Origin: Caldanaerobius polysaccharolyticus DSM 13641
GTDB taxonomy: Bacteria > Bacillota > Thermoanaerobacteria > Thermoanaerobacterales > Caldanaerobiaceae
Assembly (NCBI RefSeq): GCF_000427425.1
Contig: NZ_KE386494.1
Span: 584,545-648,544, forward strand
DNA length: 64,000 nt
Direction of reading: 5' to 3'
Below, piece after piece: positions 1 to 64,000 of the stretch. The translations under genes were made by a program, and so were the position numbers. Within the stretch, counting starts at the first letter, position 1. Every line of letters starts with the position of its first letter. Below the pieces are notes generated by a model that saw only the letters and a list, made by a program, of their open reading frames with translations, ran no database searches and had not been told where the DNA came from.

Positions 1-346
1 AATCGTCGCCATCTAGCACAGCCTCAAAAGGCTGTCCTGCCAAAATACCTGTCATTATCCTTATAGTAGTTCCAGAATTGCCTACATAAAGGGTATTTTC
101 AGGTTTTTTTAGCCCCCTTAGCCCTTTGCCGTGCACCACTATTTTTTCGCCCTGCTCTTCGATATCTACACCTAATTGCCTGAAACAGGCTATAGTAGAC
201 AGACAATCCTGTCCCTTTAAAAAATTATATATAACCGTATCCCCTTCAGCAAGAGCTCCTATCATAATCGCCCTATGGGATATGGATTTATCCCCAGGGA
301 TAGTAATAGTACCGTACAGTCCCCTGCATTTGCCTTTTACCTGCAT
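1..346 (-). CDS. aroA: 3-phosphoshikimate 1-carboxyvinyltransferase (EPSP synthase), N-terminal part
   Basis: Joins shikimate-3-phosphate and phosphoenolpyruvate in the shikimate pathway (cytoplasm). Only the first 115 codons are present; the rest lies beyond the left edge. The translation begins MQVKGKCRG and carries the [10 protein letters not shown] substrate-binding segment near residues 18-27 and the [10 protein letters not shown] segment near residues 92-101, both typical of AroA. The ATG at 346 lies 10 bases inside the end of tyrA and follows a GGGAGAGGG ribosome site, so translational coupling is likely. It is the third gene of an aroF-tyrA-aroA operon. The fragment is too short to judge the enzyme class or glyphosate sensitivity. 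Confidence 0.93.
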
Positions 347-1191
347 GATATAACCCTCTCCCGATAATTCTTGGCTCTCGAAAAGAAATCGCCCAATTTC
401 TCTCCATTCTCCTCTTCCAGAATGTTTTTAAAGTGCTCCAGTTCGCCTTCAAATGCCTTTATAGCATCCAGGATCTTGCCCTTATTGCGCAAACACACGT
501 CTCTCCACATCTCAGGAGAGGAAGAAGATACCCTGGTCAAATCCCTGAAGCTTCCCGCCGCTATCTCGCTCAATACGCCATCTTTGTCACTATCCATTGT
601 TGTATTTAACAAGGCAGCAGATATCACATGAGGCATATGGCTTATAACAGCCACTGCCACATCATGATAATCAGGGTCTATAAGCAGTGGTCTTGCCTCT
701 ATCGAGGAAACTATAGATGTAAGCAAATCCACTTTGTCCGAAGGAGCTGCTAAAGGCATCAAAAGGTACGCGCAATTTTTAAACAAATCGGGAGTAGCGT
801 TAAAATATCCGCCTTTTTCCATACCGGCCATAGGATGTCCCGATATAAAGTAAACCCCATGGGGAATTTCCTCTACAACCTTTTTAAGCATATCCCCTTT
901 TACGCTACACACGTCGGTCACTATAGTACCTGCTTTTACCCTGTGCGCCACGGCCTTTACCGTATCATATACCTTGCTCACAGGAGTGCACACAAACACC
1001 ACATCAGCAGCAATGTCTCCCTCTATGTCGCCCAGTGAAAGCCAGAATTCATCCACCACTCCCTCGTCAAAAGCCGTCTTGAGGCTATTGAAGTCTACAT
1101 CCACCGCCCATATTCGATGGCATAGGCGAGCTTTTATGGCCTTTGCCAGGGAGCCGCCTATAAGCCCCAAACCTATTATTCCTATGTTCAC
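337..1191 (-). CDS. tyrA: Prephenate dehydrogenase
   Basis: Oxidative decarboxylation of prephenate to 4-hydroxyphenylpyruvate for tyrosine synthesis. The 284-residue protein opens with a Rossmann nucleotide site ([15 protein letters not shown], residues 4-18). It contains the SVKGDML and [12 protein letters not shown] segments typical of TyrA. There is no fused chorismate mutase, and no C-terminal ACT domain fits in this length, so feedback control may rest elsewhere. Start is GTG at 1191, overlapping the aroF stop by four bases (GTGA), with GAAGGG upstream. The 3' end overlaps aroA by 10 bases. Arogenate specificity cannot be excluded from sequence alone. Confidence 0.93.
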
Positions 1192-2207
1192 AGGCCAACC
1201 CTTCTTCCCATTACATCGGCAATTTTAGACACACCGCTGACCAGGTCTTTGAACTCCTCAGGCTTTAAAGACTGGGGGCCATCGGACAATGCCAGCTTAG
1301 GCTCAGGATGCACCTCAATTATGAGGCCATCGGCACCTGCGGCAATGGCCGCCATAGCCATAGGTTTTATAAGCTCCCGCTTCCCCGTGCCGTGGCTGGG
1401 GTCCACGATTATAGGCAAATGGCTCTTAGACTTAACCACAGGTACAGCGCTAAGGTCTAGGGTATTCCTGGTATACGTCTCAAAGGTTCTTATCCCCCTC
1501 TCGCACAAGACTACATTGGGATTGCCTTCTGCCACAATGTATTCAGCGGCATTTAGCCACTCCTCTATGGTAGACGCAAGACCTCTCTTCAAAAGGACAG
1601 GCTTTTTACTTCTTCCCACTTCTCTCAACAGCTGGAAGTTCTGCATATTGCGGGCACCAATTTGAAGCATATCAACCTTTTCGGCTACCCGCTCCACATC
1701 CTGTGTGTTTACCACTTCTGTGACTATCCTTATGCCCAGCTCTTTTTTAGCTTCCACCATTAACTCAAGCCCTTCCCATTGTAGTCCTTGAAAAGAATAA
1801 GGGGACGTCCTGGGCTTAAACACACCACCTCGCAAGATCTTGGCACCACAACTTCTAACAGCTCTGGCCACAGTCATAAGCTGTTCCTTGCTTTCTACCG
1901 CACACGGCCCCGCTATAAGCACGATTTCAGCACCGCCGATTTTCACGCCGTCCACGTCCACGACCGTAGGCTCGGGTTTAAAATTCCTGTTAACCAGTTT
2001 ATACGGCTCCACTATAGGCACAGCCTTTTCAACACCTGGCAACAGCTCTACGGGATAATCCTCCAGCACTTTTTTATCCCCTATAACGCCTATAATAGTC
2101 CTCTCAGTGCCTTTGGATATGTGGTAGCTCAAGCCTTTGCTAATCAAAAAATCGCATACGCCTTTAAGCTCTTCATCGGTATAATCAGATTTTAACAGTA
2201 TTACCAT
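1188..2207 (-). CDS. aroF: 3-deoxy-7-phosphoheptulonate synthase with N-terminal regulatory domain
   Basis: First step of the shikimate pathway: condenses phosphoenolpyruvate with erythrose-4-phosphate. Length is 339 residues. Residues 1 to about 70 form the small ferredoxin-like (FL) regulatory domain seen in the Thermotoga-type enzyme; the TIM-barrel catalytic domain follows. Visible catalytic segments are AGPCAVES, RGGVFKPRTSPYSFQG, LLKRG and VDPSHGTGKR. The ATG at 2207 has AGAGGAGG nine bases upstream. First gene of aroF-tyrA-aroA, read from the promoter at 2321-2350. In this family the FL domain mediates tyrosine feedback inhibition; that it does so here is inferred. Confidence 0.95.
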   Translation of the reverse strand: MVILLKSDYTDEELKGVCDFLISKGLSYHISKGTERTIIGVIGDKKVLEDYPVELLPGVEKAVPIVEPYKLVNRNFKPEPTVVDVDGVKIGGAEIVLIAGPCAVESKEQLMTVARAVRSCGAKILRGGVFKPRTSPYSFQGLQWEGLELMVEAKKELGIRIVTEVVNTQDVERVAEKVDMLQIGARNMQNFQLLREVGRSKKPVLLKRGLASTIEEWLNAAEYIVAEGNPNVVLCERGIRTFETYTRNTLDLSAVPVVKSKSHLPIIVDPSHGTGKRELIKPMAMAAIAAGADGLIIEVHPEPKLALSDGPQSLKPEEFKDLVSGVSKIADVMGRRVGL

Positions 2208-2320
2208 AAAAACATTCCTCCTCTACCGTACTACTAAATAAAAATAAAAAAATTAAAAACCGTGCTACCATGCTACGAAAACACCGTTATACAACGATAT
2301 TATCGCCTACATGATAACAA

Positions 2321-2350
2321 ATTATATCATAACGCAGAGGGATTTGACAA
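2321..2350 (-). promoter_or_regulatory. Promoter of the aroF-tyrA-aroA operon
   Basis: TTGTCA (2345-2350), an 18-base spacer and TATAAT (2321-2326) on the minus strand. The -35 box lies inside the 3' end of thiT. The leader of about 105 bases before aroF holds a short inverted repeat but no riboswitch or T-box that I recognise. Confidence 0.6.
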
Positions 2351-2965
2351 AACTTTTATCGCCCTCTTTACCTGGGGAATAGCGTATACCACTAGACAGA
2401 TAACCAGCTCAGGCCCTATTACAGTAGCATTGTATACCAGTGAATAGTAAACCGGGTTCATTCCTTTAGGAGCATACGATGCAAAAAACACAAAGCCTGA
2501 TATAAAATGGAATACAAACCTTCCTACGCCTCCTGCTACTATACCCAAGGGTAGATTCTTTTTAAAAAAACCCGCTATCCCCAGCGCGCCAAATGCCAAA
2601 GGATAATCCAATAAAAGTTGAGCCCAGTGTACCACAAAAGCGTCCTGTATCAGCTGCAAAAAGCCATAAGCCACTCCCGCTGTTATACCCGCCGCTGGTC
2701 CAAAAGCATACGCGTAGATAAAAAGAGGAAGCATGCTGGCAGGGGTGATCGTACCCCCTTGAGGCATATGATATAGCCTTACATACGATAATACAAAAGA
2801 TATGGCTATACTCAAGCCACCGTATACAATGGTCCTTGTATCGTATCTCCTTTTCTTGCCCCTTACATAAAAGATTAAAACCACTACCAACACCACAACG
2901 AGAGCCGCAATGGTGATCGCTTTTATCTTGGCAAAATCGCTGAAAACACCTACGAGATACTTCAT
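2327..2965 (-). CDS. thiT: Energy-coupled thiamine transporter ThiT (ECF S component)
   Basis: Integral membrane thiamine-binding subunit of an ECF-type importer; the shared EcfA/EcfT energising module is not in the window. The 212-residue protein has about six hydrophobic segments. A conserved-looking block around residues 70-115 contains GGTITPASMLPLFIYA and GFLQLIQDAFVVHWAQ, which matches the ThiT/YuaJ family. The ATG at 2965 has AGGGGG eight bases upstream. Family placement is supported by the TPP riboswitch directly in front, so it is expected to be off when thiamine pyrophosphate is plentiful. Monocistronic as far as can be seen; aroF downstream has its own promoter. Confidence 0.88.
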   Translation of the reverse strand: MKYLVGVFSDFAKIKAITIAALVVVLVVVLIFYVRGKKRRYDTRTIVYGGLSIAISFVLSYVRLYHMPQGGTITPASMLPLFIYAYAFGPAAGITAGVAYGFLQLIQDAFVVHWAQLLLDYPLAFGALGIAGFFKKNLPLGIVAGGVGRFVFHFISGFVFFASYAPKGMNPVYYSLVYNATVIGPELVICLVVYAIPQVKRAIKVLSNPSAL

Positions 2966-2970
2966 TAAAA

Positions 2971-3016
2971 AATACCCCCTTTGTCTTCGCCACAGGGAGT
3001 ATTTGCAGAATACTCC
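2971..3016 (-). promoter_or_regulatory. Expression platform of the TPP riboswitch
   Basis: On the minus strand GGAGTATT (3016-3009) can pair with AATACTCC (3003-2996). The same 3' arm, read on as AATACTCCC (3003-2995), is also complementary to GGGGGTATT (2979-2971), which contains the thiT ribosome site. The 5' arm shares two bases with the aptamer P1 stem. These mutually exclusive pairings suggest translational control by sequestering the ribosome site. No U-run follows, which argues against a terminator. Confidence 0.55.
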
Positions 3017-3100
3017 GCACTCCCTACGCCAGCATTAACTGACAGGTTCAAAGGGTCTACGCCCTAACGGCGTACTCTCAGCAAAAAGCTCCCCTGGCGG
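3015..3100 (-). promoter_or_regulatory. TPP riboswitch aptamer (THI element)
   Basis: On the minus strand all conserved blocks are present in order: the AGGGGAGC entry, CTGAGA (3081-3076), ACCCTTTGAACCTG (3056-3043), AATGCTGGCGTAGGGA, and a closing P1 of CCGC with GCGG (3100-3097 and 3018-3015). It lies directly upstream of thiT, as is common for this class. Confidence 0.95.
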
Positions 3101-3121
3101 ATGATGATTTTGTTTTACACC

Positions 3122-3150
3122 TTTATACCACACAACGGACAATATGTCAA
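3122..3150 (-). promoter_or_regulatory. Promoter of the TPP riboswitch-thiT transcript
   Basis: TTGACA (3145-3150), a 17-base spacer and TATAAA (3122-3127). Transcription would start some 10 bases before the aptamer begins, as expected for a riboswitch transcript. Confidence 0.8.
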
Positions 3151-3164
3151 ATGTTATCTAAACC

Positions 3165-3193
3165 TTGACCCTAAAATCGCAAAAGTATATACT
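3165..3193 (+). promoter_or_regulatory. Promoter of dmkA
   Basis: TTGACC (3165-3170), 17 bases, TATACT (3188-3193). The predicted start near 3200 leaves a leader of only about 15 bases, just enough for the GGGAGGAG ribosome site at 3201-3208. This fixes the dmkA start at 3215, not at the upstream in-frame ATG at 3101. It is back to back with the thiT promoter. Confidence 0.75.
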
Positions 3194-3214
3194 TACCTTG
3201 GGGAGGAGATCTCT

Positions 3215-4138
3215 ATGAGCAAATCAGAATTTCGCAGGCTCTGGAACGGATTCTGGCAGTTGGCAGATCCTAAAATATGGATAGCATCCACAGTCCCTAT
3301 GGCAGTAGCTGGTGCATACGCCTATGGCCAAACAGGTCGATTCAGCCTCTTGTGGTTCGCTGTATCTGTGATAGGCATATACCTGATTGAAATAGGCAAA
3401 AACGCCCTCAATGAAATTGTGGACTATGAATCAGGGGTAGACCGTTTTATAAAGCCTGAAAACACAACTCCTTTTAGCGGAGGTAAAAAAACTATTGTCC
3501 AAGGCAAATTAACCGTAAAAGAGGTTAAAGTTATAGCACTTTTGACCATGCTAGCAGCGTGCGCTATAGGGCTTATCATAGTGCTTTTTCGTGAACCATC
3601 CGTAATATGGATAGGCATTTCAGGTGTTCTAATATCAGCTTTTTACAGCATACCACCTTTCAAGCTGTGTTACAACGGCCTTGGCGAAATAGCCGTAGGG
3701 GTAACTTTCGGGCCTTTAATCACATCGGGTATGTACCTGGTTTTAACTCATCAACTGAATACATACGTGTTGCTGCTATCATTGCCCATAGGCTTTTTAG
3801 TGACGAATATCCTGTGGATAAATCAGTTTCCCGACTACGAAGCAGATGCTAAAGGCCATAAGTACAATTGGCTGGTGCGCTTAGGCAAGAAAAAAGGGGT
3901 AAAGGTCTACGCAACACTGTACATTGCAACATACATATCACTTATAGTATTGAGCGTCGTAGGTAAAAATCCCCTATGGCTTTTAGGCTTCATAACCCTG
4001 CCACTGGTTATACAGTCCGTAAATATAGCTAACAAATTCTACGACGACATACCTAGGTTAATAAGAGCTAACGCTAAAACCGTCCAGGTATATCAGATAA
4101 CAGGGCTTGCAATGGTAATAATTTCGCTGCTAGTTTAA
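3215..4138 (+). CDS. dmkA: UbiA-family prenyltransferase, DmkA-like (1,4-dihydroxy-2-naphthoate polyprenyltransferase)
   Basis: Membrane prenyltransferase expected to attach a polyprenyl chain to DHNA, giving demethylmenaquinone. The 307-residue product has eight or nine hydrophobic segments. Both UbiA aspartate motifs are visible: NEIVDYESGVD (residues 66-76) and NQFPDYEADAKGHKYN in the middle of the protein; these bind prenyl diphosphate through magnesium. Context separates it from an ordinary menA: it faces thiT, is followed by an FMN-binding lipoprotein, and shares a locus with ndh2, eetA, eetB and dmkB, as in the Listeria EET locus. Other men genes are not in the window, so the DHNA source is unknown. 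Exact substrate is an inference. Confidence 0.82.
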   Translation: MSKSEFRRLWNGFWQLADPKIWIASTVPMAVAGAYAYGQTGRFSLLWFAVSVIGIYLIEIGKNALNEIVDYESGVDRFIKPENTTPFSGGKKTIVQGKLTVKEVKVIALLTMLAACAIGLIIVLFREPSVIWIGISGVLISAFYSIPPFKLCYNGLGEIAVGVTFGPLITSGMYLVLTHQLNTYVLLLSLPIGFLVTNILWINQFPDYEADAKGHKYNWLVRLGKKKGVKVYATLYIATYISLIVLSVVGKNPLWLLGFITLPLVIQSVNIANKFYDDIPRLIRANAKTVQVYQITGLAMVIISLLV

Positions 4139-4139
4139 G

Positions 4140-4168
4140 TTGATATTATTTTAACGACGTGATATAAT
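4140..4168 (+). promoter_or_regulatory. Promoter of the FMN-binding lipoprotein gene
   Basis: TTGATA (4140-4145), 17 bases, TATAAT (4163-4168). The -35 box starts two bases after the dmkA stop codon, so the lipoprotein gene has its own, probably stronger, promoter. Confidence 0.75.
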
Positions 4169-4211
4169 AATGTTAACACAAAATTCATATTTTAGCAGAG
4201 GGGAGAATTTT

Positions 4212-4628
4212 ATGAAAAAAGTTGTGGCCATAGCTTTGTCAGGGATAGTAGCCGCCTTCATTTTTTCCGGCTGTTCTACTAAAAGCGCCAGCGGAACCTA
4301 TAAAGACGGCACATATAAAGCAGAGCAATCTGCTTTTGACAGCCACGGCTGGAAAGGGCAGATAGAGATCACTGTAAAAGGCGGCAAAATCACCAACGTA
4401 GTTTACAACGAGGTGGATAAAAATGGCAATCTCAAAAGAAACGACCAACAGTACGCTGAAAAAATGAAAGCAAAAAACAATATAACTCCTAAAGAAGTAG
4501 ACGAAAAGTTACAACAGCAGTTAGTAGATAAACAAGACCCGTCTAAAGTAGACACGGTTACAGGAGCTACTGAATCGTCCAAGACTTTCAAAGAATTAGC
4601 CACAGAAGCCTTAAATAATGCAAAATGA
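4212..4628 (+). CDS. FMN-binding-domain lipoprotein, PplA-like electron carrier
   Basis: Probably a cell-surface flavin-carrying lipoprotein and the last redox carrier of the EET chain. The 138-residue protein has a lipoprotein signal peptide ending in FSGC (Cys21). One FMN-binding domain follows (about residues 30-135). The motif DTVTGAT (residues 114-120) is the site at which ApbE-type transferases attach FMN to threonine, here Thr120. Listeria PplA has two such domains; this one has a single domain. The ATG at 4212 follows GAGGGGAGAA; the longer frame from 4170 overlaps its own promoter region and has no ribosome site. No ApbE gene is in the window. Other FMN-binding surface reductase roles are possible. 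Confidence 0.82.
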   Translation: MKKVVAIALSGIVAAFIFSGCSTKSASGTYKDGTYKAEQSAFDSHGWKGQIEITVKGGKITNVVYNEVDKNGNLKRNDQQYAEKMKAKNNITPKEVDEKLQQQLVDKQDPSKVDTVTGATESSKTFKELATEALNNAK

Positions 4629-4631
4629 CAA

Positions 4632-4670
4632 AAAGGGCATCCTAAGTAATGGGATGCTCTTTATTGTTTT
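4632..4670. terminator. Bidirectional terminator between the FMN lipoprotein gene and dmkB
   Basis: GGGCATCC pairs with GGGATGCTC across an eight-base loop. T-rich tails lie on both sides (TTTATTGTTTT on plus, TTTTTGTC on minus). It ends both converging transcripts of the EET locus. Confidence 0.8.
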
Positions 4671-5637
4671 AATATGCTCTGTGGAGAAGCTTTTCTGCTA
4701 CCTCAGTCAGCACCTGTTTGCTGGGGCATTCCTTTAAAGAGGATATTTTGTTAAAGGCTTTTTTAGTATATCTTCTAGCCAACTCTCGAGCTTGTTCTAT
4801 TCCACCTGCTTGTCGGGCAAATTCAATTAACTTTTTTACTTCGCATTCGTCATAAGACCTTTTTTGGAGGATAGGGGTTATTTCTTCTCTCTCGCCCTTC
4901 TGCAGTGCGTAAATCAGAGGCAGGGTAAAAATGCCTTGTCGAATATCATTGCCTAACGGCTTGCCCACTACCACTTCATTACCTGTATAATCCAGGATAT
5001 CGTCGATTATTTGAAAGGCCATCCCTATATTGTAGCCTATACTGGCCAGCGTCCTAGATAAACGTTCATCGCAATTGCTCTCGTGCGCACCTATATAAAA
5101 GCTCAAGGCAAAGAGAACAGCTGTTTTCGCAGCTATCCTCTTTAAATACTGAGTAACCGTTATGTTGACATCGTACTGGCTCTCAAATTGTTCAATCTCG
5201 CCTTTACATATTCTAGACACCGCTTTGGACACTTTTTTAATGTCTTTTACAGCAATGCTATCAGACAGGAGCAAAAAGCATTGACAGAATAAAAAATCGC
5301 CAATAAACACCGCATAATTTTTGCCATACTCTGCCTGAATAGTAGGTTTACTTCGCCTTATCAATGCGTTATCTATTATATCGTCGTGGATAAGGGTAGC
5401 CATATGAAGCATCTCAATCATAGCCGCCAATGAGCACAGCTTTTTTCTTTCATACTTACCAAATCTCCCTGCCAGAACCACAAAGCCAGGGCGAATCATC
5501 TTTCCTCCAGCGTGGATCATATCCAATAGCACATCTCTGATCAATTTATTGCCATTGCTTACACACTTCTCTATCATCCTTCTAACTTCTTCAAGATCCT
5601 TCTGTATATCGGGATAGTCACTCCAAAATTTATCCAT
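4669..5637 (-). CDS. dmkB: Polyprenyl diphosphate synthase, DmkB-like (HepT family)
   Basis: Elongates allylic diphosphate with isopentenyl diphosphate to make the quinone side chain. The 322-residue protein has both aspartate-rich motifs of trans-prenyltransferases: HDDIIDNALIRR (first, near residues 87-98) and QIIDDILDYTG (second). It also has GGKMIRPGFV near the N-terminus. In this context it would supply the prenyl donor for DmkA. It is the last gene of the ndh2-eetA-eetB-dmkB transcript, 13 bases after eetB. Chain length cannot be read with confidence. A role in general menaquinone or carrier-lipid synthesis is the alternative. Confidence 0.88.
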   Translation of the reverse strand: MDKFWSDYPDIQKDLEEVRRMIEKCVSNGNKLIRDVLLDMIHAGGKMIRPGFVVLAGRFGKYERKKLCSLAAMIEMLHMATLIHDDIIDNALIRRSKPTIQAEYGKNYAVFIGDFLFCQCFLLLSDSIAVKDIKKVSKAVSRICKGEIEQFESQYDVNITVTQYLKRIAAKTAVLFALSFYIGAHESNCDERLSRTLASIGYNIGMAFQIIDDILDYTGNEVVVGKPLGNDIRQGIFTLPLIYALQKGEREEITPILQKRSYDECEVKKLIEFARQAGGIEQARELARRYTKKAFNKISSLKECPSKQVLTEVAEKLLHRAY

Positions 5638-5650
5638 TAAATCACCTTGT

Positions 5651-6205
5651 TCAGTATGGATTTAGATTCTTTAATTTTTTCCAGTGATCCAATATAAATT
5701 TAGCAGACAACCCTACAAAAATACCTGTTCCTATACCCGCTATCATCAAAACGGGAACATAAGCCATTATGTTGATATTTTGCAATATCAGGGAAGCCAC
5801 AGCCATCTGGCCGATATTGTGAAATACAGCTCCTGCCATACTCACCCCGATCTCGCTTACGCTCTCTCCCCCAACGGTTTTCACAATATACATGGCCACA
5901 AGGCTTAAAAAGCCGCCACCTATGCTGTAAAAAAAAGAAGAGGGCGACGCGGCAAAAAACGCGGACAAAAGTATCCTCACCCCTATTACCACAAGGGTGT
6001 TGTAAAAGCCAAATAAATAAAGGGATATCACCGTCACTATGTTGGCAAGGCCCAATTTGGCACCAGGGGCAATAAAAGGAACAGGAATCATGCACTCTAC
6101 GATGTACAAAGCCAGTGAATTAGCCACTAATATGGCTAAAAAAACCATCCTTCGAGTGGTCGATATGGATTTGCGATCAATATACGACCTGGTCGACTTG
6201 GTCAT
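5651..6205 (-). CDS. eetB: Gx transporter family membrane protein, EetB-like
   Basis: A 184-residue integral membrane protein with about five hydrophobic segments. It belongs to the family often annotated as heptaprenyl diphosphate synthase component I or Gx transporter (COG4769), visible in the segments PFIAPGAKLGLANIVTV and ILLSAFFAASPSSFFYSIGGG. In Listeria the homologous EetB is needed for extracellular electron transfer; its chemistry is not settled. The ATG at 6205 has AAAGGTG six bases upstream and is preferred to the GTG at 6214, which overlaps that site. It overlaps the end of eetA by 29 bases, suggesting coupled synthesis with EetA. Confidence 0.83.
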   Translation of the reverse strand: MTKSTRSYIDRKSISTTRRMVFLAILVANSLALYIVECMIPVPFIAPGAKLGLANIVTVISLYLFGFYNTLVVIGVRILLSAFFAASPSSFFYSIGGGFLSLVAMYIVKTVGGESVSEIGVSMAGAVFHNIGQMAVASLILQNINIMAYVPVLMIAGIGTGIFVGLSAKFILDHWKKLKNLNPY

Positions 6206-6557
6206 TTTTTTCACCTTTTATCTCTATTACTATACGAAATGGCAAACACACAATGCTTTGCCCTGGCTTATCAATAAAGCCTTCTTTAATACATATTTTG
6301 TCAGGGCATTCGGCGTAAATGACTTTTACCCCACCATCCTTAACCATTAACACGTCTTTGCCGTACCTTGTAACTATAGGGATCTCCTGCTGGTAGCTAG
6401 CATCGTCCAGGGAAACCTCTTTGTAAAACTTGCCGTCCACTGTTATAACGGCGTATTTATGACCGTAATGGCGGCCTGAGGTCATCCTGTAAAAGCCCAG
6501 CAAGCTTACAGATAAAATCGCCAGAAAAAGCATCACGACGATATCGCCTTTTTTCAC
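6177..6557 (-). CDS. eetA: NusG domain II-containing membrane-anchored protein, EetA-like
   Basis: A 126-residue protein with one N-terminal membrane anchor (residues 7-26) and an extracytoplasmic NusG domain II-type beta domain (about residues 34-115). The domain includes the segment AECPDKICIKEGFIDKPGQ with its two cysteines. In the Listeria EET locus EetA has this architecture and acts with EetB between the quinone pool and the surface flavin; the detailed role is unknown. Start is GTG at 6557 with GAAGG eight bases upstream. It lies 24 bases after ndh2 and overlaps eetB. Confidence 0.85.
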   Translation of the reverse strand: MKKGDIVVMLFLAILSVSLLGFYRMTSGRHYGHKYAVITVDGKFYKEVSLDDASYQQEIPIVTRYGKDVLMVKDGGVKVIYAECPDKICIKEGFIDKPGQSIVCLPFRIVIEIKGEKNDQVDQVVY

Positions 6558-6581
6558 CTAAACGCCTTCTTTCCCATCGCT

Positions 6582-8372
6582 TTAACTGACGTATAGATAC
6601 GTCTTTCTGGCAAAGGGAGTCCTGGCCCACCAGTTTTTTATCCACGGTATCACATAGTAATCCAACCCGCACGCTCTCCCTGCTCCACCCATAAGGGCAA
6701 TAGCCGCAAATATATACCACAGTATCGACTTGTCTGCCATCGCAGAGAGGATAAAGTTCAGCGCAAGGAATATAGATCCCGCCGACGCCAGCACGGTAAA
6801 CAATCCTGCTATCAGCGCCAAACCTATAGCCACTTCTGTCATCACTACCATAGCCTGGAATACAAAGGCATGGGGCGCTACAAAGGTATCCATAAACCAT
6901 TTGTAAACAGCCGGAGGCTGTTTTAACAATGGCTGCACCGTCTGCACTGTATTTGCAGCCTCACCAGCCTTGGCCGTAGCTCCTGATACGTCTGATGTGC
7001 TTATGATAAATATCTTTGAAGGATTAAGCCAACCTTGCTGTATCTTGCTTATCCCCTCAATAAGCCACAACGCACCCACATATATCCTTAGGCATACCAA
7101 CCATAGTATAGGCATTCTAGCTGCCACATGACCCCCCAACAGCGATCGATTGCCTTTAATCTCAAAGAACTCGTGCATGATATAAGATAAAACAGCGTTA
7201 AGACCCGCCACCCCAAATAAATAATGCATATTTACTAGATGCTTCATGGCCATAGCTAAAAAACCTGACAGCGATACGCCCATCAATTCTGCCACTGCAT
7301 ACCTGCTGCCCAAAGACACCATAAACCCATGGTAATTTGGCTTAAAAGGCTTTTTGGAATCGCCATTCATATCCGCTATTATGTTGTGAACAGCGGTTTC
7401 TGCGGTCTGCAGCGCGGTTTCCACAACCTGTGGAGCAGGTTTGCCTTCGTGTTCACAATAAGCCACATCGCCTATTACATATACATTCTCTTTTCCCGCC
7501 GCCTGCATGTACTCATTGGTCTGTATTCTATATCTCTTATTCAGCTCCAACCCAAAGTTTTCAGCACACCTGTTTCCCTGGACTCCACACGTCCATATAA
7601 GGGTTTTTGTCTCTATCCTATTTCCGTCTTTTAGCACCACATAGCCTTCGTTTACTTCAGTTATAGCGCAATTGGTTAGAATTTTTACTCCCTGCTTGGT
7701 TAGGTATTTAAACGCCTTGGCTGCCAGCTTCTGGTTTAAGTTAGGCAGTATGTTACCTAGTGCCTCCACAACCATAACTTTTACATCGCCGCGATCTATA
7801 TGGTATTTAGTGCATAAATCTCGTGTCCATTCCGCCAGTTCACCCGCGGTCTCTATTCCGGTAAACCCTGCACCTGCCACTACAAAAGTAAGCAGTTTCT
7901 TTCTCTTCTCCACATCTTCTTCCACACTGGCTTTTCTGAACATTTCCTCAATATGTTCTCTGGTCTTAGTCGCCGATTCCAGCGATCCTACTGTAAAACC
8001 GTACTCAAATACACCAGGTACGCCAAAGTCACAGGGCTCACTGCCCACAGCGATGATCAGATAGTCATAACCGTACTGCCCTGCTTTACCGATTACTAGC
8101 TGCATTTCATAATCAACTTTCTCTACTTCATCAGTTATTACATTTACTTTTTTACCTGCAAAGATCTTATGCAGATACACGCAGACGCTATCAGGCTCCA
8201 GTCTCGCGCCAGCCACCTCGTGTAGATCCGTCACCAACGTGTGATAAGGTTTTTTATCGATGAGGGTTATTTCAACGCCTTCTTCCTTCTTAAGTTTCCT
8301 GTTTAACAGCTTGGCAGCATGTACACCTCCGTACCCGGCGCCAACGATTACAATCCTTTTATTACGACTCAT
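6582..8372 (-). CDS. ndh2: Type II NADH dehydrogenase fused to a C-terminal DoxX-like membrane domain (Ndh2)
   Basis: Oxidises NADH through FAD and reduces membrane quinone without pumping protons. The 596-residue protein has an FAD site near the N-terminus (VGAGYGG, residues 10-16), an NADH site (VAGAGFTGIETAGE, about 165-178) and the late FAD segment VYVIGDVAY (about 297-305). Usual NDH-2 enzymes end near residue 400. Here about 200 more residues follow, with four or five membrane segments and an extracytoplasmic loop, resembling DoxX. This extension matches the Ndh2 of EET loci. The ATG at 8372 follows GGAGG by eight bases; the GTG at 8387 overlaps that site. First gene of ndh2-eetA-eetB-dmkB. 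Confidence 0.87.
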   Translation of the reverse strand: MSRNKRIVIVGAGYGGVHAAKLLNRKLKKEEGVEITLIDKKPYHTLVTDLHEVAGARLEPDSVCVYLHKIFAGKKVNVITDEVEKVDYEMQLVIGKAGQYGYDYLIIAVGSEPCDFGVPGVFEYGFTVGSLESATKTREHIEEMFRKASVEEDVEKRKKLLTFVVAGAGFTGIETAGELAEWTRDLCTKYHIDRGDVKVMVVEALGNILPNLNQKLAAKAFKYLTKQGVKILTNCAITEVNEGYVVLKDGNRIETKTLIWTCGVQGNRCAENFGLELNKRYRIQTNEYMQAAGKENVYVIGDVAYCEHEGKPAPQVVETALQTAETAVHNIIADMNGDSKKPFKPNYHGFMVSLGSRYAVAELMGVSLSGFLAMAMKHLVNMHYLFGVAGLNAVLSYIMHEFFEIKGNRSLLGGHVAARMPILWLVCLRIYVGALWLIEGISKIQQGWLNPSKIFIISTSDVSGATAKAGEAANTVQTVQPLLKQPPAVYKWFMDTFVAPHAFVFQAMVVMTEVAIGLALIAGLFTVLASAGSIFLALNFILSAMADKSILWYIFAAIALMGGAGRACGLDYYVIPWIKNWWARTPFARKTYLYVS

Positions 8373-8404
8373 ACTCTCCGCCTCCACCCTTTGAAAATCC
8401 CCTG

Positions 8405-8460
8405 TTTGTCTATACTTTCACAATTATTCTATTACAAAAATATTTATTTGTCTATACTTT
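8405..8460. repeat. Direct repeat flanking the ndh2 promoter
   Basis: The 14-base word AAAGTATAGACAAA occurs twice on the minus strand, at 8405-8418 and 8447-8460, 42 bases apart, close to four helical turns. One copy covers the -35 box, the other lies in the leader just after the -10 box. A pair of regulator sites is a reasonable guess; the regulator is unknown. Confidence 0.5.
8426..8454 (-). promoter_or_regulatory. Probable promoter of ndh2-eetA-eetB-dmkB
   Basis: TAGACA (8449-8454), 17 bases, TAGAAT (8426-8431). Both boxes deviate from consensus by one or two bases, so the promoter may depend on an activator. Confidence 0.5.
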
Positions 8461-8515
8461 TTAAATTCAAAAAACAGATATAAAATATATTTAAATAAGT
8501 GCAAAGGTGATGGAT

Positions 8516-9481
8516 ATGATAAGAGGATTAGCGTACAAGAACGGCAAGATATACAAGGACTTTCCTGTAGAAAAAATAAAAGAATTTTTATCAGACTCAG
8601 CTTTAATCTGGCTGGATATGGAAAAACCTGATGAAAAAGAGTTATCGCTCCTAAATGACGTGTTTCACTTTCATCCCCTGGCAATAGAAGATTGTGTAAA
8701 AAGGCAACAGCGGGCAAAAGTAGATGATTATAAAGACTATTACTTCATATTGCTCAACGCATTTAAAGGAAGGGACGTCAACAGGCACTTTACGTACTCT
8801 GAAATATACATGTTCCTTGGCAAAAACTACTTTGTCACGCTTCATTGGGAAAATCTCAATACCCTTGAGTCAGTTTACAGGAGAACCGCTGAATCAGAAA
8901 TAATATTTGAAAGAGGCATAGATTTTATACCTTACAACGTCCTTGACGCCGTTGTGGACGATTATTTCCCTGTAATGGATAGAATAGGCGAGCGAATAGA
9001 TTACATAGAAGAAGAGATCTTCAAAAACCCATATCCGCAAAAGATACAGGATGAAATACTTCTATTAAAGAGAAACATGCTCAAACTGAGAAAAACCCTC
9101 TCACCTCAAAGGGAAGTGTTGAATATACTGCTAAGGCACGAACTGTACATAATAAAAGAAGAAAACAGGCCGTATTTTATGGACGTATACGACCATTTGC
9201 TCAGGATAATAGATTTACTGGATACATACCAGGACCTGTTGGCCAGCACCCTTGAGCTCTTCATGTCCCAGATATCTAATAAGATGAACGGAATCATGAA
9301 GACGCTGACTATTATAACCACGATAATAATGCCCCTTACCCTTATAACAGGAATATACGGCATGAATTTCAAATACATGCCAGAGTTAAACAACCATTAC
9401 GGCTACTTTATCACGCTGGCCGTTATGGGCCTTATAACGATTCTGGAATTCATATTCTTTAAAATAAAAAAATGGCTTTAA
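8516..9481 (+). CDS. corA: CorA-family magnesium/divalent cation transporter
   Basis: Pentameric membrane channel for magnesium or cobalt. The 321-residue protein has a long acidic and alpha-helical cytoplasmic domain and two C-terminal membrane helices. The signature GMN motif is present at the end of the first helix (GIYGMNFKYMPE), and a short basic tail (KIKKWL) follows the second. The ATG at 8516 is chosen because AAAGGTGAT (8504-8512) sits just upstream; the GTG at 8507 lies inside that site. It is divergent from ndh2 and stands alone. No M-box leader fits in the short upstream region. Confidence 0.92.
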   Translation: MIRGLAYKNGKIYKDFPVEKIKEFLSDSALIWLDMEKPDEKELSLLNDVFHFHPLAIEDCVKRQQRAKVDDYKDYYFILLNAFKGRDVNRHFTYSEIYMFLGKNYFVTLHWENLNTLESVYRRTAESEIIFERGIDFIPYNVLDAVVDDYFPVMDRIGERIDYIEEEIFKNPYPQKIQDEILLLKRNMLKLRKTLSPQREVLNILLRHELYIIKEENRPYFMDVYDHLLRIIDLLDTYQDLLASTLELFMSQISNKMNGIMKTLTIITTIIMPLTLITGIYGMNFKYMPELNNHYGYFITLAVMGLITILEFIFFKIKKWL

Positions 9482-9485
9482 AAAT

Positions 9486-9514
9486 CAAAGCACCCCCTTT
9501 TAGGGGATGCTTTG
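9486..9514 (-). terminator. Terminator after trxA (possibly also corA)
   Basis: CAAAGCA (9486-9492) pairs with TGCTTTG (9508-9514), extended inward by a CCCC/GGGG pairing. The T-run (ATTTTTA) follows on the minus strand, so it mainly serves trxA. Confidence 0.75.
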
Positions 9515-9516
9515 CG

Positions 9517-9834
9517 TTAATCCACATACTGCATGATCCTGCTTACCAGTTGTTGTTTTGGCGTTACTCCTATGACCTTGTCTACCATTTTGCCATCCTT
9601 AAAAATTCCCAGCGTGGGTATGCTCATGATCCTGTAAGTGGACGCTATCAGCGGATTCTCATCTACGTTTAACTTGACAACTTTTATCTCAGGATGCTCT
9701 TCTGCAATCTGATCCACTACTGGCGACATCATCCTGCAGGGCATGCACCACTCTGCCCAAAAATCAACTAAAACGGGTTTATCGGCGCTTAAAACCTCCT
9801 GAGCGAAATTCCCATCTCTCGCCTCAAAGACCAT
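9517..9834 (-). CDS. trxA: Thioredoxin with CMPC active site
   Basis: Small cytoplasmic disulfide reductase of 105 residues, standard thioredoxin length. The fold landmarks are present: VLVDFWAEWC, the cis-proline segment SIPTLGIFKDG, and VIGVTPKQQL. The active site reads WCMPC (Cys30 and Cys33) instead of the usual WCGPC. The residues between the cysteines affect redox potential, so it may differ in partner choice. It has its own promoter (9889-9917), a 5' hairpin in the leader and a terminator, so it is a single-gene unit. No thioredoxin reductase is nearby. Confidence 0.94.
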   Translation of the reverse strand: MVFEARDGNFAQEVLSADKPVLVDFWAEWCMPCRMMSPVVDQIAEEHPEIKVVKLNVDENPLIASTYRIMSIPTLGIFKDGKMVDKVIGVTPKQQLVSRIMQYVD

Positions 9835-9855
9835 ATTGATCCCTCCTATCTCTCT

Positions 9856-9876
9856 ACCCCCCTATTGCAGGGGGGT
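9856..9876 (-). promoter_or_regulatory. GC hairpin in the trxA leader
   Basis: A stem of ACCCCCC against GGGGGGT with a seven-base loop. It begins about five bases after the predicted transcription start and ends before the GGAGGG ribosome site. No U-run follows. A 5' mRNA-stabilising hairpin or a control element are both possible. Confidence 0.6.
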
Positions 9877-9888
9877 GTATCTAAATAC

Positions 9889-9917
9889 AATATAATACAT
9901 TTGATCCAACATGTCAA
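9889..9917 (-). promoter_or_regulatory. trxA promoter
   Basis: TTGACA (9912-9917), 17 bases, TATATT (9889-9894). The -35 box overlaps the stop codon of the upstream acetyltransferase-like gene. Confidence 0.8.
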
Positions 9918-10966
9918 GAAAATTTTTCTTTGACATACCTTATAATTCTATCCTCCAATAGAACTCCTCTCTTCAAAAGCTCCGATAGTGCTGTGCCACG
10001 AGATATGACAACTCTATAGATACGCCTGCTTTTATTTGTCCACAAGTATTTATAGCTTTCATTTCCCCTTAAAAAATCAAATACCCGTACCCCATTTTCC
10101 ACAGCTTCTTTAACGGTCAACCCTATAAGTACATTGCCTATGCTGAACTTTGAATACCGCATATCAAAACCGCTTAAATAGTAATAATAACACCTGTTCG
10201 TTTTGAATCCGTATATAACCGCCGCTATTTCGCCGTTTATGCTTATAGCGTTGAGCAGCAAAAAACCTACCTCAAAAAGCTTTTTCGCCACAGATATGTG
10301 AAATCGCCTTACCCTTTCAGAATAAAAAGCCCCTGGCATCCCCTTCTTATGCCATCTCTCCTGGTGGTACCTTATAAGGTAGCGCATAAAAATCTCTACG
10401 TCTTCTGCTGAATGAGGCCTTTGCACCTCAAATTCAAAATCCCTTTGCAACCGCCTGGTGGAATATTCTAAGTTTTTCCTAAAGCGCTTATTCAAACTGG
10501 CTTTGCACCGATCCCAGTCATCTGCCAGGTCCATGTATGGACATACTTCCTGAGGAATTACAACGGCTTTATTTTCAAAATTTTCCCTTGCGAATTTCAA
10601 AAAATCCGAACCCTCGGGTATATGCTCTAAATCAAACACACCGCAGGGAGATGTAAAACCGCTAATCAGATCCATCATTAAATCAAATCTCTTAGAGGGA
10701 CTTAATGCGTCCAGGTAATCGCTGTTGTTATACCCCACAAACCTATACCTTAGCCCCGAAGCTATCAGAGGCATTAATGAAACAACTTTGTCGTCCTTTT
10801 CTTCTACCAGCACAAGAGGTTTACGCCTTTTCCCAAAATACTTAAGCCATTCTGAAATCCACTCATAGCTTAAAAAAGGTGTAAAAAATTCCTGTTGCTG
10901 TATACCTATCCACTTGTCACGGTATTTTTCTAATTTCCCTATATCATCTATTATCAAAAATCCCAC
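9914..10966 (-). CDS. GNAT/FemAB-like acyltransferase (CelD/Acetyltransf_6 type)
   Basis: A 350-residue cytoplasmic protein resembling the BcsL/CelD group of GNAT-fold transferases linked to cell envelope and polysaccharide metabolism. The recognisable C-terminal half contains RFHISVAKKLFEVG, SINGEIAAVIYGF, YYYYLSGFD and a glycine-containing VFDFLRGNESYKYLW segment. Start is GTG at 10966, with GGGAGA seven bases upstream and only a one-base gap from the dedA stop; a longer frame to 11026 runs back into dedA and lacks a ribosome site. It is the last gene of glycosyltransferase-marR-dedA-acyltransferase, so a role in modifying a glycan or lipid is a guess. The true substrate is unknown. Confidence 0.68.
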   Translation of the reverse strand: MGFLIIDDIGKLEKYRDKWIGIQQQEFFTPFLSYEWISEWLKYFGKRRKPLVLVEEKDDKVVSLMPLIASGLRYRFVGYNNSDYLDALSPSKRFDLMMDLISGFTSPCGVFDLEHIPEGSDFLKFARENFENKAVVIPQEVCPYMDLADDWDRCKASLNKRFRKNLEYSTRRLQRDFEFEVQRPHSAEDVEIFMRYLIRYHQERWHKKGMPGAFYSERVRRFHISVAKKLFEVGFLLLNAISINGEIAAVIYGFKTNRCYYYYLSGFDMRYSKFSIGNVLIGLTVKEAVENGVRVFDFLRGNESYKYLWTNKSRRIYRVVISRGTALSELLKRGVLLEDRIIRYVKEKFS

Positions 10967-10967
10967 T

Positions 10968-11579
10968 TTACTTTCTCCCGTTCCTATACAACTTAATAAA
11001 TTTCCACCATACAAAAACCACAACAAACGCGATCAACGGAGTGGCTATGTAAAGAAGAAACCTGTTATGCCTTATGATGTTAACAACATTGACGCTCTGA
11101 GTCCCCACAACAGTCCAGAAACTAGCCCATATAAAATCACCGCAAAGGGAGTAAAAGGTATAGGTCAGCACGTTCATTCGCGATATGCCAGAAACCCAGA
11201 TAGCAGGGGTCCTGGTAACGCCTATTATCCTGCTTATAAACACGATTACGCCGCCGTATTTATCGTACCACCTGCTCACCCTGTCTATATCCTCATGGGT
11301 CAAACGCAGATAACGGCCGTACTTTTCCACAAAAGGCCTCCCACCATAGTACCCTGCGAGATATGCCGCTATATTTCCCGTCAAATTTCCCAAGGTAGCA
11401 ACCGCAACCACTAGCCAAAAAGAAAAAATGTCCTTTGCTATTAACACACCTGCTGCAAAGAACAAAATCTCCACAGGGCCAGGCATACCTGTACCCTCAA
11501 TCGCCAACCCCACAAACACCGCCATATACCCATATTGCACTACGTAATCATATACGTGCTTAGCAAAACCACTGCTCAT
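10968..11579 (-). CDS. DedA-family membrane protein
   Basis: A 203-residue multi-spanning membrane protein. DedA features are visible: EGTGMPGPVEILFFAAGVL near residues 28-46, the glycine-rich GNLTGNIAAYLAGYYGG segment, and VFISRIIGVTRTPAIWVSGISRM, which holds the conserved arginine and proline. Members flip phospholipids or carrier lipids such as undecaprenyl phosphate; which applies here cannot be told. The ATG at 11579 follows CTGGAGAGG. It lies between marR and the acyltransferase gene with very short gaps. Confidence 0.88.
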   Translation of the reverse strand: MSSGFAKHVYDYVVQYGYMAVFVGLAIEGTGMPGPVEILFFAAGVLIAKDIFSFWLVVAVATLGNLTGNIAAYLAGYYGGRPFVEKYGRYLRLTHEDIDRVSRWYDKYGGVIVFISRIIGVTRTPAIWVSGISRMNVLTYTFYSLCGDFIWASFWTVVGTQSVNVVNIIRHNRFLLYIATPLIAFVVVFVWWKFIKLYRNGRK

Positions 11580-11597
11580 TACGACCTCTCCAGTAGT

Positions 11598-12032
11598 TCA
11601 GGCCCAGACTTTCCTTAAGAGTTCATTGGCCTCCGATAGCAATTCTTTAAGTCTATTCTTATCTGCATCGTCCAGGCGACGAACTTTATCCTCTAGCAGT
11701 CCTATAAAGTGTTCAGCGCTCTCCTTTAAATATTGTTCCCCTTTTTCAGAAAGTTCTACGTAAATTATCCTTCTGTCTTTTGTGCACGGTGTCCTCTTTA
11801 CAAAACCCTCTTCAACCAACTTATTGACCATCACCGTAAGGCTACCAAAACTTATACAGGATATGGCGCTGAGGTCCCCCATTCTGCAAGGCTGTATCTT
11901 TTTTATATTGCTCAATATCTTATACTGGGAGGGGGTTATAACAGCATGTTTAAAAAGGTGTTTGAAGTATTTTATATTGTCAAAATAAAATGCCGCCATC
12001 ACCGCAGCCAAATCGCGATCCAGTTTATTCAT
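11598..12032 (-). CDS. MarR-family transcriptional regulator
   Basis: A 144-residue winged-helix regulator. The DNA-binding part reads ITPSQYKILSNIKKIQPCRMGDLSAISCISFGS and then the wing KRTPCTKDRRIIYVELSEKG (the arginine-rich DxRR wing is typical). The ATG at 12032 is chosen because GAAGAGGG lies just before it and the length fits the family; the frame can be extended to 12077. A palindrome at 12048-12061 lies immediately upstream and is a candidate autoregulatory site. Its likely targets are its own neighbours. The ligand is unknown. Confidence 0.88.
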   Translation of the reverse strand: MNKLDRDLAAVMAAFYFDNIKYFKHLFKHAVITPSQYKILSNIKKIQPCRMGDLSAISCISFGSLTVMVNKLVEEGFVKRTPCTKDRRIIYVELSEKGEQYLKESAEHFIGLLEDKVRRLDDADKNRLKELLSEANELLRKVWA

Positions 12033-12047
12033 ACTATCCCTCTTCAT

Positions 12048-12061
12048 TTGATATATGTCAA
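12048..12061. promoter_or_regulatory. Palindrome upstream of marR, candidate operator
   Basis: TTGATATATGTCAA: TTGA and TCAA arms around a six-base centre, 15 bases before the marR start and just after the glycosyltransferase stop. MarR proteins usually bind short palindromes of this size; assignment is by position only. Confidence 0.4.
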
Positions 12062-12069
12062 AAACCTTG

Positions 12070-13173
12070 TTACACATTTATTATATCAAATTCTTCGTCA
12101 AATAAGCAATTCCAATCATATTTCTGCGATAACTTTCTAGCATTTTCCGAACATCTTTCATAAAATTCCTGATCTTTCAGCAACACGTCAACAGCCTTTA
12201 CAAATTCGCTTTGACTATAGTCTATGGCAATGCCCGCGTTATTGCCTTTCAGTAGCCTACCCATATCCCCTACATCTGTACCTATTACAGGCAACCCCGC
12301 TGCCATATACTCTATTACCTTTAAAGGAAAGGCATATCTCACCAGTTCTATCGGCTTTAGCACAGCCACTCCTATCCTGGCGTTGCTGAAATAGCTAGGT
12401 AAATCCTCATACTTTACAGTCCCGTTAAATTTAATATAAGCCTCTAAAGACAAATCCCTCACCAGCTGAAATAGCATTTTTTCCTTGCTTCCCTTGCCCA
12501 AAATGGTCATTCTTATACCAGGATTGATTTCAACCAACTTGTGCATGCCTCTTATGGCAAACTCCACTCCTGCCCAATCTTCCAGTGCCCCTGAATATAT
12601 CAAATCCACAGACTTATGAGCACTGTAGTCGACTCTATTCTCTCTGAATAATTTAAGATCAACGCCGTTAGGAATAAAATACACGGGGATCTGCGTTTGA
12701 TACTTTCTCAGCTCTATAAGTTCTTCGCTTACACATATGACGATATCAGCCCAGTTAAGGCACAATCTTTCCATCTGCCTTACCCTTTCGTATATCACGT
12801 CATAATCAAAAAAAGCAGGGAAATAATCTACATCTTCGTAAACCAGTTTGTCTACTCTGCCTTTGCGCTTTAAAATAATCGCTACCAAACCCGCCCATGG
12901 GCCTATAGCTATGCATACGTCGTAATGGTCGCTGTCTAACCTGGAATAAGGCAAATATATAGAATTAGGGTTAAAGGTATCAGCAAAGCTAAGAGAGACA
13001 ATTATATACCTCACATTATCTTCTCTAACATCGTTTATGCTGCCGTTATTCTCAAAAGAAGCCGATAAAACCGTGGTCTTCATGCCTCTTTTTTTAAGGT
13101 ACTTTATCATATGATGAGGTCTTTGAGTAAGAGACTTATTCAAATCGATGGTAGTTATAACCAGGATGCTCAT
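12070..13173 (-). CDS. Glycosyltransferase, GT4-like family
   Basis: A 367-residue GT-B fold glycosyltransferase. The N-terminal part carries TTIDLNKSLTQRPHHMIKYLKKRG, as in enzymes that scan an acceptor. The C-terminal part has YSGALEDWAGVEFAIRGM, the EYMAAGLPVIGTDVGDM donor-binding region and a NGVD loop (IPNGVDLKLFRE). No membrane segment is evident. The ATG at 13173 follows AGGAGGGC. It is upstream of marR, dedA and an acyltransferase gene, which hints at synthesis or export of a surface glycan or glycolipid. Sugar donor and acceptor cannot be read from the sequence. Confidence 0.82.
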   Translation of the reverse strand: MSILVITTIDLNKSLTQRPHHMIKYLKKRGMKTTVLSASFENNGSINDVREDNVRYIIVSLSFADTFNPNSIYLPYSRLDSDHYDVCIAIGPWAGLVAIILKRKGRVDKLVYEDVDYFPAFFDYDVIYERVRQMERLCLNWADIVICVSEELIELRKYQTQIPVYFIPNGVDLKLFRENRVDYSAHKSVDLIYSGALEDWAGVEFAIRGMHKLVEINPGIRMTILGKGSKEKMLFQLVRDLSLEAYIKFNGTVKYEDLPSYFSNARIGVAVLKPIELVRYAFPLKVIEYMAAGLPVIGTDVGDMGRLLKGNNAGIAIDYSQSEFVKAVDVLLKDQEFYERCSENARKLSQKYDWNCLFDEEFDIINV

Positions 13174-13223
13174 GGAAGCCCTCCTATACTCTATACTATA
13201 AAGTCGCCTTTATAACTTTTAAA

Positions 13224-13245
13224 ACCAGCAACTTGCGTTGCTGGT
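13224..13245 (-). terminator. Terminator after the 13263-13937 gene
   Basis: ACCAGCAA pairs with TTGCTGGT over a six-base loop, followed on the minus strand by TTTTAAAA. The stem separates this gene from the glycosyltransferase operon. Confidence 0.75.
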
Positions 13246-13262
13246 CTTCAAGCCCTAATCTG

Positions 13263-13937
13263 TTATCCGCCGTATGGAGGTACCACATCCCACAGTTGCG
13301 GCGGGAACATATCCGGGAACGGCCTTTGCATAAACTCTTCACACACATTAGCTGGAAACTCTTCGCACTCAGGCGGCGTCGGACAGAATCCAAAAGACGG
13401 TATAAGTAGCTGCACGGATATAACGGCCTTTAATATGATGAAAACGCCTAATATGACATTAATAGTGTTATCCACGTTTACTCTGCCAAAGAGGCATTCG
13501 GCACTAGCTTCAAAAGCGATATTATTAGCATTTGCTGTAGGCACGTACATGACCACATCTTTTGTAAACGTAGCCGGTGTACCCAGTACAGTCTGCTCAG
13601 CTCCACTATCGTATTTCACAATTATGTTGTAACTCACCTGAAATGTGCCCTGCACCCTCGCAAAACCCGGCCTATCCGGCAAAGGCGTCACTGTAAATCC
13701 GGTTGGTAAGAGCGTTACAGTGACATTTTCACACCTGTTGAACTGCGGATTGGTCTCTCCTATTAAAGGCACAAAAACCGTCGGAGCTATATTATCTAGG
13801 CATATTCTCTGCGAACATGCATCATAGACCTTATCAGCTACAATACAAACGATCTCGGTGGGCTCAGGGAATTGTCCGGGTTCTACTGGCCCAGGTACAA
13901 CCTGCAAGCTTCCTATGGTCTTCGCATTAAATGCCAT
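13263..13937 (-). CDS. Unrecognised cysteine-containing protein, possibly spore or surface associated
   Basis: A 224-residue protein that I do not recognise with confidence. It has no signal peptide. The N-terminal segment CIVADKVYDACSQRICLD (about residues 31-48) resembles a motif I associate with clostridial spore-surface proteins. The middle is beta-rich with threonine and valine repeats. The C-terminus is a short cysteine- and proline-rich tail (CPTPPECEEFP and then PPQLWDVVPPYGG). The ATG at 13937 follows a GGGGGATT ribosome site. It is divergent from the propeller-like gene at 14065 across a region with a palindrome. It has its own terminator. A SPOCS/DUF3794-like relationship is possible but unproven. 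Confidence 0.55.
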   Translation of the reverse strand: MAFNAKTIGSLQVVPGPVEPGQFPEPTEIVCIVADKVYDACSQRICLDNIAPTVFVPLIGETNPQFNRCENVTVTLLPTGFTVTPLPDRPGFARVQGTFQVSYNIIVKYDSGAEQTVLGTPATFTKDVVMYVPTANANNIAFEASAECLFGRVNVDNTINVILGVFIILKAVISVQLLIPSFGFCPTPPECEEFPANVCEEFMQRPFPDMFPPQLWDVVPPYGG

Positions 13938-14006
13938 GTTAATCCCCCTTTCAATTTAGTTTCTAATCCCAGTTACAGTATACGTTAATAAATTTAAAGT
14001 GTTACA

Positions 14007-14027
14007 GCATATGCAAAAAGCATATAC
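14007..14027. promoter_or_regulatory. Palindrome in the divergent promoter region 13938-14064
   Basis: GCATATGC, five A residues, then GCATATAC: a nearly perfect inverted repeat midway between two divergent unrecognised genes. It could be an operator shared by both. I see no clear sigma-A promoter in this gap. On the minus strand TATACTGTA at about the right place resembles a sigma-K -10 box (CATANNNTA) with one mismatch, which is weak support for sporulation control. Confidence 0.4.
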
Positions 14028-14064
14028 ATATTTCAAAATGAAAAAATAACAGGGGGTGATGCTG

Positions 14065-15414
14065 ATGAGTTCCCGCGACCAAATTAAAATAATAAAGCAA
14101 AATAATGATGTACATTGGATATTCTACATTTCAGACAGTACCCTATTTTATAAAAAGATACAAAACAGCGCTGTCGCCGAAGTTAAGCTAATAAAAGAAC
14201 CTGTTTTATACTATGACGTAGACTTAGACATGGAAGATAACATACACCTTATAGCCACATTGCACAGCGGTGAGATAATGTACTTTGTATACACAAAGAG
14301 CGGATGGAAAAGCACATCACTCTATAAATTCAATACTTCCAGCCAAAAGTACGGTCCAATCGCCATAAAAAAGATAAAACACTATTTGCACGTTATTTAC
14401 AGCGCTAAAAATACATTTGACGCCAGCTGGTTTTTTGCACATCATCGCTGGGATGGGGCTCAGTGGGAAGCCAACACCCTGTTAAAACTTCATAGTCCAG
14501 ACCCTTATTTTGATATAGCGTCCAATTATAATAATGATATATACATCATTTTTGAAGACATTTCCAGCGGCATTACAAATGGCTATTTTTCTTCCTTTCA
14601 TCCCCACATAAATAAGTGGAGCAGCCCCATCCAGTTTGCTTCCAACATCCTTCCCCATTCCTCCAAAATGTATATAGACAACGAAAATACTATACATTTC
14701 CTATGGCAGAGCCATGACGGAATATACTACAAGAAAAAATTTCAAGGAGGCTGGCCTAAAAACACCTGGAGCGATGTTAAAAAGATAACATCATACAACA
14801 AGCCCTGTAACCCCGTTATAATGAAAATACGCTTTTCTATGTGGATTGTGTGGATCCAGGAAAACGACCTGTGCTGTTGTATGTCATCAGACATGGGTAC
14901 AACGTGGAGCAATCCGTTTAAATACCAGGCCATAGACCGAGACTTTTACGTCGCCAGATACATTGAAAACTCCAAAAGCAAGTTCGATGCCAGATATGTA
15001 TACGGATACGAAAACCCTAATTTAAATATCGCAGTAGTAAAAGATTTCTTTGATGATAACAATAGCAAAACCGGATATTTTACATTTTATATAAAGGAAT
15101 TGCAAAACTATACCGAGAACCTGATCTCAGCAGTAAAAAAGATGGAGAAAGAAAAACAAGATTTAAAAAACGCCATAACCACTCTTCAAGCAGAAAAATC
15201 TTACGCTGACGATGCCTTAGACAAACTCAATTTAGAGCTGTCAGCTATAAAAAAGCAAAATGAATACATAAAAGAAATATATGAAAAGACGCAAAAAGAG
15301 CTGACACAATTGCAATCAGAAAATGCCAGGTTAAAAGAGCTTCTAGACAATTTAAACGACAAAAAAAGTAAAAGCATATTAAGCAAACTGGTTGCCTTGT
15401 TAAGATCACTTTAA
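14065..15414 (+). CDS. Beta-propeller-like protein with C-terminal coiled coil, function unknown
   Basis: A 449-residue protein of two parts. Residues 1 to about 345 contain repeated beta-strand units with a spacing of some 45-50 residues and recurring Asp/Asn-x-His/Ile-Trp patterns (NDVHWIFYIS, ENTIHFLWQSHDGIYY, WIVWIQENDLCC), like sialidase or BNR-type propellers. About residues 355-435 form a heptad-rich coiled coil (KMEKEKQDLKNAITTLQAEK and on), followed by a basic end. No signal peptide. The ATG at 14065 has AGGGGGTGAT directly upstream. Divergent from the gene at 13937; its last nine bases overlap the convergent DUF3343 gene. I do not recognise the family. A spore-associated or structural role is a guess. 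Confidence 0.6.
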   Translation: MSSRDQIKIIKQNNDVHWIFYISDSTLFYKKIQNSAVAEVKLIKEPVLYYDVDLDMEDNIHLIATLHSGEIMYFVYTKSGWKSTSLYKFNTSSQKYGPIAIKKIKHYLHVIYSAKNTFDASWFFAHHRWDGAQWEANTLLKLHSPDPYFDIASNYNNDIYIIFEDISSGITNGYFSSFHPHINKWSSPIQFASNILPHSSKMYIDNENTIHFLWQSHDGIYYKKKFQGGWPKNTWSDVKKITSYNKPCNPVIMKIRFSMWIVWIQENDLCCCMSSDMGTTWSNPFKYQAIDRDFYVARYIENSKSKFDARYVYGYENPNLNIAVVKDFFDDNNSKTGYFTFYIKELQNYTENLISAVKKMEKEKQDLKNAITTLQAEKSYADDALDKLNLELSAIKKQNEYIKEIYEKTQKELTQLQSENARLKELLDNLNDKKSKSILSKLVALLRSL

Positions 15415-15669
15415 CTTCTCTACTGTTTTATACTTACCATACATCATGACGACCTTAAAAATTCCCGCTATAGGGAATTTTATTTTATCGTATTCCTGAA
15501 TCACTTTATCAAGGTCTTTTATGTCAAACCTTATAGAGTAACTGCATCCCGCAGTTATCCCCCTGGGTGTCGGCATAAATGAGACGTTCAAATTCAAGTA
15601 TTTTAACTTGTTTTCAAAGTACATAGCGTGCTGCGATGAGTAAAAAACTATTATGCAATATTCGTGCAC
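15406..15669 (-). CDS. DUF3343 protein (putative Se/S carrier-like)
   Basis: An 87-residue protein matching DUF3343. It starts with an IVFYSSQHAMYFENKLK strand-helix unit and then has the signature MPTPRGITAGCSYSIRF, whose cysteine is the supposed carrier residue. Family members often sit next to YedF/SirA-type or selenium genes; none is seen here. Start is GTG at 15669 with AAAGAGGTGAT upstream. It is a lone gene, converging on and overlapping the propeller-like gene by nine bases. The biochemical role of the family is not established. Confidence 0.8.
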   Translation of the reverse strand: MHEYCIIVFYSSQHAMYFENKLKYLNLNVSFMPTPRGITAGCSYSIRFDIKDLDKVIQEYDKIKFPIAGIFKVVMMYGKYKTVEKLK

Positions 15670-15808
15670 CGCATATCACCTCTTTATTATTATATTTGGA
15701 AGCCACAAAATATGTCCCACTATACCATATATTTCTTAAAGGAATTCACTCTGTACTTATAGAATTGATATTTTAGAATATATTTTATAAAAAGGAGCAC
15801 TGAGAGAC

Positions 15809-16351
15809 ATGAAAATGTATAAAGTCTTACTCGCTTTTACCTTTATTTTCTCGCTTTTTATCAGCACGGCCAATGGCGCAGCAGCCGCCGTCAATCATAG
15901 GTACAAGCAAAAGTCTTATACCTATAATATAAACAATTCTACACAGCAACAAATGCCGGCAGCGTATGAGATATCCCAGGAGGAACAGCAATTGATAGGG
16001 TATATAAATGCCGAGCGGACAAAAAACGGATTAAATAAACTTATTGCAAATCCAAAGCTATCAATGATCGCCCATTTAAAAGCTGAAGATATGCTCAAAA
16101 ACAATTATTTTTCCCACGTTTCGCCGACCTACGGCTCGCCATGGGACATGATGAAGAAATTCGGAATAATCTATAACATGGCCGGTGAAAACATAGCAAA
16201 AAACGCAAACGTGTATAAGGCCCACATCGCTTTAATGAATTCCCCCGGGCATAGAGCCAATATACTAAATAACTCCTACACCGATGTAGGCGTAGGAGTT
16301 GCCCACGACAAATACGGTAACGTGATTGTCGTAGAAATGTTCATAAGATAA
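15809..16351 (+). CDS. Secreted CAP-domain protein (SCP/PR1-like, YkwD type)
   Basis: A 180-residue exported protein. Residues 1-26 form a signal peptide ending near NGAAAA. After a linker, a CAP domain spans about residues 55-180: EEQQLIGYINAERTKNGLN, the HLKAEDMLKNNYFSHVSP segment, and the GENIAKN and SPGHRANILNNSYTDVGVGV motifs, with the paired histidines usual in the family. CAP proteins of this kind occur on the surface and spores of Firmicutes; no activity is assigned here. AAAGGAG lies 12 bases before the ATG. Single gene converging on the M18 peptidase gene. Confidence 0.88.
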   Translation: MKMYKVLLAFTFIFSLFISTANGAAAAVNHRYKQKSYTYNINNSTQQQMPAAYEISQEEQQLIGYINAERTKNGLNKLIANPKLSMIAHLKAEDMLKNNYFSHVSPTYGSPWDMMKKFGIIYNMAGENIAKNANVYKAHIALMNSPGHRANILNNSYTDVGVGVAHDKYGNVIVVEMFIR

Positions 16352-16355
16352 TAAA

Positions 16356-17792
16356 CTATTTGCTGTTTAAATAAAAAGCTTTATAGCCTTTATAAGCCAT
16401 ATATACGTCTACTTTTGAAGACACCTCATAGGGGGAATGCATGCTTAAAAGGGCCACGCCACAATCCACCGTCTGTATGCCGTGGTTGGCCACAAACATA
16501 GCTACCGTTCCCCCTCCGCCTAAATCCACCTTACCTAGCTCGCCTATCTGCCATGCCACGTTGTTGTCGTTGAATATCTTACGCACCTTCCCTACAAACT
16601 CTGCATTGGCATCATTGGAACCTACTTTACCCCGTGCGCCAGTGTATTTTGTCAACACTAAGCCGTTCCCAATATAAGAACAATTTTTCTTTTCAAAGGC
16701 TTCTTCGTAATTTGGGTCTACCCCTGCGTTTACGTCAGCCGACAGCAATCTTGAATTGCCCAGTATCCTTCTCAAAATCAAGTCGCTATAATTAGCATAG
16801 CAAAGCCCCGCCAGTTCTGCTACTGCGTTTTCATAAAAAACAGATTCCATGCCGGTATTGCCTACGCTCCCTATCTCCTCTTTATCGGCAAAAATAGCCA
16901 TACAAGTGTATTCGGGTTTATCTAATTCCAGTATGGAAGTCAAGGAAGTGTACGCACATACCCTGTCATCTTGTCCATAACCGCCTATCATACTCCTATC
17001 TATCCCCACGTCCTTGGCTTTAAACGCCGGCACCAGTTCCAATTCCGCACTGGTGAAATCCTCTTCTACGATGCCGTATTTTTCATTGAGAAGCTTTAAT
17101 ACATTGAGCTTAACCTTTTCTTCAGCCTTTTTATCTGCAAAAGGTATACTGCCCACCAGGGGATTTAAGCTCTCGCCAGTTATGGCATCGCTCATACTCT
17201 TTTTCATCTGATCCTGCGCAAGGTGTGGTAGCAGGTCTGATATATTAAAAACAGGATCACCGGCTTCCTCACCTATTTTTATGTACAGCTTCTCCCCATT
17301 AGCTTTAACTATCACGCCGTGCAAAGCTAAAGGAATCACAACCCATTGATATTTTTTTATGCCACCGTAATAATGGGTTTTAAACAACGCTAGATCGCTT
17401 TTCTCGTAAAGGGGATTGGGCTTTAAATCTATCCGCGGTGAATCAATATGGGAGACAATCATGTTAATTCCTCTCTCAAGAGGTTGCTCCCCCACCACAA
17501 ACAAAACCACCGACTTGCCATGATTGTTTAAATAAAGCTTTGTACCAGGCTTGAGTATCTTCCCTTTAGCTATATAATCGCTAAGCGGCTCAAATCCCTT
17601 CTCTCTGGCCCTCTTTATAATTTCCTCAGCTGCCTCTCTCTCTGTTTTAGCCGCATCTAAAAAAGCTTTATAGCCTTCGCAGTACTGAAATACTTTATCC
17701 AACTCTCCCGAGCCGATTTTCATCCATGCGCTTTTCACCTTGTACGATAACTTTTCCTCTAGTTCTTTCCCCGGAGTCCTTTCTTCGTCCAT
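16356..17792 (-). CDS. M18-family zinc aminopeptidase
   Basis: Removes N-terminal, often acidic, residues from peptides in the cytoplasm. The 478-residue protein has the metal and catalytic signatures of M18 enzymes: NMIVSHIDSPRIDLKP (first His-Asp), GYGQDDRVCAYTS, ADKEEIGSVGNTGMES (Glu-Glu), SADVNAGVDP, and a late GLVLTKYTGARGKVGSNDAN region followed by GGGGTVAMF. The ATG at 17792 follows AAGGAGGTCAGAGGA; a frame reaching 17867 has no ribosome site and is not used. Downstream of yunB, separated by 92 bases, and convergent with the CAP gene. Confidence 0.92.
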   Translation of the reverse strand: MDEERTPGKELEEKLSYKVKSAWMKIGSGELDKVFQYCEGYKAFLDAAKTEREAAEEIIKRAREKGFEPLSDYIAKGKILKPGTKLYLNNHGKSVVLFVVGEQPLERGINMIVSHIDSPRIDLKPNPLYEKSDLALFKTHYYGGIKKYQWVVIPLALHGVIVKANGEKLYIKIGEEAGDPVFNISDLLPHLAQDQMKKSMSDAITGESLNPLVGSIPFADKKAEEKVKLNVLKLLNEKYGIVEEDFTSAELELVPAFKAKDVGIDRSMIGGYGQDDRVCAYTSLTSILELDKPEYTCMAIFADKEEIGSVGNTGMESVFYENAVAELAGLCYANYSDLILRRILGNSRLLSADVNAGVDPNYEEAFEKKNCSYIGNGLVLTKYTGARGKVGSNDANAEFVGKVRKIFNDNNVAWQIGELGKVDLGGGGTVAMFVANHGIQTVDCGVALLSMHSPYEVSSKVDVYMAYKGYKAFYLNSK

Positions 17793-17884
17793 TCCTCTGA
17801 CCTCCTTAAAATTTTTATATTTACCAGAAATTATAGCACAAAGGAAAGCTTCTTGCAAAACAGCCATGAAACAGCTGTGAAATA

Positions 17885-18541
17885 CTACTTCACTGGAATT
17901 TTTAACTTGTCATCGGTGGTATCATAGTAGCTGTTAGGTACATCGCCTATAATTATGTTTTCAGCAATGGGCACTTCAGTAGACACATTTATAATTTTAC
18001 TGGAAAGAGGGGCAACTATCTGAATTTTTCCATCAACCACCAAAAATATCCTATGTCGTGTCTGGTTTATACCTGCTTTGTCAAACTGAGTCCTGAAATT
18101 CACCTCGACGGTCCCCACCGGTAATATTCCAACGGGAAGCCTAGGGCCAAAATTTGCAAATATCTGATTGCTTAACAGACTGCCCAAAGGCACGTACACC
18201 TTCTGAGATTTTATTTGATCCAGCTGGTGTTGCACTTCCAGTGAGGTCTCAGCAGCTATCTTATTCATCTCTACTACGTTGGACTGGACCATGGCGATTT
18301 TTCCATCTTTGTCTGTCCTCACGTATACCAGATCACTGTAATCTATATCCCTCACTATGTTTTTATATATCGCGCTGTCAATAGATTTTACAGCAAGAAT
18401 TCTGGCCTGCGCTTCTGATAAAGCAAGGACAATAGGTTCTATCTTTTTATCTATTATGTACAGACATATAAAAATTGTAAGCAACACTATAAAAAAAATA
18501 TAACTTCTGTGGGCTTTAAGGTGCTTATGGTGCATTTTCAA
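17885..18541 (-). CDS. yunB: Sporulation protein YunB
   Basis: A 218-residue protein with one N-terminal membrane segment (about residues 13-30) followed by an extracytoplasmic domain. The match to YunB shows in EAQARILAVKSIDSAIYKNI, the KIAMVQSNVVEMNKIAAETS segment, VYVPLGSLLSNQIFANFGPR and VGTVEVNFRTQFDKAGINQTRHRI. YunB is made in the mother cell under sigma-E in Bacillus subtilis and is needed for efficient sporulation. The start is probably TTG at 18541, with GGAGGTG seven bases upstream; an ATG two codons later is the alternative. It is divergent from the penicillin-binding protein gene. Confidence 0.9.
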   Translation of the reverse strand: MKMHHKHLKAHRSYIFFIVLLTIFICLYIIDKKIEPIVLALSEAQARILAVKSIDSAIYKNIVRDIDYSDLVYVRTDKDGKIAMVQSNVVEMNKIAAETSLEVQHQLDQIKSQKVYVPLGSLLSNQIFANFGPRLPVGILPVGTVEVNFRTQFDKAGINQTRHRIFLVVDGKIQIVAPLSSKIINVSTEVPIAENIIIGDVPNSYYDTTDDKLKIPVK

Positions 18542-18603
18542 TACACAACACCTCCCGCTCTCATTATATGCTCTCCAAGCTTATAGTGTTAAAGGATTTT
18601 ATA

Positions 18604-18612
18604 TGGTATAAT
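18604..18612 (+). promoter_or_regulatory. Extended -10 promoter of the PBP gene
   Basis: TGG immediately before TATAAT (18607-18612), an extended -10 element. No good -35 box is seen 17 bases upstream, which fits such promoters. A ribosome site AAGGAGG follows before the ATG at 18648. Confidence 0.6.
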
Positions 18613-18647
18613 TGTATTGATCAGTATTTCATTAAGGAGGCTTTGAA

Positions 18648-21278
18648 ATGGCCGAAACTAGATCATCCGTCAAATCAAAGCGCAAAAAGAGAATAAGCGT
18701 ACTAAGGGTAGCGTTGTTGATAATCGTAGCATTGCTGGCCATAGCCATCGGTGCAGCAGGGGGAAAGGTGATGGCCATCATAAGCTCTACGCCAAAGCTC
18801 TCCCCTGATGCACTTCTTGAGCAAAACCTATCCACCTCCGTTTACGCGAAAGACGCTAATGGCAACTGGCAGAGAGTGGCACTGTTTCACGGCGCCAACA
18901 ATCGTTTGTGGGTGAGCATATCCAAAATACCTAAAGACTTGCAAAATGCTTTTATAGCCATTGAAGACCAGAGGTTTAGAGAACACCATGGAATTGACAT
19001 AAAGAGGATTTTTGGCGCGCTGATCGCAGATATCAAGACCAGGAGTTTTTCTGAAGGCGGCAGCACCATAACCCAACAACTGGTTAAAAATACGATGCTG
19101 TCTTCAGAAAAGTCGCTAAAACGCAAAATTCAGGAAGCCGTACTGGCGTGGCAAATTGAAAACATATACTCGAAAGACCAAATACTAGAAGCGTATTTAA
19201 ATACTATCTTTCTAGGAAACTCTAACCTCAACGCCTATGGGGTAGAAGCAGCCTCGTTAGCCTACTTTGGCAAAGACGTAAGCGAGCTGGATCTGGCAGA
19301 ATCAGCCTTACTTGCCGGAATCAACAACAATCCATCTACCAATTCGCCCTATGTGAACCCTAAAAAAGCAAAAGAGCGTCAGGAACTGGTTCTTTACAAG
19401 ATGTTAGAAAACGGGTTTATAACAAGGGAAGAGTACGAAAAGGCAAAGGCCGAAAAACTGGTGTATAAAAAGGCTGAGGGCTTAAATGACTACCAGCATC
19501 AATACTTTATAGACCAGGTAATACAGGACGTGGCGGCCGAGTTGCAAAAAAGAGAAAACATAAGCTATAACGAAGCCCTGAATAAGATATACACAGGTGG
19601 GTATAAAATCTATACCACCATGGACTTGAGAATACAGGATGCTATCGAACAAAATTTTAAAAATAACAGGCTGTTTCCCAAAGATGAATACGTAAAGAAC
19701 TATCAACGTGAAAACATTATAGAGCCTCAAGGGGCTATGGTAGTGCTAGACCCCAAAACAGGCGAAGTAAAAGGGATGGTAGGGGGAAGAGGTACTCAAT
19801 CAGGAAAGTTTCTGCTAAATAGGGCTGTAAGCCGTCGGCAACCGGGCTCAGCCATAAAGCCTATCACGGTCTATACCCCTGCTATCGATAACGGCTACAC
19901 TGCAGCTTCAGTAATAGATGATGCACCTGTAACCTTTGACATAAAAGGCAGCGGTCCATGGAGACCTGAAAACTACGAATCAGGTTATTACAGGGGTCTT
20001 GTCACGCTAAGGACTGCACTTCAAAACTCCATAAACGTCCCTGCCGCTAAGCTGGTAATGACGTTGGGAACCCAGACTTCCTATGAATACGGTATCAGGT
20101 TTGGCCTTGGGTTAAGCAAAGCTGATAGCCTTTCCCCTGCTGCCCTTTCACTGGGCGCCCTTACCCAGGGAGTAACCCCTCTAGAGATGGCAGGAGCATA
20201 CGGTGCACTAGCCAACGGAGGCGTTTACGTAAAGCCTATAACCTTTACCAAAGTTTTGGACCGCAATGACAACGTCGTAATAGATAACCGCCCTTCAAAA
20301 AGGGTTGTGGTCAGCCCACAAGTAGCCTACATCATCACCAACATGATGGAATCTGTTGTAAAAGCAGGTACAGGGACTAATGCCGCTTTACCCAATATGG
20401 CGGTTGCAGGCAAGACAGGGACGACAGAAGATTATCACGACGCGTGGTTTGCTGGCTTTACACCAAAATACGTGGGAGTAGTATGGATGGGATATGACCA
20501 GCCAAAGACCATGGTAGACCGATACGGCCTTAAGGTAGTAGGAGGGTCTTACCCAGCCATGATGTGGCGCGCGGTGATGCAACAGATACACAGCGGAATG
20601 AAATACGCCGGTTTTACCAAACCTGAAGGAATCGTCAGCGCATACGTATGTAAAGACTCAGGTGATTTACCTACAGATGTATGCAGACAAGATCCCAGGG
20701 GCAACAGGGTATACAAAGAAATTTTCATACAGGGAACAGTACCTACCACATACTGCAAGGTACATGTAAAAGCAAAAATCGACATATCCACCAACAAATT
20801 AGCCACAGACTATTGCCCACCTCAGTTCGTGCAAGAACGGGTATTTATAAATCCCCCTGGCAGATCTCCTGAGCTCAACCAATACACCCAGGACGGCAGG
20901 TACGTTGTACCATCTCAGACGTGCGACAAGCATACAAGTCCTTCTTCAATAAACCCTGATAGCGGAAGCAATAGCAGTAAAGAAACCACGCCTCCAGAGT
21001 CCCCAGGTCCCCAAGAGAACCCAAATCCTTCTAATCCCCAAAGCGGTAACCAAAATCAAAACCAACCCGGTGACAACAACACCGCAACTCCTCCTTCTGG
21101 CACAGGAGAACAGAACGGTAACAGCACCACATCTCCTGGGCAGAGCGGCCAAAACCAGGGAGAAAACAATAACAACAGCCCAACGATGCAAGACAATACT
21201 TCAGGTACTCATAAATCCCCTGCAACCAATCTTCAGGATATGATTAATGGGCTGTTTAAAGGCAAAAAAGGCCAGTAA
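18648..21278 (+). CDS. Class A penicillin-binding protein (glycosyltransferase/transpeptidase), PBP1A-like
   Basis: Polymerises and crosslinks peptidoglycan at the outer face of the membrane. The 876-residue protein has a basic cytoplasmic tail and one membrane anchor (residues 17-46). A GT51 glycosyltransferase domain follows (about 80-250), with catalytic Glu106 in IAIEDQRF and the GGSTITQQLVKN motif. The transpeptidase domain carries Ser401-x-x-Lys404, Ser461-Ile-Asn463 and Lys589-Thr-Gly591. The last 140 or so residues are a low-complexity tail rich in Pro, Asn, Gln, Ser and Gly, perhaps a spacer in the wall. Cysteine pairs near 650-760 are unusual for an exported enzyme. Single gene with its own promoter and terminator. 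It could be the vegetative or the sporulation PBP. Confidence 0.93.
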   Translation: MAETRSSVKSKRKKRISVLRVALLIIVALLAIAIGAAGGKVMAIISSTPKLSPDALLEQNLSTSVYAKDANGNWQRVALFHGANNRLWVSISKIPKDLQNAFIAIEDQRFREHHGIDIKRIFGALIADIKTRSFSEGGSTITQQLVKNTMLSSEKSLKRKIQEAVLAWQIENIYSKDQILEAYLNTIFLGNSNLNAYGVEAASLAYFGKDVSELDLAESALLAGINNNPSTNSPYVNPKKAKERQELVLYKMLENGFITREEYEKAKAEKLVYKKAEGLNDYQHQYFIDQVIQDVAAELQKRENISYNEALNKIYTGGYKIYTTMDLRIQDAIEQNFKNNRLFPKDEYVKNYQRENIIEPQGAMVVLDPKTGEVKGMVGGRGTQSGKFLLNRAVSRRQPGSAIKPITVYTPAIDNGYTAASVIDDAPVTFDIKGSGPWRPENYESGYYRGLVTLRTALQNSINVPAAKLVMTLGTQTSYEYGIRFGLGLSKADSLSPAALSLGALTQGVTPLEMAGAYGALANGGVYVKPITFTKVLDRNDNVVIDNRPSKRVVVSPQVAYIITNMMESVVKAGTGTNAALPNMAVAGKTGTTEDYHDAWFAGFTPKYVGVVWMGYDQPKTMVDRYGLKVVGGSYPAMMWRAVMQQIHSGMKYAGFTKPEGIVSAYVCKDSGDLPTDVCRQDPRGNRVYKEIFIQGTVPTTYCKVHVKAKIDISTNKLATDYCPPQFVQERVFINPPGRSPELNQYTQDGRYVVPSQTCDKHTSPSSINPDSGSNSSKETTPPESPGPQENPNPSNPQSGNQNQNQPGDNNTATPPSGTGEQNGNSTTSPGQSGQNQGENNNNSPTMQDNTSGTHKSPATNLQDMINGLFKGKKGQ

Positions 21279-21283
21279 AAGAA

Positions 21284-21300
21284 GGACATATCAGATGTCC
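21284..21300. terminator. Terminator between the PBP gene and the LysM/SleB gene
   Basis: GGACAT and ATGTCC around a five-base loop. Pyrimidine-rich tails follow on both strands (TCTCTTCT, TTCTTTTAC). It serves the two converging genes. Confidence 0.55.
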
Positions 21301-21324
21301 TCTCTTCTGCCCTCTCCTTTAATT

Positions 21325-22134
21325 TTATCTGAGGTATGTGAATACCATTCTGCCTATCCTTGCCGCTATAGGTTGAGACCACAGCCACGAGTTCGTGGTG
21401 CTGTCGTCAAAATAGAACAGAGCACCTTTGGTAGGATCACTGCCATGAAGTGCATCATACGCTGCCTTTTTAGCCTCATCAGATGCCGGCTTATTGATCC
21501 AACCATTGGCTACAGGTGTAAATTGATAATATCCGTCAGTTTTCTCATATATCACATCAGGTATGGTGTCAGGAAATCGATAATCTTTGACTCTGTTTAT
21601 AACTACAGCCCCTACGCCTACTTTAGCCTCATAAGGCTCTCCATCTGCCTCTGCCGTTATCAATCTCGCCAATAAATCCAAATCGCTTAACGTATAAGAG
21701 ATAACGCCTCTGTATACAGATCCTCTGGATGCCTCCTGATAGCTACCGCTATTTGATGAGGTTCCTGTCGTCGAACCTGAACCTGGTATGTTGAGCTGTT
21801 GTCCAGGGTATATGTAATCGCCCCATATACCATTGGCCTTGCGCAGAGAATAAACCGATACTCCGTACCTTTTGGCTATAAGGTACAAGGTATCACCGCT
21901 TTTCACCGTATACACAATCGAAGGAACATATAAAACCTGCCCTGGATAAATCCATGTGTCAGTGAGGTTATTATCCCTCATAATAGCTGAAGCCGTGGTG
22001 TTAAAAAGTTTCCCTATTGTGTAAAGGGAATCTCCCGGTACAACCTTATAAGTGCCGGAATAAGCGGTCTGAGATAAGGCAAAGGATAGGGCTAACGCCG
22101 CCACAAATGCTGTGGCCTTTTTTGACTTGAACAT
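21325..22134 (-). CDS. LysM-SleB-type cell wall hydrolase
   Basis: Exported peptidoglycan hydrolase of 269 residues. A signal peptide (1-28) precedes two LysM repeats (about 30-73 and 75-118, each with a [11 protein letters not shown] or [12 protein letters not shown] core). A serine- and glycine-rich linker (about 118-140) leads to a Hydrolase_2/SleB domain with [29 protein letters not shown]; Glu in AEADGE is the expected catalytic residue. SleB and relatives are lytic enzymes of spore cortex, but the LysM version can act on vegetative walls. A c-di-AMP riboswitch upstream ties expression to wall or osmotic state. ATG at 22134 with AGAGGAGGAAG upstream. Confidence 0.9.
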
Positions 22135-22152
22135 ATGCCTTCTTCCTCCTCT

Positions 22153-22260
22153 TTCGCCTCCGAGGTTAGTTGCCGGGTTCGGGTTGAGGTTACCCTACTC
22201 GAATCCTCGAGATTCACCCCTGAAAAAATCCCCCCGTACTCCTTTAAGGAGATTCGGCTT
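22153..22260 (-). promoter_or_regulatory. c-di-AMP riboswitch (ydaO/yuaA type)
   Basis: The minus strand shows the conserved blocks in order: AAGCCGAATC, GTACGGGGG, GGGGTGAATC, TAGGGTAACCT, CAACCCGAACCCG, GCAACTAACCTCGGAGGCG. This matches the ydaO consensus closely. It lies 18 bases before the LysM/SleB hydrolase start; members of this class typically lower expression when c-di-AMP is high. I found no clear terminator in the short stretch before the gene, so the output mechanism is not shown. Confidence 0.92.
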
Positions 22261-22335
22261 AATATATTGTTAATAAATTTGTAATATGTTTAATATAATA
22301 TTAACAAATAACAAAAGGTAAATCTATATTAATTT

Positions 22336-22372
22336 GATGGAAATGTAGGCATATAAAGCCTGTATTTCCATC
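22336..22372. repeat. 15-bp inverted repeat between DUF523 and the c-di-AMP riboswitch
   Basis: GATGGAAATGTAGGC (22336-22350) and GCCTGTATTTCCATC (22358-22372), with two G-U wobbles and a seven-base loop. No T-run on either side. It may act as a second terminator, an mRNA-end stabiliser or a regulatory site; I cannot decide. Confidence 0.45.
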
Positions 22373-22390
22373 ATCTTTGGCAAATAAAAA

Positions 22391-22407
22391 AGAGGGCTTT
22401 AACCTCT
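22391..22407 (-). terminator. Terminator at the 3' end of the infC-to-DUF523 run
   Basis: AGAGG and CCTCT around a seven-base loop, followed on the minus strand by TTTTTATTTG. The stem overlaps the DUF523 stop codon. Confidence 0.6.
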
Positions 22408-22836
22408 GCTTTCAATATCTATGCCCTCTCTCATCAATAGCTCTGCTGTTACGCCATTGCCCCTAATTAAGTTCCCTGTAAAAGTGCCATCGTAAACGCT
22501 TCCCCATCCGCAAGATGGGCTTTTTGCTTTTAGCACAGCCTTTTTTGCCCGTACCGCTTTTGCCAGTTTCAACACTTCATACGCTCCTCGCACAAAGTTT
22601 TCCGTAACATCCCTTCCATCGGAAGTTATAACTCTAGCTCGGCGATCCAGCACATCACATCCTGTACCCCCGCAAATCTCCGAAGGACATCGGGGAGTAG
22701 AAAGTCCCCCCAGTTGCTCAGGGCATACCGGTATGGCCTTTCCCTCTTTTATGAGTTTATACACCTTCTCATCAATACAGCCTTTGCCATCATACCTGGT
22801 GTTAAGCCCAGCAAGGCATGCGCTAACGATTAACAC
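22399..22836 (-). CDS. DUF523 protein
   Basis: A 145-residue protein of the DUF523 family. Its conserved blocks are SACLAGLNTRYDG near the N-terminus, PVCPEQLGGLSTPR, and KAKSPSCGWGSVYDG, with several conserved cysteines (in ACLAG, VCPEQ, SCG). No function is established for the family. Start is GTG at 22836, five bases after the mutS2 stop, with AGAGAGGTGAT upstream; a frame to 22917 merely extends into mutS2. Last gene of the long minus-strand run. Confidence 0.88.
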   Translation of the reverse strand: MLIVSACLAGLNTRYDGKGCIDEKVYKLIKEGKAIPVCPEQLGGLSTPRCPSEICGGTGCDVLDRRARVITSDGRDVTENFVRGAYEVLKLAKAVRAKKAVLKAKSPSCGWGSVYDGTFTGNLIRGNGVTAELLMREGIDIESRG

Positions 22837-22840
22837 CCTA

Positions 22841-25207
<2,367 letters not shown>

Positions 25208-27544
25208 TCATTCCACCCCTTTGTAAAAATGTCCCCTGGTAAATTTCCCTATGTGCTCTCTTATCTCTCGCGCGTTTTCACAATCCCCTTCCAGACATGA
25301 CCTGTAACATTCGACAATGCAGCAGATGTCCTCACCATTGCCAATAAAATCCAGTCTCAGATTTTTAACACCCGCATCCACTACGTCGCTGATCCTGTCA
25401 GCCATAAAAATGGGCCGCGAATTGTACACAATAGTATAACTATGCCTCTTTACAGGAAACACAACACCTGTCTCGTCTCTTATGCCGTACCCTTCTGCAT
25501 CTGCCAAAATTCCCTTTAAGAGCAAGGCTTTTTTTACAGGATCATAGGCTGTTATCATAGCAGGTATATAACCGTAGGCTACAACTTCCAGCCCTCCTCC
25601 TGCTATATCTACAATGTCTTTTATCTGCGACAACCTGAGTTCAGGGGAAAGCGCAATTACTTTCACACCATGCTCTCTCAACGAAAATACCGACTGTGAA
25701 TTGAACACGTTTAAAGTATGGTCGCCGTGCAATGTATATCCTATGTCGTGGAGAGGCTGCACAAGCCCTAAATTGGATACTGCCACCCGATCAATTCCCT
25801 CACAGGCCAGTTTTTCCGCCAACTTTAAAACCTCATCCATAGTTTTTTCTCTCGTGATATAAGGCAATGCCCATATAAATTCAACCTCTTTTGATCTGCA
25901 CTCATCCCACGCAGTCAACAGCTCATCTATATTCACGCTCTGAACGTATACGCCGTCTATACCTCCTTTAATGGCTTGAGATCCATCCGCAGCGCTTAAA
26001 ACCTTGGCATAAAGCCTTATCTCGTTCTCAAGTGGCCGTTTTGCTACTGCGTACTCAGGCTTTTTCATGGGCCTAGGCCCCGTGTAACACCTAAGCTCCG
26101 TGAGTTTTTCCAGCGCTGACCTCCTCACGCTGTTTATTTCCTTTACAGGCAGCATTACGCCTTCATCCACATCTACTTGTATGTGCTCTACCCTGTACGG
26201 CGTACCACCCGTCTTGCACAACTGCTCTTTTACCCTGTCAGGGTCCAGGGACTTTTTTATCGCTCTCTCGGCATTTACAGAACCTTTTGTTTCCACAGCA
26301 TTAGTCCCATCCCATAACTTTAGCTTCATCGGACAGCCCAAATGGACTTCCCCGTAAACCTCCACAGGTATTTTACGGCTGTAAATATCCTGATACGACA
26401 TGCGCGCTTTTTGGATGAGCTTAACATCTGACGTCCTGTACACATCCCCTGGTTTTACTTCCTTTACAGGTATCTGTACCCTCCCACTAGCTTCCTGTAC
26501 CTTTTCCCCGTTTTTATAAATGGCTGAGACGGTAAAACCAACATCTCCTATCCTTATCCCGTCTCCTAAAGACACCGGCACATCAAACTCAAAGGTACCT
26601 ACCCCTTTTTTGACGCTCAAAAGCCTGCCTATGCAAACGCCTTGATTATTAGGGCTATGGGTATTCACCACAGATGGGCCTTGTTCCCCCAGTATATAAC
26701 CCGGGGTAAAATCCCTGCTGAATATAGCTTTAAGGTCTTTTACATCTTGTAAGGTCAACACACCATCCAAAGCGGATCTATACGCTTTTACAACCGTAGC
26801 CACGTATTCCGGCCTTTTCATCCTTCCTTCTATCTTTAAAGAAGTAACCCCTGCTTGAACTATATCCTTTAATCGCTCAACGGTGTTTAAATCCTTCATG
26901 CTCATAAGATAGCCCTTTTCCCCGACAGCATTCCCACTAGCATCCACCAGTTGATAAAGTTTCCTGCAAGGCTGAGCACACTTTCCTCTATTGCCGCTGC
27001 GACCCCCTATCAGACTGCTCATAAGGCATAACCCTGAATAAGAAACGCACAGCGCTCCGTGCACAAACACCTCTATTTCCATCGAGGTTTTTGCCACTAT
27101 ATCCTGGATTTCCTTCAGGGAGAGTTCCCTCGCTAAAACCACCCGCTTAAATCCCATATCCTGCAAAAATTTGACGCCTTTAGCATTGTGTACATTCATC
27201 TGAGTGCTGGCATGAACAGGCAATCCCATATCGATCATAACCCTGGCAGCACCCAGATCCTGTACTATAAAGGCGTCAGCTCCCATCTCATAAAGGTCTG
27301 CGGCATAGGATACCATCTCTTTAAGCTCATAGTCATCAACCACGGTGTTTACCGTGATATATAGCTTTTTACCATAGAGATGACAATAATCTATAGCTTT
27401 TTTCAGCTCATCCCTATCAAAATTTCGGGCATAGGCCCTGGCGCTAAAAGCCCTTCCCCCTGCGTACACAGCATCAGCGCCATTTTGCACCGCTGCCACC
27501 AAAGCTTCCCAATCGCCAGCAGGTGCCAGTAACTCTACATTCAT
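25208..27544 (-). CDS. U32-family peptidase-like protein with DUF3656 domain (RNA hydroxylation type)
   Basis: A 778-residue U32 protein. Residues 1 to about 290 form the U32 core with LLAPAGDWEALVAAVQNGADAVYAGG, the VFVHGALCVSYSGLC segment and the GNRGKCAQPCRKLY cysteine cluster; these cysteines may hold an iron-sulfur cluster. The middle and C-terminal parts match the DUF3656 arrangement. Studied relatives (RlhA, TrhP) hydroxylate RNA at 23S C2501 or tRNA U34, so RNA modification is likelier than proteolysis. The ATG at 27544 has only a weak ribosome site (GTGAGATG). It lies between zapA and mutS2. The exact RNA target is unknown. Confidence 0.88.
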   Translation of the reverse strand: MNVELLAPAGDWEALVAAVQNGADAVYAGGRAFSARAYARNFDRDELKKAIDYCHLYGKKLYITVNTVVDDYELKEMVSYAADLYEMGADAFIVQDLGAARVMIDMGLPVHASTQMNVHNAKGVKFLQDMGFKRVVLARELSLKEIQDIVAKTSMEIEVFVHGALCVSYSGLCLMSSLIGGRSGNRGKCAQPCRKLYQLVDASGNAVGEKGYLMSMKDLNTVERLKDIVQAGVTSLKIEGRMKRPEYVATVVKAYRSALDGVLTLQDVKDLKAIFSRDFTPGYILGEQGPSVVNTHSPNNQGVCIGRLLSVKKGVGTFEFDVPVSLGDGIRIGDVGFTVSAIYKNGEKVQEASGRVQIPVKEVKPGDVYRTSDVKLIQKARMSYQDIYSRKIPVEVYGEVHLGCPMKLKLWDGTNAVETKGSVNAERAIKKSLDPDRVKEQLCKTGGTPYRVEHIQVDVDEGVMLPVKEINSVRRSALEKLTELRCYTGPRPMKKPEYAVAKRPLENEIRLYAKVLSAADGSQAIKGGIDGVYVQSVNIDELLTAWDECRSKEVEFIWALPYITREKTMDEVLKLAEKLACEGIDRVAVSNLGLVQPLHDIGYTLHGDHTLNVFNSQSVFSLREHGVKVIALSPELRLSQIKDIVDIAGGGLEVVAYGYIPAMITAYDPVKKALLLKGILADAEGYGIRDETGVVFPVKRHSYTIVYNSRPIFMADRISDVVDAGVKNLRLDFIGNGEDICCIVECYRSCLEGDCENAREIREHIGKFTRGHFYKGVE

Positions 27545-27553
27545 GGGATCATC

Positions 27554-27934
27554 TCACTTCAACTTTCGAATTTTGCCGTTTCTGTTGTCAAAGGTGTTGA
27601 TGAACTCATCTAATTCCTCACGGCTTTTTTTTAGCTCTTCTTTTAAGTTCTGGTTTTCTTCCATCAAAGACACTATCTTGGTCTGCAACTCGTTTAACTT
27701 AGCCGATAATACCTCATTTTTTTGCTTCTCTCTCTCTAATTCATCGGCGATGTTTATCGCAGTAAGCACGTACACCATAACCGTGCTCAGCTTTTTATTG
27801 CGCTCGCTGACCTCAGCGATTTTTTTATCCACATAAAGCGCCAGCTTGTGCATGTACTCTTCGGAAACCGTACCTTTCATTACGTATTCATACCCATTTA
27901 TCTTTACCACTGTTTTTTTGGTTTCCTCTCCCAT
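27554..27934 (-). CDS. zapA: Cell division protein ZapA
   Basis: Small FtsZ-bundling protein of 126 residues. The N-terminal domain has TVVKINGYEYVMKGTVSEEYMHKLALYVDKKI and the middle VMVYVLTAINIADELER, both typical of ZapA. A long coiled coil follows (about residues 65-110), rich in Glu, Lys and Leu, which serves for dimerisation. The ATG at 27934 has AAGGTGG about nine bases upstream; an earlier start would overlap the cca gene. The neighbours (cca, U32, mutS2) match the usual clostridial order. Confidence 0.9.
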   Translation of the reverse strand: MGEETKKTVVKINGYEYVMKGTVSEEYMHKLALYVDKKIAEVSERNKKLSTVMVYVLTAINIADELEREKQKNEVLSAKLNELQTKIVSLMEENQNLKEELKKSREELDEFINTFDNRNGKIRKLK

Positions 27935-27966
27935 AAAAAACACCACCTTAAAGCTTGTATAATTCT

Positions 27967-29322
27967 CTAATCGCCTTCCCCTTCCTTCCAATAACCTTTA
28001 CCTTTCAGGTACTCCCGCGCCAACAATATAAGATCTCCATATCGGTTTTTTTCGGGATAATCTAGGGCTATTTCCAGAAGGTACCTAAGTACTTCACCGA
28101 TAACAGGTCCTTCTTTTAATCCCAGTCTAGCTTTAAGGTCATTGCCGTCAACTTTAAGGTCTTTTACCGTAAAGGCATTTTCCTGGCTCTTGATAATCTC
28201 CAGATCGTTTATGAGTTTCTCCAGGCTCTTACCCAGCAGTACCTTTGCCCCTCCGGCCATCCTGTCGGCTTTTCTCAATTCAATAAGGTCATATACCCCA
28301 TCCCAGCCCAGCTTAGCTATAAGCCTCCTGGCGGCGGAGAGGGTTGACTGACTGTTGTACGTAAACATATGGTTTTTGACAAGCAAAAGCACTTTGTTTA
28401 TAACATCGTTGGGATATTTGAGCCTTCGCAAGGCTTTTCGAGCTATCTCCGTCGATTTGTACTCATGGCCGTAAAAATGGCGACCGTCCTCGCCTTCCAC
28501 TATGGTATAGGGCTTACCTACATCGTGTAAAAGCGCAGCCAACCTTATGTGTAATACAGGAGGAGCTAAAACACAAGCCATAAGGTTATGCTCAAGAACG
28601 TCGTACACGTGACTTCCAATCTGCTCTACGCCCATCCCGTCCATAAGCTCGGGAATTACGTACTCCATAAGGCCCGTCGTCACCAGCGTATATAGCCCCT
28701 GAGATACGTGTTCTCCCATAAGCAACTTGTTGAACTCATCCCTTATCCTTTCCTTAGATACAGCAGACAATTCCTGTCTGCGAGAGACCAGCGCGTAATA
28801 GGTGGAGTTTTCAATGGCAAATCCCAGTTGAGACTGGAACCTGGCAGCCCGTATCGCTCTCAGGGGATCTTCCCATATACGCCTGGTGGAACCGGTACAC
28901 CTTATAACCCTTTTCTTTAAATCTTCAAGCCCATTATAAGGGTCAATAAATACGTCGTCAATAGGGTCGTACGCCATAGAATTGACGGTAAAATCTCTTC
29001 TAGCCAAATCGGTATAGATGGTACCTCCCATCTTATACGTAGGTTTACGCCCTGGGGCATCATTACGATACGGGGTTATCTCGATTTTAACTCCATTTTT
29101 AACCAGTAACATCGTGCCAAAATCTCCATATGGAATGATGCCGCGAAAAACCCGCGACATCTCTTCCGGCAAGGCGCTTGTGGCTATATCCCAGTCATTG
29201 CTCTCTTTCCCCAGAGCGATATCCCTTAAAGCCCCTCCTACTACATATGCCTCATACCCATTATTTTTTAGTTGTCTGCACACATCTACTATAAAACTCG
29301 GTATTTCGTATGTTTTACTCAT
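27967..29322 (-). CDS. cca: CCA tRNA nucleotidyltransferase
   Basis: Adds or repairs the 3' CCA of tRNA in the cytoplasm. The 451-residue protein has the class II nucleotidyltransferase head with VVGGALRDIALG, the acidic pair in NDWDIATSA, and RRDFTVNSMAYD. It also has RAARFQSQLGF, ERIRDEFNKLL and an HD domain with LRLAALLHDVGKP near residue 265. It overlaps pheT by four bases (ATGA). All five tRNA genes seen in this window lack an encoded CCA, so the enzyme is needed to finish them. Adding only A, or only CC, as in split enzymes, cannot be excluded. Confidence 0.92.
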   Translation of the reverse strand: MSKTYEIPSFIVDVCRQLKNNGYEAYVVGGALRDIALGKESNDWDIATSALPEEMSRVFRGIIPYGDFGTMLLVKNGVKIEITPYRNDAPGRKPTYKMGGTIYTDLARRDFTVNSMAYDPIDDVFIDPYNGLEDLKKRVIRCTGSTRRIWEDPLRAIRAARFQSQLGFAIENSTYYALVSRRQELSAVSKERIRDEFNKLLMGEHVSQGLYTLVTTGLMEYVIPELMDGMGVEQIGSHVYDVLEHNLMACVLAPPVLHIRLAALLHDVGKPYTIVEGEDGRHFYGHEYKSTEIARKALRRLKYPNDVINKVLLLVKNHMFTYNSQSTLSAARRLIAKLGWDGVYDLIELRKADRMAGGAKVLLGKSLEKLINDLEIIKSQENAFTVKDLKVDGNDLKARLGLKEGPVIGEVLRYLLEIALDYPEKNRYGDLILLAREYLKGKGYWKEGEGD

Positions 29323-31715
29323 CTCAATCTTGCTCCAAATCCTTTATTTAACTCCTGTACAATTTTATCAAAAACCTCATTTACCTCCTGATCAACCAGG
29401 GTTTTCTCCTTTGACCTGAAAATGAGGGAGAAAGCTACGCTCTTGTGGCCTTCAGGAACAGGGTCCCCTTTGTATACGTCAAAAAGCTTAATCCTCTCTA
29501 TAAGCTCCCCGCCGGCTCTCTCAATGGCTCCTTCTAAATCTCCTACAGCTACGTCATCCGGCACGATCACGGCGAGATCCCTCGTGACAGCCGGGAACTT
29601 AGGCAACGGCCTGTAAGTTTTGACCATATTAGCCTTTTTAAACACTACATCAAGATTAATTTCTCCCACGTATACCCTCTTATTCATATTATATATCTCT
29701 GCCACATCAGGATGTATCTCACCGATTACACCAGCTCTCTTCCCTTCGATAAAGATTTCCGCCGCTCTTCCTGGGTGAAAAGTGGGATCTGCCGCCGGCT
29801 TAAACTGAGCCTTAATACTGCATGCGTTAAGATAAGTCTCCACAATGCCTTTTATGTCGTAAAAATCTGCTCCATCGCCGTATATGCCTATAGACAACAT
29901 CCTTACCTCCACAGGAAGCTTTTTAAGGGGCAGTTCCTCGGGCAAGTATACCCTTCCTATCTCGTACGCTGCAGCCCTCTCCACACGCCTATTTAAATTC
30001 AGGGAAAGCACATCCAGCATAGAGGGTATCATAGTTGTTCTCATGACGCTGTACTCTTCCCCCAGAGGATTGGCTATCTGTATGGCTTTTCTCCTGGGAT
30101 CATCTTCTCTGAGCAGGATGTTGTCAAAAGCTTTAGGGCTTTCAAAAGAGTATGTAACGACTTCATTTAACCCACAAGCACCCATTATATCTCTTGTCAT
30201 ATCTTCCATCTTTTGCTCGTACGTTTTCAACCCCACCGAAGCCTTGCAATTGTCTAAAAGGGTCTCCTGTATGTTGTCATACCCGTAAAGCCTTGCCACT
30301 TCTTCTACAATGTCGGCCTCTATTCTTAAATCCTGTCTGAAAGTAGGTACTTCTACCTCTATTGTATCCTCTTTTATAAGGCATTTCAAACCTAGTCTTT
30401 CCAGAAGATCGGCCATGTACGCGGTATCTATCTCCGTCCCTAGCAAACTATTTACACGGTGAGGTCTTACCGCCACACGCCACGGCTTCACCGGCTTTTT
30501 ATACACGTCTATAGTGCCTTTTAGCACCTCACCTGCCCCGATTTCCTCTATAAGCTGTGCAGCCCTGTTAACAGCATCTAAAGCCAGGTTAGGGTCCAAT
30601 CCCCTCTCAAACCTGGAAGATGCCTCGCTCCTTAATCCTAATTTCCTGGACGTCAACCTCACGTTACTGCCGTTAAAGGTAGCGGATTCAATAAGTATCG
30701 TGGTGGTTTCGTCGGTAATCTCGGTATTCAAACCGCCCATTATACCGGCTATAGCCACAGGTCTTTCTATATCAGCTATAACCAGCATGGTTTCGTCCAG
30801 CTCTCTTGTGCGATGGTCGATAGTCTCTATGAATTCGCCCTTTTGCGCCCGCCTGACTATGATCCTTCTGCCTTTTACTTTATCCAGGTCAAAGGCGTGG
30901 AGTGGCTGTCCCAGCTCCAGCATCACGTAGTTGGTGACGTCTACTATATTGTTGACAGGCCTCATGCCTGCTTTAATGAGCCTCTGCTGCATCCACAAGG
31001 GCGAAGGAGTTATCTTAATATTTTTCACAACCCTGGCCACATACCGTGGGCACAGGTCATCAGCGGCTATCTCCACATCGGCGTAGTCCTCTACTTTTTC
31101 CTCCACTTCCTTTACGTCAATAGCAGGATAATCAAGTTTTTTGTTGAACACAGCAGCAGCTTCCCTGGCCATGCCTACCATGCTCATGCAGTCAGACCTG
31201 TTGTGGGTTAGCTCAAAATCTATAACAATGTCGTTTAACCCCAGTGCTTGTTTGACGTCCATGCCCAAAGGCAGCTCAGGCAATATGTATATACCACCTC
31301 TGGACTCCGCCGAAACCAATTGCTCATCTATGCCTAGCTCCTCAGCCGAACACAACATGCCAAGGGACTCTTCACCCCTTAGCTTCTGTTTCCTTATTTT
31401 TACGCCTCCAGGCAGCGTAGCTCCTACTTTAGCCACAGGGACGTACGCGCCAACGTATACATTGGTAGCTCCTGTGACTATCTGCAAAAGTTCATCCTTT
31501 ACGTCTACAAGGCATATCACCAGCTTATCAGCCGCAGGGTGTTTTTTTATTTCCACAATACGCCCTATCACCACATCGCTTATCCCTTGCCCCAATACTT
31601 CTATATTCTCTACCTTAGAACCAGACATGGTAAATTTCTCTACAATATCTTTCACATCCATGTTCTCATCAATATCCACGTATTCTTTCAACCAATTTAG
31701 GGGTACCAACATCAT
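29319..31715 (-). CDS. pheT: Phenylalanyl-tRNA synthetase beta subunit
   Basis: Large subunit of the tetrameric synthetase that charges tRNA-Phe. The 798-residue length is standard. Domains visible in order: N-terminal tRNA-binding OB fold (DVVIGRIVEIKKHPAADKL, about residues 46-64), B3/B4 editing domain (FELTHNRSDCMSMVGMAREA, NIVDVTNYVMLELGQPLHAFD), B5 DNA-binding-like domain, and a C-terminal anticodon-binding fold (FPAVTRDLAVIV). Transcribed with pheS upstream (11-base gap) and cca downstream. Confidence 0.97.
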   Translation of the reverse strand: MMLVPLNWLKEYVDIDENMDVKDIVEKFTMSGSKVENIEVLGQGISDVVIGRIVEIKKHPAADKLVICLVDVKDELLQIVTGATNVYVGAYVPVAKVGATLPGGVKIRKQKLRGEESLGMLCSAEELGIDEQLVSAESRGGIYILPELPLGMDVKQALGLNDIVIDFELTHNRSDCMSMVGMAREAAAVFNKKLDYPAIDVKEVEEKVEDYADVEIAADDLCPRYVARVVKNIKITPSPLWMQQRLIKAGMRPVNNIVDVTNYVMLELGQPLHAFDLDKVKGRRIIVRRAQKGEFIETIDHRTRELDETMLVIADIERPVAIAGIMGGLNTEITDETTTILIESATFNGSNVRLTSRKLGLRSEASSRFERGLDPNLALDAVNRAAQLIEEIGAGEVLKGTIDVYKKPVKPWRVAVRPHRVNSLLGTEIDTAYMADLLERLGLKCLIKEDTIEVEVPTFRQDLRIEADIVEEVARLYGYDNIQETLLDNCKASVGLKTYEQKMEDMTRDIMGACGLNEVVTYSFESPKAFDNILLREDDPRRKAIQIANPLGEEYSVMRTTMIPSMLDVLSLNLNRRVERAAAYEIGRVYLPEELPLKKLPVEVRMLSIGIYGDGADFYDIKGIVETYLNACSIKAQFKPAADPTFHPGRAAEIFIEGKRAGVIGEIHPDVAEIYNMNKRVYVGEINLDVVFKKANMVKTYRPLPKFPAVTRDLAVIVPDDVAVGDLEGAIERAGGELIERIKLFDVYKGDPVPEGHKSVAFSLIFRSKEKTLVDQEVNEVFDKIVQELNKGFGARLR

Positions 31716-31726
31716 ACCATCTCCCT

Positions 31727-32758
31727 TTAAAATTGCTCTATAAACCTCATGTCGTTTTCAAACAGCAATCGCATATCGTCTATGCCGTACTTCAACATGG
31801 CTATCCTGTCCAGCCCCATCCCAAAGGCAAAGCCGCTGTAAACTTCAGGATCTATTCCAGACATCTTTAAAACAGCTGGATGAACCATTCCAGCGCCCAG
31901 TATCTCAATCCAGCCTGTACCACTGCAGACCCTGCAACCCTTTCCACCGCATGCAAAACAAGTAACATCTACCTCAGCACTGGGCTCGGTAAAAGGAAAA
32001 TAGCTGGGCCTGAATTTTGTCTTGGTATCCGGGCCAAACAATTTTCTGGCAAAAGCTCCTAACACTCCTTTTAAATCCCCCATAGTGACGTGCTTATCCA
32101 CCACCAGCCCCTCTATCTGGTGAAATATAGGGGAATGAGTGGCATCAACCTCATCTGCTCTGTAAACCCTGCCTGGGACGATAACCCTTATAGGTGGCTT
32201 TTGCCTCTCCATAGTCCTCACTTGTACCGGAGACGTCTGGCTCCTCAACACTATATCCTCATTGATGTAAAAACTGTCTTGAATATCCCTGGAAGGATGG
32301 TTTTTAGGTATGTTCAACGCTTCAAAATTGTAATAATCTAACTCAATCTCAGGACTTTGCTCAGGGCTATCAACAATGCTAAATCCCATACCCAGAAATA
32401 TGTCTTTTATCTCATCCAGCGTGGACGTAAGTGGATGCCGTTTTCCGACGCTCTTTACTCTGCCAGGCATAGTCACGTCGATTTTTTCTTCACTTAGCCT
32501 CTTTAGCTTTTCTTTTTGCAAAATGCTTTTTTTTGCACTGACCAAAGATTCCTCTATGTAATCCCTCAGTTGATTGGCTATCTGGCCGATAACAGGTCTT
32601 TCTTGTGGGGGCAATTTCCCCATACCCTTCAAAATTTCCGTAAGCAAACCCTTTTTGCCCAGGTACTTTACCCTTATTTTTTCCAGCTCCTCAGGGCTAT
32701 TTGCCTTTGAAATCTCCTGGGCAACTTGAGACCTGATGTTTTCAAGTTTTTCTTTCAC
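31727..32758 (-). CDS. pheS: Phenylalanyl-tRNA synthetase alpha subunit
   Basis: Catalytic subunit with the class II synthetase core; 343 residues, normal length. N-terminal coiled coil (about 1-85), then motif 2 ([31 protein letters not shown] region) and motif 3 ([18 protein letters not shown]) are visible. The pocket segment [17 protein letters not shown] holds four cysteines that could bind zinc. Start is GTG at 32758, overlapping the trmH stop (GTGA), with AGGAGG upstream. No T-box sits in front, since the gene is inside the infC run. Confidence 0.96.
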
Positions 32759-33528
32759 ACCCGTAAACCTCCTCTTTTTCTCTGCCTCAAAGCTTCGTAT
32801 AAAATTATAGCAGCAGACATCGCTACATTTAGCGATTCAGCCATTCCGTCCATAGGTATTTTTACCAGCACATCACTCTGTTCTTCGCTGACACGGCTTA
32901 TCCCATTGCCTTCATTGCCAAAAATCACCGCTGTATTCATGAGGTCGATTTCATAAGGATATACATCCCCTTCAAGGCTAGTAGCTGCTATCTTCATTCC
33001 CTTTCTTTTGAGCTCTTGATAAACCACCACTGGATCCTGAGAAAAAACCACCGGAATATGAAAAATGCTGCCCATAGAAGCCCTGATTGCTTTAGGATTG
33101 TATACATCACCGGTACCTTTAAAAACCACAATACCCCCAGCGCCCATGGCATCAGCAGCCCTTATAATAGTCCCTATATTCCCCGGGTCTTGCAGCCCAT
33201 CCAGCACCACTAGCAGGTTGTTACTTCCGCTCATTATATCGCTTAACTCGTGTTCTTCCATGTTTATTACAGCCATTACCCCCTGAGGGGATTCTACTTC
33301 GCTGAGCTTTTTAAATATTTTCTCACTTACCACATAAGTTTTTACATCGCCGTAGTCCGCCTCTTGGTTGACAGTCAATATAAAATCCACAGAAGCATTA
33401 CTTCTCAGCGCCTCTTCGACTAACTTAACCCCTTCTGCAACGTACTTTTTTAAGCGATAACGGTATTTCCTTTGCCTCAAGCTCGCAGCCATTTTAACTA
33501 TCGGATTATCCAAACTCGTGATCATCAT
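32755..33528 (-). CDS. TrmH/SpoU-family RNA 2'-O-methyltransferase
   Basis: A 257-residue SPOUT methyltransferase likely acting on rRNA. An N-terminal RNA-binding substrate domain (residues 1-95) includes the [24 protein letters not shown] segment. The knotted catalytic domain has the three SpoU motifs: [28 protein letters not shown] and [23 protein letters not shown]. It overlaps both trkA (four bases) and pheS (four bases). A homologue is regularly found before pheST in Firmicutes (YsgA). The exact nucleotide target is unknown. Confidence 0.93.
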
Positions 33529-34184
33529 CTCTCATGCCTTTTTTCAAATCTGTTGATGTCATTGTTTTTGCCACACACCACCAAAACATCGCCATGTTCA
33601 ACCACATAATCAGCTCCTGGCGATACCACGATATCTCTCCCTGCTTTTTTAGCAGCTATGACGTTTAAACCATATTTACCCCTCATGTTTATTTCTTTCA
33701 GACTCCTTTGAAACCAGTCGTCAATGGGCATAATCTCTACTATGCTGTACTCATCAGAAAGCTCTATAAAATCCAATACATTGGTAGACAGGATGCTCCT
33801 GGCAACCCTTATCCCCATTTCTTTTTCAGGCATAACCACTCTATCAGCCCCCACTCTGTACAGGGCCCTCGCGTGTAGTTCATTGTGGGCTTTTGCTATT
33901 ACGTACTTCACTCCCATATCTTTTACTAACATTGTTATCAAGATGCTGGACTGCATATCGTCACCTATAGTCACTATCGCCACATCAAAATTTTTTACCC
34001 CCAACGACTTAAGCACATCTTCATCGGCAGCATCGGCTTGCACCGCATGGGTTATTGACCCGGAAATAGCCTGAACCAACTCCTCATCTTTATCTATGGC
34101 CAGCACATCATTGCCCATTTCATAAAGGGATTTGGCAACGCTCATGCCAAAACTTCCTAAACCGATGACAATAAACTGCTTCAT
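33525..34184 (-). CDS. Potassium uptake regulatory protein (KtrA/TrkA family)
   Basis: Cytoplasmic gating ring of a KtrAB-type potassium channel. The 219-residue protein has a full RCK domain. An N-terminal Rossmann part (VIGLGSFGMSVAKSL, AIDKDEELVQAISG) probably binds NAD or ATP. A C-terminal part (about 140-215) resembles RCK_C (YVVEHGDVLVVCGKNNDI). Paired with the trkH-like gene upstream (14-base gap). In several Firmicutes RCK_C binds c-di-AMP; whether it does so here cannot be seen, but a c-di-AMP riboswitch is present elsewhere in this window. Confidence 0.93.
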   Translation of the reverse strand: MKQFIVIGLGSFGMSVAKSLYEMGNDVLAIDKDEELVQAISGSITHAVQADAADEDVLKSLGVKNFDVAIVTIGDDMQSSILITMLVKDMGVKYVIAKAHNELHARALYRVGADRVVMPEKEMGIRVARSILSTNVLDFIELSDEYSIVEIMPIDDWFQRSLKEINMRGKYGLNVIAAKKAGRDIVVSPGADYVVEHGDVLVVCGKNNDINRFEKRHER

Positions 34185-34198
34185 CCCATCACCTCATC

Positions 34199-35539
34199 CT
34201 AACCCACCATAACTTTTTCATCTGCGTACTTCATAATGGATTTTTTCTCTTTCTGCCTCTGGGCCAACGCCAGCGCCAGAGTCAACGGGCCAACCCTACC
34301 GCTATACATTGTAAGTATTATAACAATTTTGCCAATTGCAGTCAATTTAGGGGTAAGCCCAAGAGACAGCCCTACGGTACCAAAAGCCGACGTGGTCTCA
34401 TACAATTCTGTTAAAAAGTCTGACGTCTCAGTTCTAGACAAGACCATGGTGACAGACAACACGATAAAAATGCTTATAAACGCTATGGCTATAGCTCTAT
34501 ACACAGTAGACCTCGGTATAGTGCGCTTAAAAAGCACCACCTGTTCTTCGCCTTTTACAACAGATAAAACTGTATAAAGGATGATCCCAAAAGTAGTGGT
34601 CTTTATGCCTCCTCCAGTCCCAGCAGGTGAAGCCCCTATAAACATAAGTATTATTGTCAAAAACTTAGAAGCGGTTGTCATATCAGGAAGAGATAGGGTA
34701 TTAAACCCTGCCGTCCTAGGAGTAACAGACTGGAATAAGGAAGCCAGTATTTTCGTAGAAAAGCTCAACGGCTTTAACGTCTTGGGATTATTGTATTCAA
34801 ACAGGAATATAAGCAAAGCACCTGCCACAATCAAAAACAACGTCATGGTAATCACGACTTTTGAATGCAACGTATACCTAGCAAAATGCTTTTGCTCGTA
34901 CACGTCCAGCAAAACGTAAAACCCCAGTCCGCCAAAGACTATCAAACCCATTATCACCAGATTTACTACCCAATCAGAGACATATCCCGTCAAACTATTA
35001 AAATTTCCCATCAGGTCAAAACCAGCATTGTTAAACGCAGAAATAGAGTGAAACAGGCCATAATATACGGCTTTTTTAAACCCCATCTGTGGCAAAAACC
35101 TTATGCTCAATATAGCTGCGCCAATACTTTCAAACAAAAAGGATACTATAAGTATATACTTAGCAAATCTAACAATACCACCAACGCTGGTAAGGTTAAA
35201 GGCCTCTTGCATTACCAGCCTCTCTTTAAACGTGATTTTTCTGCCCAGAATCAAAGCAAAAAGGGTAGACATAGTCATGATCCCAAGGCCGCCCACCTGT
35301 ATCAACAACATTATGACTATCTGCCCAAAAGTAGACCAGTATGTACCTGTGTCCACCACTACAAGGCCTGTCACACTAACAGCAGATGTAGCCGTAAATA
35401 ATGCCGTCAAAAAACCCGCGCTTTCACCACTTCTGGTCGCCACAGGCAACGTCAAAAGCAACGCTCCTATTACTATAATACCTGCAAAGCCTAAAGCCAA
35501 TACCTGTGTAGGCGTCAACCGATGTCTTATTACAATCAC
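34199..35539 (-). CDS. Potassium channel/transporter subunit (KtrB/TrkH family)
   Basis: Membrane subunit carrying potassium, or sodium plus potassium. The 446-residue protein has the repeated M-P-M layout with four pore loops; selectivity-filter-like segments are SAVSVTGLVVVDTGTY, SAFNNAGFDLMG, TPRTAGFNTLSL and TSAFGTVGLSLGLTP, each with the central glycine. C-terminal segment GRVGPLTLALALAQRQ is also usual. Start is taken as GTG at 35539, overlapping part of its own AAGAAGG site, so a downstream TTG is possible. Pairs with the RCK protein. Confidence 0.93.
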   Translation of the reverse strand: MIVIRHRLTPTQVLALGFAGIIVIGALLLTLPVATRSGESAGFLTALFTATSAVSVTGLVVVDTGTYWSTFGQIVIMLLIQVGGLGIMTMSTLFALILGRKITFKERLVMQEAFNLTSVGGIVRFAKYILIVSFLFESIGAAILSIRFLPQMGFKKAVYYGLFHSISAFNNAGFDLMGNFNSLTGYVSDWVVNLVIMGLIVFGGLGFYVLLDVYEQKHFARYTLHSKVVITMTLFLIVAGALLIFLFEYNNPKTLKPLSFSTKILASLFQSVTPRTAGFNTLSLPDMTTASKFLTIILMFIGASPAGTGGGIKTTTFGIILYTVLSVVKGEEQVVLFKRTIPRSTVYRAIAIAFISIFIVLSVTMVLSRTETSDFLTELYETTSAFGTVGLSLGLTPKLTAIGKIVIILTMYSGRVGPLTLALALAQRQKEKKSIMKYADEKVMVG

Positions 35540-35553
35540 CTTCTTATACAGAA

Positions 35554-35572
35554 AAGGCCCTAAAAAGGCCTT
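35554..35572 (-). terminator. Weak terminator after rplT
   Basis: AAGGCC and GGCCTT across a seven-base loop, followed by TTCTG. The T-tail is poor, so read-through from infC-rpmI-rplT into trkH is likely. Confidence 0.4.
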
Positions 35573-35583
35573 CTCAAACAGTT

Positions 35584-35940
35584 TTAAGCATTCAATTTCT
35601 GTTTGGCTACATCTACCAGTTGCGCAAATGCCTCGCTGTCATTTACAGCTAAATCAGCAAGCATTTTTCTGTTTATTTTGACACCCGCTAACTTTAAGCC
35701 GTTCATCAACCTATTGTACGACAAGCCATTCATTCGGGCAGCTGCATTAATCCTTGTTATCCACAACCTCCTGAAGTTTCTCTTTTTCTGTTTACGCCCT
35801 ATATAAGCGTATTGAAGCGATTTCATAACAGCCTGGTTAGCAACTCTATAAAGCTTGCTCTTAGCTCCAAAATATCCCTTTGCGAGTTTTAGTATCTTTT
35901 TATGCCTTCTCCTTGTGACAATTCCACCTTTAACCCTCAT
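35584..35940 (-). CDS. rplT: Ribosomal protein L20
   Basis: 50S assembly protein, 118 residues, standard length. The basic N-terminus [24 protein letters not shown] and the [32 protein letters not shown] core identify it. In Firmicutes L20 also represses its own operon by binding the infC leader; that leader is visible here at 36705-36824. Follows rpmI by 11 bases. Confidence 0.98.
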
Positions 35941-35951
35941 AGCGATACCTC

Positions 35952-36152
35952 CTAATTAGCGTAAGGCAATAATCTTTTAATCTTATTATAGTCAGATCCA
36001 CTTATAAGCGAAGCTTTTCTCAGATTCCTCTTACGCTTTGCATCTTTTTTGGTAAGTAAATGGCTCTTATACGCTTTTGCTCTCTTTATCTTGCCGCTTC
36101 CAGTAAACCTAAACCTTTTAGCAGCAGATCGATTTGTCTTCATTTTCGGCAT
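35952..36152 (-). CDS. rpmI: Ribosomal protein L35
   Basis: 50S subunit protein of 66 residues. The sequence [20 protein letters not shown] and the [20 protein letters not shown] tail are diagnostic. Lies between infC (16 bases) and rplT (11 bases) in the universal order. Confidence 0.98.
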
Positions 36153-36168
36153 TTCTATATCCTCCTTT

Positions 36169-36678
36169 TCACTTTGGCGAAATTATCATGTACATATTTT
36201 TATTGTCGATTACAGGTTTTTTCTCAACCGAACCCTCTTCCTTTAATTTGTCTGCAAACTTATTTAAGAGGTCAGTGGCAATATCGGTGTAATTCATCTC
36301 GCGTCCCCTAAACCTTATAGTAACTTTTACTTTATTTCCATCTTTTAGGAATTTCTGAGCGTTCTTCACCTTTACATTGAAATCATGCTCTTCAATGCCA
36401 GGCGTCATTCGAATCTCTTTAACCTCGATGGTCTTCTGCTTTTTGCGAGCTTCCTTTTCCTTCTTGGTCATCTGGTACTTGTACTTTCCGTAATCCATAA
36501 GTTTGCATACGGGAGGATTGGCCATTGGCGCAACTTTAACCAGGTCCAGCTGCCTTTTGTTGGCTATTATCTGGGCATCCCTTGCAGACATAATCCCCAG
36601 CTGTTGCCCATCCACGTCTATCAATCTGACCTCTTTATCTCTAATTTCCTCGTTAACCTGTAAATCGTTATTATTAAT
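36169..36678 (-). CDS. infC: Translation initiation factor IF-3 with ATT start
   Basis: Keeps ribosomal subunits apart and checks the start codon and initiator tRNA. The normal start is ATT at 36678 (36678-36676), giving [19 protein letters not shown] before the TTG at 36624 where only a truncated 151-residue frame would begin. AGGAGGTG lies seven bases upstream of ATT. The 169-residue product has the usual length and the N-domain [18 protein letters not shown], linker, and C-domain [19 protein letters not shown] non-canonical ATT start is the standard autoregulatory feature of infC, since IF-3 discriminates against it. First gene of infC-rpmI-rplT. Confidence 0.95.
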
Positions 36679-36704
36679 AAAAACACACCTCCTAAATATT
36701 TAAA

Positions 36705-36824
36705 ACAAAAAAAGCGGGTTGTCCTCACCCACCTTTTCAATACGCCTTACTAAACCGTATTGACCTTACTACCGTAGGTGTAAGGTGAGAGCACGTACTC
36801 TACTTGATTTAACATTGCGTATAA
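36705..36824 (-). promoter_or_regulatory. infC leader with attenuator (L20-type leader)
   Basis: About 140 bases of leader between promoter and infC. Hairpins on the minus strand: CCTTAC with GTAAGG (36785-36780 and 36769-36764); CAATACG with CGTATTG (36762-36756 and 36744-36738); then an intrinsic terminator GTGGGT/ACCCGC (36732-36727 and 36719-36714) with seven T residues. CTCACC upstream (36791-36786) can pair with the GGTGAG part of the terminator 5' arm, giving an alternative fold. This is the layout expected for L20-controlled leaders; assignment to that Rfam-type family is from position and shape. Confidence 0.75.
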
Positions 36825-36853
36825 ATTATAACAAATCTCTGCCATGCAGTCAA
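36825..36853 (-). promoter_or_regulatory. Promoter of the infC run
   Basis: TTGACT (36848-36853), 17 bases, TATAAT (36825-36830). One mismatch to consensus; the strongest-looking promoter of the run, lying next to the end of the ferritin-like gene. Confidence 0.85.
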
Positions 36854-36860
36854 GCATTCA

Positions 36861-37268
36861 TTATCCCTCTTTTACGTAGATATGCTCCAATTTCATCGCA
36901 TGAACCTGCTCATCTATTATTATAGATTGGATTCTTTCTTTGAAATACCCATTAGGAGCCGCCAGCCATACCTGCATATAGTACTGAGCAGCGTGAAGCT
37001 CATCGTTTAATGCATCTTCCAGAACATCGGAATAATCGTCTGCCAGATGAGCCTCTATCTCAAATGCCGGTGGCGCCTGATACGTCATACTCATGTACAT
37101 ACTTAAAAAATACCTGTAATGCCTCTCCTCGTCCTCTTTTATAGATTTTATTATCTCCATATCTTCCTCTGGTGCCATTTTAAGAAGCAAACTATAATAC
37201 TTTATAGCCTTTGCCTCGTCTATCAAAGCGTAGTACACTCTCGATATGAAGTCGTAATACTCGGGCAC
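36861..37268 (-). CDS. Ferritin-like (rubrerythrin-type) domain protein
   Basis: A 135-residue all-helical protein. The four-helix bundle shows paired metal-ligand motifs: an early EAKAIKYY, the EDEERHYRYF pattern (ExxH type, about residues 46-55), then DELHAAQYYM and IDEQVHAMKLE. Similar proteins in clostridia are annotated as ferritin-like or spore-coat associated; the metal and partner are unknown. The start is GTG at 37268, with AGGAGGGG upstream. The gene has a plausible promoter (TTGCTT and TATTAT with an 18-base gap, upstream of 37290). Possible role in oxygen defence. Confidence 0.8.
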   Translation of the reverse strand: MPEYYDFISRVYYALIDEAKAIKYYSLLLKMAPEEDMEIIKSIKEDEERHYRYFLSMYMSMTYQAPPAFEIEAHLADDYSDVLEDALNDELHAAQYYMQVWLAAPNGYFKERIQSIIIDEQVHAMKLEHIYVKEG

Positions 37269-37349
37269 GCTTTCCCCTCCTCTTCGCGATATGCACCATA
37301 ATACATACTATGCAGAGGGAAAAGCAATTGTGATTTAACGCAATTTTTG

Positions 37350-38420
37350 TTAAAGCACACCCTTCAGAAAATCAAGGAGCAGCTGGTTTTCTTTTCTTAA
37401 TTTTATACACACCCTGAACTCTTTGTCGCCTAGGTATTTAAATGTAGATGCATCTCTGATGAGCAACCCTTTTTTTACAGCAGCCCGAGCGATTTCTTTG
37501 GCAGGTATATCGGCCAATATTTCGCACAAAAAGAAATTGCACACGGAGTCATAAACCTTCAATTTATCGATTTTTTTCAGCTCAGATGCCATAAAGCGTC
37601 TCTCAGAGCTCATAAAATCCTTGGATCGCCTTATGTAGTCTTTATCCTTAAGGACAGATCTCGCAGCAATATCTGCCAGAAGATTCACCGACCATGGGTC
37701 CTTTTTATCGTTTATAAAGCGCAGCAGTTCTTTGTCAGAGGTCATGGCATATCCTACCCTCAACCCGGGAATGCCGAAATACTTTGAAAAACCCCTTATT
37801 ATAAATACATTGGGGTATTCATTCAAAATGCCGGAAGAAGAATACACGCTCATATCATCGGTAAACTCCACATACGTCTCGTCCACCATTAAATAGGCAC
37901 CGTGTATGCGGCTGGCTTCAGCCACTCTTTTCATTTCGTCAGCGGTAAAAGCAGTTCCCGTGGGGTTATTAGGGTTACATATCACCACGATGTCATTGCC
38001 CTGAACCATAGCGCACAGCTCTTCTACATCTCCTTTATAGTCTTTCTCGCGCTTCAAAACGTAATGGCTAACGCGGGCCCCATTAATCTCAAGCTCTCTT
38101 TGGTATTCTGAATAAGCCGGCATAACCACCAGCGCTTTTTTTGGCTTTAAAACCTTTATAAAAAGGGATATGAGCTCGGTAGCACCATTGCCAACAATGA
38201 TGTTTTCAAAATCAACAGAGGTATATTCGGATATAGCTTTCCTCAACTGCTTGTACTCAGGATCTGGATAATGGGAAAGGGCATCTATGTTGTTGAGTAT
38301 GCCTTCTTTAGCGCTGTAAGGCACCCCCAGGGGATTAACGTTATCGCTGTAGTCTACTATAGCGTCCAGATCTATTCCGTATTGCTCTGCAGCCTTATAT
38401 ATATTGCCACCGTGTTCCAT
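37350..38420 (-). CDS. Threonine-phosphate decarboxylase-like / HisC-type aminotransferase
   Basis: PLP-dependent fold-type I enzyme of 356 residues. It has the HGGN start seen in CobD decarboxylases (MEHGGNIYKAAE), YSDNVNPLG, HYPDPEYKQLRKAI, VGNGATELI, CNPNNPTGT, DETYVEF and the lysine-bearing RGFSKYFGIPGLRVGY. The HGGN feature favours L-threonine-O-3-phosphate decarboxylase (aminopropanol arm of cobalamin) over histidinol-phosphate aminotransferase. However, no cobalamin genes are nearby. ATG at 38420 has AATGGGGTGG upstream; an extended -10 TGATATAAT lies before it. Confidence 0.75.
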   Translation of the reverse strand: MEHGGNIYKAAEQYGIDLDAIVDYSDNVNPLGVPYSAKEGILNNIDALSHYPDPEYKQLRKAISEYTSVDFENIIVGNGATELISLFIKVLKPKKALVVMPAYSEYQRELEINGARVSHYVLKREKDYKGDVEELCAMVQGNDIVVICNPNNPTGTAFTADEMKRVAEASRIHGAYLMVDETYVEFTDDMSVYSSSGILNEYPNVFIIRGFSKYFGIPGLRVGYAMTSDKELLRFINDKKDPWSVNLLADIAARSVLKDKDYIRRSKDFMSSERRFMASELKKIDKLKVYDSVCNFFLCEILADIPAKEIARAAVKKGLLIRDASTFKYLGDKEFRVCIKLRKENQLLLDFLKGVL

Positions 38421-38497
38421 CTCTACCACCCCATTGACTTATTATATCATATATTGATAGTGGATTGTATTGTATTCACCAGCAGCAAAATTGGATT

Positions 38498-38527
38498 AAA
38501 AAAAGAGCGGCTATTCCGCTCTTTTTA
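38498..38527 (-). terminator. Terminator after the ROK glucokinase gene
   Basis: AAAGAGCGG and CCGCTCTTT around a short loop, followed on the minus strand by a run of T. Separates the glucokinase from the aminotransferase gene. Confidence 0.85.
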
Positions 38528-38542
38528 ATCTCCTTTTTCCCT

Positions 38543-39511
38543 CTACTGGCTTAATATAAGGGCAGCTGCTCCTAACACCCCAGCATCCTTGCCAAGCTTT
38601 GCTCTTACAATTTCTACTACCTCTGCATTGGCTTTTAAAGCCCTTTTGCCTATTTCCTTCATTATCCCTGCGTACATCATATCGAGGTCGTTGGACATGC
38701 CTCCACCTATTATAATGCGCCGGGGATTAAAACTGTTTATGATATTGGATATGCCAACCCCTAAAAGCTCTGCTTCTCTGTTCACCATCTCCAGCGCGTA
38801 TTCGTCCCCTTTTCGCGCAGCGTCAAATACCACCTTCGCGTCTACTTTCTCTATGTCCCCTCCCACCATATCCAGTATTATGGACTCTCTCCTGCCGCTT
38901 TTAAGCCCCTCTACAACACGCCTGGTAAAGGCAGTACCAGAAGCCAAAGCCTCCCAACAGCCATAATTGCCGCAACCGCACAGAGGGCCATTCATATCAA
39001 TGGTGGTGTGACCTAACTCTGCACCGTTGGAATTCTCTCCGTGAAATAGCTTGCCATCTATAAAGGCGCCTCCTCCTATACCCGTGCTCACCGTTATGTA
39101 CACAAAGTTTTTGATGCCCTTGCCGGCTCCAAAAATCCCTTCCCCAACAGCAGCTGCATTGGCGTCATTGTCTACTTTTATAGGTACTGGAAATTCTTCC
39201 TGTATCCTGTCTTTCAATGGAACATCTACCCAACCAGGCAGGTTAGGCGTAAACCTGATAACCCCTTTTTCAGCGTCCAGCGGACCAGGCGATCCTATTC
39301 CTATACCCTCCAGTTCGCCTAAGGACACCCCTGCTTTATCCATAACAGTGTGTATGGTATCCTTTATCTTTTGTATTACCGCATCAGGCCCTTTATATGC
39401 CTCAGTAGGGACATTTTCCCTTACCAGGACCTCTCCTACTTTATTTATGAGAACAGTGCTCAACTTGGTACCTCCCAGGTCCACTCCTACTATGTACTCT
39501 TTGTCAGACAT
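38543..39511 (-). CDS. ROK-family glucokinase
   Basis: Phosphorylates glucose with ATP in the cytoplasm. The 322-residue protein has the ATP site VGVDLGGTKLS near the N-terminus, the acidic site KVDNDANAAAVGEG, the GTGIGGGAFIDGKLFHG region and the ROK zinc signature HTTIDMNGPLCGCGNYGCWEAL with three cysteines. There is no HTH, so it is a kinase and not a repressor. It has its own promoter and terminator. ATG at 39511 follows AAAGGGTG. Confidence 0.9.
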   Translation of the reverse strand: MSDKEYIVGVDLGGTKLSTVLINKVGEVLVRENVPTEAYKGPDAVIQKIKDTIHTVMDKAGVSLGELEGIGIGSPGPLDAEKGVIRFTPNLPGWVDVPLKDRIQEEFPVPIKVDNDANAAAVGEGIFGAGKGIKNFVYITVSTGIGGGAFIDGKLFHGENSNGAELGHTTIDMNGPLCGCGNYGCWEALASGTAFTRRVVEGLKSGRRESIILDMVGGDIEKVDAKVVFDAARKGDEYALEMVNREAELLGVGISNIINSFNPRRIIIGGGMSNDLDMMYAGIMKEIGKRALKANAEVVEIVRAKLGKDAGVLGAAALILSQ

Positions 39512-39545
39512 AATATCACCCTTTCAAATATTATACTACGATAAA

Positions 39546-39574
39546 AGCATAGTATATTTTATACACCGTGTCAA
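39546..39574 (-). promoter_or_regulatory. Promoter of the glucokinase gene
   Basis: TTGACA (39569-39574), 17 bases, TATGCT (39546-39551). Confidence 0.75.
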
Positions 39575-39592
39575 CGACGCTCATGCAAAAAA

Positions 39593-39628
39593 AGGATATA
39601 CAATACATCCCACTGTATTGTATATCCT
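39593..39628 (-). terminator. Terminator after the MsmK-type ATPase gene
   Basis: A perfect 15-bp stem: AGGATATACAATACA with TGTATTGTATATCCT around a six-base loop, followed on the minus strand by seven T residues. It begins six bases after the gene. Confidence 0.92.
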
Positions 39629-39633
39629 GGGTT

Positions 39634-40749
39634 TTACCTGTTTAATATGCTCTCCTCGGAGTCCTTGTCAAACAAGTGGATCTTATTCACGTCAAATCCA
39701 ACCTTTACGAGATCCCCTTCTTTTGCCCTGCTCCTGGGATCAACCCTTGCGGTCATCTGGTTACCTTTGATGTTAAGATACAGGAATGTCTCAGCTCCCA
39801 TCAACTCCACAACCTCTACCTTTGCATCTATAACCGCCTCAGGGTACGCCTCCAGGAACATCTCTTCGTCGTGAATATCCTCTGGCCTTATACCCATTAC
39901 TACATCTTTGCCGATGTAAGACCTATCTTTCAGCTTTTTGACTTTGCCATCAGGTATCTTTATTGAGAATCCCGCGAACTCTGCATACACGCTGTCGCCT
40001 TTAGGAACCAATTTGACATCGATGAAATTCATCTCAGGACTGCCTATAAAACCTGCCACGAACTTATTAACAGGATAATCATACAATTCCTGTGGCCCTG
40101 CTACTTGCTGTATAACGCCATCTTTCATGACCACAATCCTGTCGCCCATGGTCATAGCCTCGGTCTGGTCGTGGGTAACGTATATAAAAGTAGTCTGCAA
40201 CCTCTCGTGCAGCTTGCTAAGCTCTGTCCTCATCTGAACCCTCAACTTGGCATCCAGGTTGGACAACGGCTCATCCATTAAAAATACTTTGGGCTCTCTC
40301 ACAATAGCGCGCCCTAAGGCAACCCTTTGCCTTTGACCTCCGGATAGCGCCTTGGGCTTTCTATCCAGGAGATGCTCTATATCCAGTATCCTGGCAGCCT
40401 CTTTTACCCTTTTGTCGATTTCCGCTCTCGGCATCTTTCTCAACTTAAGCCCAAAAGCCATATTATCGTATACTGTCATATGGGGGTAAAGGGCATAATT
40501 CTGGAAAACCATTGCTATATCCCTATCCTTAGGAGGTACATCGTTTACCAAACGGTCACCAATATAAAGCTCTCCTTCAGTTATCTCCTCGAGACCAGCT
40601 ACCATCCTCAATGTAGTAGACTTGCCACAGCCTGACGGGCCGACCAAGACGATAAATTCCCTATCAGCTATATCTAAATTAAAATCTTTAACGGCTACAA
40701 CTCCACCTTGATATACCTTGGTCACACCTTTTAATACAACGCTTGCCAT
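39634..40749 (-). CDS. Sugar ABC transporter ATP-binding protein (MsmK/UgpC/MalK type)
   Basis: Cytoplasmic ATPase that energises one or several carbohydrate importers. The 371-residue protein has Walker A GPSGCGKST (about 37-45), Q-loop, signature ALSGGQRQRVALGRA, Walker B VFLMDEPLSNLDA and the switch histidine in YVTHDQ. The C-terminal third is a regulatory/TOBE region (IGIRPEDIHDEE, RAKEGDLVKVGFDVNKIHLFD). It stands alone, with no permease beside it; the importer at 52-55 kb lacks an ATPase, so shared use is plausible, as with MsmK in streptococci. ATG at 40749 with AAAGGGGGATCTCA upstream. Confidence 0.93.
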   Translation of the reverse strand: MASVVLKGVTKVYQGGVVAVKDFNLDIADREFIVLVGPSGCGKSTTLRMVAGLEEITEGELYIGDRLVNDVPPKDRDIAMVFQNYALYPHMTVYDNMAFGLKLRKMPRAEIDKRVKEAARILDIEHLLDRKPKALSGGQRQRVALGRAIVREPKVFLMDEPLSNLDAKLRVQMRTELSKLHERLQTTFIYVTHDQTEAMTMGDRIVVMKDGVIQQVAGPQELYDYPVNKFVAGFIGSPEMNFIDVKLVPKGDSVYAEFAGFSIKIPDGKVKKLKDRSYIGKDVVMGIRPEDIHDEEMFLEAYPEAVIDAKVEVVELMGAETFLYLNIKGNQMTARVDPRSRAKEGDLVKVGFDVNKIHLFDKDSEESILNR

Positions 40750-40890
40750 TGAGATCCCCCTTTCCTCATTTTCGTTATTGATTATCTATTACAATTTTAT
40801 TATTTTTCTTTTAATTTTAATATTGGCGTAATAACTGAAAATTTACATATTTTTTTATTTATTTTACGCTGTAATATAATTGTAATAAAA

Positions 40891-40934
40891 AAATGCAAAA
40901 AGCCCTTTTAATGGGTACGGGCTTTTCGCATTTT
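40891..40934 (-). terminator. Terminator after thrS
   Basis: AAAATGCGAAAAGCCC and GGGCTTTTTGCATTTT stem on the minus strand with one internal mismatch, followed by further T residues. The spacer between it and msmK shows no clear promoter. Confidence 0.88.
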
Positions 40935-40945
40935 GTGCAAAAACA

Positions 40946-42850
40946 TTATATTTTTTTGTCTATTTCATCCTTTAAACGGCTCTCAAATTCGTCCAATACA
41001 AGTGATCCCATATCGCCTTCTTTTCGAGATCTCACAGAAATTGTACCGTTTTCGACCTCTTTATCTCCTATAATAAGCATATAGGGTATCTTCTGAAGTT
41101 GAGCTTCCCTTATCTTATAGCCTATCTTTTCATTGCGCATGTCTACCTCTACCCTTACGCCTATCCTTTTAAGGTCATCGCTCACCTTTTGAGCGTATTC
41201 AAAATGCCTGTCGGCAATGGGCAAAATCCTGACCTGTACCGGCGCCAACCATAACGGGAAAGCCCCAGCATAGTGTTCTATCAATATGCCTATAAACCTC
41301 TCTATGCTACCGTATATAACCCTGTGCAGCATCACAGGCCTATGCTTTTCACCGTCCTGCCCTATATACGTAAGGTCAAAGCGCTCGGGCATCTGGAAAT
41401 CCAGCTGAATGGTCCCGCACTGCCACGTCCTGCCTATGCTGTCTTTTAAATGGAAATCCAGTTTAGGACCGTAAAACGCCCCATCGCCTTCGTTTACTTT
41501 ATATGGTATACCTTTTGTATTCATGGCATCCACAAGGGCACTTGTGGCCGCCTCCCATTGCTCATCGGTACCCATAGAATCGTCAGGTCGGGTAGAAAGC
41601 TCTACGGTATACTCAAAGCCAAAAATAGAGTAGAAGTAATCCACAAAATCTATAACACCTATTATCTCTTGCTTCACCTGCTCTGGCGTCATGAATATAT
41701 GGGCATCGTCTTGAGTAAAGCACCTAACCCTCATCAAGCCGTGGAGGACCCCCGATTTCTCGTGCCTGTGCACTAGCCCCAGTTCACATAGCCTCAAAGG
41801 TAAATCCCTATAACTTCGCATAGAGGTCTTATACACCAGCATGGCGCCAGGGCAATTCATAGGCTTTATGGCGTAATTCTGGTCATCTATTTTAGTAAAG
41901 TACATGTTCTCCTTGTAATGATCCCAGTGCCCTGATCTGTGCCATAATTCCTCATTTAAAATTATAGGCGTCTTTATCTCCAGATATCCCCGCTTTGCGT
42001 GTTCCTGTCTCCAAAAGTCTTCCAATATATTTCGAATAACCATGCCCTTAGGATGGAAGAACGGAAAACCAGGCCCTTCTTCCTGTATACTGAAAAGGTC
42101 CAGCTCCTTGCCCAGCTTCCTGTGGTCCCTCTTTTTAGCCTCCTCTAGCATGTTAAGGTATTCATCCAGCTTTGACTTTTTGTCAAATGATGTGCCGTAT
42201 ATCCTTTGGAGCATTTTGTTGTGTTCATCGCCTTTCCAATAGGCTCCTGCCACTGACAAAAGCTTTATCGCTTTAACATAGCCGGTGGAAGGCAGATGAG
42301 GTCCTCGGCATAGGTCTACAAATTCCCCTTGCCTATAAAATGATATGGTAGCATCGTCCGGCAGACCTTCTATGAGCTCTACTTTGTATGGTTCATTTCT
42401 GCTTTTCATTAATTCGATCGCTTCATTGCGACTCAACTCAAACCTCTGGATCTTAAGATCTTCCTTTACGATCTGGCGCATTTCCTCTTCAATCTTATCA
42501 AAATCCTCAGGGGTAAAAGTATGGTCAATGTCAAAATCATAGTAAAACCCGTTCTCAATAGCAGGCCCTATAGCCAACTTGGCGTCTGGGTATAACCTCT
42601 TTACCGCCTGAGCCAGGATATGAGCAGAAGTATGCCTGTAGATATCCATGCCTTCTTCATCGTCAAAGGTCAAAAACTCTACCACAGCATCGCTATCCAG
42701 CGTAGAAGACATATCCCTAATAGAGCCGTTTACTTTTGCACCTAAGGCTTTTTTGGCAAGGGAGGGGCTTACAGCCACAGCAATATCCTGAAGGGATGTC
42801 CCTTCGCTAAATTGCCGTACAGATCCATCCTTAAGTGTGACGTTGATCAT
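40946..42850 (-). CDS. thrS: Threonyl-tRNA synthetase
   Basis: Charges tRNA-Thr. The 634-residue protein has a TGS domain (residues 1-62), an editing domain with [19 protein letters not shown] (HxxxH) and [10 protein letters not shown], and the class II core with [25 protein letters not shown], the zinc-associated [33 protein letters not shown] and [22 protein letters not shown], then an anticodon domain. Under T-box control. ATG at 42850, where the leader ends with a ribosome site GATTGGAGGT. Confidence 0.97.
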
Positions 42851-42879
42851 CTATAAACCTCCAATCTCATTGAAGTATT

Positions 42880-43116
42880 TTTAGCAAAAAACCCTCCCAT
42901 CCCCTAAGGGACGAGAGGGCCCGTGGTTCCACCCTAATTTGTACTCCAAGATTATAACGGTATCACCGACACAGCTTACTTTTTGTTCAGCTTGCAGCTC
43001 AGAGGTGGTTTCAGCACACCGGTATCCAGAAAAGCTTTCAGCCTACGGCTTTTCCTCTCTTTGGACCCTTTGTGAGCCTCTTTCCCCGTCATAGCTTTTA
43101 ATGGATTGCAACTTAA
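42880..43116 (-). promoter_or_regulatory. T-box riboswitch (threonine), specifier ACC
   Basis: The minus strand has the T-box antiterminator sequence AGGGTGGAACCACGGG (about 42931-42916) and a terminator CCCTCTCGTCCC with GGGGATGGGAGGG followed by six T (ending about 42885). The Stem I specifier loop reads CTGAAACCACC, placing the codon ACC at 43009-43007 in the GAA-NNN-A context usual for specifiers, so uncharged tRNA-Thr (anticodon GGU) should turn on thrS. Upstream AGAGGAAAAGCCGTAGGCTG and the K-turn-like parts fit stem I. Confidence 0.93.
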
Positions 43117-43121
43117 TCTAG

Positions 43122-43150
43122 ATTATACAATAAATAAGCCTTAAAAGCAA
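43122..43150 (-). promoter_or_regulatory. Promoter of the T-box-thrS transcript
   Basis: TTGCTT (43145-43150), 17 bases, TATAAT (43122-43127), directly before the T-box leader and just after the DUF445 gene. Confidence 0.8.
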
Positions 43151-43176
43151 GACATTCTACCAGTGTCACCGCTTAA

Positions 43177-43776
43177 CTAAAAGTACACTAATAGGATGGC
43201 CTGTATAAAACCTATAACCAGGCCCAAAACCCCACCTAAAACAATAATACCTCTTAATTCCTTATTGGCCACTTTTATTATAATCTCCTCTAGCTCTCTT
43301 ATATCAAATTGATTTATTTTTTCTTCTACCATGCGGGAAACATCCACCCTCTGGCTCACTTTTTTTAAAAAATCCCTGTTGATCTCGCTGAAAAATTTAT
43401 CGAATTCGGTTTCTACTATATCGTCGATGTACTTCACAACCACGGACTTAAAGGCAGAGAGAATACCTGGCAATCTTTCAGATACGATCTTGGATATCTT
43501 AAATTTTATATGTTCTACAAGCTCGTCTTTTTGCTGATTCTCTATAAGCTTGTCCAGTATCTCCTCAACAGATACAAGCTCGTCCTGAACTACGTCGCCG
43601 ATCTTTTTGGCGAGCTCAGCTCTCCTCTTAGGTATTAAGCCTATTATCCGATAATTGACCACAGGAATCGTCAGGGGATATAAAGGGTGAAAAAGCATTT
43701 TAATAGCAAGGTAATTTGTAAACCAGCCAATCAAAGCGCCAATTGCCGTCATAAAAATAACCTGATATACCGCCAT
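43177..43776 (-). CDS. DUF445 membrane protein
   Basis: A 199-residue protein of the DUF445 family. The N-terminal membrane segment and TAIGALIGWFTNYLAIKMLFHP are diagnostic; IGLIPKRRAELAKKIGDVV follows. The middle (about 65-165) is a charged helical region, and a C-terminal hydrophobic segment returns to the membrane. Bacterial homologues include YheB of Bacillus subtilis; no function is established. It follows ytxC after a terminator at 43814-43838, so it may be expressed separately. Confidence 0.88.
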   Translation of the reverse strand: MAVYQVIFMTAIGALIGWFTNYLAIKMLFHPLYPLTIPVVNYRIIGLIPKRRAELAKKIGDVVQDELVSVEEILDKLIENQQKDELVEHIKFKISKIVSERLPGILSAFKSVVVKYIDDIVETEFDKFFSEINRDFLKKVSQRVDVSRMVEEKINQFDIRELEEIIIKVANKELRGIIVLGGVLGLVIGFIQAILLVYF

Positions 43777-43813
43777 GAATTCTACACCTCAAAGTAAGTA
43801 TACCATACAAAAA

Positions 43814-43838
43814 AATTTCAGCCAATACGACTGAAATT
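43814..43838 (-). terminator. Terminator after ytxC
   Basis: AATTTCAG and CTGAAATT around a nine-base loop, followed on the minus strand by seven T residues. The stem overlaps the ytxC stop codon. Confidence 0.85.
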
Positions 43839-44712
43839 ATTTTTTGCATATGCTATTAACTTTGTTGCATATATCACAGCCAGTACAAATAACCACCTTT
43901 TCTCCAAATACGCTTTTTAATGTGCCTATAAAATTGTCGTTGTCAAAAGCTTCAGAGCAATGGAAATATATTCTGTTAGGCGCAATGGTTATAAGAGAGC
44001 TTATGAGCACATCCTCGTTGCTTAACTCTCTGTTTAGATATCCCTGGCTCTCCACAAGGTGGTTATCTATTTCTTTGTAATTTTCGTCGATTAATACGTA
44101 GCGCATATCATCGCTTACCAGCACGTGCACGATATTATACTGTGATTCCTGCAATTCCACAAAATATTTTAACAGCTTTATAAACTCGTTATACTCTCTC
44201 TCCACAAGGTAATCGTCAACAGCTCTATCCACTACATCGTATAAGCCGCTTATATACTCTTTAAGCCTGAAATTGACAAATCCTTTTAAGTTTAATACAT
44301 CACTGGTGTTAAAGTATTCCAACATAGCATTGACGATCTCAGCTTTTTTGTTTATCCAGTAAAAATCGGCGTTATCTTCGCTTAAGATGTTGTACACATT
44401 TTTTAATATTTTAAACCTCTCTTCAGAGGAAAAATAGTTGTAATTTTTGTGGATGATCTTATCTATAAACTTTATTTCCCAATGCTTTATTATAATATCC
44501 GCCAATATATTGGCCATGTACTGTCTAAAAATATCTCGCCTGTGTTCATCTTTATCCTTGACGGTGCATACAAACACCATATTATCGCCGGCAACGCTAT
44601 TGGTATAATCCACTTTCAGCCCTCTTTTTTTCAGCATGTCTATTTCTTCTATAAAACTATCTATAACAGGTATGGCGTCTTTAGGAATCATCACAGTCAA
44701 ACCATTGTGCAA
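43837..44712 (-). CDS. ytxC: Sporulation protein YtxC
   Basis: A 291-residue soluble protein with the pattern of the YtxC family: FVCTVKDKDEHRRDIFRQYMANILADIIIKHWE near residues 48-80, ILKNVYNIL, the NLKGFVNFRLKEYISGLYDVVDRAVDDYLVEREYNEFIKLLKYFVE block (about 140-190) and a cysteine-rich tail CTGCDICNKVNSICKK that may bind metal. In Bacillus ytxC is in the primosome/sporulation region; its role is not defined. The start is uncertain (TTG at 44712, or GTG/ATG codons a few residues on). I see AAAGGAAGTGAG upstream. Confidence 0.85.
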   Translation of the reverse strand: MHNGLTVMIPKDAIPVIDSFIEEIDMLKKRGLKVDYTNSVAGDNMVFVCTVKDKDEHRRDIFRQYMANILADIIIKHWEIKFIDKIIHKNYNYFSSEERFKILKNVYNILSEDNADFYWINKKAEIVNAMLEYFNTSDVLNLKGFVNFRLKEYISGLYDVVDRAVDDYLVEREYNEFIKLLKYFVELQESQYNIVHVLVSDDMRYVLIDENYKEIDNHLVESQGYLNRELSNEDVLISSLITIAPNRIYFHCSEAFDNDNFIGTLKSVFGEKVVICTGCDICNKVNSICKK

Positions 44713-44775
44713 CTTCTCTCACTTCCTTTCACGATTAGTATGTGTTCAAAGGCCCTTTATATTCTCTGGCCAATG

Positions 44776-45525
44776 CTATTCCATCAGTGGAATAATAGAA
44801 CCTATGTCTACTATTTCATCGCAATCCAAACTTACAATGGAAATACCTTTTTTATGTAAAAAATTCAAAACTTCTTTTCTATGATCATATAGCGATATAT
44901 TCCCCGATATACCCATGCATTTTTTAGATATCAGTCCTGTTGCGCCACCGATAAAACCATAATCGAGCTCATACAACTTTATATTACCCGGCGGCACCAG
45001 CAAAACTTCTATGCCAAACTGCAATGCTTTTTTTGCGATACCCACATCCTGTGTAATAATTGCCTTCTCGTCAACCACACATATCGAGCACTTGGCGTAT
45101 CCCTGCCTTACGTGAACCAACCTAACACCACGTTTTTCCAATTCGCATTTCAGCACTCTATCGGTATATCTTGTATTGTGGAAAGCTATATCCCCAATTC
45201 TCGCTACATTATATGCTATATCTCCAGGATAGTTTCTAGACAGAAATGTCTTTCCTGCAATAACATTAAAGCCATGCCGTTCCAGTTTGTACACAAAACT
45301 TTCGTCTGTATCTGGCGCTACAACGATATCTCTGCCACCCAAGTGATGCATCACCATATCAGGATGATAAGATACGGCATCATACAAAGCGTGGTGCCTG
45401 CAAGTGTAGATGACCTCAACGCCCATTCTACTCAATGTTTTCCCCACACTTTTGGCCCTTCCGTCAATAACAGCCAATCTTATACGGCGCGAAGGCAAAT
45501 TGGGGGCCGTTATATAATCAGACAT
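44776..45525 (-). CDS. DUF6873-like GME-fold protein, function unknown
   Basis: A 249-residue protein. The sequence resembles the clostridial DUF6873 family, for which a guanidino-modifying-enzyme (arginine deiminase-like) fold has been proposed. Landmarks are SRMGVEVIYTC, HPDMVMHHLGGRDIVVAPD, GYAKCSICVVDEKAIITQDVGIAKKAL, EVLLVPPGNIKLYELDYGFIGGATGL and a final SLDCDEIVDIGSIIPL. Conserved His-Asp-Cys combinations suggest an enzyme, but substrate is unknown. The ATG at 45525 has AAGAAGGTG six bases upstream. It lies upstream of ytxC by 63 bases on the same strand. Family assignment is from memory. Confidence 0.6.
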   Translation of the reverse strand: MSDYITAPNLPSRRIRLAVIDGRAKSVGKTLSRMGVEVIYTCRHHALYDAVSYHPDMVMHHLGGRDIVVAPDTDESFVYKLERHGFNVIAGKTFLSRNYPGDIAYNVARIGDIAFHNTRYTDRVLKCELEKRGVRLVHVRQGYAKCSICVVDEKAIITQDVGIAKKALQFGIEVLLVPPGNIKLYELDYGFIGGATGLISKKCMGISGNISLYDHRKEVLNFLHKKGISIVSLDCDEIVDIGSIIPLME

Positions 45526-45575
45526 ATGCACACCTTCTTTTAAAGCAAAATTAACGAAAAATTAATTTTTAGGAA

Positions 45576-45605
45576 TTGTCCACAGCATCACCTTAATTGT
45601 ATAAT
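45576..45605 (+). promoter_or_regulatory. Promoter of the deacetylase-glycosidase cassette
   Basis: TTGTCC (45576-45581), 18 bases, TATAAT (45600-45605). It precedes the three genes at 45650-48611. Confidence 0.7.
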
Positions 45606-45649
45606 AAAGAGCGAAATTAGTATACGTAAAATCGAGGTGAATAAATAGA

Positions 45650-46570
45650 ATGGAGGACAGGGCAAAAAAATACCTCTTGGTGGTGCTTTTCATCACGATA
45701 ATCGCCTTTAGCGCTAAAACCTTTATGCGAACAGCATATCTAACAAAGAAAGCGCCGGCTCCGTTGCATAAACCGACATCTTATGCATTGGAAGTACCGG
45801 TGCTAGGCTATCACGCTTTTGCATCAACCAGCCAAGAGTACAAATACAGGAAAAACGCGTACGTATTGCCCATTGAACTTTTCGACAAGCAGATGAAATA
45901 CCTGTACGAAAATGGATATAAAACCGTCACCTTGCCAGACCTAGAAGGCTTCTTAGAGCACAAGAAGCTATTACCTCCAAAAAGCGTAGCGATAACCATG
46001 GACGATGGATACGAGAACAATTATACGCTGGCGTACCCTATTCTAAAAAAATACCGTTTCAATGCTACTGTATTTATAATCGGAGCGTATATCCGAAAAG
46101 ACGGAACAAAAAGCAAATCCCCATTTCCCCTTCTAACATATAGTGAGATGAGGAATAGCGAAGATGTATTTTCTTTTGGTTACCATACGTACAATCTGCA
46201 TCGCGTCATACACCACAAACCAGCTCTTATCATGGCCAGTAGAAGTCAAATCTTAAATGACCTGGAAGAAGAGAAGCAATTGTTTTCAAGCTACAACTGG
46301 GTACCCTATTTAGCTTATCCCTACGGCAGGTACAATGATAACGTAATTCAAGCTTTAAAAAAGGCGGGCATAAGGATGGCATTTACCACTACAGAAGGCG
46401 ATGTAAAGCCCGGTGACAACCCCTATACGCTAAAAAGGCACATGATAACGCCATATGTCTCTATGGATGAATTTAAAGTCATGGTAGGAAACGGCTCCTA
46501 TGAAGAAAAACTAAAAGTGCGCTTTAGGCACATTTTAAGCCGCGTGCATAAAGTGATAAAAGTGATATAA
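45650..46570 (+). CDS. Membrane-anchored polysaccharide deacetylase (NodB/CE4)
   Basis: Probably removes acetyl groups from an extracellular glycan or peptidoglycan. The 306-residue protein has one N-terminal membrane segment (about residues 8-25) and a NodB domain. The metal-binding and catalytic aspartates are in VAITMDDGYENNY (about residues 120-132). The second motif reads HTYNLH, so its second histidine comes one residue later than in the common HTxxHP form. Further conserved parts are LLTYSEMR, LAYPYGRYNDNV and AFTTTEGDV. First gene of a plus-strand cassette with a phosphodiester glycosidase gene 25 bases downstream. AGGTGA lies 10 bases before the ATG. Confidence 0.9.
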   Translation: MEDRAKKYLLVVLFITIIAFSAKTFMRTAYLTKKAPAPLHKPTSYALEVPVLGYHAFASTSQEYKYRKNAYVLPIELFDKQMKYLYENGYKTVTLPDLEGFLEHKKLLPPKSVAITMDDGYENNYTLAYPILKKYRFNATVFIIGAYIRKDGTKSKSPFPLLTYSEMRNSEDVFSFGYHTYNLHRVIHHKPALIMASRSQILNDLEEEKQLFSSYNWVPYLAYPYGRYNDNVIQALKKAGIRMAFTTTEGDVKPGDNPYTLKRHMITPYVSMDEFKVMVGNGSYEEKLKVRFRHILSRVHKVIKVI

Positions 46571-46595
46571 TAAATGCATAGACAGGAGGTCAACC

Positions 46596-47561
46596 ATGGG
46601 CAGCAGAATAACACTGAAGAACGCTATATTGTTTATCATTTTTGAAATGCTTTTTACATCAGTTACATTACCGTATTTAATATTCTACGGGCCGTTTACC
46701 CATGTTCGTGACACCGTGGTTACAACTGCCATGACTACATTTAAACACCAGTATATCGCCACACTTTTTTTACCTAAGGACGTCATTGACAAGATTCTAG
46801 CAAGTAATTCCAGTGGGATCAAAAGTGGATCTACTGACAAAAACCTCATTAACTTTAAAAACAACCACGACAATGCCATTGATCTATACAATATAAGCGG
46901 AAAACACTTTAAAGGAAAACTTTTATTGATCCACGATCCCACAAGGATAAAAGTGGGATATTCAGCGTATATACCCAAAAAAGGTGAAACCACTAGCTCC
47001 ATCGCAAAAAGAAACGGAGCCATTGCCGCCATAAACGCAGGAGGATTTGTAGATGACGGTATGAAAGGCACAGGTGGCACACCACAAGGCATCATAATAC
47101 ATAACGGCAAAATCGTGTACAGCACGTACACAAACTCCAACGACAACGTCAGTTTAATAGGGTTTACTTCTGATGGCAAGTTGCTGGTAGGTCATTACAA
47201 ATACAGCGTTATACCGCTTCTATCTATTAAAGAAGCAGTGAGCTTTGGCCCTGCGTTGATCATCGATGGCAAGCCTATGATTCAAAAAGGCGATGGCGGT
47301 TGGGGAATAGCTCCCAGAACTGCAATAGGCCAGAGAAAAGATGGCACAGTTATATTTTTAGTCATTGACGGCAGATCTATAAAATCTGTAGGAGCGACTT
47401 TAAAGGACGTGCAGGACATCATGCTAAAGTTCGGCGCATATAATGCGGTCAACTTAGATGGCGGCTCGTCTACGACCATGTACTTTAAAGGCAAGGTGAT
47501 CAACAATCCTTCTGATGCGCTGGGGGAAAGAATGGTGCCTACCATATTTTACGCCAAATGA
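46596..47561 (+). CDS. Membrane-anchored phosphodiester glycosidase (NAGPA-type)
   Basis: A 321-residue protein with an N-terminal membrane segment (about 8-28) and a NAGPA (DUF2233) domain. Visible features are RNGAIAAINAGGFVDDG, TPQGIIIHNGKIV, SFGPALIIDGKP, IAPRTAIGQRKDGTVIFLVIDGR and VNLDGGSSTTMYFKG, the last being the metal/active-site hallmark. NAGPA homologues cleave GlcNAc-1-phosphodiester bonds; bacterial ones are proposed to act on cell-surface polymers. The ATG at 46596 follows GACAGGAGGTCAACC. Middle gene of the cassette. Confidence 0.88.
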   Translation: MGSRITLKNAILFIIFEMLFTSVTLPYLIFYGPFTHVRDTVVTTAMTTFKHQYIATLFLPKDVIDKILASNSSGIKSGSTDKNLINFKNNHDNAIDLYNISGKHFKGKLLLIHDPTRIKVGYSAYIPKKGETTSSIAKRNGAIAAINAGGFVDDGMKGTGGTPQGIIIHNGKIVYSTYTNSNDNVSLIGFTSDGKLLVGHYKYSVIPLLSIKEAVSFGPALIIDGKPMIQKGDGGWGIAPRTAIGQRKDGTVIFLVIDGRSIKSVGATLKDVQDIMLKFGAYNAVNLDGGSSTTMYFKGKVINNPSDALGERMVPTIFYAK

Positions 47562-47591
47562 ATTAGCAGATTTTCAACGAGGGGAGAACTC

Positions 47592-48611
47592 ATGAGATTC
47601 ATAAAAAGGATTTTACTTTGGATTGTAATCTCTTTATCAATCCAGATCGGATCTTTATATTACATTAACAACTTCTTCCTGGCAGACAAAGAGGTATTTA
47701 CATCTCAAAAAGTGTACTCAGAAACTAAGGCGCCTGAAAACATCACAGCAAATGTGCCTTACGGCGCCTCAAGCGTACAACCGTCCTATGATGGCGACTA
47801 TATAGCCTATTTAAAAGACTACAACCTTACCATCAAAAACTGTGCTCAATCAAAGGGGAGAAATAGCTTTCAGATTGAAAATGTGCACTTTTACAGATGG
47901 CTTCCTGACAGAAACATGTTATACGCACAGGTGGAGCATCTTAAATCCACGGACAGGATTACTTTATACGCCTACGACGCAGACAATAGAAAAAAACAAA
48001 TGGTAAACAGCGTATCATACCTTCCCCGCAATAGCAGTGTATCAGGTATTGAGGCTTCTCCTTTGACCAACATTATATACCTAAGTATCTCAGGAGGAGA
48101 TGGCTACGATAGGCTGTATCAGATCGACATAATGGGGACCATAAAAAAGATATGGACACCTGTCAAAAAGATCGTAAAAATGGCAGAGACCCAGGAAACA
48201 GACAATCTGGTGTATCAGTCCTCAAACGACATAATCCATGTGATCAAGGATGGAAAAAAAGACGTATATTTAAGTTACAACAAATACGCACTGCTGGGCA
48301 TAGATAGCCAAGATAACGTGTACCTGGGTGGTTTTGACAAAGGTAAGATCGCAAAAATATACCGAGGTACGCTGGATAAGCCTCTTAATACGTGGGATAC
48401 TGTGTTACTTCCTGAGCCTTTAGACCCCAATAGCGTAACTGTAGACAAAAATGGCAATATATATAAAATCCAGGACGGTAAAACCCTTATAGATGTAAAT
48501 AGCAACAACGCCATAGTAGGAAAAGGCCGTATTTTATACTTTAACAACGGGCTAATAGTTTACGAAGGAAATAACGACAATGTTATAATCAAAAAGCTCA
48601 CCGCTTTATAG
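47592..48611 (+). CDS. Membrane-anchored propeller-like protein, function unknown
   Basis: A 339-residue protein. An N-terminal segment (about residues 8-26) anchors it; the remainder lies outside and is built of repeated strands such as YDGDYIAYLKDYNLTIK, YDRLYQIDIMGTIKKIW, NVYLGGFDKGKIAKIYRG and SVTVDKNGNIYKI, each 40-50 residues apart, like a TolB or YVTN propeller. No catalytic residues are recognised. ATG at 47592 follows GAGGGGAGAAC. It is the third gene of the cassette, 30 bases after the glycosidase gene, and ends one base before the convergent polX gene. A binding or scaffold role for the two enzymes is an inference. Confidence 0.65.
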   Translation: MRFIKRILLWIVISLSIQIGSLYYINNFFLADKEVFTSQKVYSETKAPENITANVPYGASSVQPSYDGDYIAYLKDYNLTIKNCAQSKGRNSFQIENVHFYRWLPDRNMLYAQVEHLKSTDRITLYAYDADNRKKQMVNSVSYLPRNSSVSGIEASPLTNIIYLSISGGDGYDRLYQIDIMGTIKKIWTPVKKIVKMAETQETDNLVYQSSNDIIHVIKDGKKDVYLSYNKYALLGIDSQDNVYLGGFDKGKIAKIYRGTLDKPLNTWDTVLLPEPLDPNSVTVDKNGNIYKIQDGKTLIDVNSNNAIVGKGRILYFNNGLIVYEGNNDNVIIKKLTAL

Positions 48612-48612
48612 T

Positions 48613-50334
48613 TTACATCCTGCCGTTTAAGATCCTCATTACCTCATCTATTTCATAGGTGTTTAAAACGTCTTTAGCCTCCAGCCACCCTTTGCGAGCA
48701 ATACCTATGCCGTATTTTATATCCTTTAATCCCTGTACGCTATGGGCATCGGGATTTATAGCCAATTTAACGCCTTTATCCTTTGCATACTTAACATAAC
48801 GCCAATCCAGATCCAGTCTGTACGGATTGGCATTGATCTCGATCACTTTGTTACATCGCGCTGCCGCATCGATGACCTCGTACACATCAAAATCGTAGCC
48901 CTCTCTGGCTAGCAACAACCTTCCTGAACAGTGTCCTATGATTTTTGTATACCTGTTTTCTACGGCTTTTACCAATCTTCTGGTCATATCTTCCCTGCTC
49001 ATGTTAAAATGGGAATGAACCGACGCTACTACAAAATCAAATTTCTTTAGAATATCTTCATCGTAGTCCAATGAGCCATCAGGTAAAATATCTGACTCAA
49101 TGCCTTTTAATACTATTATATCCTCAAATTCTCTGTTAATTTGCTCGATTTCCTCAAATTGCCTCAATAAAGCTTCCTCGTCAAGCCCCCTCGCATAAAA
49201 TGCCGATATGCTGTGGTCCGTAATGCCGATGTACTTATATCCCAAGGATCTCGCTGCTTGTACCATATCATAAAGCGAATCGGAGCCATCACTATAGGTT
49301 GTGTGGACGTGAAAAACCCCTTTTATATCGCGATCTTCAACCAATAAAGGTATATCCCCTCTCTCTGCGGCTTGGATCTCTCCCATGTTTTCTCTGAGCT
49401 CAGGAGGAATATAGGACATGTGTAGCGCATTGAAAATTTCTTCTTCTGTTTTGCATACTATAAGATCATCTCCAGAGTACAAGCCGTACTCATTCATTTT
49501 AAGCCCCATCTGCTTTGCCCTGTGCCTCATGGCGGTATTATGTTCTTTACTGCCTGTAAAGTGATGGAGGGCATACGGATATTCTTCGTGCTTTATAACA
49601 CGGAGATCGGCGTTTATACCCGAGTACAAAAGAACGCTGGATTTAGTATTTCCCCGCGCTACAACTTCCTTTACACCTTCATAAGCAATAAACGCATCCA
49701 TTAATTTCTCAGGTGAATCCGCAACAGCTAGTATGTCCACGTCCTTTACAATTTCTTTTTTTCGCCTCAAACTTCCCGCTATATCACACATCGATAAAAG
49801 CCCCGTTCTTTCCAGATACTCTTTTAACCTGTTAGCTTCATCCAGCGCCTCTACATACAAGTGCTGACCTGTGTACTGTTTTAGAAACTGGATGCCGTCG
49901 TATATCTTCTTCTGCGTTTTTTCACCAAATCCCTGTAATTCCACAAGCCTATTCTCTAAACAAGCGTATTCCAGCTCTCTCACACTGGTTATATTGAGCT
50001 TCTCATATAGCGCCCTAATCTTTTTAGGTCCCAGCCCTGGTATTTTCATCATCTCAATAAGCCCTGAAGGAATGGACGCTTTTAGGCTTTCATAGTACTC
50101 CAACCTTCCCGTTGTAACCAATTCTGTCAACTTCCTGTTAAGGGCGTCCCCTATCCCTTTGACCTCTTTTAATTTACCTTCTTTTACAAGCTGTTCTATA
50201 TCCCGATCCAGCGTCTCAATAATCCTGGCAGCATTATAATAAGCCCTGGACTTAAAAGGGCTTTCCCCTTTTAAGTCCAGCAAAAGCCCTATCTCATTGA
50301 GGATATTTACGATAAGCTTTTTATCCATAAGCAT
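48613..50334 (-). CDS. polX: DNA polymerase X with PHP domain (PolX)
   Basis: DNA repair polymerase with an exonuclease domain. The 573-residue protein has an N-terminal HhH-rich POLXc region (residues 1-320: EVKGIGDALNRKLTEL, IPGLGPKKIRALYEKL, GSLRRKKEIVKDVDILAV with the catalytic DVD) and a C-terminal PHP domain (about 335-573: FHVHTTYSDGSDSLYDMV, ITDHSISAF, SVHSHFNM, IGHCSGR, NPDAHS), whose histidines and aspartates bind metal for 3'-5' exonuclease activity. Start at 50334 or the in-frame ATG at 50328. Ten bases after the flavin reductase gene, suggesting cotranscription. Confidence 0.94.
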   Translation of the reverse strand: MLMDKKLIVNILNEIGLLLDLKGESPFKSRAYYNAARIIETLDRDIEQLVKEGKLKEVKGIGDALNRKLTELVTTGRLEYYESLKASIPSGLIEMMKIPGLGPKKIRALYEKLNITSVRELEYACLENRLVELQGFGEKTQKKIYDGIQFLKQYTGQHLYVEALDEANRLKEYLERTGLLSMCDIAGSLRRKKEIVKDVDILAVADSPEKLMDAFIAYEGVKEVVARGNTKSSVLLYSGINADLRVIKHEEYPYALHHFTGSKEHNTAMRHRAKQMGLKMNEYGLYSGDDLIVCKTEEEIFNALHMSYIPPELRENMGEIQAAERGDIPLLVEDRDIKGVFHVHTTYSDGSDSLYDMVQAARSLGYKYIGITDHSISAFYARGLDEEALLRQFEEIEQINREFEDIIVLKGIESDILPDGSLDYDEDILKKFDFVVASVHSHFNMSREDMTRRLVKAVENRYTKIIGHCSGRLLLAREGYDFDVYEVIDAAARCNKVIEINANPYRLDLDWRYVKYAKDKGVKLAINPDAHSVQGLKDIKYGIGIARKGWLEAKDVLNTYEIDEVMRILNGRM

Positions 50335-50344
50335 CCATTCCAGA

Positions 50345-50854
50345 CTAGAAATTTTCGTCAGTTAAGTAACATGCCACTATTTCGCCAAAATACATGGTAT
50401 GGTAATCAGGATACCATCTGCGATTTAGCTCAGCGTTTAGGTTCTCAGGTATCATATCTTGCTTGTATACTACTTTGCATTCATAGTGCAAAGAGCACTG
50501 GCCTATAACAGGTACGCTTACTTTTTGCCCGGGCAACGCCGTAAGATCGCACTCTTTAAATTTATCGTAATCTCTTCCTGACTTTGAACCGCAGAAGCGC
50601 AATGCTTCTTTTAAGTCTTTCTCTCCTGGAACACTTACCGTAAACTCACCAGATTGCTCTATAAGTTGATGGGTATAGCGCGACTTTCTTACAGCAACCA
50701 AAAAAACAGGCCTCCCCCAGAAAAACGTAATGCCGCCCCAACCTATAACCATGGTGTTTATCTTATCCGCTTTTGAAGTTAAAAAGATACCTCTCGATGT
50801 AAGCTTTTTATCAACTTCCACCATGTACTGATTGTATGGAACTTCCTTTATCAC
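50345..50854 (-). CDS. Flavin reductase-like domain protein
   Basis: A 169-residue FMN-binding split-barrel protein. Features include VEVDKKLTSRGIFLTSK, NTMVIGWGGITFFWGRPVFLVAVRKSRYTHQLIE and FTVSVPGE, as in the flavin reductase family (small reductases such as HpaC or flavoredoxin). It may reduce FMN with NAD(P)H or ferredoxin. The start is GTG at 50854 with AGAGGAGTG upstream; an extended -10 TGCTATAAT lies before it. It is followed closely by polX. Confidence 0.85.
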   Translation of the reverse strand: MIKEVPYNQYMVEVDKKLTSRGIFLTSKADKINTMVIGWGGITFFWGRPVFLVAVRKSRYTHQLIEQSGEFTVSVPGEKDLKEALRFCGSKSGRDYDKFKECDLTALPGQKVSVPVIGQCSLHYECKVVYKQDMIPENLNAELNRRWYPDYHTMYFGEIVACYLTDENF

Positions 50855-50921
50855 ACCGATCACTCCTCTTATTATTTTTATGGTTACTATCAATTATAGC
50901 ACAAATTAAAGGAGTAAAATA

Positions 50922-50959
50922 ACCACCAGGTATGTGAAAATATGAATTACCTGGTGGCT
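50922..50959 (-). terminator. Terminator after the PPC-domain gene
   Basis: GCCACCAGGTA and TACCTGGTGGT stem with a 15-base loop on the minus strand, followed by TATTTTAC. Separates the RraA-PPC unit from flavin reductase-polX. Confidence 0.7.
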
Positions 50960-50988
50960 ATTTCTTTTTCCTATTTTTCTATAGGCCT

Positions 50989-51426
50989 TCACTTATTATT
51001 TGAACTCAATTTTAATATATGGTTTTCATCGTAAATCCTTGATAGATTGGCTCCTACCAGTTCTACAATCACTATCTCCGCCAAATACAGAACCCTGCAA
51101 CCTTCTTCCAGATGCCCGGAATAAGCTTTTTCTTTGTCCGATACCACGGCGTGTAAATGGGGCTTGCCATCCGCTATTACCCCGTCTATGGAAGAAAGCT
51201 CCAGCGGTTTATCCTCCCACCTCTCAAAGTGTTCAACAGCTGGATAACCTGTGGTCGTCACCATATGTAAGACACAGTAATCTAATGTGCCAATGGCCGA
51301 TACTACTACTGCATCCTTAATATTCTCTTTTTTTATAAAATCATTTATGCTCTCCAAAACATAATCTCCCTGATCCAATCTTAAAACAAATACTCTTCCA
51401 ATTTTAGGTGCGGTAAAATACTCCAT
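50989..51426 (-). CDS. PPC/DUF296-domain protein
   Basis: A 145-residue stand-alone PPC domain: RVFVLRLDQGDYVLESINDFIKKENIKDAVVVSAIGTL at the start, then HLHAVVSDKEKAYSGHLEEGCRVLYLAEIVIVEL with the conserved His and GH motif typical of the fold. In plants the domain is fused to AT-hook DNA-binding motifs; no AT hook is present here, and bacterial members have unknown function. It lies 16 bases after the rraA-like gene with which it seems cotranscribed. Confidence 0.85.
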   Translation of the reverse strand: MEYFTAPKIGRVFVLRLDQGDYVLESINDFIKKENIKDAVVVSAIGTLDYCVLHMVTTTGYPAVEHFERWEDKPLELSSIDGVIADGKPHLHAVVSDKEKAYSGHLEEGCRVLYLAEIVIVELVGANLSRIYDENHILKLSSNNK

Positions 51427-51442
51427 CGCATTTCACTCCTCT

Positions 51443-52144
51443 TTATAACACCGTCTCGTCTGGCTCCCATCCCAGCTGTTCGTAGAGTTTTCTCCTGCTG
51501 GCTTTATCTTTCTCCAGCTCCTGCCTGGCGTACTTAGCTACATCATAGGCCATTTTGCGTGGAACAACTATAACGCCGTCTCCATCCGCTACTATCACAT
51601 CGCCAGGATACACCGTAACCCCCCCAACACTTACCGGAATATCCTTTGCGTCAAATCGTATTCTGCCCTGATCCATCTTCTGCGAAATAAACTTCGACCA
51701 TACGGGAACTTTTTCTAAAATTAACTCGTCTGTATCCCTAACGCCGCCGTTAGTCACATATCCCCTGGCCCCTTTTATCATTCCCGCAAGAGAGTTGTTG
51801 GAACCCAGGATGCCTACGTCTACACCGCTTTGATCGATCACTATGAAGTCACCGGGTTCAATATCGTTCATCCATGGGTCATAGCACACCTCTTTATAGT
51901 ACCATTTAACCCATTCGGTGTACTCTTCAGGGGACATCATAGGAACAGGCTTTTCATAGGGCACATACCTTGCGGTTCTGGCTATTCCCACTACCCTGGT
52001 CCTAAACAAGGGCCTTATCTCGTAAGACATGCTGCCGTAGTGATGCATCATGTTCCAGTCCATCCCATCCCTTACATCAGAAACCCTAAGGCCTTTAAAG
52101 AGCTCTAACAGTTCCCGGTTCTCCTTTGACATTTTAGATTCCAT
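51443..52144 (-). CDS. RraA-family protein
   Basis: A 233-residue member of the RraA/HMG aldolase fold. Segments ELFKGLRVSDVRDGMDW near the N-terminus, GDFIVIDQSGVDVGILGSNNSLAGMIKGARGYVTNGGVRDTDE with the GGxRD motif, and VGGVTVYPGDVIVADGDGVIVVP. Some relatives are divalent-metal 4-hydroxy-4-methyl-2-oxoglutarate aldolases, others inhibit RNase E. The extended N-terminal part and an insertion (EEYTEWVKWYYKEVCYDPW) are unlike RraA itself, so aldolase or decarboxylase chemistry is more likely. First gene of an rraA-PPC pair. ATG at 52144 follows AAAGGGAGGAATTGAT. Confidence 0.88.
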   Translation of the reverse strand: MESKMSKENRELLELFKGLRVSDVRDGMDWNMMHHYGSMSYEIRPLFRTRVVGIARTARYVPYEKPVPMMSPEEYTEWVKWYYKEVCYDPWMNDIEPGDFIVIDQSGVDVGILGSNNSLAGMIKGARGYVTNGGVRDTDELILEKVPVWSKFISQKMDQGRIRFDAKDIPVSVGGVTVYPGDVIVADGDGVIVVPRKMAYDVAKYARQELEKDKASRRKLYEQLGWEPDETVL

Positions 52145-52188
52145 ATCAATTCCTCCCTTTAATTTAAGGCTTTAAAATTTTTATATGT

Positions 52189-52223
52189 ATCTTGAGAAAA
52201 GGCTTTTTGCCTTTTCTCAAGAT
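52189..52223 (-). terminator. Terminator of the ABC importer operon
   Basis: A perfect 15-bp stem, ATCTTGAGAAAAGGC with GCCTTTTCTCAAGAT around TTTTT, just after the solute-binding protein gene. The tail is AT-rich but lacks a long T-run. Confidence 0.8.
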
Positions 52224-52232
52224 CATAAACTA

Positions 52233-53627
52233 TTACTTCATGGACCTTGACATCTGTGTCATCTTCTCCTGGTATTTATCTAGTTCCGTTTTTATATACT
52301 TTTCATCGACTTTTTTGCCATTTTCCACTGCGGAAACAATATTATGACCGATTTTGTAAAGTTCTACACCCAATGCAGGAACCAGCATAGCAGGTTCCAT
52401 CGGAATTGATTCGTCCCAGGCTTTTAAAAGCGTCTTCATATAAGGATCATTCGGTTTTATCTTTGATTCCACATCTTTGCCCCATGGGATCGCATACTTG
52501 GCCTCATAAAGCTTTAGTGACATCTCAGGTGAACCTAAATACTTCATCAATTCCCACGCTGCGTCTTTGTTCTTCGAATTCTTAGCTAGAGACCATTGAT
52601 GGAGTGAAGCGGTGATACCGTTTTTCCCACTGACACCAGTTGCAGATAATACAACGCCATAAGGCTTTACTTTATCCATTTCTCCTTTCTTGATATAGGA
52701 AGCTAGTGGTCCTAATCCATTGGTATTAATCCACATAGCCACATTATTTTTATCGGTATAAAAATTTTCGGTTCCCTTACTCATAGATGTACCCGGAGGA
52801 CAATACCTTGCAAAAGTTGCAATCCATTCGTATGCCTGAATTACTTTATCAGAATTTATATGCCATTTTATATCAGCTGGATTATCTGTAGTCCATTCGG
52901 CATAATTGGTTTGGCCAAATATATCCATAACCCATTTAGGAAATATATCCAGATTATTCATGTAACCGCCGTAGGTTTGCCTACCTGTCTTTGGATCTTT
53001 GCCCGTCATCTTTTTGGCTTTTTCCATCAGACTATCCAACGATTCATGATCCTTTAAATACTCCACCCCATAATCGTCAAATAGCCGTTTATCATATACG
53101 GTCCACTTAGCACTTATAAATTTTGGAGTACCTAAATGAATTCCTTTATACTTAATAAACGGCCCATCATACATATTACCCCATAAATCTACCGGATTTA
53201 TACCATCCCTCTTTACGTACTCGTCAATGGGCTCTATCAAACCTTTGTCATACCAGTCTTTTGGCTCATTAAGATGTACCACATCCACATCGCCATTCAT
53301 TAGAGCAGTTGTAACTTTTGGTTGCCAGTCAGACCATGGAATTGTTGTGATCCTTACATCTACTTTAGGATGCGTCTTCAGAAAATCCTGTATCAAGGTT
53401 TTCCAGCCAGGTATGGTATCTCCTGTAATAGGATCGGTTGTATCCTCTATAGGATCACCAACGACAAATAATTTAACCGTACCGCTTATTTCCTTTTTAC
53501 CAGCATTATTACTTTCATTTTTCCCATTTGTTTTGACCGTTTTACTGTTCGTAGAACAAGCTGAAAAAGCAAACAACAATATACTACATAATATTAAAGT
53601 CAATACCTTTTTAAAAACCATCCTCAC
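52233..53627 (-). CDS. ABC transporter solute-binding lipoprotein (family 1)
   Basis: Captures an oligosaccharide outside the cell for a CUT1-type importer. The 464-residue protein has a lipoprotein signal peptide with the lipobox FSAC near residue 24, a Ser/Asn-rich linker, and the extracellular fold: FVVGDPIEDTTDPITGD, VDVRITTIPWSDWQPKVTTALMNGDVDVVHLNEP, VAMWINTNGLGPLASY and GKNGITASLHQWSLAKNSKNKDAAWELMKYLGSPEM. GTG at 53627 or ATG at 53621 are both possible starts; AAAGGGGG lies upstream. Third gene of the operon. The ligand cannot be named. Confidence 0.93.
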   Translation of the reverse strand: MRMVFKKVLTLILCSILLFAFSACSTNSKTVKTNGKNESNNAGKKEISGTVKLFVVGDPIEDTTDPITGDTIPGWKTLIQDFLKTHPKVDVRITTIPWSDWQPKVTTALMNGDVDVVHLNEPKDWYDKGLIEPIDEYVKRDGINPVDLWGNMYDGPFIKYKGIHLGTPKFISAKWTVYDKRLFDDYGVEYLKDHESLDSLMEKAKKMTGKDPKTGRQTYGGYMNNLDIFPKWVMDIFGQTNYAEWTTDNPADIKWHINSDKVIQAYEWIATFARYCPPGTSMSKGTENFYTDKNNVAMWINTNGLGPLASYIKKGEMDKVKPYGVVLSATGVSGKNGITASLHQWSLAKNSKNKDAAWELMKYLGSPEMSLKLYEAKYAIPWGKDVESKIKPNDPYMKTLLKAWDESIPMEPAMLVPALGVELYKIGHNIVSAVENGKKVDEKYIKTELDKYQEKMTQMSRSMK

Positions 53628-53655
53628 TTTTAAAACCCCCTTTATTCATTTTTAC

Positions 53656-54513
53656 TCATTGTTTTATACCTGATAACGCTATGCTTTCAATTATATACCT
53701 TTGCATAAACAGGAAAATTATCAATATAGGTAAAACACTAATCGTCGTTATCGCCATATTAACCCCCGGAAATTGCTGACCACCTGTTTCAGTAGTAACG
53801 TATATAGCTACTGCAATCTGTATCAAGTACTTCGCTGGATCAGACAATATTATTAAAGGCCATAAAAAGTTATTCCATTGTCTGATTATTAATAACACTA
53901 CTAAAGTAGCAGTAATAGGTGCACACAAAGGCAAATATATGCGTCCAAATATATTGAACTCGCTAGCTCCATCGATTATAGCCGCTTCTCTTAAAACACC
54001 GGGCAAAGTATCTATATACTGTTTTACAAGAAATGTCCCAAAACCATACACTACCGATGGTAAGAAAAATGGCCAATAGGTATTTAGCATACCCAGATAC
54101 CTAAACAAATTCCACGAAGGTATCATTGTCACTTCCCATGGAACCATCAAAGTACCTAAAATCACTATAAAGAAAAATTTTTTACCTTTAAATTCCAATT
54201 TCGAAAAGGCATAACCACTTAGCAAAGCTGATATAGCGCTTATAGCTACCGAAACCACAGTATAATATATAGTATTTAAAAAATACCTGGCCATTGGAAG
54301 ATCTTTAAATGCAATTCTGTAATTAATCCACGAAAATTCCTTTGGCAACAACGATGGAGGAAAAGGCATTGAATAGTTAGCAGTTTTATCTACACTAACA
54401 GTTACCATCCACAAAAATGGCATTATAAATATTGCTGAAAGTATCAGTAAAATTGCAAAAAGTATTGAATTGGAGATAAATTCGCTTTTTTTCTTTGATT
54501 TCAAGATACTCAA
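53656..54513 (-). CDS. Carbohydrate ABC transporter permease, MalG-like
   Basis: Second membrane permease of the importer, 285 residues and six predicted membrane segments. The EAA loop near the end of the cytoplasmic part reads REAAIIDGASEFNIFGRIYLPLCAP, with the conserved EAA and G for contact with the ATPase. The segment WMVTVSVDKTANYSMPFPPSLLP near the N-terminus is typical of the MalG group. Encoded 12 bases after the MalF-type gene and 28 bases before the binding-protein gene. Confidence 0.94.
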   Translation of the reverse strand: MSILKSKKKSEFISNSILFAILLILSAIFIMPFLWMVTVSVDKTANYSMPFPPSLLPKEFSWINYRIAFKDLPMARYFLNTIYYTVVSVAISAISALLSGYAFSKLEFKGKKFFFIVILGTLMVPWEVTMIPSWNLFRYLGMLNTYWPFFLPSVVYGFGTFLVKQYIDTLPGVLREAAIIDGASEFNIFGRIYLPLCAPITATLVVLLIIRQWNNFLWPLIILSDPAKYLIQIAVAIYVTTETGGQQFPGVNMAITTISVLPILIIFLFMQRYIIESIALSGIKQ

Positions 54514-54525
54514 CCCGATTCCCCC

Positions 54526-55458
54526 CTAATCACTATCCCACTTAATCAATCGAACATTTATAAGAGTCAATGCAAATATGATAAAAAACAATATATACGC
54601 AGCAGCCGATGCCAACCCAAACCTCATACCCTGAAAACCAATAGCATAAATATACAATACCACTGTCCTAAGGGTACCTCCAGGCTGGCCTGTATTTCCA
54701 CCTATCATCCACACATCTCCAAATCTCTGCATAGCTCCAATTACACCGGTTATAAAGACAAAAACGAATATAGGTTTCATGCTAGGAATTGTAATATATC
54801 GCCATCTTTTTAACGCAGTAGCTCCATCGACTTCTGCAGCTTCATACAATTCTCTGGGTACAGATTGCAACCCTGCTAAAAATATCAATGTATTATATCC
54901 AATGCTTTGCCACGTAGACATTATCACTACAGTAACTCTCGCTATTCTCGCATCGATAAACCAACCAAATGGGCCTATACCGAATAATTTTTTTAATATG
55001 TAATTTATAGCACCTATATCCGTAGGATAAAATAGACTTAAAAATATCGTTGAAGCTGCTACGACAGACGTTATATTTGGTATATATATAGCCGATTTAA
55101 AATAATTCTTCCCCCATCTGCAAGCGTTTATCATACTCGCAATAATAAAGGCACCTGGTATATTAAGCAATAATCCTAGTACACCCATATATACCGTATT
55201 ATATAATGCTCCTACAAAATCTGGATCCTTTAGTATAGTTTTATAATTATCCAGCCCCACCCACGTCTGAGTTATATAATTTGTACTGTAAAAACTCAAC
55301 CTGAGCGATTCAATCACAGGATACAAAACAAATACAATTATCCCCAAAACGGTAGGAGCAATAAAAGCGTAAGCCGCTATGTTATTACCGTATCTACTCT
55401 TTCGATGCCTCAAAGGTGTTTTAACATTTACAATTGTAACATTCAATTTCCTCATCAC
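54526..55458 (-). CDS. Sugar ABC transporter permease, MalF-like
   Basis: First membrane permease of the importer, 310 residues with six predicted membrane segments and no long periplasmic insert. The EAA loop reads YEAAEVDGATALKRWRYITIPSMKP. An early NNIAAYAFIAPTVLGIIVFVLYPVIESLRLSFYS segment marks the first helices. Start is GTG at 55458 or ATG at 55455, with AAAGAGGTG upstream. The gene opens the operon and lies downstream of the operator-like sites at 55477-55696. No ATPase gene follows. Confidence 0.94.
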   Translation of the reverse strand: MMRKLNVTIVNVKTPLRHRKSRYGNNIAAYAFIAPTVLGIIVFVLYPVIESLRLSFYSTNYITQTWVGLDNYKTILKDPDFVGALYNTVYMGVLGLLLNIPGAFIIASMINACRWGKNYFKSAIYIPNITSVVAASTIFLSLFYPTDIGAINYILKKLFGIGPFGWFIDARIARVTVVIMSTWQSIGYNTLIFLAGLQSVPRELYEAAEVDGATALKRWRYITIPSMKPIFVFVFITGVIGAMQRFGDVWMIGGNTGQPGGTLRTVVLYIYAIGFQGMRFGLASAAAYILFFIIFALTLINVRLIKWDSD

Positions 55459-55476
55459 CTCTTTCTTATAACATAA

Positions 55477-55491
55477 AGTAAACGTTAACTA
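55477..55491. promoter_or_regulatory. LacI/GalR-type operator-like site 1
   Basis: AGTAAACGTTAACTA, an imperfect palindrome around CG, 19 bases before the first permease gene. It lies between the ribosome site and any upstream promoter, a good place for repression. Confidence 0.55.
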
Positions 55492-55564
55492 AATCAAATC
55501 ATTGTTTTTTTTGAAAAACACCTCCTTTCTTCAATAATTTTTATCAATAGATTTTTGGAATTTT

Positions 55565-55580
55565 AAAACGTTTACTTAAT
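55565..55580. promoter_or_regulatory. LacI/GalR-type operator-like site 2
   Basis: AAAACGTTTACTTAAT: a good right half (GTTTACTT) and a weaker left half, sharing the AACGTTTACT core with the other two sites. Confidence 0.45.
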
Positions 55581-55679
55581 TGCCATAATTACTTTTCTTT
55601 TTTTGTTATAAGATCTCTAACAATGTATTTTGAAGCAATCGGGTAATTAATTCATCCGTTTACCACACATGTAGCGTTT

Positions 55680-55696
55680 GTGAACGTTTACTAAAA
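55680..55696. promoter_or_regulatory. LacI/GalR-type operator-like site 3
   Basis: GTGAACGTTTACTAAAA, close to a catabolite-responsive element as well as to a LacI-type operator. It is some 220 bases upstream of the first permease gene. Confidence 0.5.
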
Positions 55697-55962
55697 TATT
55701 TACCGAAACCCTTCTTTCTTTTCTCTCTTACATCTCTTTTTCTGCCTACTAAAATTCCCCTGTTTCTTCTACTAGAAGAATATCTCATCATAAAAAACTT
55801 TTCAAATTTTAAATTATCTCAAATTTAATGAATATTACTCGTTTCCTTTCTCTGTCTGCATTTTTCTCCAGATTTCTCATTTTTTCTTCATGTTTCACAA
55901 GATTAACAGTTCGCGATGCCCACAGACTTTCACTACCAACTTACCACTTATTAAGGTGCACA

Positions 55963-55996
55963 AAAAAGCCCGAGAATATTGATTTCTCAGGCTTTT
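55963..55996 (-). terminator. Terminator of the tRNA cluster
   Basis: AAAAGCCTGAGAA pairs with TTCTCGGGCTTTT on the minus strand, continuing into more T residues, 8 bases after the tRNA-Cys gene. Confidence 0.85.
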
Positions 55997-56003
55997 CTCG
56001 TTG

Positions 56004-56074
<71 letters not shown>

Positions 56075-56078
56075 ATAG

Positions 56079-56152
56079 AGCGGACAACGAGGTTCGAACT
56101 CGCGACCTCCACCTTGGCAAGGTGGCGCTCTAGCCAGCTGAGCTATGTCCGC
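56079..56152 (-). tRNA. tRNA-Gly (GCC)
   Basis: 74-base cloverleaf with acceptor GCGGACA/TGTCCGC, anticodon loop TTGCCAA (GCC), T-arm GAGTTCGAACCTC and discriminator U73. CCA not encoded. Confidence 0.96.
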
Positions 56153-56160
56153 TTAAATAA

Positions 56161-56233
56161 TGCCTCAGGAGGGAATCGAACCCCCGACACGGGGATTTTC
56201 AGTCCCCTGCTCTACCGACTGAGCTACCGAGGC
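56161..56233 (-). tRNA. tRNA-Phe (GAA)
   Basis: 73-base cloverleaf with acceptor GCCTCGG/CTGAGGC (one G-U), anticodon loop CTGAAAA (GAA), T-arm GGGTTCGATTCCC and discriminator A73. CCA not encoded. pheS and pheT are also in this window. Confidence 0.96.
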
Positions 56234-56239
56234 ACTTTA

Positions 56240-56313
56240 CGACCTGGAAGGGACTTGAACCCTCGACCTCTAGCGTGACAGGCTAGCGTTCTAACCAACT
56301 GAACTACCAGGCC
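56240..56313 (-). tRNA. tRNA-Asp (GTC)
   Basis: 74-base cloverleaf with acceptor GGCCTGG/CCAGGTC, anticodon loop CTGTCAC (GTC), T-arm GGGTTCAAGTCCC and discriminator G73, the identity base for Asp. CCA not encoded. Confidence 0.96.
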
Positions 56314-56319
56314 TCTTAG

Positions 56320-56392
56320 TGGGCACAACAGGACTCGAACCTGTGACCCCTTGCTTGTAAGGCAAGTGCTCTCCCAGCTGAGCTATGCGCCC
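56320..56392 (-). tRNA. tRNA-Val (TAC)
   Basis: 73-base cloverleaf with acceptor GGGCGCA/TGTGCCC, anticodon loop CTTACAA (TAC), T-arm CAGGTTCGAGTCCTG and discriminator A73. First of the cluster. CCA not encoded. Confidence 0.96.
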
Positions 56393-56446
56393 TTTTTATC
56401 CTTCTTTTCCTAACTCGATTAGGTCAAACCTCAGCTGACAGATGAT

Positions 56447-56475
56447 AGTATACCATATAACACTTAGTTCGTCAA
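56447..56475 (-). promoter_or_regulatory. Promoter of the tRNA cluster
   Basis: TTGACG (56470-56475), 17 bases, TATACT (56447-56452). The transcript would begin some 50 bases before tRNA-Val. Confidence 0.82.
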
Positions 56476-56516
56476 CACTTTTTATTGATTTTACATCACT
56501 CTGTAATATTGATAAA

Positions 56517-56546
56517 AGCCCTGATAACTTACAAGATACCAGGGCT
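56517..56546 (-). terminator. Terminator after the cold-shock gene
   Basis: AGCCCTG pairs with CAGGGCT around a loop of 16 bases on the minus strand, followed by TTTTATC. Confidence 0.75.
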
Positions 56547-56561
56547 GAACATCTCTAAACC

Positions 56562-56762
56562 TTATATCTTCCTTACATTAGCCGCCTGCGGACCTTTTGC
56601 TCCTTCCACTACATCAAACTCGACCATTTGTCCTTCCTCAAGGGTTTTAAAGCCATTCATCTCTATCGCAGAGTAGTGGACAAATACATCGCTTCCCCCT
56701 TCTCTTTCAATAAATCCATAACCCTTTTCTGGATTAAACCATTTTACTTTGCCTTTAAACAT
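56562..56762 (-). CDS. Cold-shock protein (CspA family)
   Basis: Single-strand nucleic acid chaperone of 66 residues, the standard size. RNP motifs are visible: KGYGFIE (RNP1, residues 13-19) and VFVHYSAI (RNP2, residues 26-33); the end reads GPQAANVRK. The 5' leader is about 50 bases and has no cold-box feature that I recognise. TTTGGAGGA lies nine bases before the ATG. Single gene with promoter and terminator. Confidence 0.96.
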
Positions 56763-56818
56763 CAGTACATTCCTCCAAACATAAAAAACTTAAAACTATC
56801 TATACAATAGTATACCTA

Positions 56819-56847
56819 ATCATAACACAATAAACTCATTATGTCAA
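56819..56847 (-). promoter_or_regulatory. Promoter of the cold-shock gene
   Basis: TTGACA (56842-56847), 17 bases, TATGAT (56819-56824). It starts just after the M20 gene end. Confidence 0.82.
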
Positions 56848-56855
56848 ATTAATTT

Positions 56856-58016
56856 CTATAAAAATTTTTGATCTCTTAGCAAATTTATGTAAATTTGTAT
56901 GCCTTTCAGCAGTATGTTTTCATCAAAATTAAACCTACAGTGGTGCAATGGATATACAAAGCCCTTTTTTTCATTTCTAGCCCCTAGCATTATATAAAAA
57001 GACGGAGCTACTTGACTGTAAAAAGAAAAATCCTCTGCCAACATAACAGGATCCATGCGCACAATATCACTTTCTGGAACGGACCTTAACACCAGCTCAT
57101 AAAGCCTCTCGTCATTTATCACAGGGGGGTATGTCTCTCTTATATCCATATCTATTTTTACTCCATCGGATATACAAAGTCCCTTTGAAATTTCCTGCAG
57201 AGCCGCTTTTATATCCAAAAACACCTCTTTTTTCAACGCCCTTATAGTGCCTTCCAACCTCACCCTGTCCGATACCACATTTCTCACGTTACCACCGTAG
57301 ATGCGGCCAAAAGTGATCACAGCGTTCTCTAACGGGTCCACTTTCCTGCTTACCACGGTTTGTACCTGCTGGATAAATTGCGACGCCGTAACTATGGCAT
57401 CGCGGCCTTTGTGGGGCATAGCCCCATGAGAGCTTTTACCGTAAATATCCACGTCAATTTCTACCGCCATAGCCATTAACGGGCCGCTCTTTAAACCTAT
57501 TGAGCCTTCAGGTATATCGGGGTATATGTGATAGCCGAAAATACCATCTACCTTATACCTGTCAAATACTCCGCTCTTTATGAGGTTTAAAGCTCCACCT
57601 GTTTGCTCTTCAGCAGGTTCAAAAATCAGCATTACATTTTCCTTTAGCTTATTTTTGACACAAGATAAATAACGGGCTAATCCCAGCAATATAGCCATGT
57701 GACCGTCATGGCCACATGCGTGCATAACCCCTTCATTAGCAGAAGCATACTCAACATTTGTTTCCTCTATTACAGGGAGGGCATCCATATCTGCCCTAAA
57801 AGCATATGTGCGCTCTCCTCTGCTCCCTTTTAAAAGACCTATTATGCCATTACCTGCAATATCACTTTCATAATACACGTCCAGCTTTTTAAGGTATTGA
57901 CATATAAACTCCGCCGTATTTTTTTCTTCAAAGCTTAATTCAGGATGCTTATGTAAGTGCCTCCTTATCGCAAATATTTCATCCCTGAGGTTCATAACAC
58001 TTTCCTCTATTTGCAT
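56856..58016 (-). CDS. M20-family amidohydrolase
   Basis: Zinc- or manganese-dependent amidohydrolase of 386 residues, probably acting on N-acyl amino acids or similar amides (AmhX/AmaA/HipO type). Metal ligands are visible in MHACGHDGHMAILLG (about residues 98-112), EPAEEQTGGALNLI and YPLHHCRFNFDE near the end. A dimerisation domain lies between (about 175-285: DVDIYGKSSHGAMPHKGRDAI). ATG at 58016 follows AGGAGTGATCTGG. It is 53 bases after the ROK regulator gene, so probably cotranscribed and perhaps controlled by it. Confidence 0.9.
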   Translation of the reverse strand: MQIEESVMNLRDEIFAIRRHLHKHPELSFEEKNTAEFICQYLKKLDVYYESDIAGNGIIGLLKGSRGERTYAFRADMDALPVIEETNVEYASANEGVMHACGHDGHMAILLGLARYLSCVKNKLKENVMLIFEPAEEQTGGALNLIKSGVFDRYKVDGIFGYHIYPDIPEGSIGLKSGPLMAMAVEIDVDIYGKSSHGAMPHKGRDAIVTASQFIQQVQTVVSRKVDPLENAVITFGRIYGGNVRNVVSDRVRLEGTIRALKKEVFLDIKAALQEISKGLCISDGVKIDMDIRETYPPVINDERLYELVLRSVPESDIVRMDPVMLAEDFSFYSQVAPSFYIMLGARNEKKGFVYPLHHCRFNFDENILLKGIQIYINLLRDQKFL

Positions 58017-58069
58017 AACCAGATCACTCCTGTACTCACAATAACCGTATTGGCTTTAACGCTTCCATG

Positions 58070-59233
58070 TTATACGATATTTGCCAGATGAGATTCAAGA
58101 GCTAATATTCCAGCTCCTACTACCGGTGCCGTTTTGCCCAGCGGGGTGATTTTAACGCTACACCTGCTCAAAGGAGTAGAGAGGGCTTTTAATCTCATTG
58201 CTTGTTCTATGTCAGCCAGCATTATATTCCCGTATTCCACTGCATCTCCCCCCAATACCACTAGCTGGGGATTAAGCAAATTCACAGCTATTGATAAAGC
58301 AATTCCTACATACCTACCCACTTCTTTTAATATATCCAGTGCTATAAGATCGCCAGATCTGGCTTTGTCCGAAATCGTTTTTATATCTATGGCTTCCGTA
58401 CTTCCTTTTCGCTTCATATAGCGATAGCAAATAGCAGGGGTAGACGCAATGGTTTCAAGGCAACCGTAATTGCCACAGGAGCACCTGCGCCCGTCTTCGT
58501 CTACTGTGATATGGCCTATTTCCCCAGTACTGCCCGATATTCCCCTGTAAACAAGTCCGTCTATAACTATACCCGATCCTACACCTGTCCTGAAATTAAC
58601 GGCTATAAAATTATCCACGTTTTGAGCGCATCCGGCCCATCCTTCGCCCAACGCCGTTACATTCGCCTCATTGTCGATATAAACGGGAATCCCAAGCCTT
58701 TTTACAAGTTCTGTTTTTAATTCTACATCTTTCCAATTTAAATTAGGAGCCACAGCTATCACCTGGGTCTCGGGGTAAACCCACCCTGGAATACCCACTC
58801 CAGCAGCCAATATAACCCTTTTGGAATTGGCGTATACCTTATCGACCAATTTTTTTATAATATCCACCACTTCATTTACATCGCTCTTTACCAACTTATC
58901 CGAGCTCAAAGCAATAATTGAGCCTTTTAAATCCAGCAATCCAACGGTTATAACCGCAGGATCTACGTCTATTCCTAAAATACCCCAATGGCTGGTGTCC
59001 ACCTCCAAAAGTTTTGGAGGTCTCCCCCCTGTGGATAAACCCCCGTCGTATTCTACAATAAGGCGATTATGTAAAAGATCAGACACTATATTAGATATGG
59101 CTGTTGCCGTAAGACCCGTTTTCTTTTGAAGATCCGCTCGGCTTAATGCGCCGTTTTTGCTTATCTCTTCAAACACCGTATATCTATTTAACACCCTTAA
59201 ATACTGTTGATTAGCCGTTATATTTAATACCAC
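58070..59233 (-). CDS. ROK-family transcriptional regulator (NagC/XylR type)
   Basis: A 387-residue protein. The N-terminal winged helix (about residues 13-70: [41 protein letters not shown]) is followed by a ROK fold with the zinc signature GHITVDEDGRRCSCGNYGCLETIAS and a sugar-binding GTGVGSGIVIDG segment. It should bind a sugar or amino sugar and control nearby genes; the adjacent M20 gene is a candidate target. Start is GTG at 59233 with AGAGGGCGG upstream. The inducer is unknown. Confidence 0.9.
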   Translation of the reverse strand: MVLNITANQQYLRVLNRYTVFEEISKNGALSRADLQKKTGLTATAISNIVSDLLHNRLIVEYDGGLSTGGRPPKLLEVDTSHWGILGIDVDPAVITVGLLDLKGSIIALSSDKLVKSDVNEVVDIIKKLVDKVYANSKRVILAAGVGIPGWVYPETQVIAVAPNLNWKDVELKTELVKRLGIPVYIDNEANVTALGEGWAGCAQNVDNFIAVNFRTGVGSGIVIDGLVYRGISGSTGEIGHITVDEDGRRCSCGNYGCLETIASTPAICYRYMKRKGSTEAIDIKTISDKARSGDLIALDILKEVGRYVGIALSIAVNLLNPQLVVLGGDAVEYGNIMLADIEQAMRLKALSTPLSRCSVKITPLGKTAPVVGAGILALESHLANIV

Positions 59234-59286
59234 TTTATACCGCCCTCTTAACTTTCTTAATATTTTAAAATAAATTCATTAAGCTT

Positions 59287-59316
59287 ATTATAGTAAAACC
59301 CATGTTTGTTTTTCAA
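59287..59316 (-). promoter_or_regulatory. Promoter of the ROK regulator-M20 unit
   Basis: TTGAAA (59311-59316), 18 bases, TATAAT (59287-59292). The -35 box overlaps the stop codon of the upstream P-loop/Asp23-like gene. Confidence 0.7.
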
Positions 59317-60146
59317 GAATTTCTATTCCTGACAATACTGTTGACATCAATCCCCTTTATTTGTACATTGACCCTAAGGACATTTATAGCTGTCATATAC
59401 TCTATTTGGGTTTTTACGTTTTTTTGAATGCCCAATACAATGTCCTGTATTCTCCTACCGTACTTTACGATCACATCAACAGTCAATATTATCCCATCTT
59501 CGCCTTTCTTTATCTCTACCCTTCTGGTTTTAGCAACGCCGTCAACTTTTAAAGCTTCGTGGGATACAAGAGACATAATAGCTGTATCAGCGATCTCGTA
59601 TTTGCCCATATAACTGTAATGGGGTCTTACCAACGTTTTTTCTATCACTACATTTTTATGTCCTACGCGCCTTAATATTTTGAGGGGATCCATAAAAAAA
59701 CCCGAAAAGCTGTCTTTTATCTCAAAAGTGGGAACAGGTATCACATGGGTACCATTTAAAGTCCTGTTGCTCTGTGCTTTCTTGATTTCCCACGGCTTTG
59801 ATACGTCTTCTATGCGTATTATCTCTGATACAGGAGGCAAGCCCAACCGCTCTGCTATTTTACATACCATCCCATCAGATGTGCCCAAAATCAAAACGCT
59901 ATTAATATGCTTAGCCTCTAGGGCTTGCTTTACTGCCCGAGCATGTCGCTCATCTACAAAAAGCGCCGTTTTAATGGCAGCCACTTTGGTCAGCTCCTTT
60001 TTAGCCGACTTACCTGCTACCACTTTATTCCCCATTATCAAAAGGCCATCGTCTATTATCGCTTCAATTCCTCTTGCCCCTGCAACTTGTAAGGACTTGT
60101 AAGACTTACCGGAACCGCTAGGTCCCACCAGCGCATACACTATCAT
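59313..60146 (-). CDS. P-loop protein fused to a C-terminal Asp23/Gls24-like domain
   Basis: A 277-residue protein combining two parts. The N-terminal part opens with a Walker A motif GPSGSGKS (about residues 8-15) and contains IIDDGLLIMGNKVVAGKSAKKELTK and VLILGTSDGMVCKIAERLGLPP. No signature tells its nucleotide or role. The C-terminal 120 residues (from about 160) follow the Asp23/Gls24 envelope-stress pattern: GKYEIADTAIMSLVSHEALKVDGVAKTRRVEI, then VDVIVKYGRRIQDIVLGIQKNVKTQIEYMTAINVLRVNVQIKGID. Related proteins exist in clostridia, but I know of no characterised one. An extended -10 TGATATAAT precedes it. Single gene. Confidence 0.75.
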   Translation of the reverse strand: MIVYALVGPSGSGKSYKSLQVAGARGIEAIIDDGLLIMGNKVVAGKSAKKELTKVAAIKTALFVDERHARAVKQALEAKHINSVLILGTSDGMVCKIAERLGLPPVSEIIRIEDVSKPWEIKKAQSNRTLNGTHVIPVPTFEIKDSFSGFFMDPLKILRRVGHKNVVIEKTLVRPHYSYMGKYEIADTAIMSLVSHEALKVDGVAKTRRVEIKKGEDGIILTVDVIVKYGRRIQDIVLGIQKNVKTQIEYMTAINVLRVNVQIKGIDVNSIVRNRNS

Positions 60147-60290
60147 AAAACAACCTCCACAGATATTATATCAGAGATTTTATCGCTGTTGTACTCCTTT
60201 TCAAAGCTCTCCAACTCATATTAAACTCCATCTATTAATATAAATAAAACTGTATAAGCCATCCCAAGACCCATATAAAGGAGTGTTCTT

Positions 60291-62924
60291 ATGATAAAAG
60301 AAGAGGATCTGCTTTTATTTAAAACACATATCAAACCTGATGGACTATCTCAAAAAGAAGCCGAATCCCGTTTGAAAACATATGGTCCCAATGAACTCGT
60401 AAAAAAAACCGAGATATCTCCTTTAATGCTTTTTTTAGAACAATTTAAAAACTTCATAGTCATAGTCCTCCTTATAGCCACAGCCATATCCTACTTTCTA
60501 GGCGAAGTAGCAGATGCAGCCACCATAACCGTCATCGTAATTATGAACGCCATACTGGGATTCATACAAGAATATCGCACAGAAAAGTCCCTCGAAGCTT
60601 TAAAAGAACTATCTGCACCCCATGCCACTGTATTGCGGGATGGTAAGCAGATGGTCATTCCAGCCAGAGAACTGGTCCCTGGAGACGTCATTATATTAAA
60701 AGCAGGTGATAATATTCCCGCTGACTGCGCGCTAATTGAAGCGTCAAACGTTCAGACCAATGAATCCATTCTAACAGGGGAATCCATCCCTGTAGAAAAA
60801 AAACCTGCCGAATACAGGTCAAACTTTATAGAAAAGGCCAAAAAAGACAACATCCTCTTCATGGGAACCACGATGGTTTCAGGCAGGGCAAAAGCCATCG
60901 TCATAGCTACAGGTATGCGCACAGAGATGGGCAATATCGCCGACATGATTCAAAACACGGATTTCAAAGCAACTCCACTGCAAAAACGCCTAGACCGTAT
61001 AGGCAAAGAGCTGGTGCTTATAAGTCTTACAGTGTGTGTTCTCATTATCTTTGCAGGTATATACCACGGCGAATCTGTGTACGACATGTTCTTCGCTGGG
61101 GTAAGCTTAGCTGTAGCCGCTATCCCCGAAGGATTGCCCGCTATCGTCACGGTTTCTCTGGCCTTAGGAGTACAGAGGATGTTAAGGCGCAACGCCCTTA
61201 TAAGGAAATTACCTGCCGTAGAGACCTTGGGAAGCACCAGCGTTATATGTTCTGACAAAACGGGAACCATCACAGAAAATAAGATGACCGTAACTAAAAT
61301 ATACGTAGACGGTCAAATAATTGACGTAACAGGCACTGGCTACGATGTAGTTGGAGAATTTAGATCTGAAGGCAGGCATTTAAACGCCGCCCACAATATT
61401 TCCTTACAGATGCTGTTAACTATAGGAGCTCTTTGCAACGACTCGGAGCTTTCTGAAAACGACCTGCGTGGAGACCCCACAGAGATCGCTATAATGATAG
61501 CATCCAGAAAAGGTAAGATAGATGAAAAAGTCGCCGGATACCAGCGAATTGCTGAAATACCTTTTGATTCCGATAGAAAGTGCATGAGCGTAATCTGCAG
61601 GGATAAAAGCAACCAACTTTACGTATTTACAAAAGGAGCTCCAGATAAAATATTGAATATATGTTCAAGAAAATTAAATGATGGCGATATTTCACTTTTA
61701 ACGACCACAGAAAAAAAACGAATTCTCAGCGTAAACGATCAGATGGCAGGCCAAGCCCTGCGAGTGCTGGGTTTTGCTTATAAAAAATTAGAGTTTCTGC
61801 CTCGAGATATCAAAGGGTCCACTATAGAAAAAAATTTGATATTTGTGGGAATGGAGGGAATGATAGACCCACCAAGACCTGAAGCTGTAGAATCTATAAA
61901 AAAATGCTACAAGGCCGGCATAAAGCCCGTGATGATTACAGGAGATCATAAAATAACAGCTATAGCCGTAGCTCAAAAAATCGGGCTGGATGTCAGTGAA
62001 AAAAGCGTTCTTACTGGCGACGAAATAGAAGCCCTTAGCGATAAAGAGCTGGAGAAAAAAGTACAAGACATATCGGTTTTTGCGAGGGTGACCCCAAAAC
62101 ACAAATTCAGAATAGTGCGAGCCTACAAAAAACGCGACAATATAGTGGCCATGACCGGTGACGGAGTCAACGATGCACCGGCTCTAAAAGAGGCAGATAT
62201 AGGTATCGCCATGGGGAAATCCGGAACAGATGTAGCTAAAGAAGCTTCTTCCATGATATTGTTAGACGATAATTTTGCCACAATAGTAGCGGCGGTTGAA
62301 GAGGGCAGGATTATATACGAAAACATAAGGAAGTTTATACGATACCTTCTCTCGTGTAATCTCGGCGAAATACTTATGATGGCCGTAGCTACATTTTTAG
62401 GCCAGCCCGTCCCCTTAATACCTATACAGATACTGTGGATAAATCTAGTGACCGATGGATTGCCGGCACTGGCACTAGGCGTAGATCCCCCTGAAGACGA
62501 CATCATGCAACAACCCCCTCGCAAGAGGAAAGAAAGCATTTTCTCTGGAGGTTTGGGCGCGCAAATACTGCTATCGGGTTTTCTAATAGGGGCCAGTTCA
62601 CTGGCGGCCTTTACTACCATGATGTTCCTGACCAATGGCGATATACAGCAAAGCCGTACGGTAGCTTTTGCTACCATGATAATATCTGAGCTTATATATT
62701 CTTTCCAAAGCCGCTCAGAACGCAAAAAAAATTTCCCCAGAGGATGGTTTACAAACCCTTACCTGGTGCTAGCTGTTGCATCCTCTTTTATACTCATGTT
62801 AGTCGCAATTTACATACCATTTTTATCCTACATATTTAAGACTACTCCATTGGATTTTAAAGCCTGGTTAACGATCATGGGATTTTCCTTGATACAATTT
62901 ATTGTCAATAACTTCCTAATGTGA
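60291..62924 (+). CDS. P-type cation ATPase, calcium (SERCA/PMCA) type
   Basis: Uses ATP to move a cation, most likely calcium, across the membrane. The 877-residue protein has P-type motifs in order: TGES in the actuator domain, PEGLPA in helix 4, the phosphorylation site SDKTGTITEN, KGAPD in the nucleotide domain, MITGDHK and TGDGVNDAPAL. Membrane helix 6 contains NLVTDGLPALALG with the calcium-site Asn and Asp. The N-terminal cation_ATPase_N domain (GLSQKEAESRLKTYGPNEL) starts directly. ATG at 60291 follows AAAGGAGTGTTCTT. Ends exactly where the convergent SDH-type protease gene ends. Confidence 0.92.
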   Translation: MIKEEDLLLFKTHIKPDGLSQKEAESRLKTYGPNELVKKTEISPLMLFLEQFKNFIVIVLLIATAISYFLGEVADAATITVIVIMNAILGFIQEYRTEKSLEALKELSAPHATVLRDGKQMVIPARELVPGDVIILKAGDNIPADCALIEASNVQTNESILTGESIPVEKKPAEYRSNFIEKAKKDNILFMGTTMVSGRAKAIVIATGMRTEMGNIADMIQNTDFKATPLQKRLDRIGKELVLISLTVCVLIIFAGIYHGESVYDMFFAGVSLAVAAIPEGLPAIVTVSLALGVQRMLRRNALIRKLPAVETLGSTSVICSDKTGTITENKMTVTKIYVDGQIIDVTGTGYDVVGEFRSEGRHLNAAHNISLQMLLTIGALCNDSELSENDLRGDPTEIAIMIASRKGKIDEKVAGYQRIAEIPFDSDRKCMSVICRDKSNQLYVFTKGAPDKILNICSRKLNDGDISLLTTTEKKRILSVNDQMAGQALRVLGFAYKKLEFLPRDIKGSTIEKNLIFVGMEGMIDPPRPEAVESIKKCYKAGIKPVMITGDHKITAIAVAQKIGLDVSEKSVLTGDEIEALSDKELEKKVQDISVFARVTPKHKFRIVRAYKKRDNIVAMTGDGVNDAPALKEADIGIAMGKSGTDVAKEASSMILLDDNFATIVAAVEEGRIIYENIRKFIRYLLSCNLGEILMMAVATFLGQPVPLIPIQILWINLVTDGLPALALGVDPPEDDIMQQPPRKRKESIFSGGLGAQILLSGFLIGASSLAAFTTMMFLTNGDIQQSRTVAFATMIISELIYSFQSRSERKKNFPRGWFTNPYLVLAVASSFILMLVAIYIPFLSYIFKTTPLDFKAWLTIMGFSLIQFIVNNFLM

Positions 62925-63749
62925 TCATTCATCATTTCTTTTTCTGTACGGTAGCGGTACATACTGAACAGATGGCCTTCTCTGAACAGGTTGAGGGTAA
63001 AGTTCCATAAGCCTGTACACCTCATCAGGCAAATCGTTAGAAACATCAAGCCCCATCTGGCGCAACTGCTCGCAAGAAATAGGGTAGTCGTGAGTCCAGC
63101 GCCCTTCCGTAAACATATCAGCAAGATCCCTGGATTTTTTTTCATCAAACCTTTTGGACAGTATCCTGTAGAGGCTATCCCTCACCTGTACAATGGCCTT
63201 TTCTGCCACATCAGCCATAATCAACGTTTCATCGTCTATTTTGTCAATAGGCTTTTCCCTTAATACCCTTATAAGCGAAGCAGCAGGGTAATTGCCTAAT
63301 TGAGGATCCACCGGCCCTAAAACGGCATTTTCATCCATTACGATTTCATCGGCAGCCAGAGCCAAAAGGGTACCACCTGACATGGCATAATGAGGTACCA
63401 TGACGGTGACCTTGCCTTTGTGCTTTATAATGGCGCTGGCAATCTGCTCTGCTGCCAACACCAATCCCCCAGGCGTATGCAATATGAGATCAATGGGCAT
63501 ATCGTCAGGGGTAAAACGGATCGCTCTTAAGATCTGCTCTGAATCCTCTATAGTGATATACCTGCTCAGAGGCAACCCCAATATGCTCAACATTTCCTGC
63601 CGATGAATCATAACGATAACCCTAGTTCCTCTTTTTCTTTCGATATCCTGTATCATTTTATAACGTTTTATTTCAATACTCCTCTGCTTGAAAGCAGGCA
63701 AAAATGTATACAGTATAAGTATCAGCCATATTATATTCCATATCCACAC
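62925..63749 (-). CDS. Membrane-anchored Clp-fold serine proteinase (SDH/SppA-like)
   Basis: A 274-residue protein with one N-terminal membrane segment (about residues 4-22) and a ClpP-crotonase fold. The active-site region reads LHTPGGLVLAAEQIASAI and then VPHYAMSGGTLLALAADEIVMDENAVLGPVDP, with nucleophilic Ser in AMSGG. It resembles the SDH_sah (serine dehydrogenase proteinase) group often found next to envelope genes. Start is taken as GTG at 63749, with GGAGG ten bases upstream; an extended frame to 63770 lacks a site. Downstream neighbour abuts the calcium ATPase gene. Substrate unknown. Confidence 0.85.
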   Translation of the reverse strand: MWIWNIIWLILILYTFLPAFKQRSIEIKRYKMIQDIERKRGTRVIVMIHRQEMLSILGLPLSRYITIEDSEQILRAIRFTPDDMPIDLILHTPGGLVLAAEQIASAIIKHKGKVTVMVPHYAMSGGTLLALAADEIVMDENAVLGPVDPQLGNYPAASLIRVLREKPIDKIDDETLIMADVAEKAIVQVRDSLYRILSKRFDEKKSRDLADMFTEGRWTHDYPISCEQLRQMGLDVSNDLPDEVYRLMELYPQPVQRRPSVQYVPLPYRKRNDE

Positions 63750-63823
63750 CTCGGAAATACCTCCGCGCACTTATTTGTATTTATTATTTCACAATTACCG
63801 CCTGTTATAATCCTAAAGCAATT

Positions 63824-64000
63824 TTACAACTGCATAAATGCCGCCATGCTCCCTGTCATACCTTTATCTCTCCTGTAAGAGAAAAATTCACGGCTACAAC
63901 TGGTGCATACACCGCTTATAGCGATATTTTCGTCGGGCACCCCTGCCTCCAAAAAAAGATAGTAATTTGCTTTTGCAAGATCTAACATCCATTTTCCGCC
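63824..64000 (-). CDS. pgeF: Peptidoglycan editing factor PgeF / laccase-domain protein, C-terminal part
   Basis: Only the last 58 codons lie in the window; the gene continues beyond the right edge. The translation has GVCTSCSREFFSYRRDKGMTGSMAAFMQL at the end, split here as CTSCSREFFSYRRD and GMTGSMAAF, which matches the conserved C-terminus of the YlmD/PgeF family (copper or zinc ligand Cys and the FSYRRDxGxTGxMAA stretch). PgeF hydrolyses L-Ser-containing peptidoglycan precursors in Bacteroidetes and E. coli; earlier name multicopper polyphenol oxidase. Separated by 74 bases from the SDH-type protease gene. Confidence 0.9.
   Translation of the reverse strand, partial: GGKWMLDLAKANYYLFLEAGVPDENIAISGVCTSCSREFFSYRRDKGMTGSMAAFMQL

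Follow-up and report, generated by a model that had tools for sequence, protein, structure and literature searches.

Six genes of Caldanaerobius polysaccharolyticus had been annotated as a compact locus for extracellular electron transfer (EET), and they raise two questions: whether this locus is a Listeria-type electron-export system, and what the quinone source would be in a bacterium with prenyltransferases yet no quinone-ring synthesis. A literature search found no papers on EET genes in Caldanaerobius. The window analyzed here is a stretch of 64,000 nucleotides (C2:584545-648544) of a 2.5 Mb genome in three contigs (96% complete), which shares its order, though not its family, with Thermoanaerobacter. 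We propose that the locus is quite probably a Listeria-type flavin-based EET (FLEET) locus, with an unlinked ApbE and a quinone head group that is probably scavenged.

The genes dmkA, pplA, dmkB, eetB, eetA and ndh2 lie within window positions 3215-8387 and are all intact, none being broken, and the span 3165-8454 has the promoter-like sites of dmkA and ndh2 at its two ends. The features are as follows (window coordinates, strand, identity):

3165..3193, plus strand: dmkA promoter-like site (10/12 match)
3215..4138, plus strand: dmkA, UbiA/MenA-type prenyltransferase (Pfam UbiA; identity to copies in relatives' EET loci)
4140..4168, plus strand: pplA promoter-like site, TTGATA-17-TATAAT with TG (11/12 match)
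4212..4628, plus strand: pplA-like lipoprotein gene, one FMN-binding domain (FMN_bind, PplA model)
4632..4662, no strand: hairpin terminator common to both converging units (-21.1 kcal/mol, z -6.1)
4669..5637, minus strand: dmkB, long-chain polyprenyl diphosphate synthase, HepT type (Pfam polyprenyl_synt, TIGR02748)
5651..6214, minus strand: eetB, PF07456 membrane protein (Pfam; AlphaFold model matching RibU)
6177..6557, minus strand: eetA, membrane-anchored NusG_II/DUF1312 domain (PF07009)
6582..8387, minus strand: ndh2, type II NADH dehydrogenase with DoxD-like membrane domain (likely start ATG 8372)
8426..8454, minus strand: ndh2 promoter-like site, TAGACA-17-TAGAAT (-35 conserved in relatives)

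Two converging units, dmkA-pplA (+) and ndh2-eetA-eetB-dmkB (-), meet at the single strong hairpin, and the eetA and eetB genes overlap. The initial annotation had described two transcripts ending on one terminator and a six-gene Listeria-like core; both descriptions stand, with every gene present and intact in the order claimed and with family matches far beyond chance. The locus is bordered by corA and by the thiamine transporter gene thiT (window 2327-3105, minus strand), which lies behind a TPP riboswitch (61.8 bits) and directly precedes dmkA on the opposite strand. An exact 14-base direct repeat, TTTGTCTATACTTT, flanks the ndh2 promoter (window 8405-8418 and 8447-8460); one copy contains the -35 that is conserved in relatives, and the other, just downstream of the -10, is missing from the sister species. 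The repeat is a possible operator.

Sequence comparison with Listeria proteins was made for FmnB alone, via the PDB, and the remaining genes were assigned by family and relatives. Ndh2 matches Pyr_redox_2 (4e-46) and carries in addition a DoxD-type C-terminal membrane domain. EetA matches PF07009 (3.5e-32), the EetA family, and EetB matches PF07456 (1.6e-46), the EetB family. DmkA matches Pfam UbiA (8.6e-31), has intact Asp-rich motifs and is 69-85% identical to copies in the EET loci of relatives; MenA models reach up to 122 bits, under their cut-offs. DmkB matches Pfam polyprenyl_synt (1.6e-68) and TIGR02748 (1.4e-85, yet under its cut-off). The lipoprotein, of 138 amino acids and with lipobox FSGC, matches FMN_bind (6e-9) and the PplA model (1e-31), and the DxxTGAT flavinylation motif that had been noted in it reads DTVTGAT. 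Its single FMN domain, also noted before, is the normal state in the lineage and not a peculiarity, PplA being single-domain in the Thermoanaerobacter and Caldanaerobacter loci. PplA sensu stricto (NCBIfam NF041941) is a full two-domain protein of about 300 residues with a 325-bit cut-off, against which the one-domain window protein scores 110 bits; judged by its sequence, the latter is PplA-like and lies outside this exact family. EetA has the NusG domain II/DUF1312 fold, which it shares with proteins of Listeria innocua and Enterococcus that have no assigned function, and its extracytosolic domain holds three invariant cysteines (84, 89 and 104), a possible metal or thiol site.

The family name of EetB opens a different reading, in which ordinary isoprenoid or menaquinone genes lie beside an unrelated lipoprotein, EetB serves as a subunit of heptaprenyl diphosphate synthase, in keeping with the Pfam name of PF07456, and no electrons are exported; a polyprenyl synthase gene does adjoin eetB. 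The AlphaFold model of EetB (pLDDT 80), however, has the fold of an ECF S-component. Its top structural matches are ECF S-components, RibU first (RibU 3p5n, Z 15.0, rmsd 3.0 over 161 residues; TmRibU 5kbw, Z 14.5, rmsd 3.1 over 163), the best unrelated fold is a pMMO subunit (Z 11.2), and Z by itself is indecisive for helical bundles. Listeria EetB (PF07456) is an ECF-S subunit that binds and exports FAD for FmnB, and deletion of eetA in Listeria leaves EET unaffected (Rivera-Lugo et al. 2023, PMC9973259). Since the list of matches is coherent and published biochemistry points the same way, we find the predicted role of EetB as a flavin ECF-S subunit convincing. The S-component fold, FAD export by the Listeria family member and the presence of apbE and pplA in the cluster of relatives largely refute the isoprenoid reading, which we regard as extremely improbable.

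The same evidence bears on flavin supply. It had been remarked that no riboflavin transporter lies beside the locus, and none adjoins it, but no part is missing, because EetB has the RibU-type ECF-S fold and its Listeria homologue exports FAD. A general EcfA/EcfA'/EcfT module adjoins ribosomal protein genes. No dedicated FmnA-type ECF-T was found, the two CbiQ-family genes being the general EcfT and part of a cobalt CbiMNQO-like set; in Listeria, EcfT and FmnA can partly replace each other in import. Lumazine synthase is present in the genome, which suggests that the organism can probably make flavin.

The flavin transferase lies elsewhere. As stated in the initial annotation, no ApbE stands beside the locus, where thiT and corA are the neighbours; a genome search found one ApbE, of FmnB type, at C2 about 810.6-811.6 kb, about 218 kb from ndh2. 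It stands alone between genes named from sequence as gamma-glutamyl-hydrolase-like and release-factor-like. Among PDB structures it matches Listeria FmnB best (7esa and others), at 311 bits, the next reaching 195, and it is 75-78% identical to the copies inside relatives' EET clusters. PplA is the sole FMN_bind protein in the genome by family search, and because ApbE is likewise single, the two are very probably partners, where uniqueness is that of the FMN_bind domain, the one type of ApbE substrate domain covered by the search. One enzyme and one such substrate genome-wide, with the enzyme unlinked, make a simple natural test case.

In the sister species (G001), whose EetA is 84% identical, the layout is inverted exactly as in the window, and apbE adjoins ndh2 in divergent orientation. 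The sequence on the 5' side of the relocated apbE recognisably matches the sister species' apbE promoter region. Given that the sister keeps apbE by ndh2 and that the relocated gene has retained this promoter region, apbE most likely moved away together with its own promoter after the two species split. By this comparison, the locus has recently lost its linkage to apbE and is not a different system. Promoter similarity extends only from apbE to the sister apbE; no motif common to the moved apbE and ndh2 promoters was found, and a shared operator tying the moved gene to the locus was rejected on that ground.

Quinone supply is less straightforward. Genome-wide absences rest on family searches, which gave no MenB above cut-off and no MqnA/D in 24 genomes, and no MenD above cut-off in 41 genomes. 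MenB-like matches in relatives (182 bits against a 343-bit cut-off) were judged to be crotonase relatives, and the MenD-like match from the present genome is an acetolactate-synthase-like protein of full length, whose gene adjoins a dihydroxyacid-dehydratase-like one. The genes for DHNA synthesis that the initial annotation had proposed to look for were thus not found, to the extent that MenB, MenD and MqnA/D mark them. It had also named the absence of both ApbE and quinone synthesis as counting against an EET locus; an ApbE of FmnB type exists, and the quinone markers are indeed absent. As no marker of the DHNA or futalosine pathway was found, the quinone step would need an outside supply, and in a genome without MenB, MenD and MqnA/D the DHNA head group is most likely scavenged from outside. 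In Lactiplantibacillus plantarum, exogenous DHNA is converted to MK-6/7 and is required for EET.

Scavenging is the simplest reading of quinone supply, and its alternative is an undescribed head-group route. The genome encodes two UbiA proteins, for both of which MenA models are best, though under cut-offs. Of its three polyprenyl synthases, one is DmkB, another is also HepT-like and the third is of the short-chain IspA type. The second MenA-like prenyltransferase gene (C2 943016-943915; L062 6017-6916, minus strand) is located near DedA-like and NAD(P)H-oxidoreductase-like genes. Two MenA-like prenyltransferases and two HepT-type synthases beside the IspA type, in a genome lacking MenB, MenD and MqnA/D, would suit a head group made at home, with the prenyltransferases acting on the organism's own aromatic acid. 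Membership of the MenA family does not fix the substrate, however, and L. plantarum already keeps DmkA/MenA without DHNA synthesis and takes up DHNA; we consider home synthesis very unlikely. All EET-type Ndh2 proteins examined here have VExAxQ at the place of AQIAIQ in NDH-2 4nwz, a position that we take to be the quinone-site motif, and their quinone handling may differ from that of 4nwz. It is quite unlikely that Caldanaerobius-like bacteria and Thermoanaerobacter, hosts thought to be plain fermenters, hold an undescribed pathway to an EET-quinone head group, with MenA-like prenyltransferases and HepT-like synthases and without Men or Mqn genes, or that they use a non-naphthoquinone carrier via the altered-motif Ndh2.

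The distribution of the genes among relatives bears on the quinone as well. In the loci of Thermoanaerobacter and Caldanaerobacter (T. wiegelii and C. subterraneus among them) a single strand carries the genes in the order ndh2-eetA-eetB-dmkB-apbE-dmkA-pplA. A close DmkA (at least 69% identity) occurs in 7 of 41 genomes, this one included, and all seven have a close EetA; among the 41, no genome without a close EetA has a DmkA of at least 69%, and one genome (G014) has a close EetA with dmkA missing. In Clostridium, Lutispora and Caldicoprobacter the loci retain ndh2 and, for the most part, eetAB, apbE and dmkB, but a search of about 8 kb around them shows no dmkA. The latter loci, the absent DHNA synthesis markers, the altered NDH-2 quinone motif and the fact that Listeria FmnB also serves fumarate reductase would all fit a flavinylation-dependent envelope redox system in which PplA passes electrons to another envelope protein or to a small soluble acceptor, not to mineral iron or an electrode, and quinone is minor. 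We regard such a system as unlikely, since dmkA and dmkB are kept in the locus along with eetA, and since PplA, as the sole FMN_bind protein in the genome, leaves no flavinylated FrdA-type reductase.

Several of the related loci are damaged. The ndh2 gene is frameshifted in T. wiegelii (L025 8465-8483) and in G014 (L065 5202-5230), at almost identical positions in an A-rich stretch near codon 160, and in T. thermocopriae at another position (L034 9068); dmkB of G014 is also frameshifted. These frameshifts reflect decay, slippage or sequencing error. Judging from the frameshifts in some Thermoanaerobacter and from the loss of dmkA in one genome, the EET trait is dispensable. In C. subterraneus the locus is present a second time in decayed form (G013:C9 38320-39228 and 41753-41890), with a DmkA containing 12 internal stops and an EetA fragment.

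The core reading of the initial annotation, a Listeria-type flavin EET locus, holds on family matches, ApbE, the EetB fold and clustering in relatives, and from these we infer the flow of electrons and flavin, the acceptor and the scavenging. Ndh2 would oxidize cytosolic NADH and pass the electrons into membrane (demethyl)menaquinone, whose tail would be a DmkB product that DmkA attaches, and whose head group (DHNA or a similar naphthoate) would be supplied from outside, as in L. plantarum. EetB, working with the shared EcfT/EcfA/EcfA' module, would export FAD, from which the unlinked lipoprotein ApbE would transfer FMN to Thr120, the threonine of DTVTGAT in PplA. PplA could then reduce soluble or solid outside acceptors, providing a fermenter with an NADH sink. 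Export of electrons to outside iron or flavins by the organism unaided is uncertain without a scavenged quinone.

Finally, we compared the locus with known systems. The Listeria monocytogenes EET locus comprises ndh2, eetA, eetB, dmkA, dmkB, fmnA, fmnB and pplA, and six of these eight lie side by side here. As in Listeria, the genome has an FmnB orthologue, and the EetB fold and PplA motif agree; unlike Listeria, apbE/fmnB is unlinked, fmnA was not found, the PplA-like protein has one FMN domain where the Listeria protein has two, and DHNA synthesis markers are absent. Compared with the Thermoanaerobacter and Caldanaerobacter clusters (L022, L023, L025, L034 and L064), the orthologues are 65-81% identical, with a single-domain PplA and the same ndh2 promoter element, whereas those clusters are one-stranded, include apbE and are frameshifted in several copies. 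L. plantarum likewise has dmkA, ndh2 and pplA and lacks a complete DHNA pathway; its use of exogenous DHNA has been shown, whereas uptake in the present case is predicted. Thermoanaerobacter pseudethanolicus reportedly produces electrode current without Geobacter and Mtr/Omc routes (PMC6497744), for which a candidate explanation, drawn from the loci of other species, is the EET cluster that some Thermoanaerobacter possess intact. The features of FLEET found here are (i) an NDH-2 with an extra membrane domain, (ii) the eetA and eetB pair, (iii) dmkA and dmkB in the locus, (iv) a surface lipoprotein with an ApbE motif and (v) an FmnB-type transferase in the genome, outside the locus. Most differences from Listeria have precedent, the single-domain PplA in relatives and absent DHNA synthesis in L. 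plantarum, and the unlinked apbE is a local rearrangement; the locus adds a thermophilic fermenter of the Thermoanaerobacterales to the range of a known electron-export system, as a largely ordinary example.
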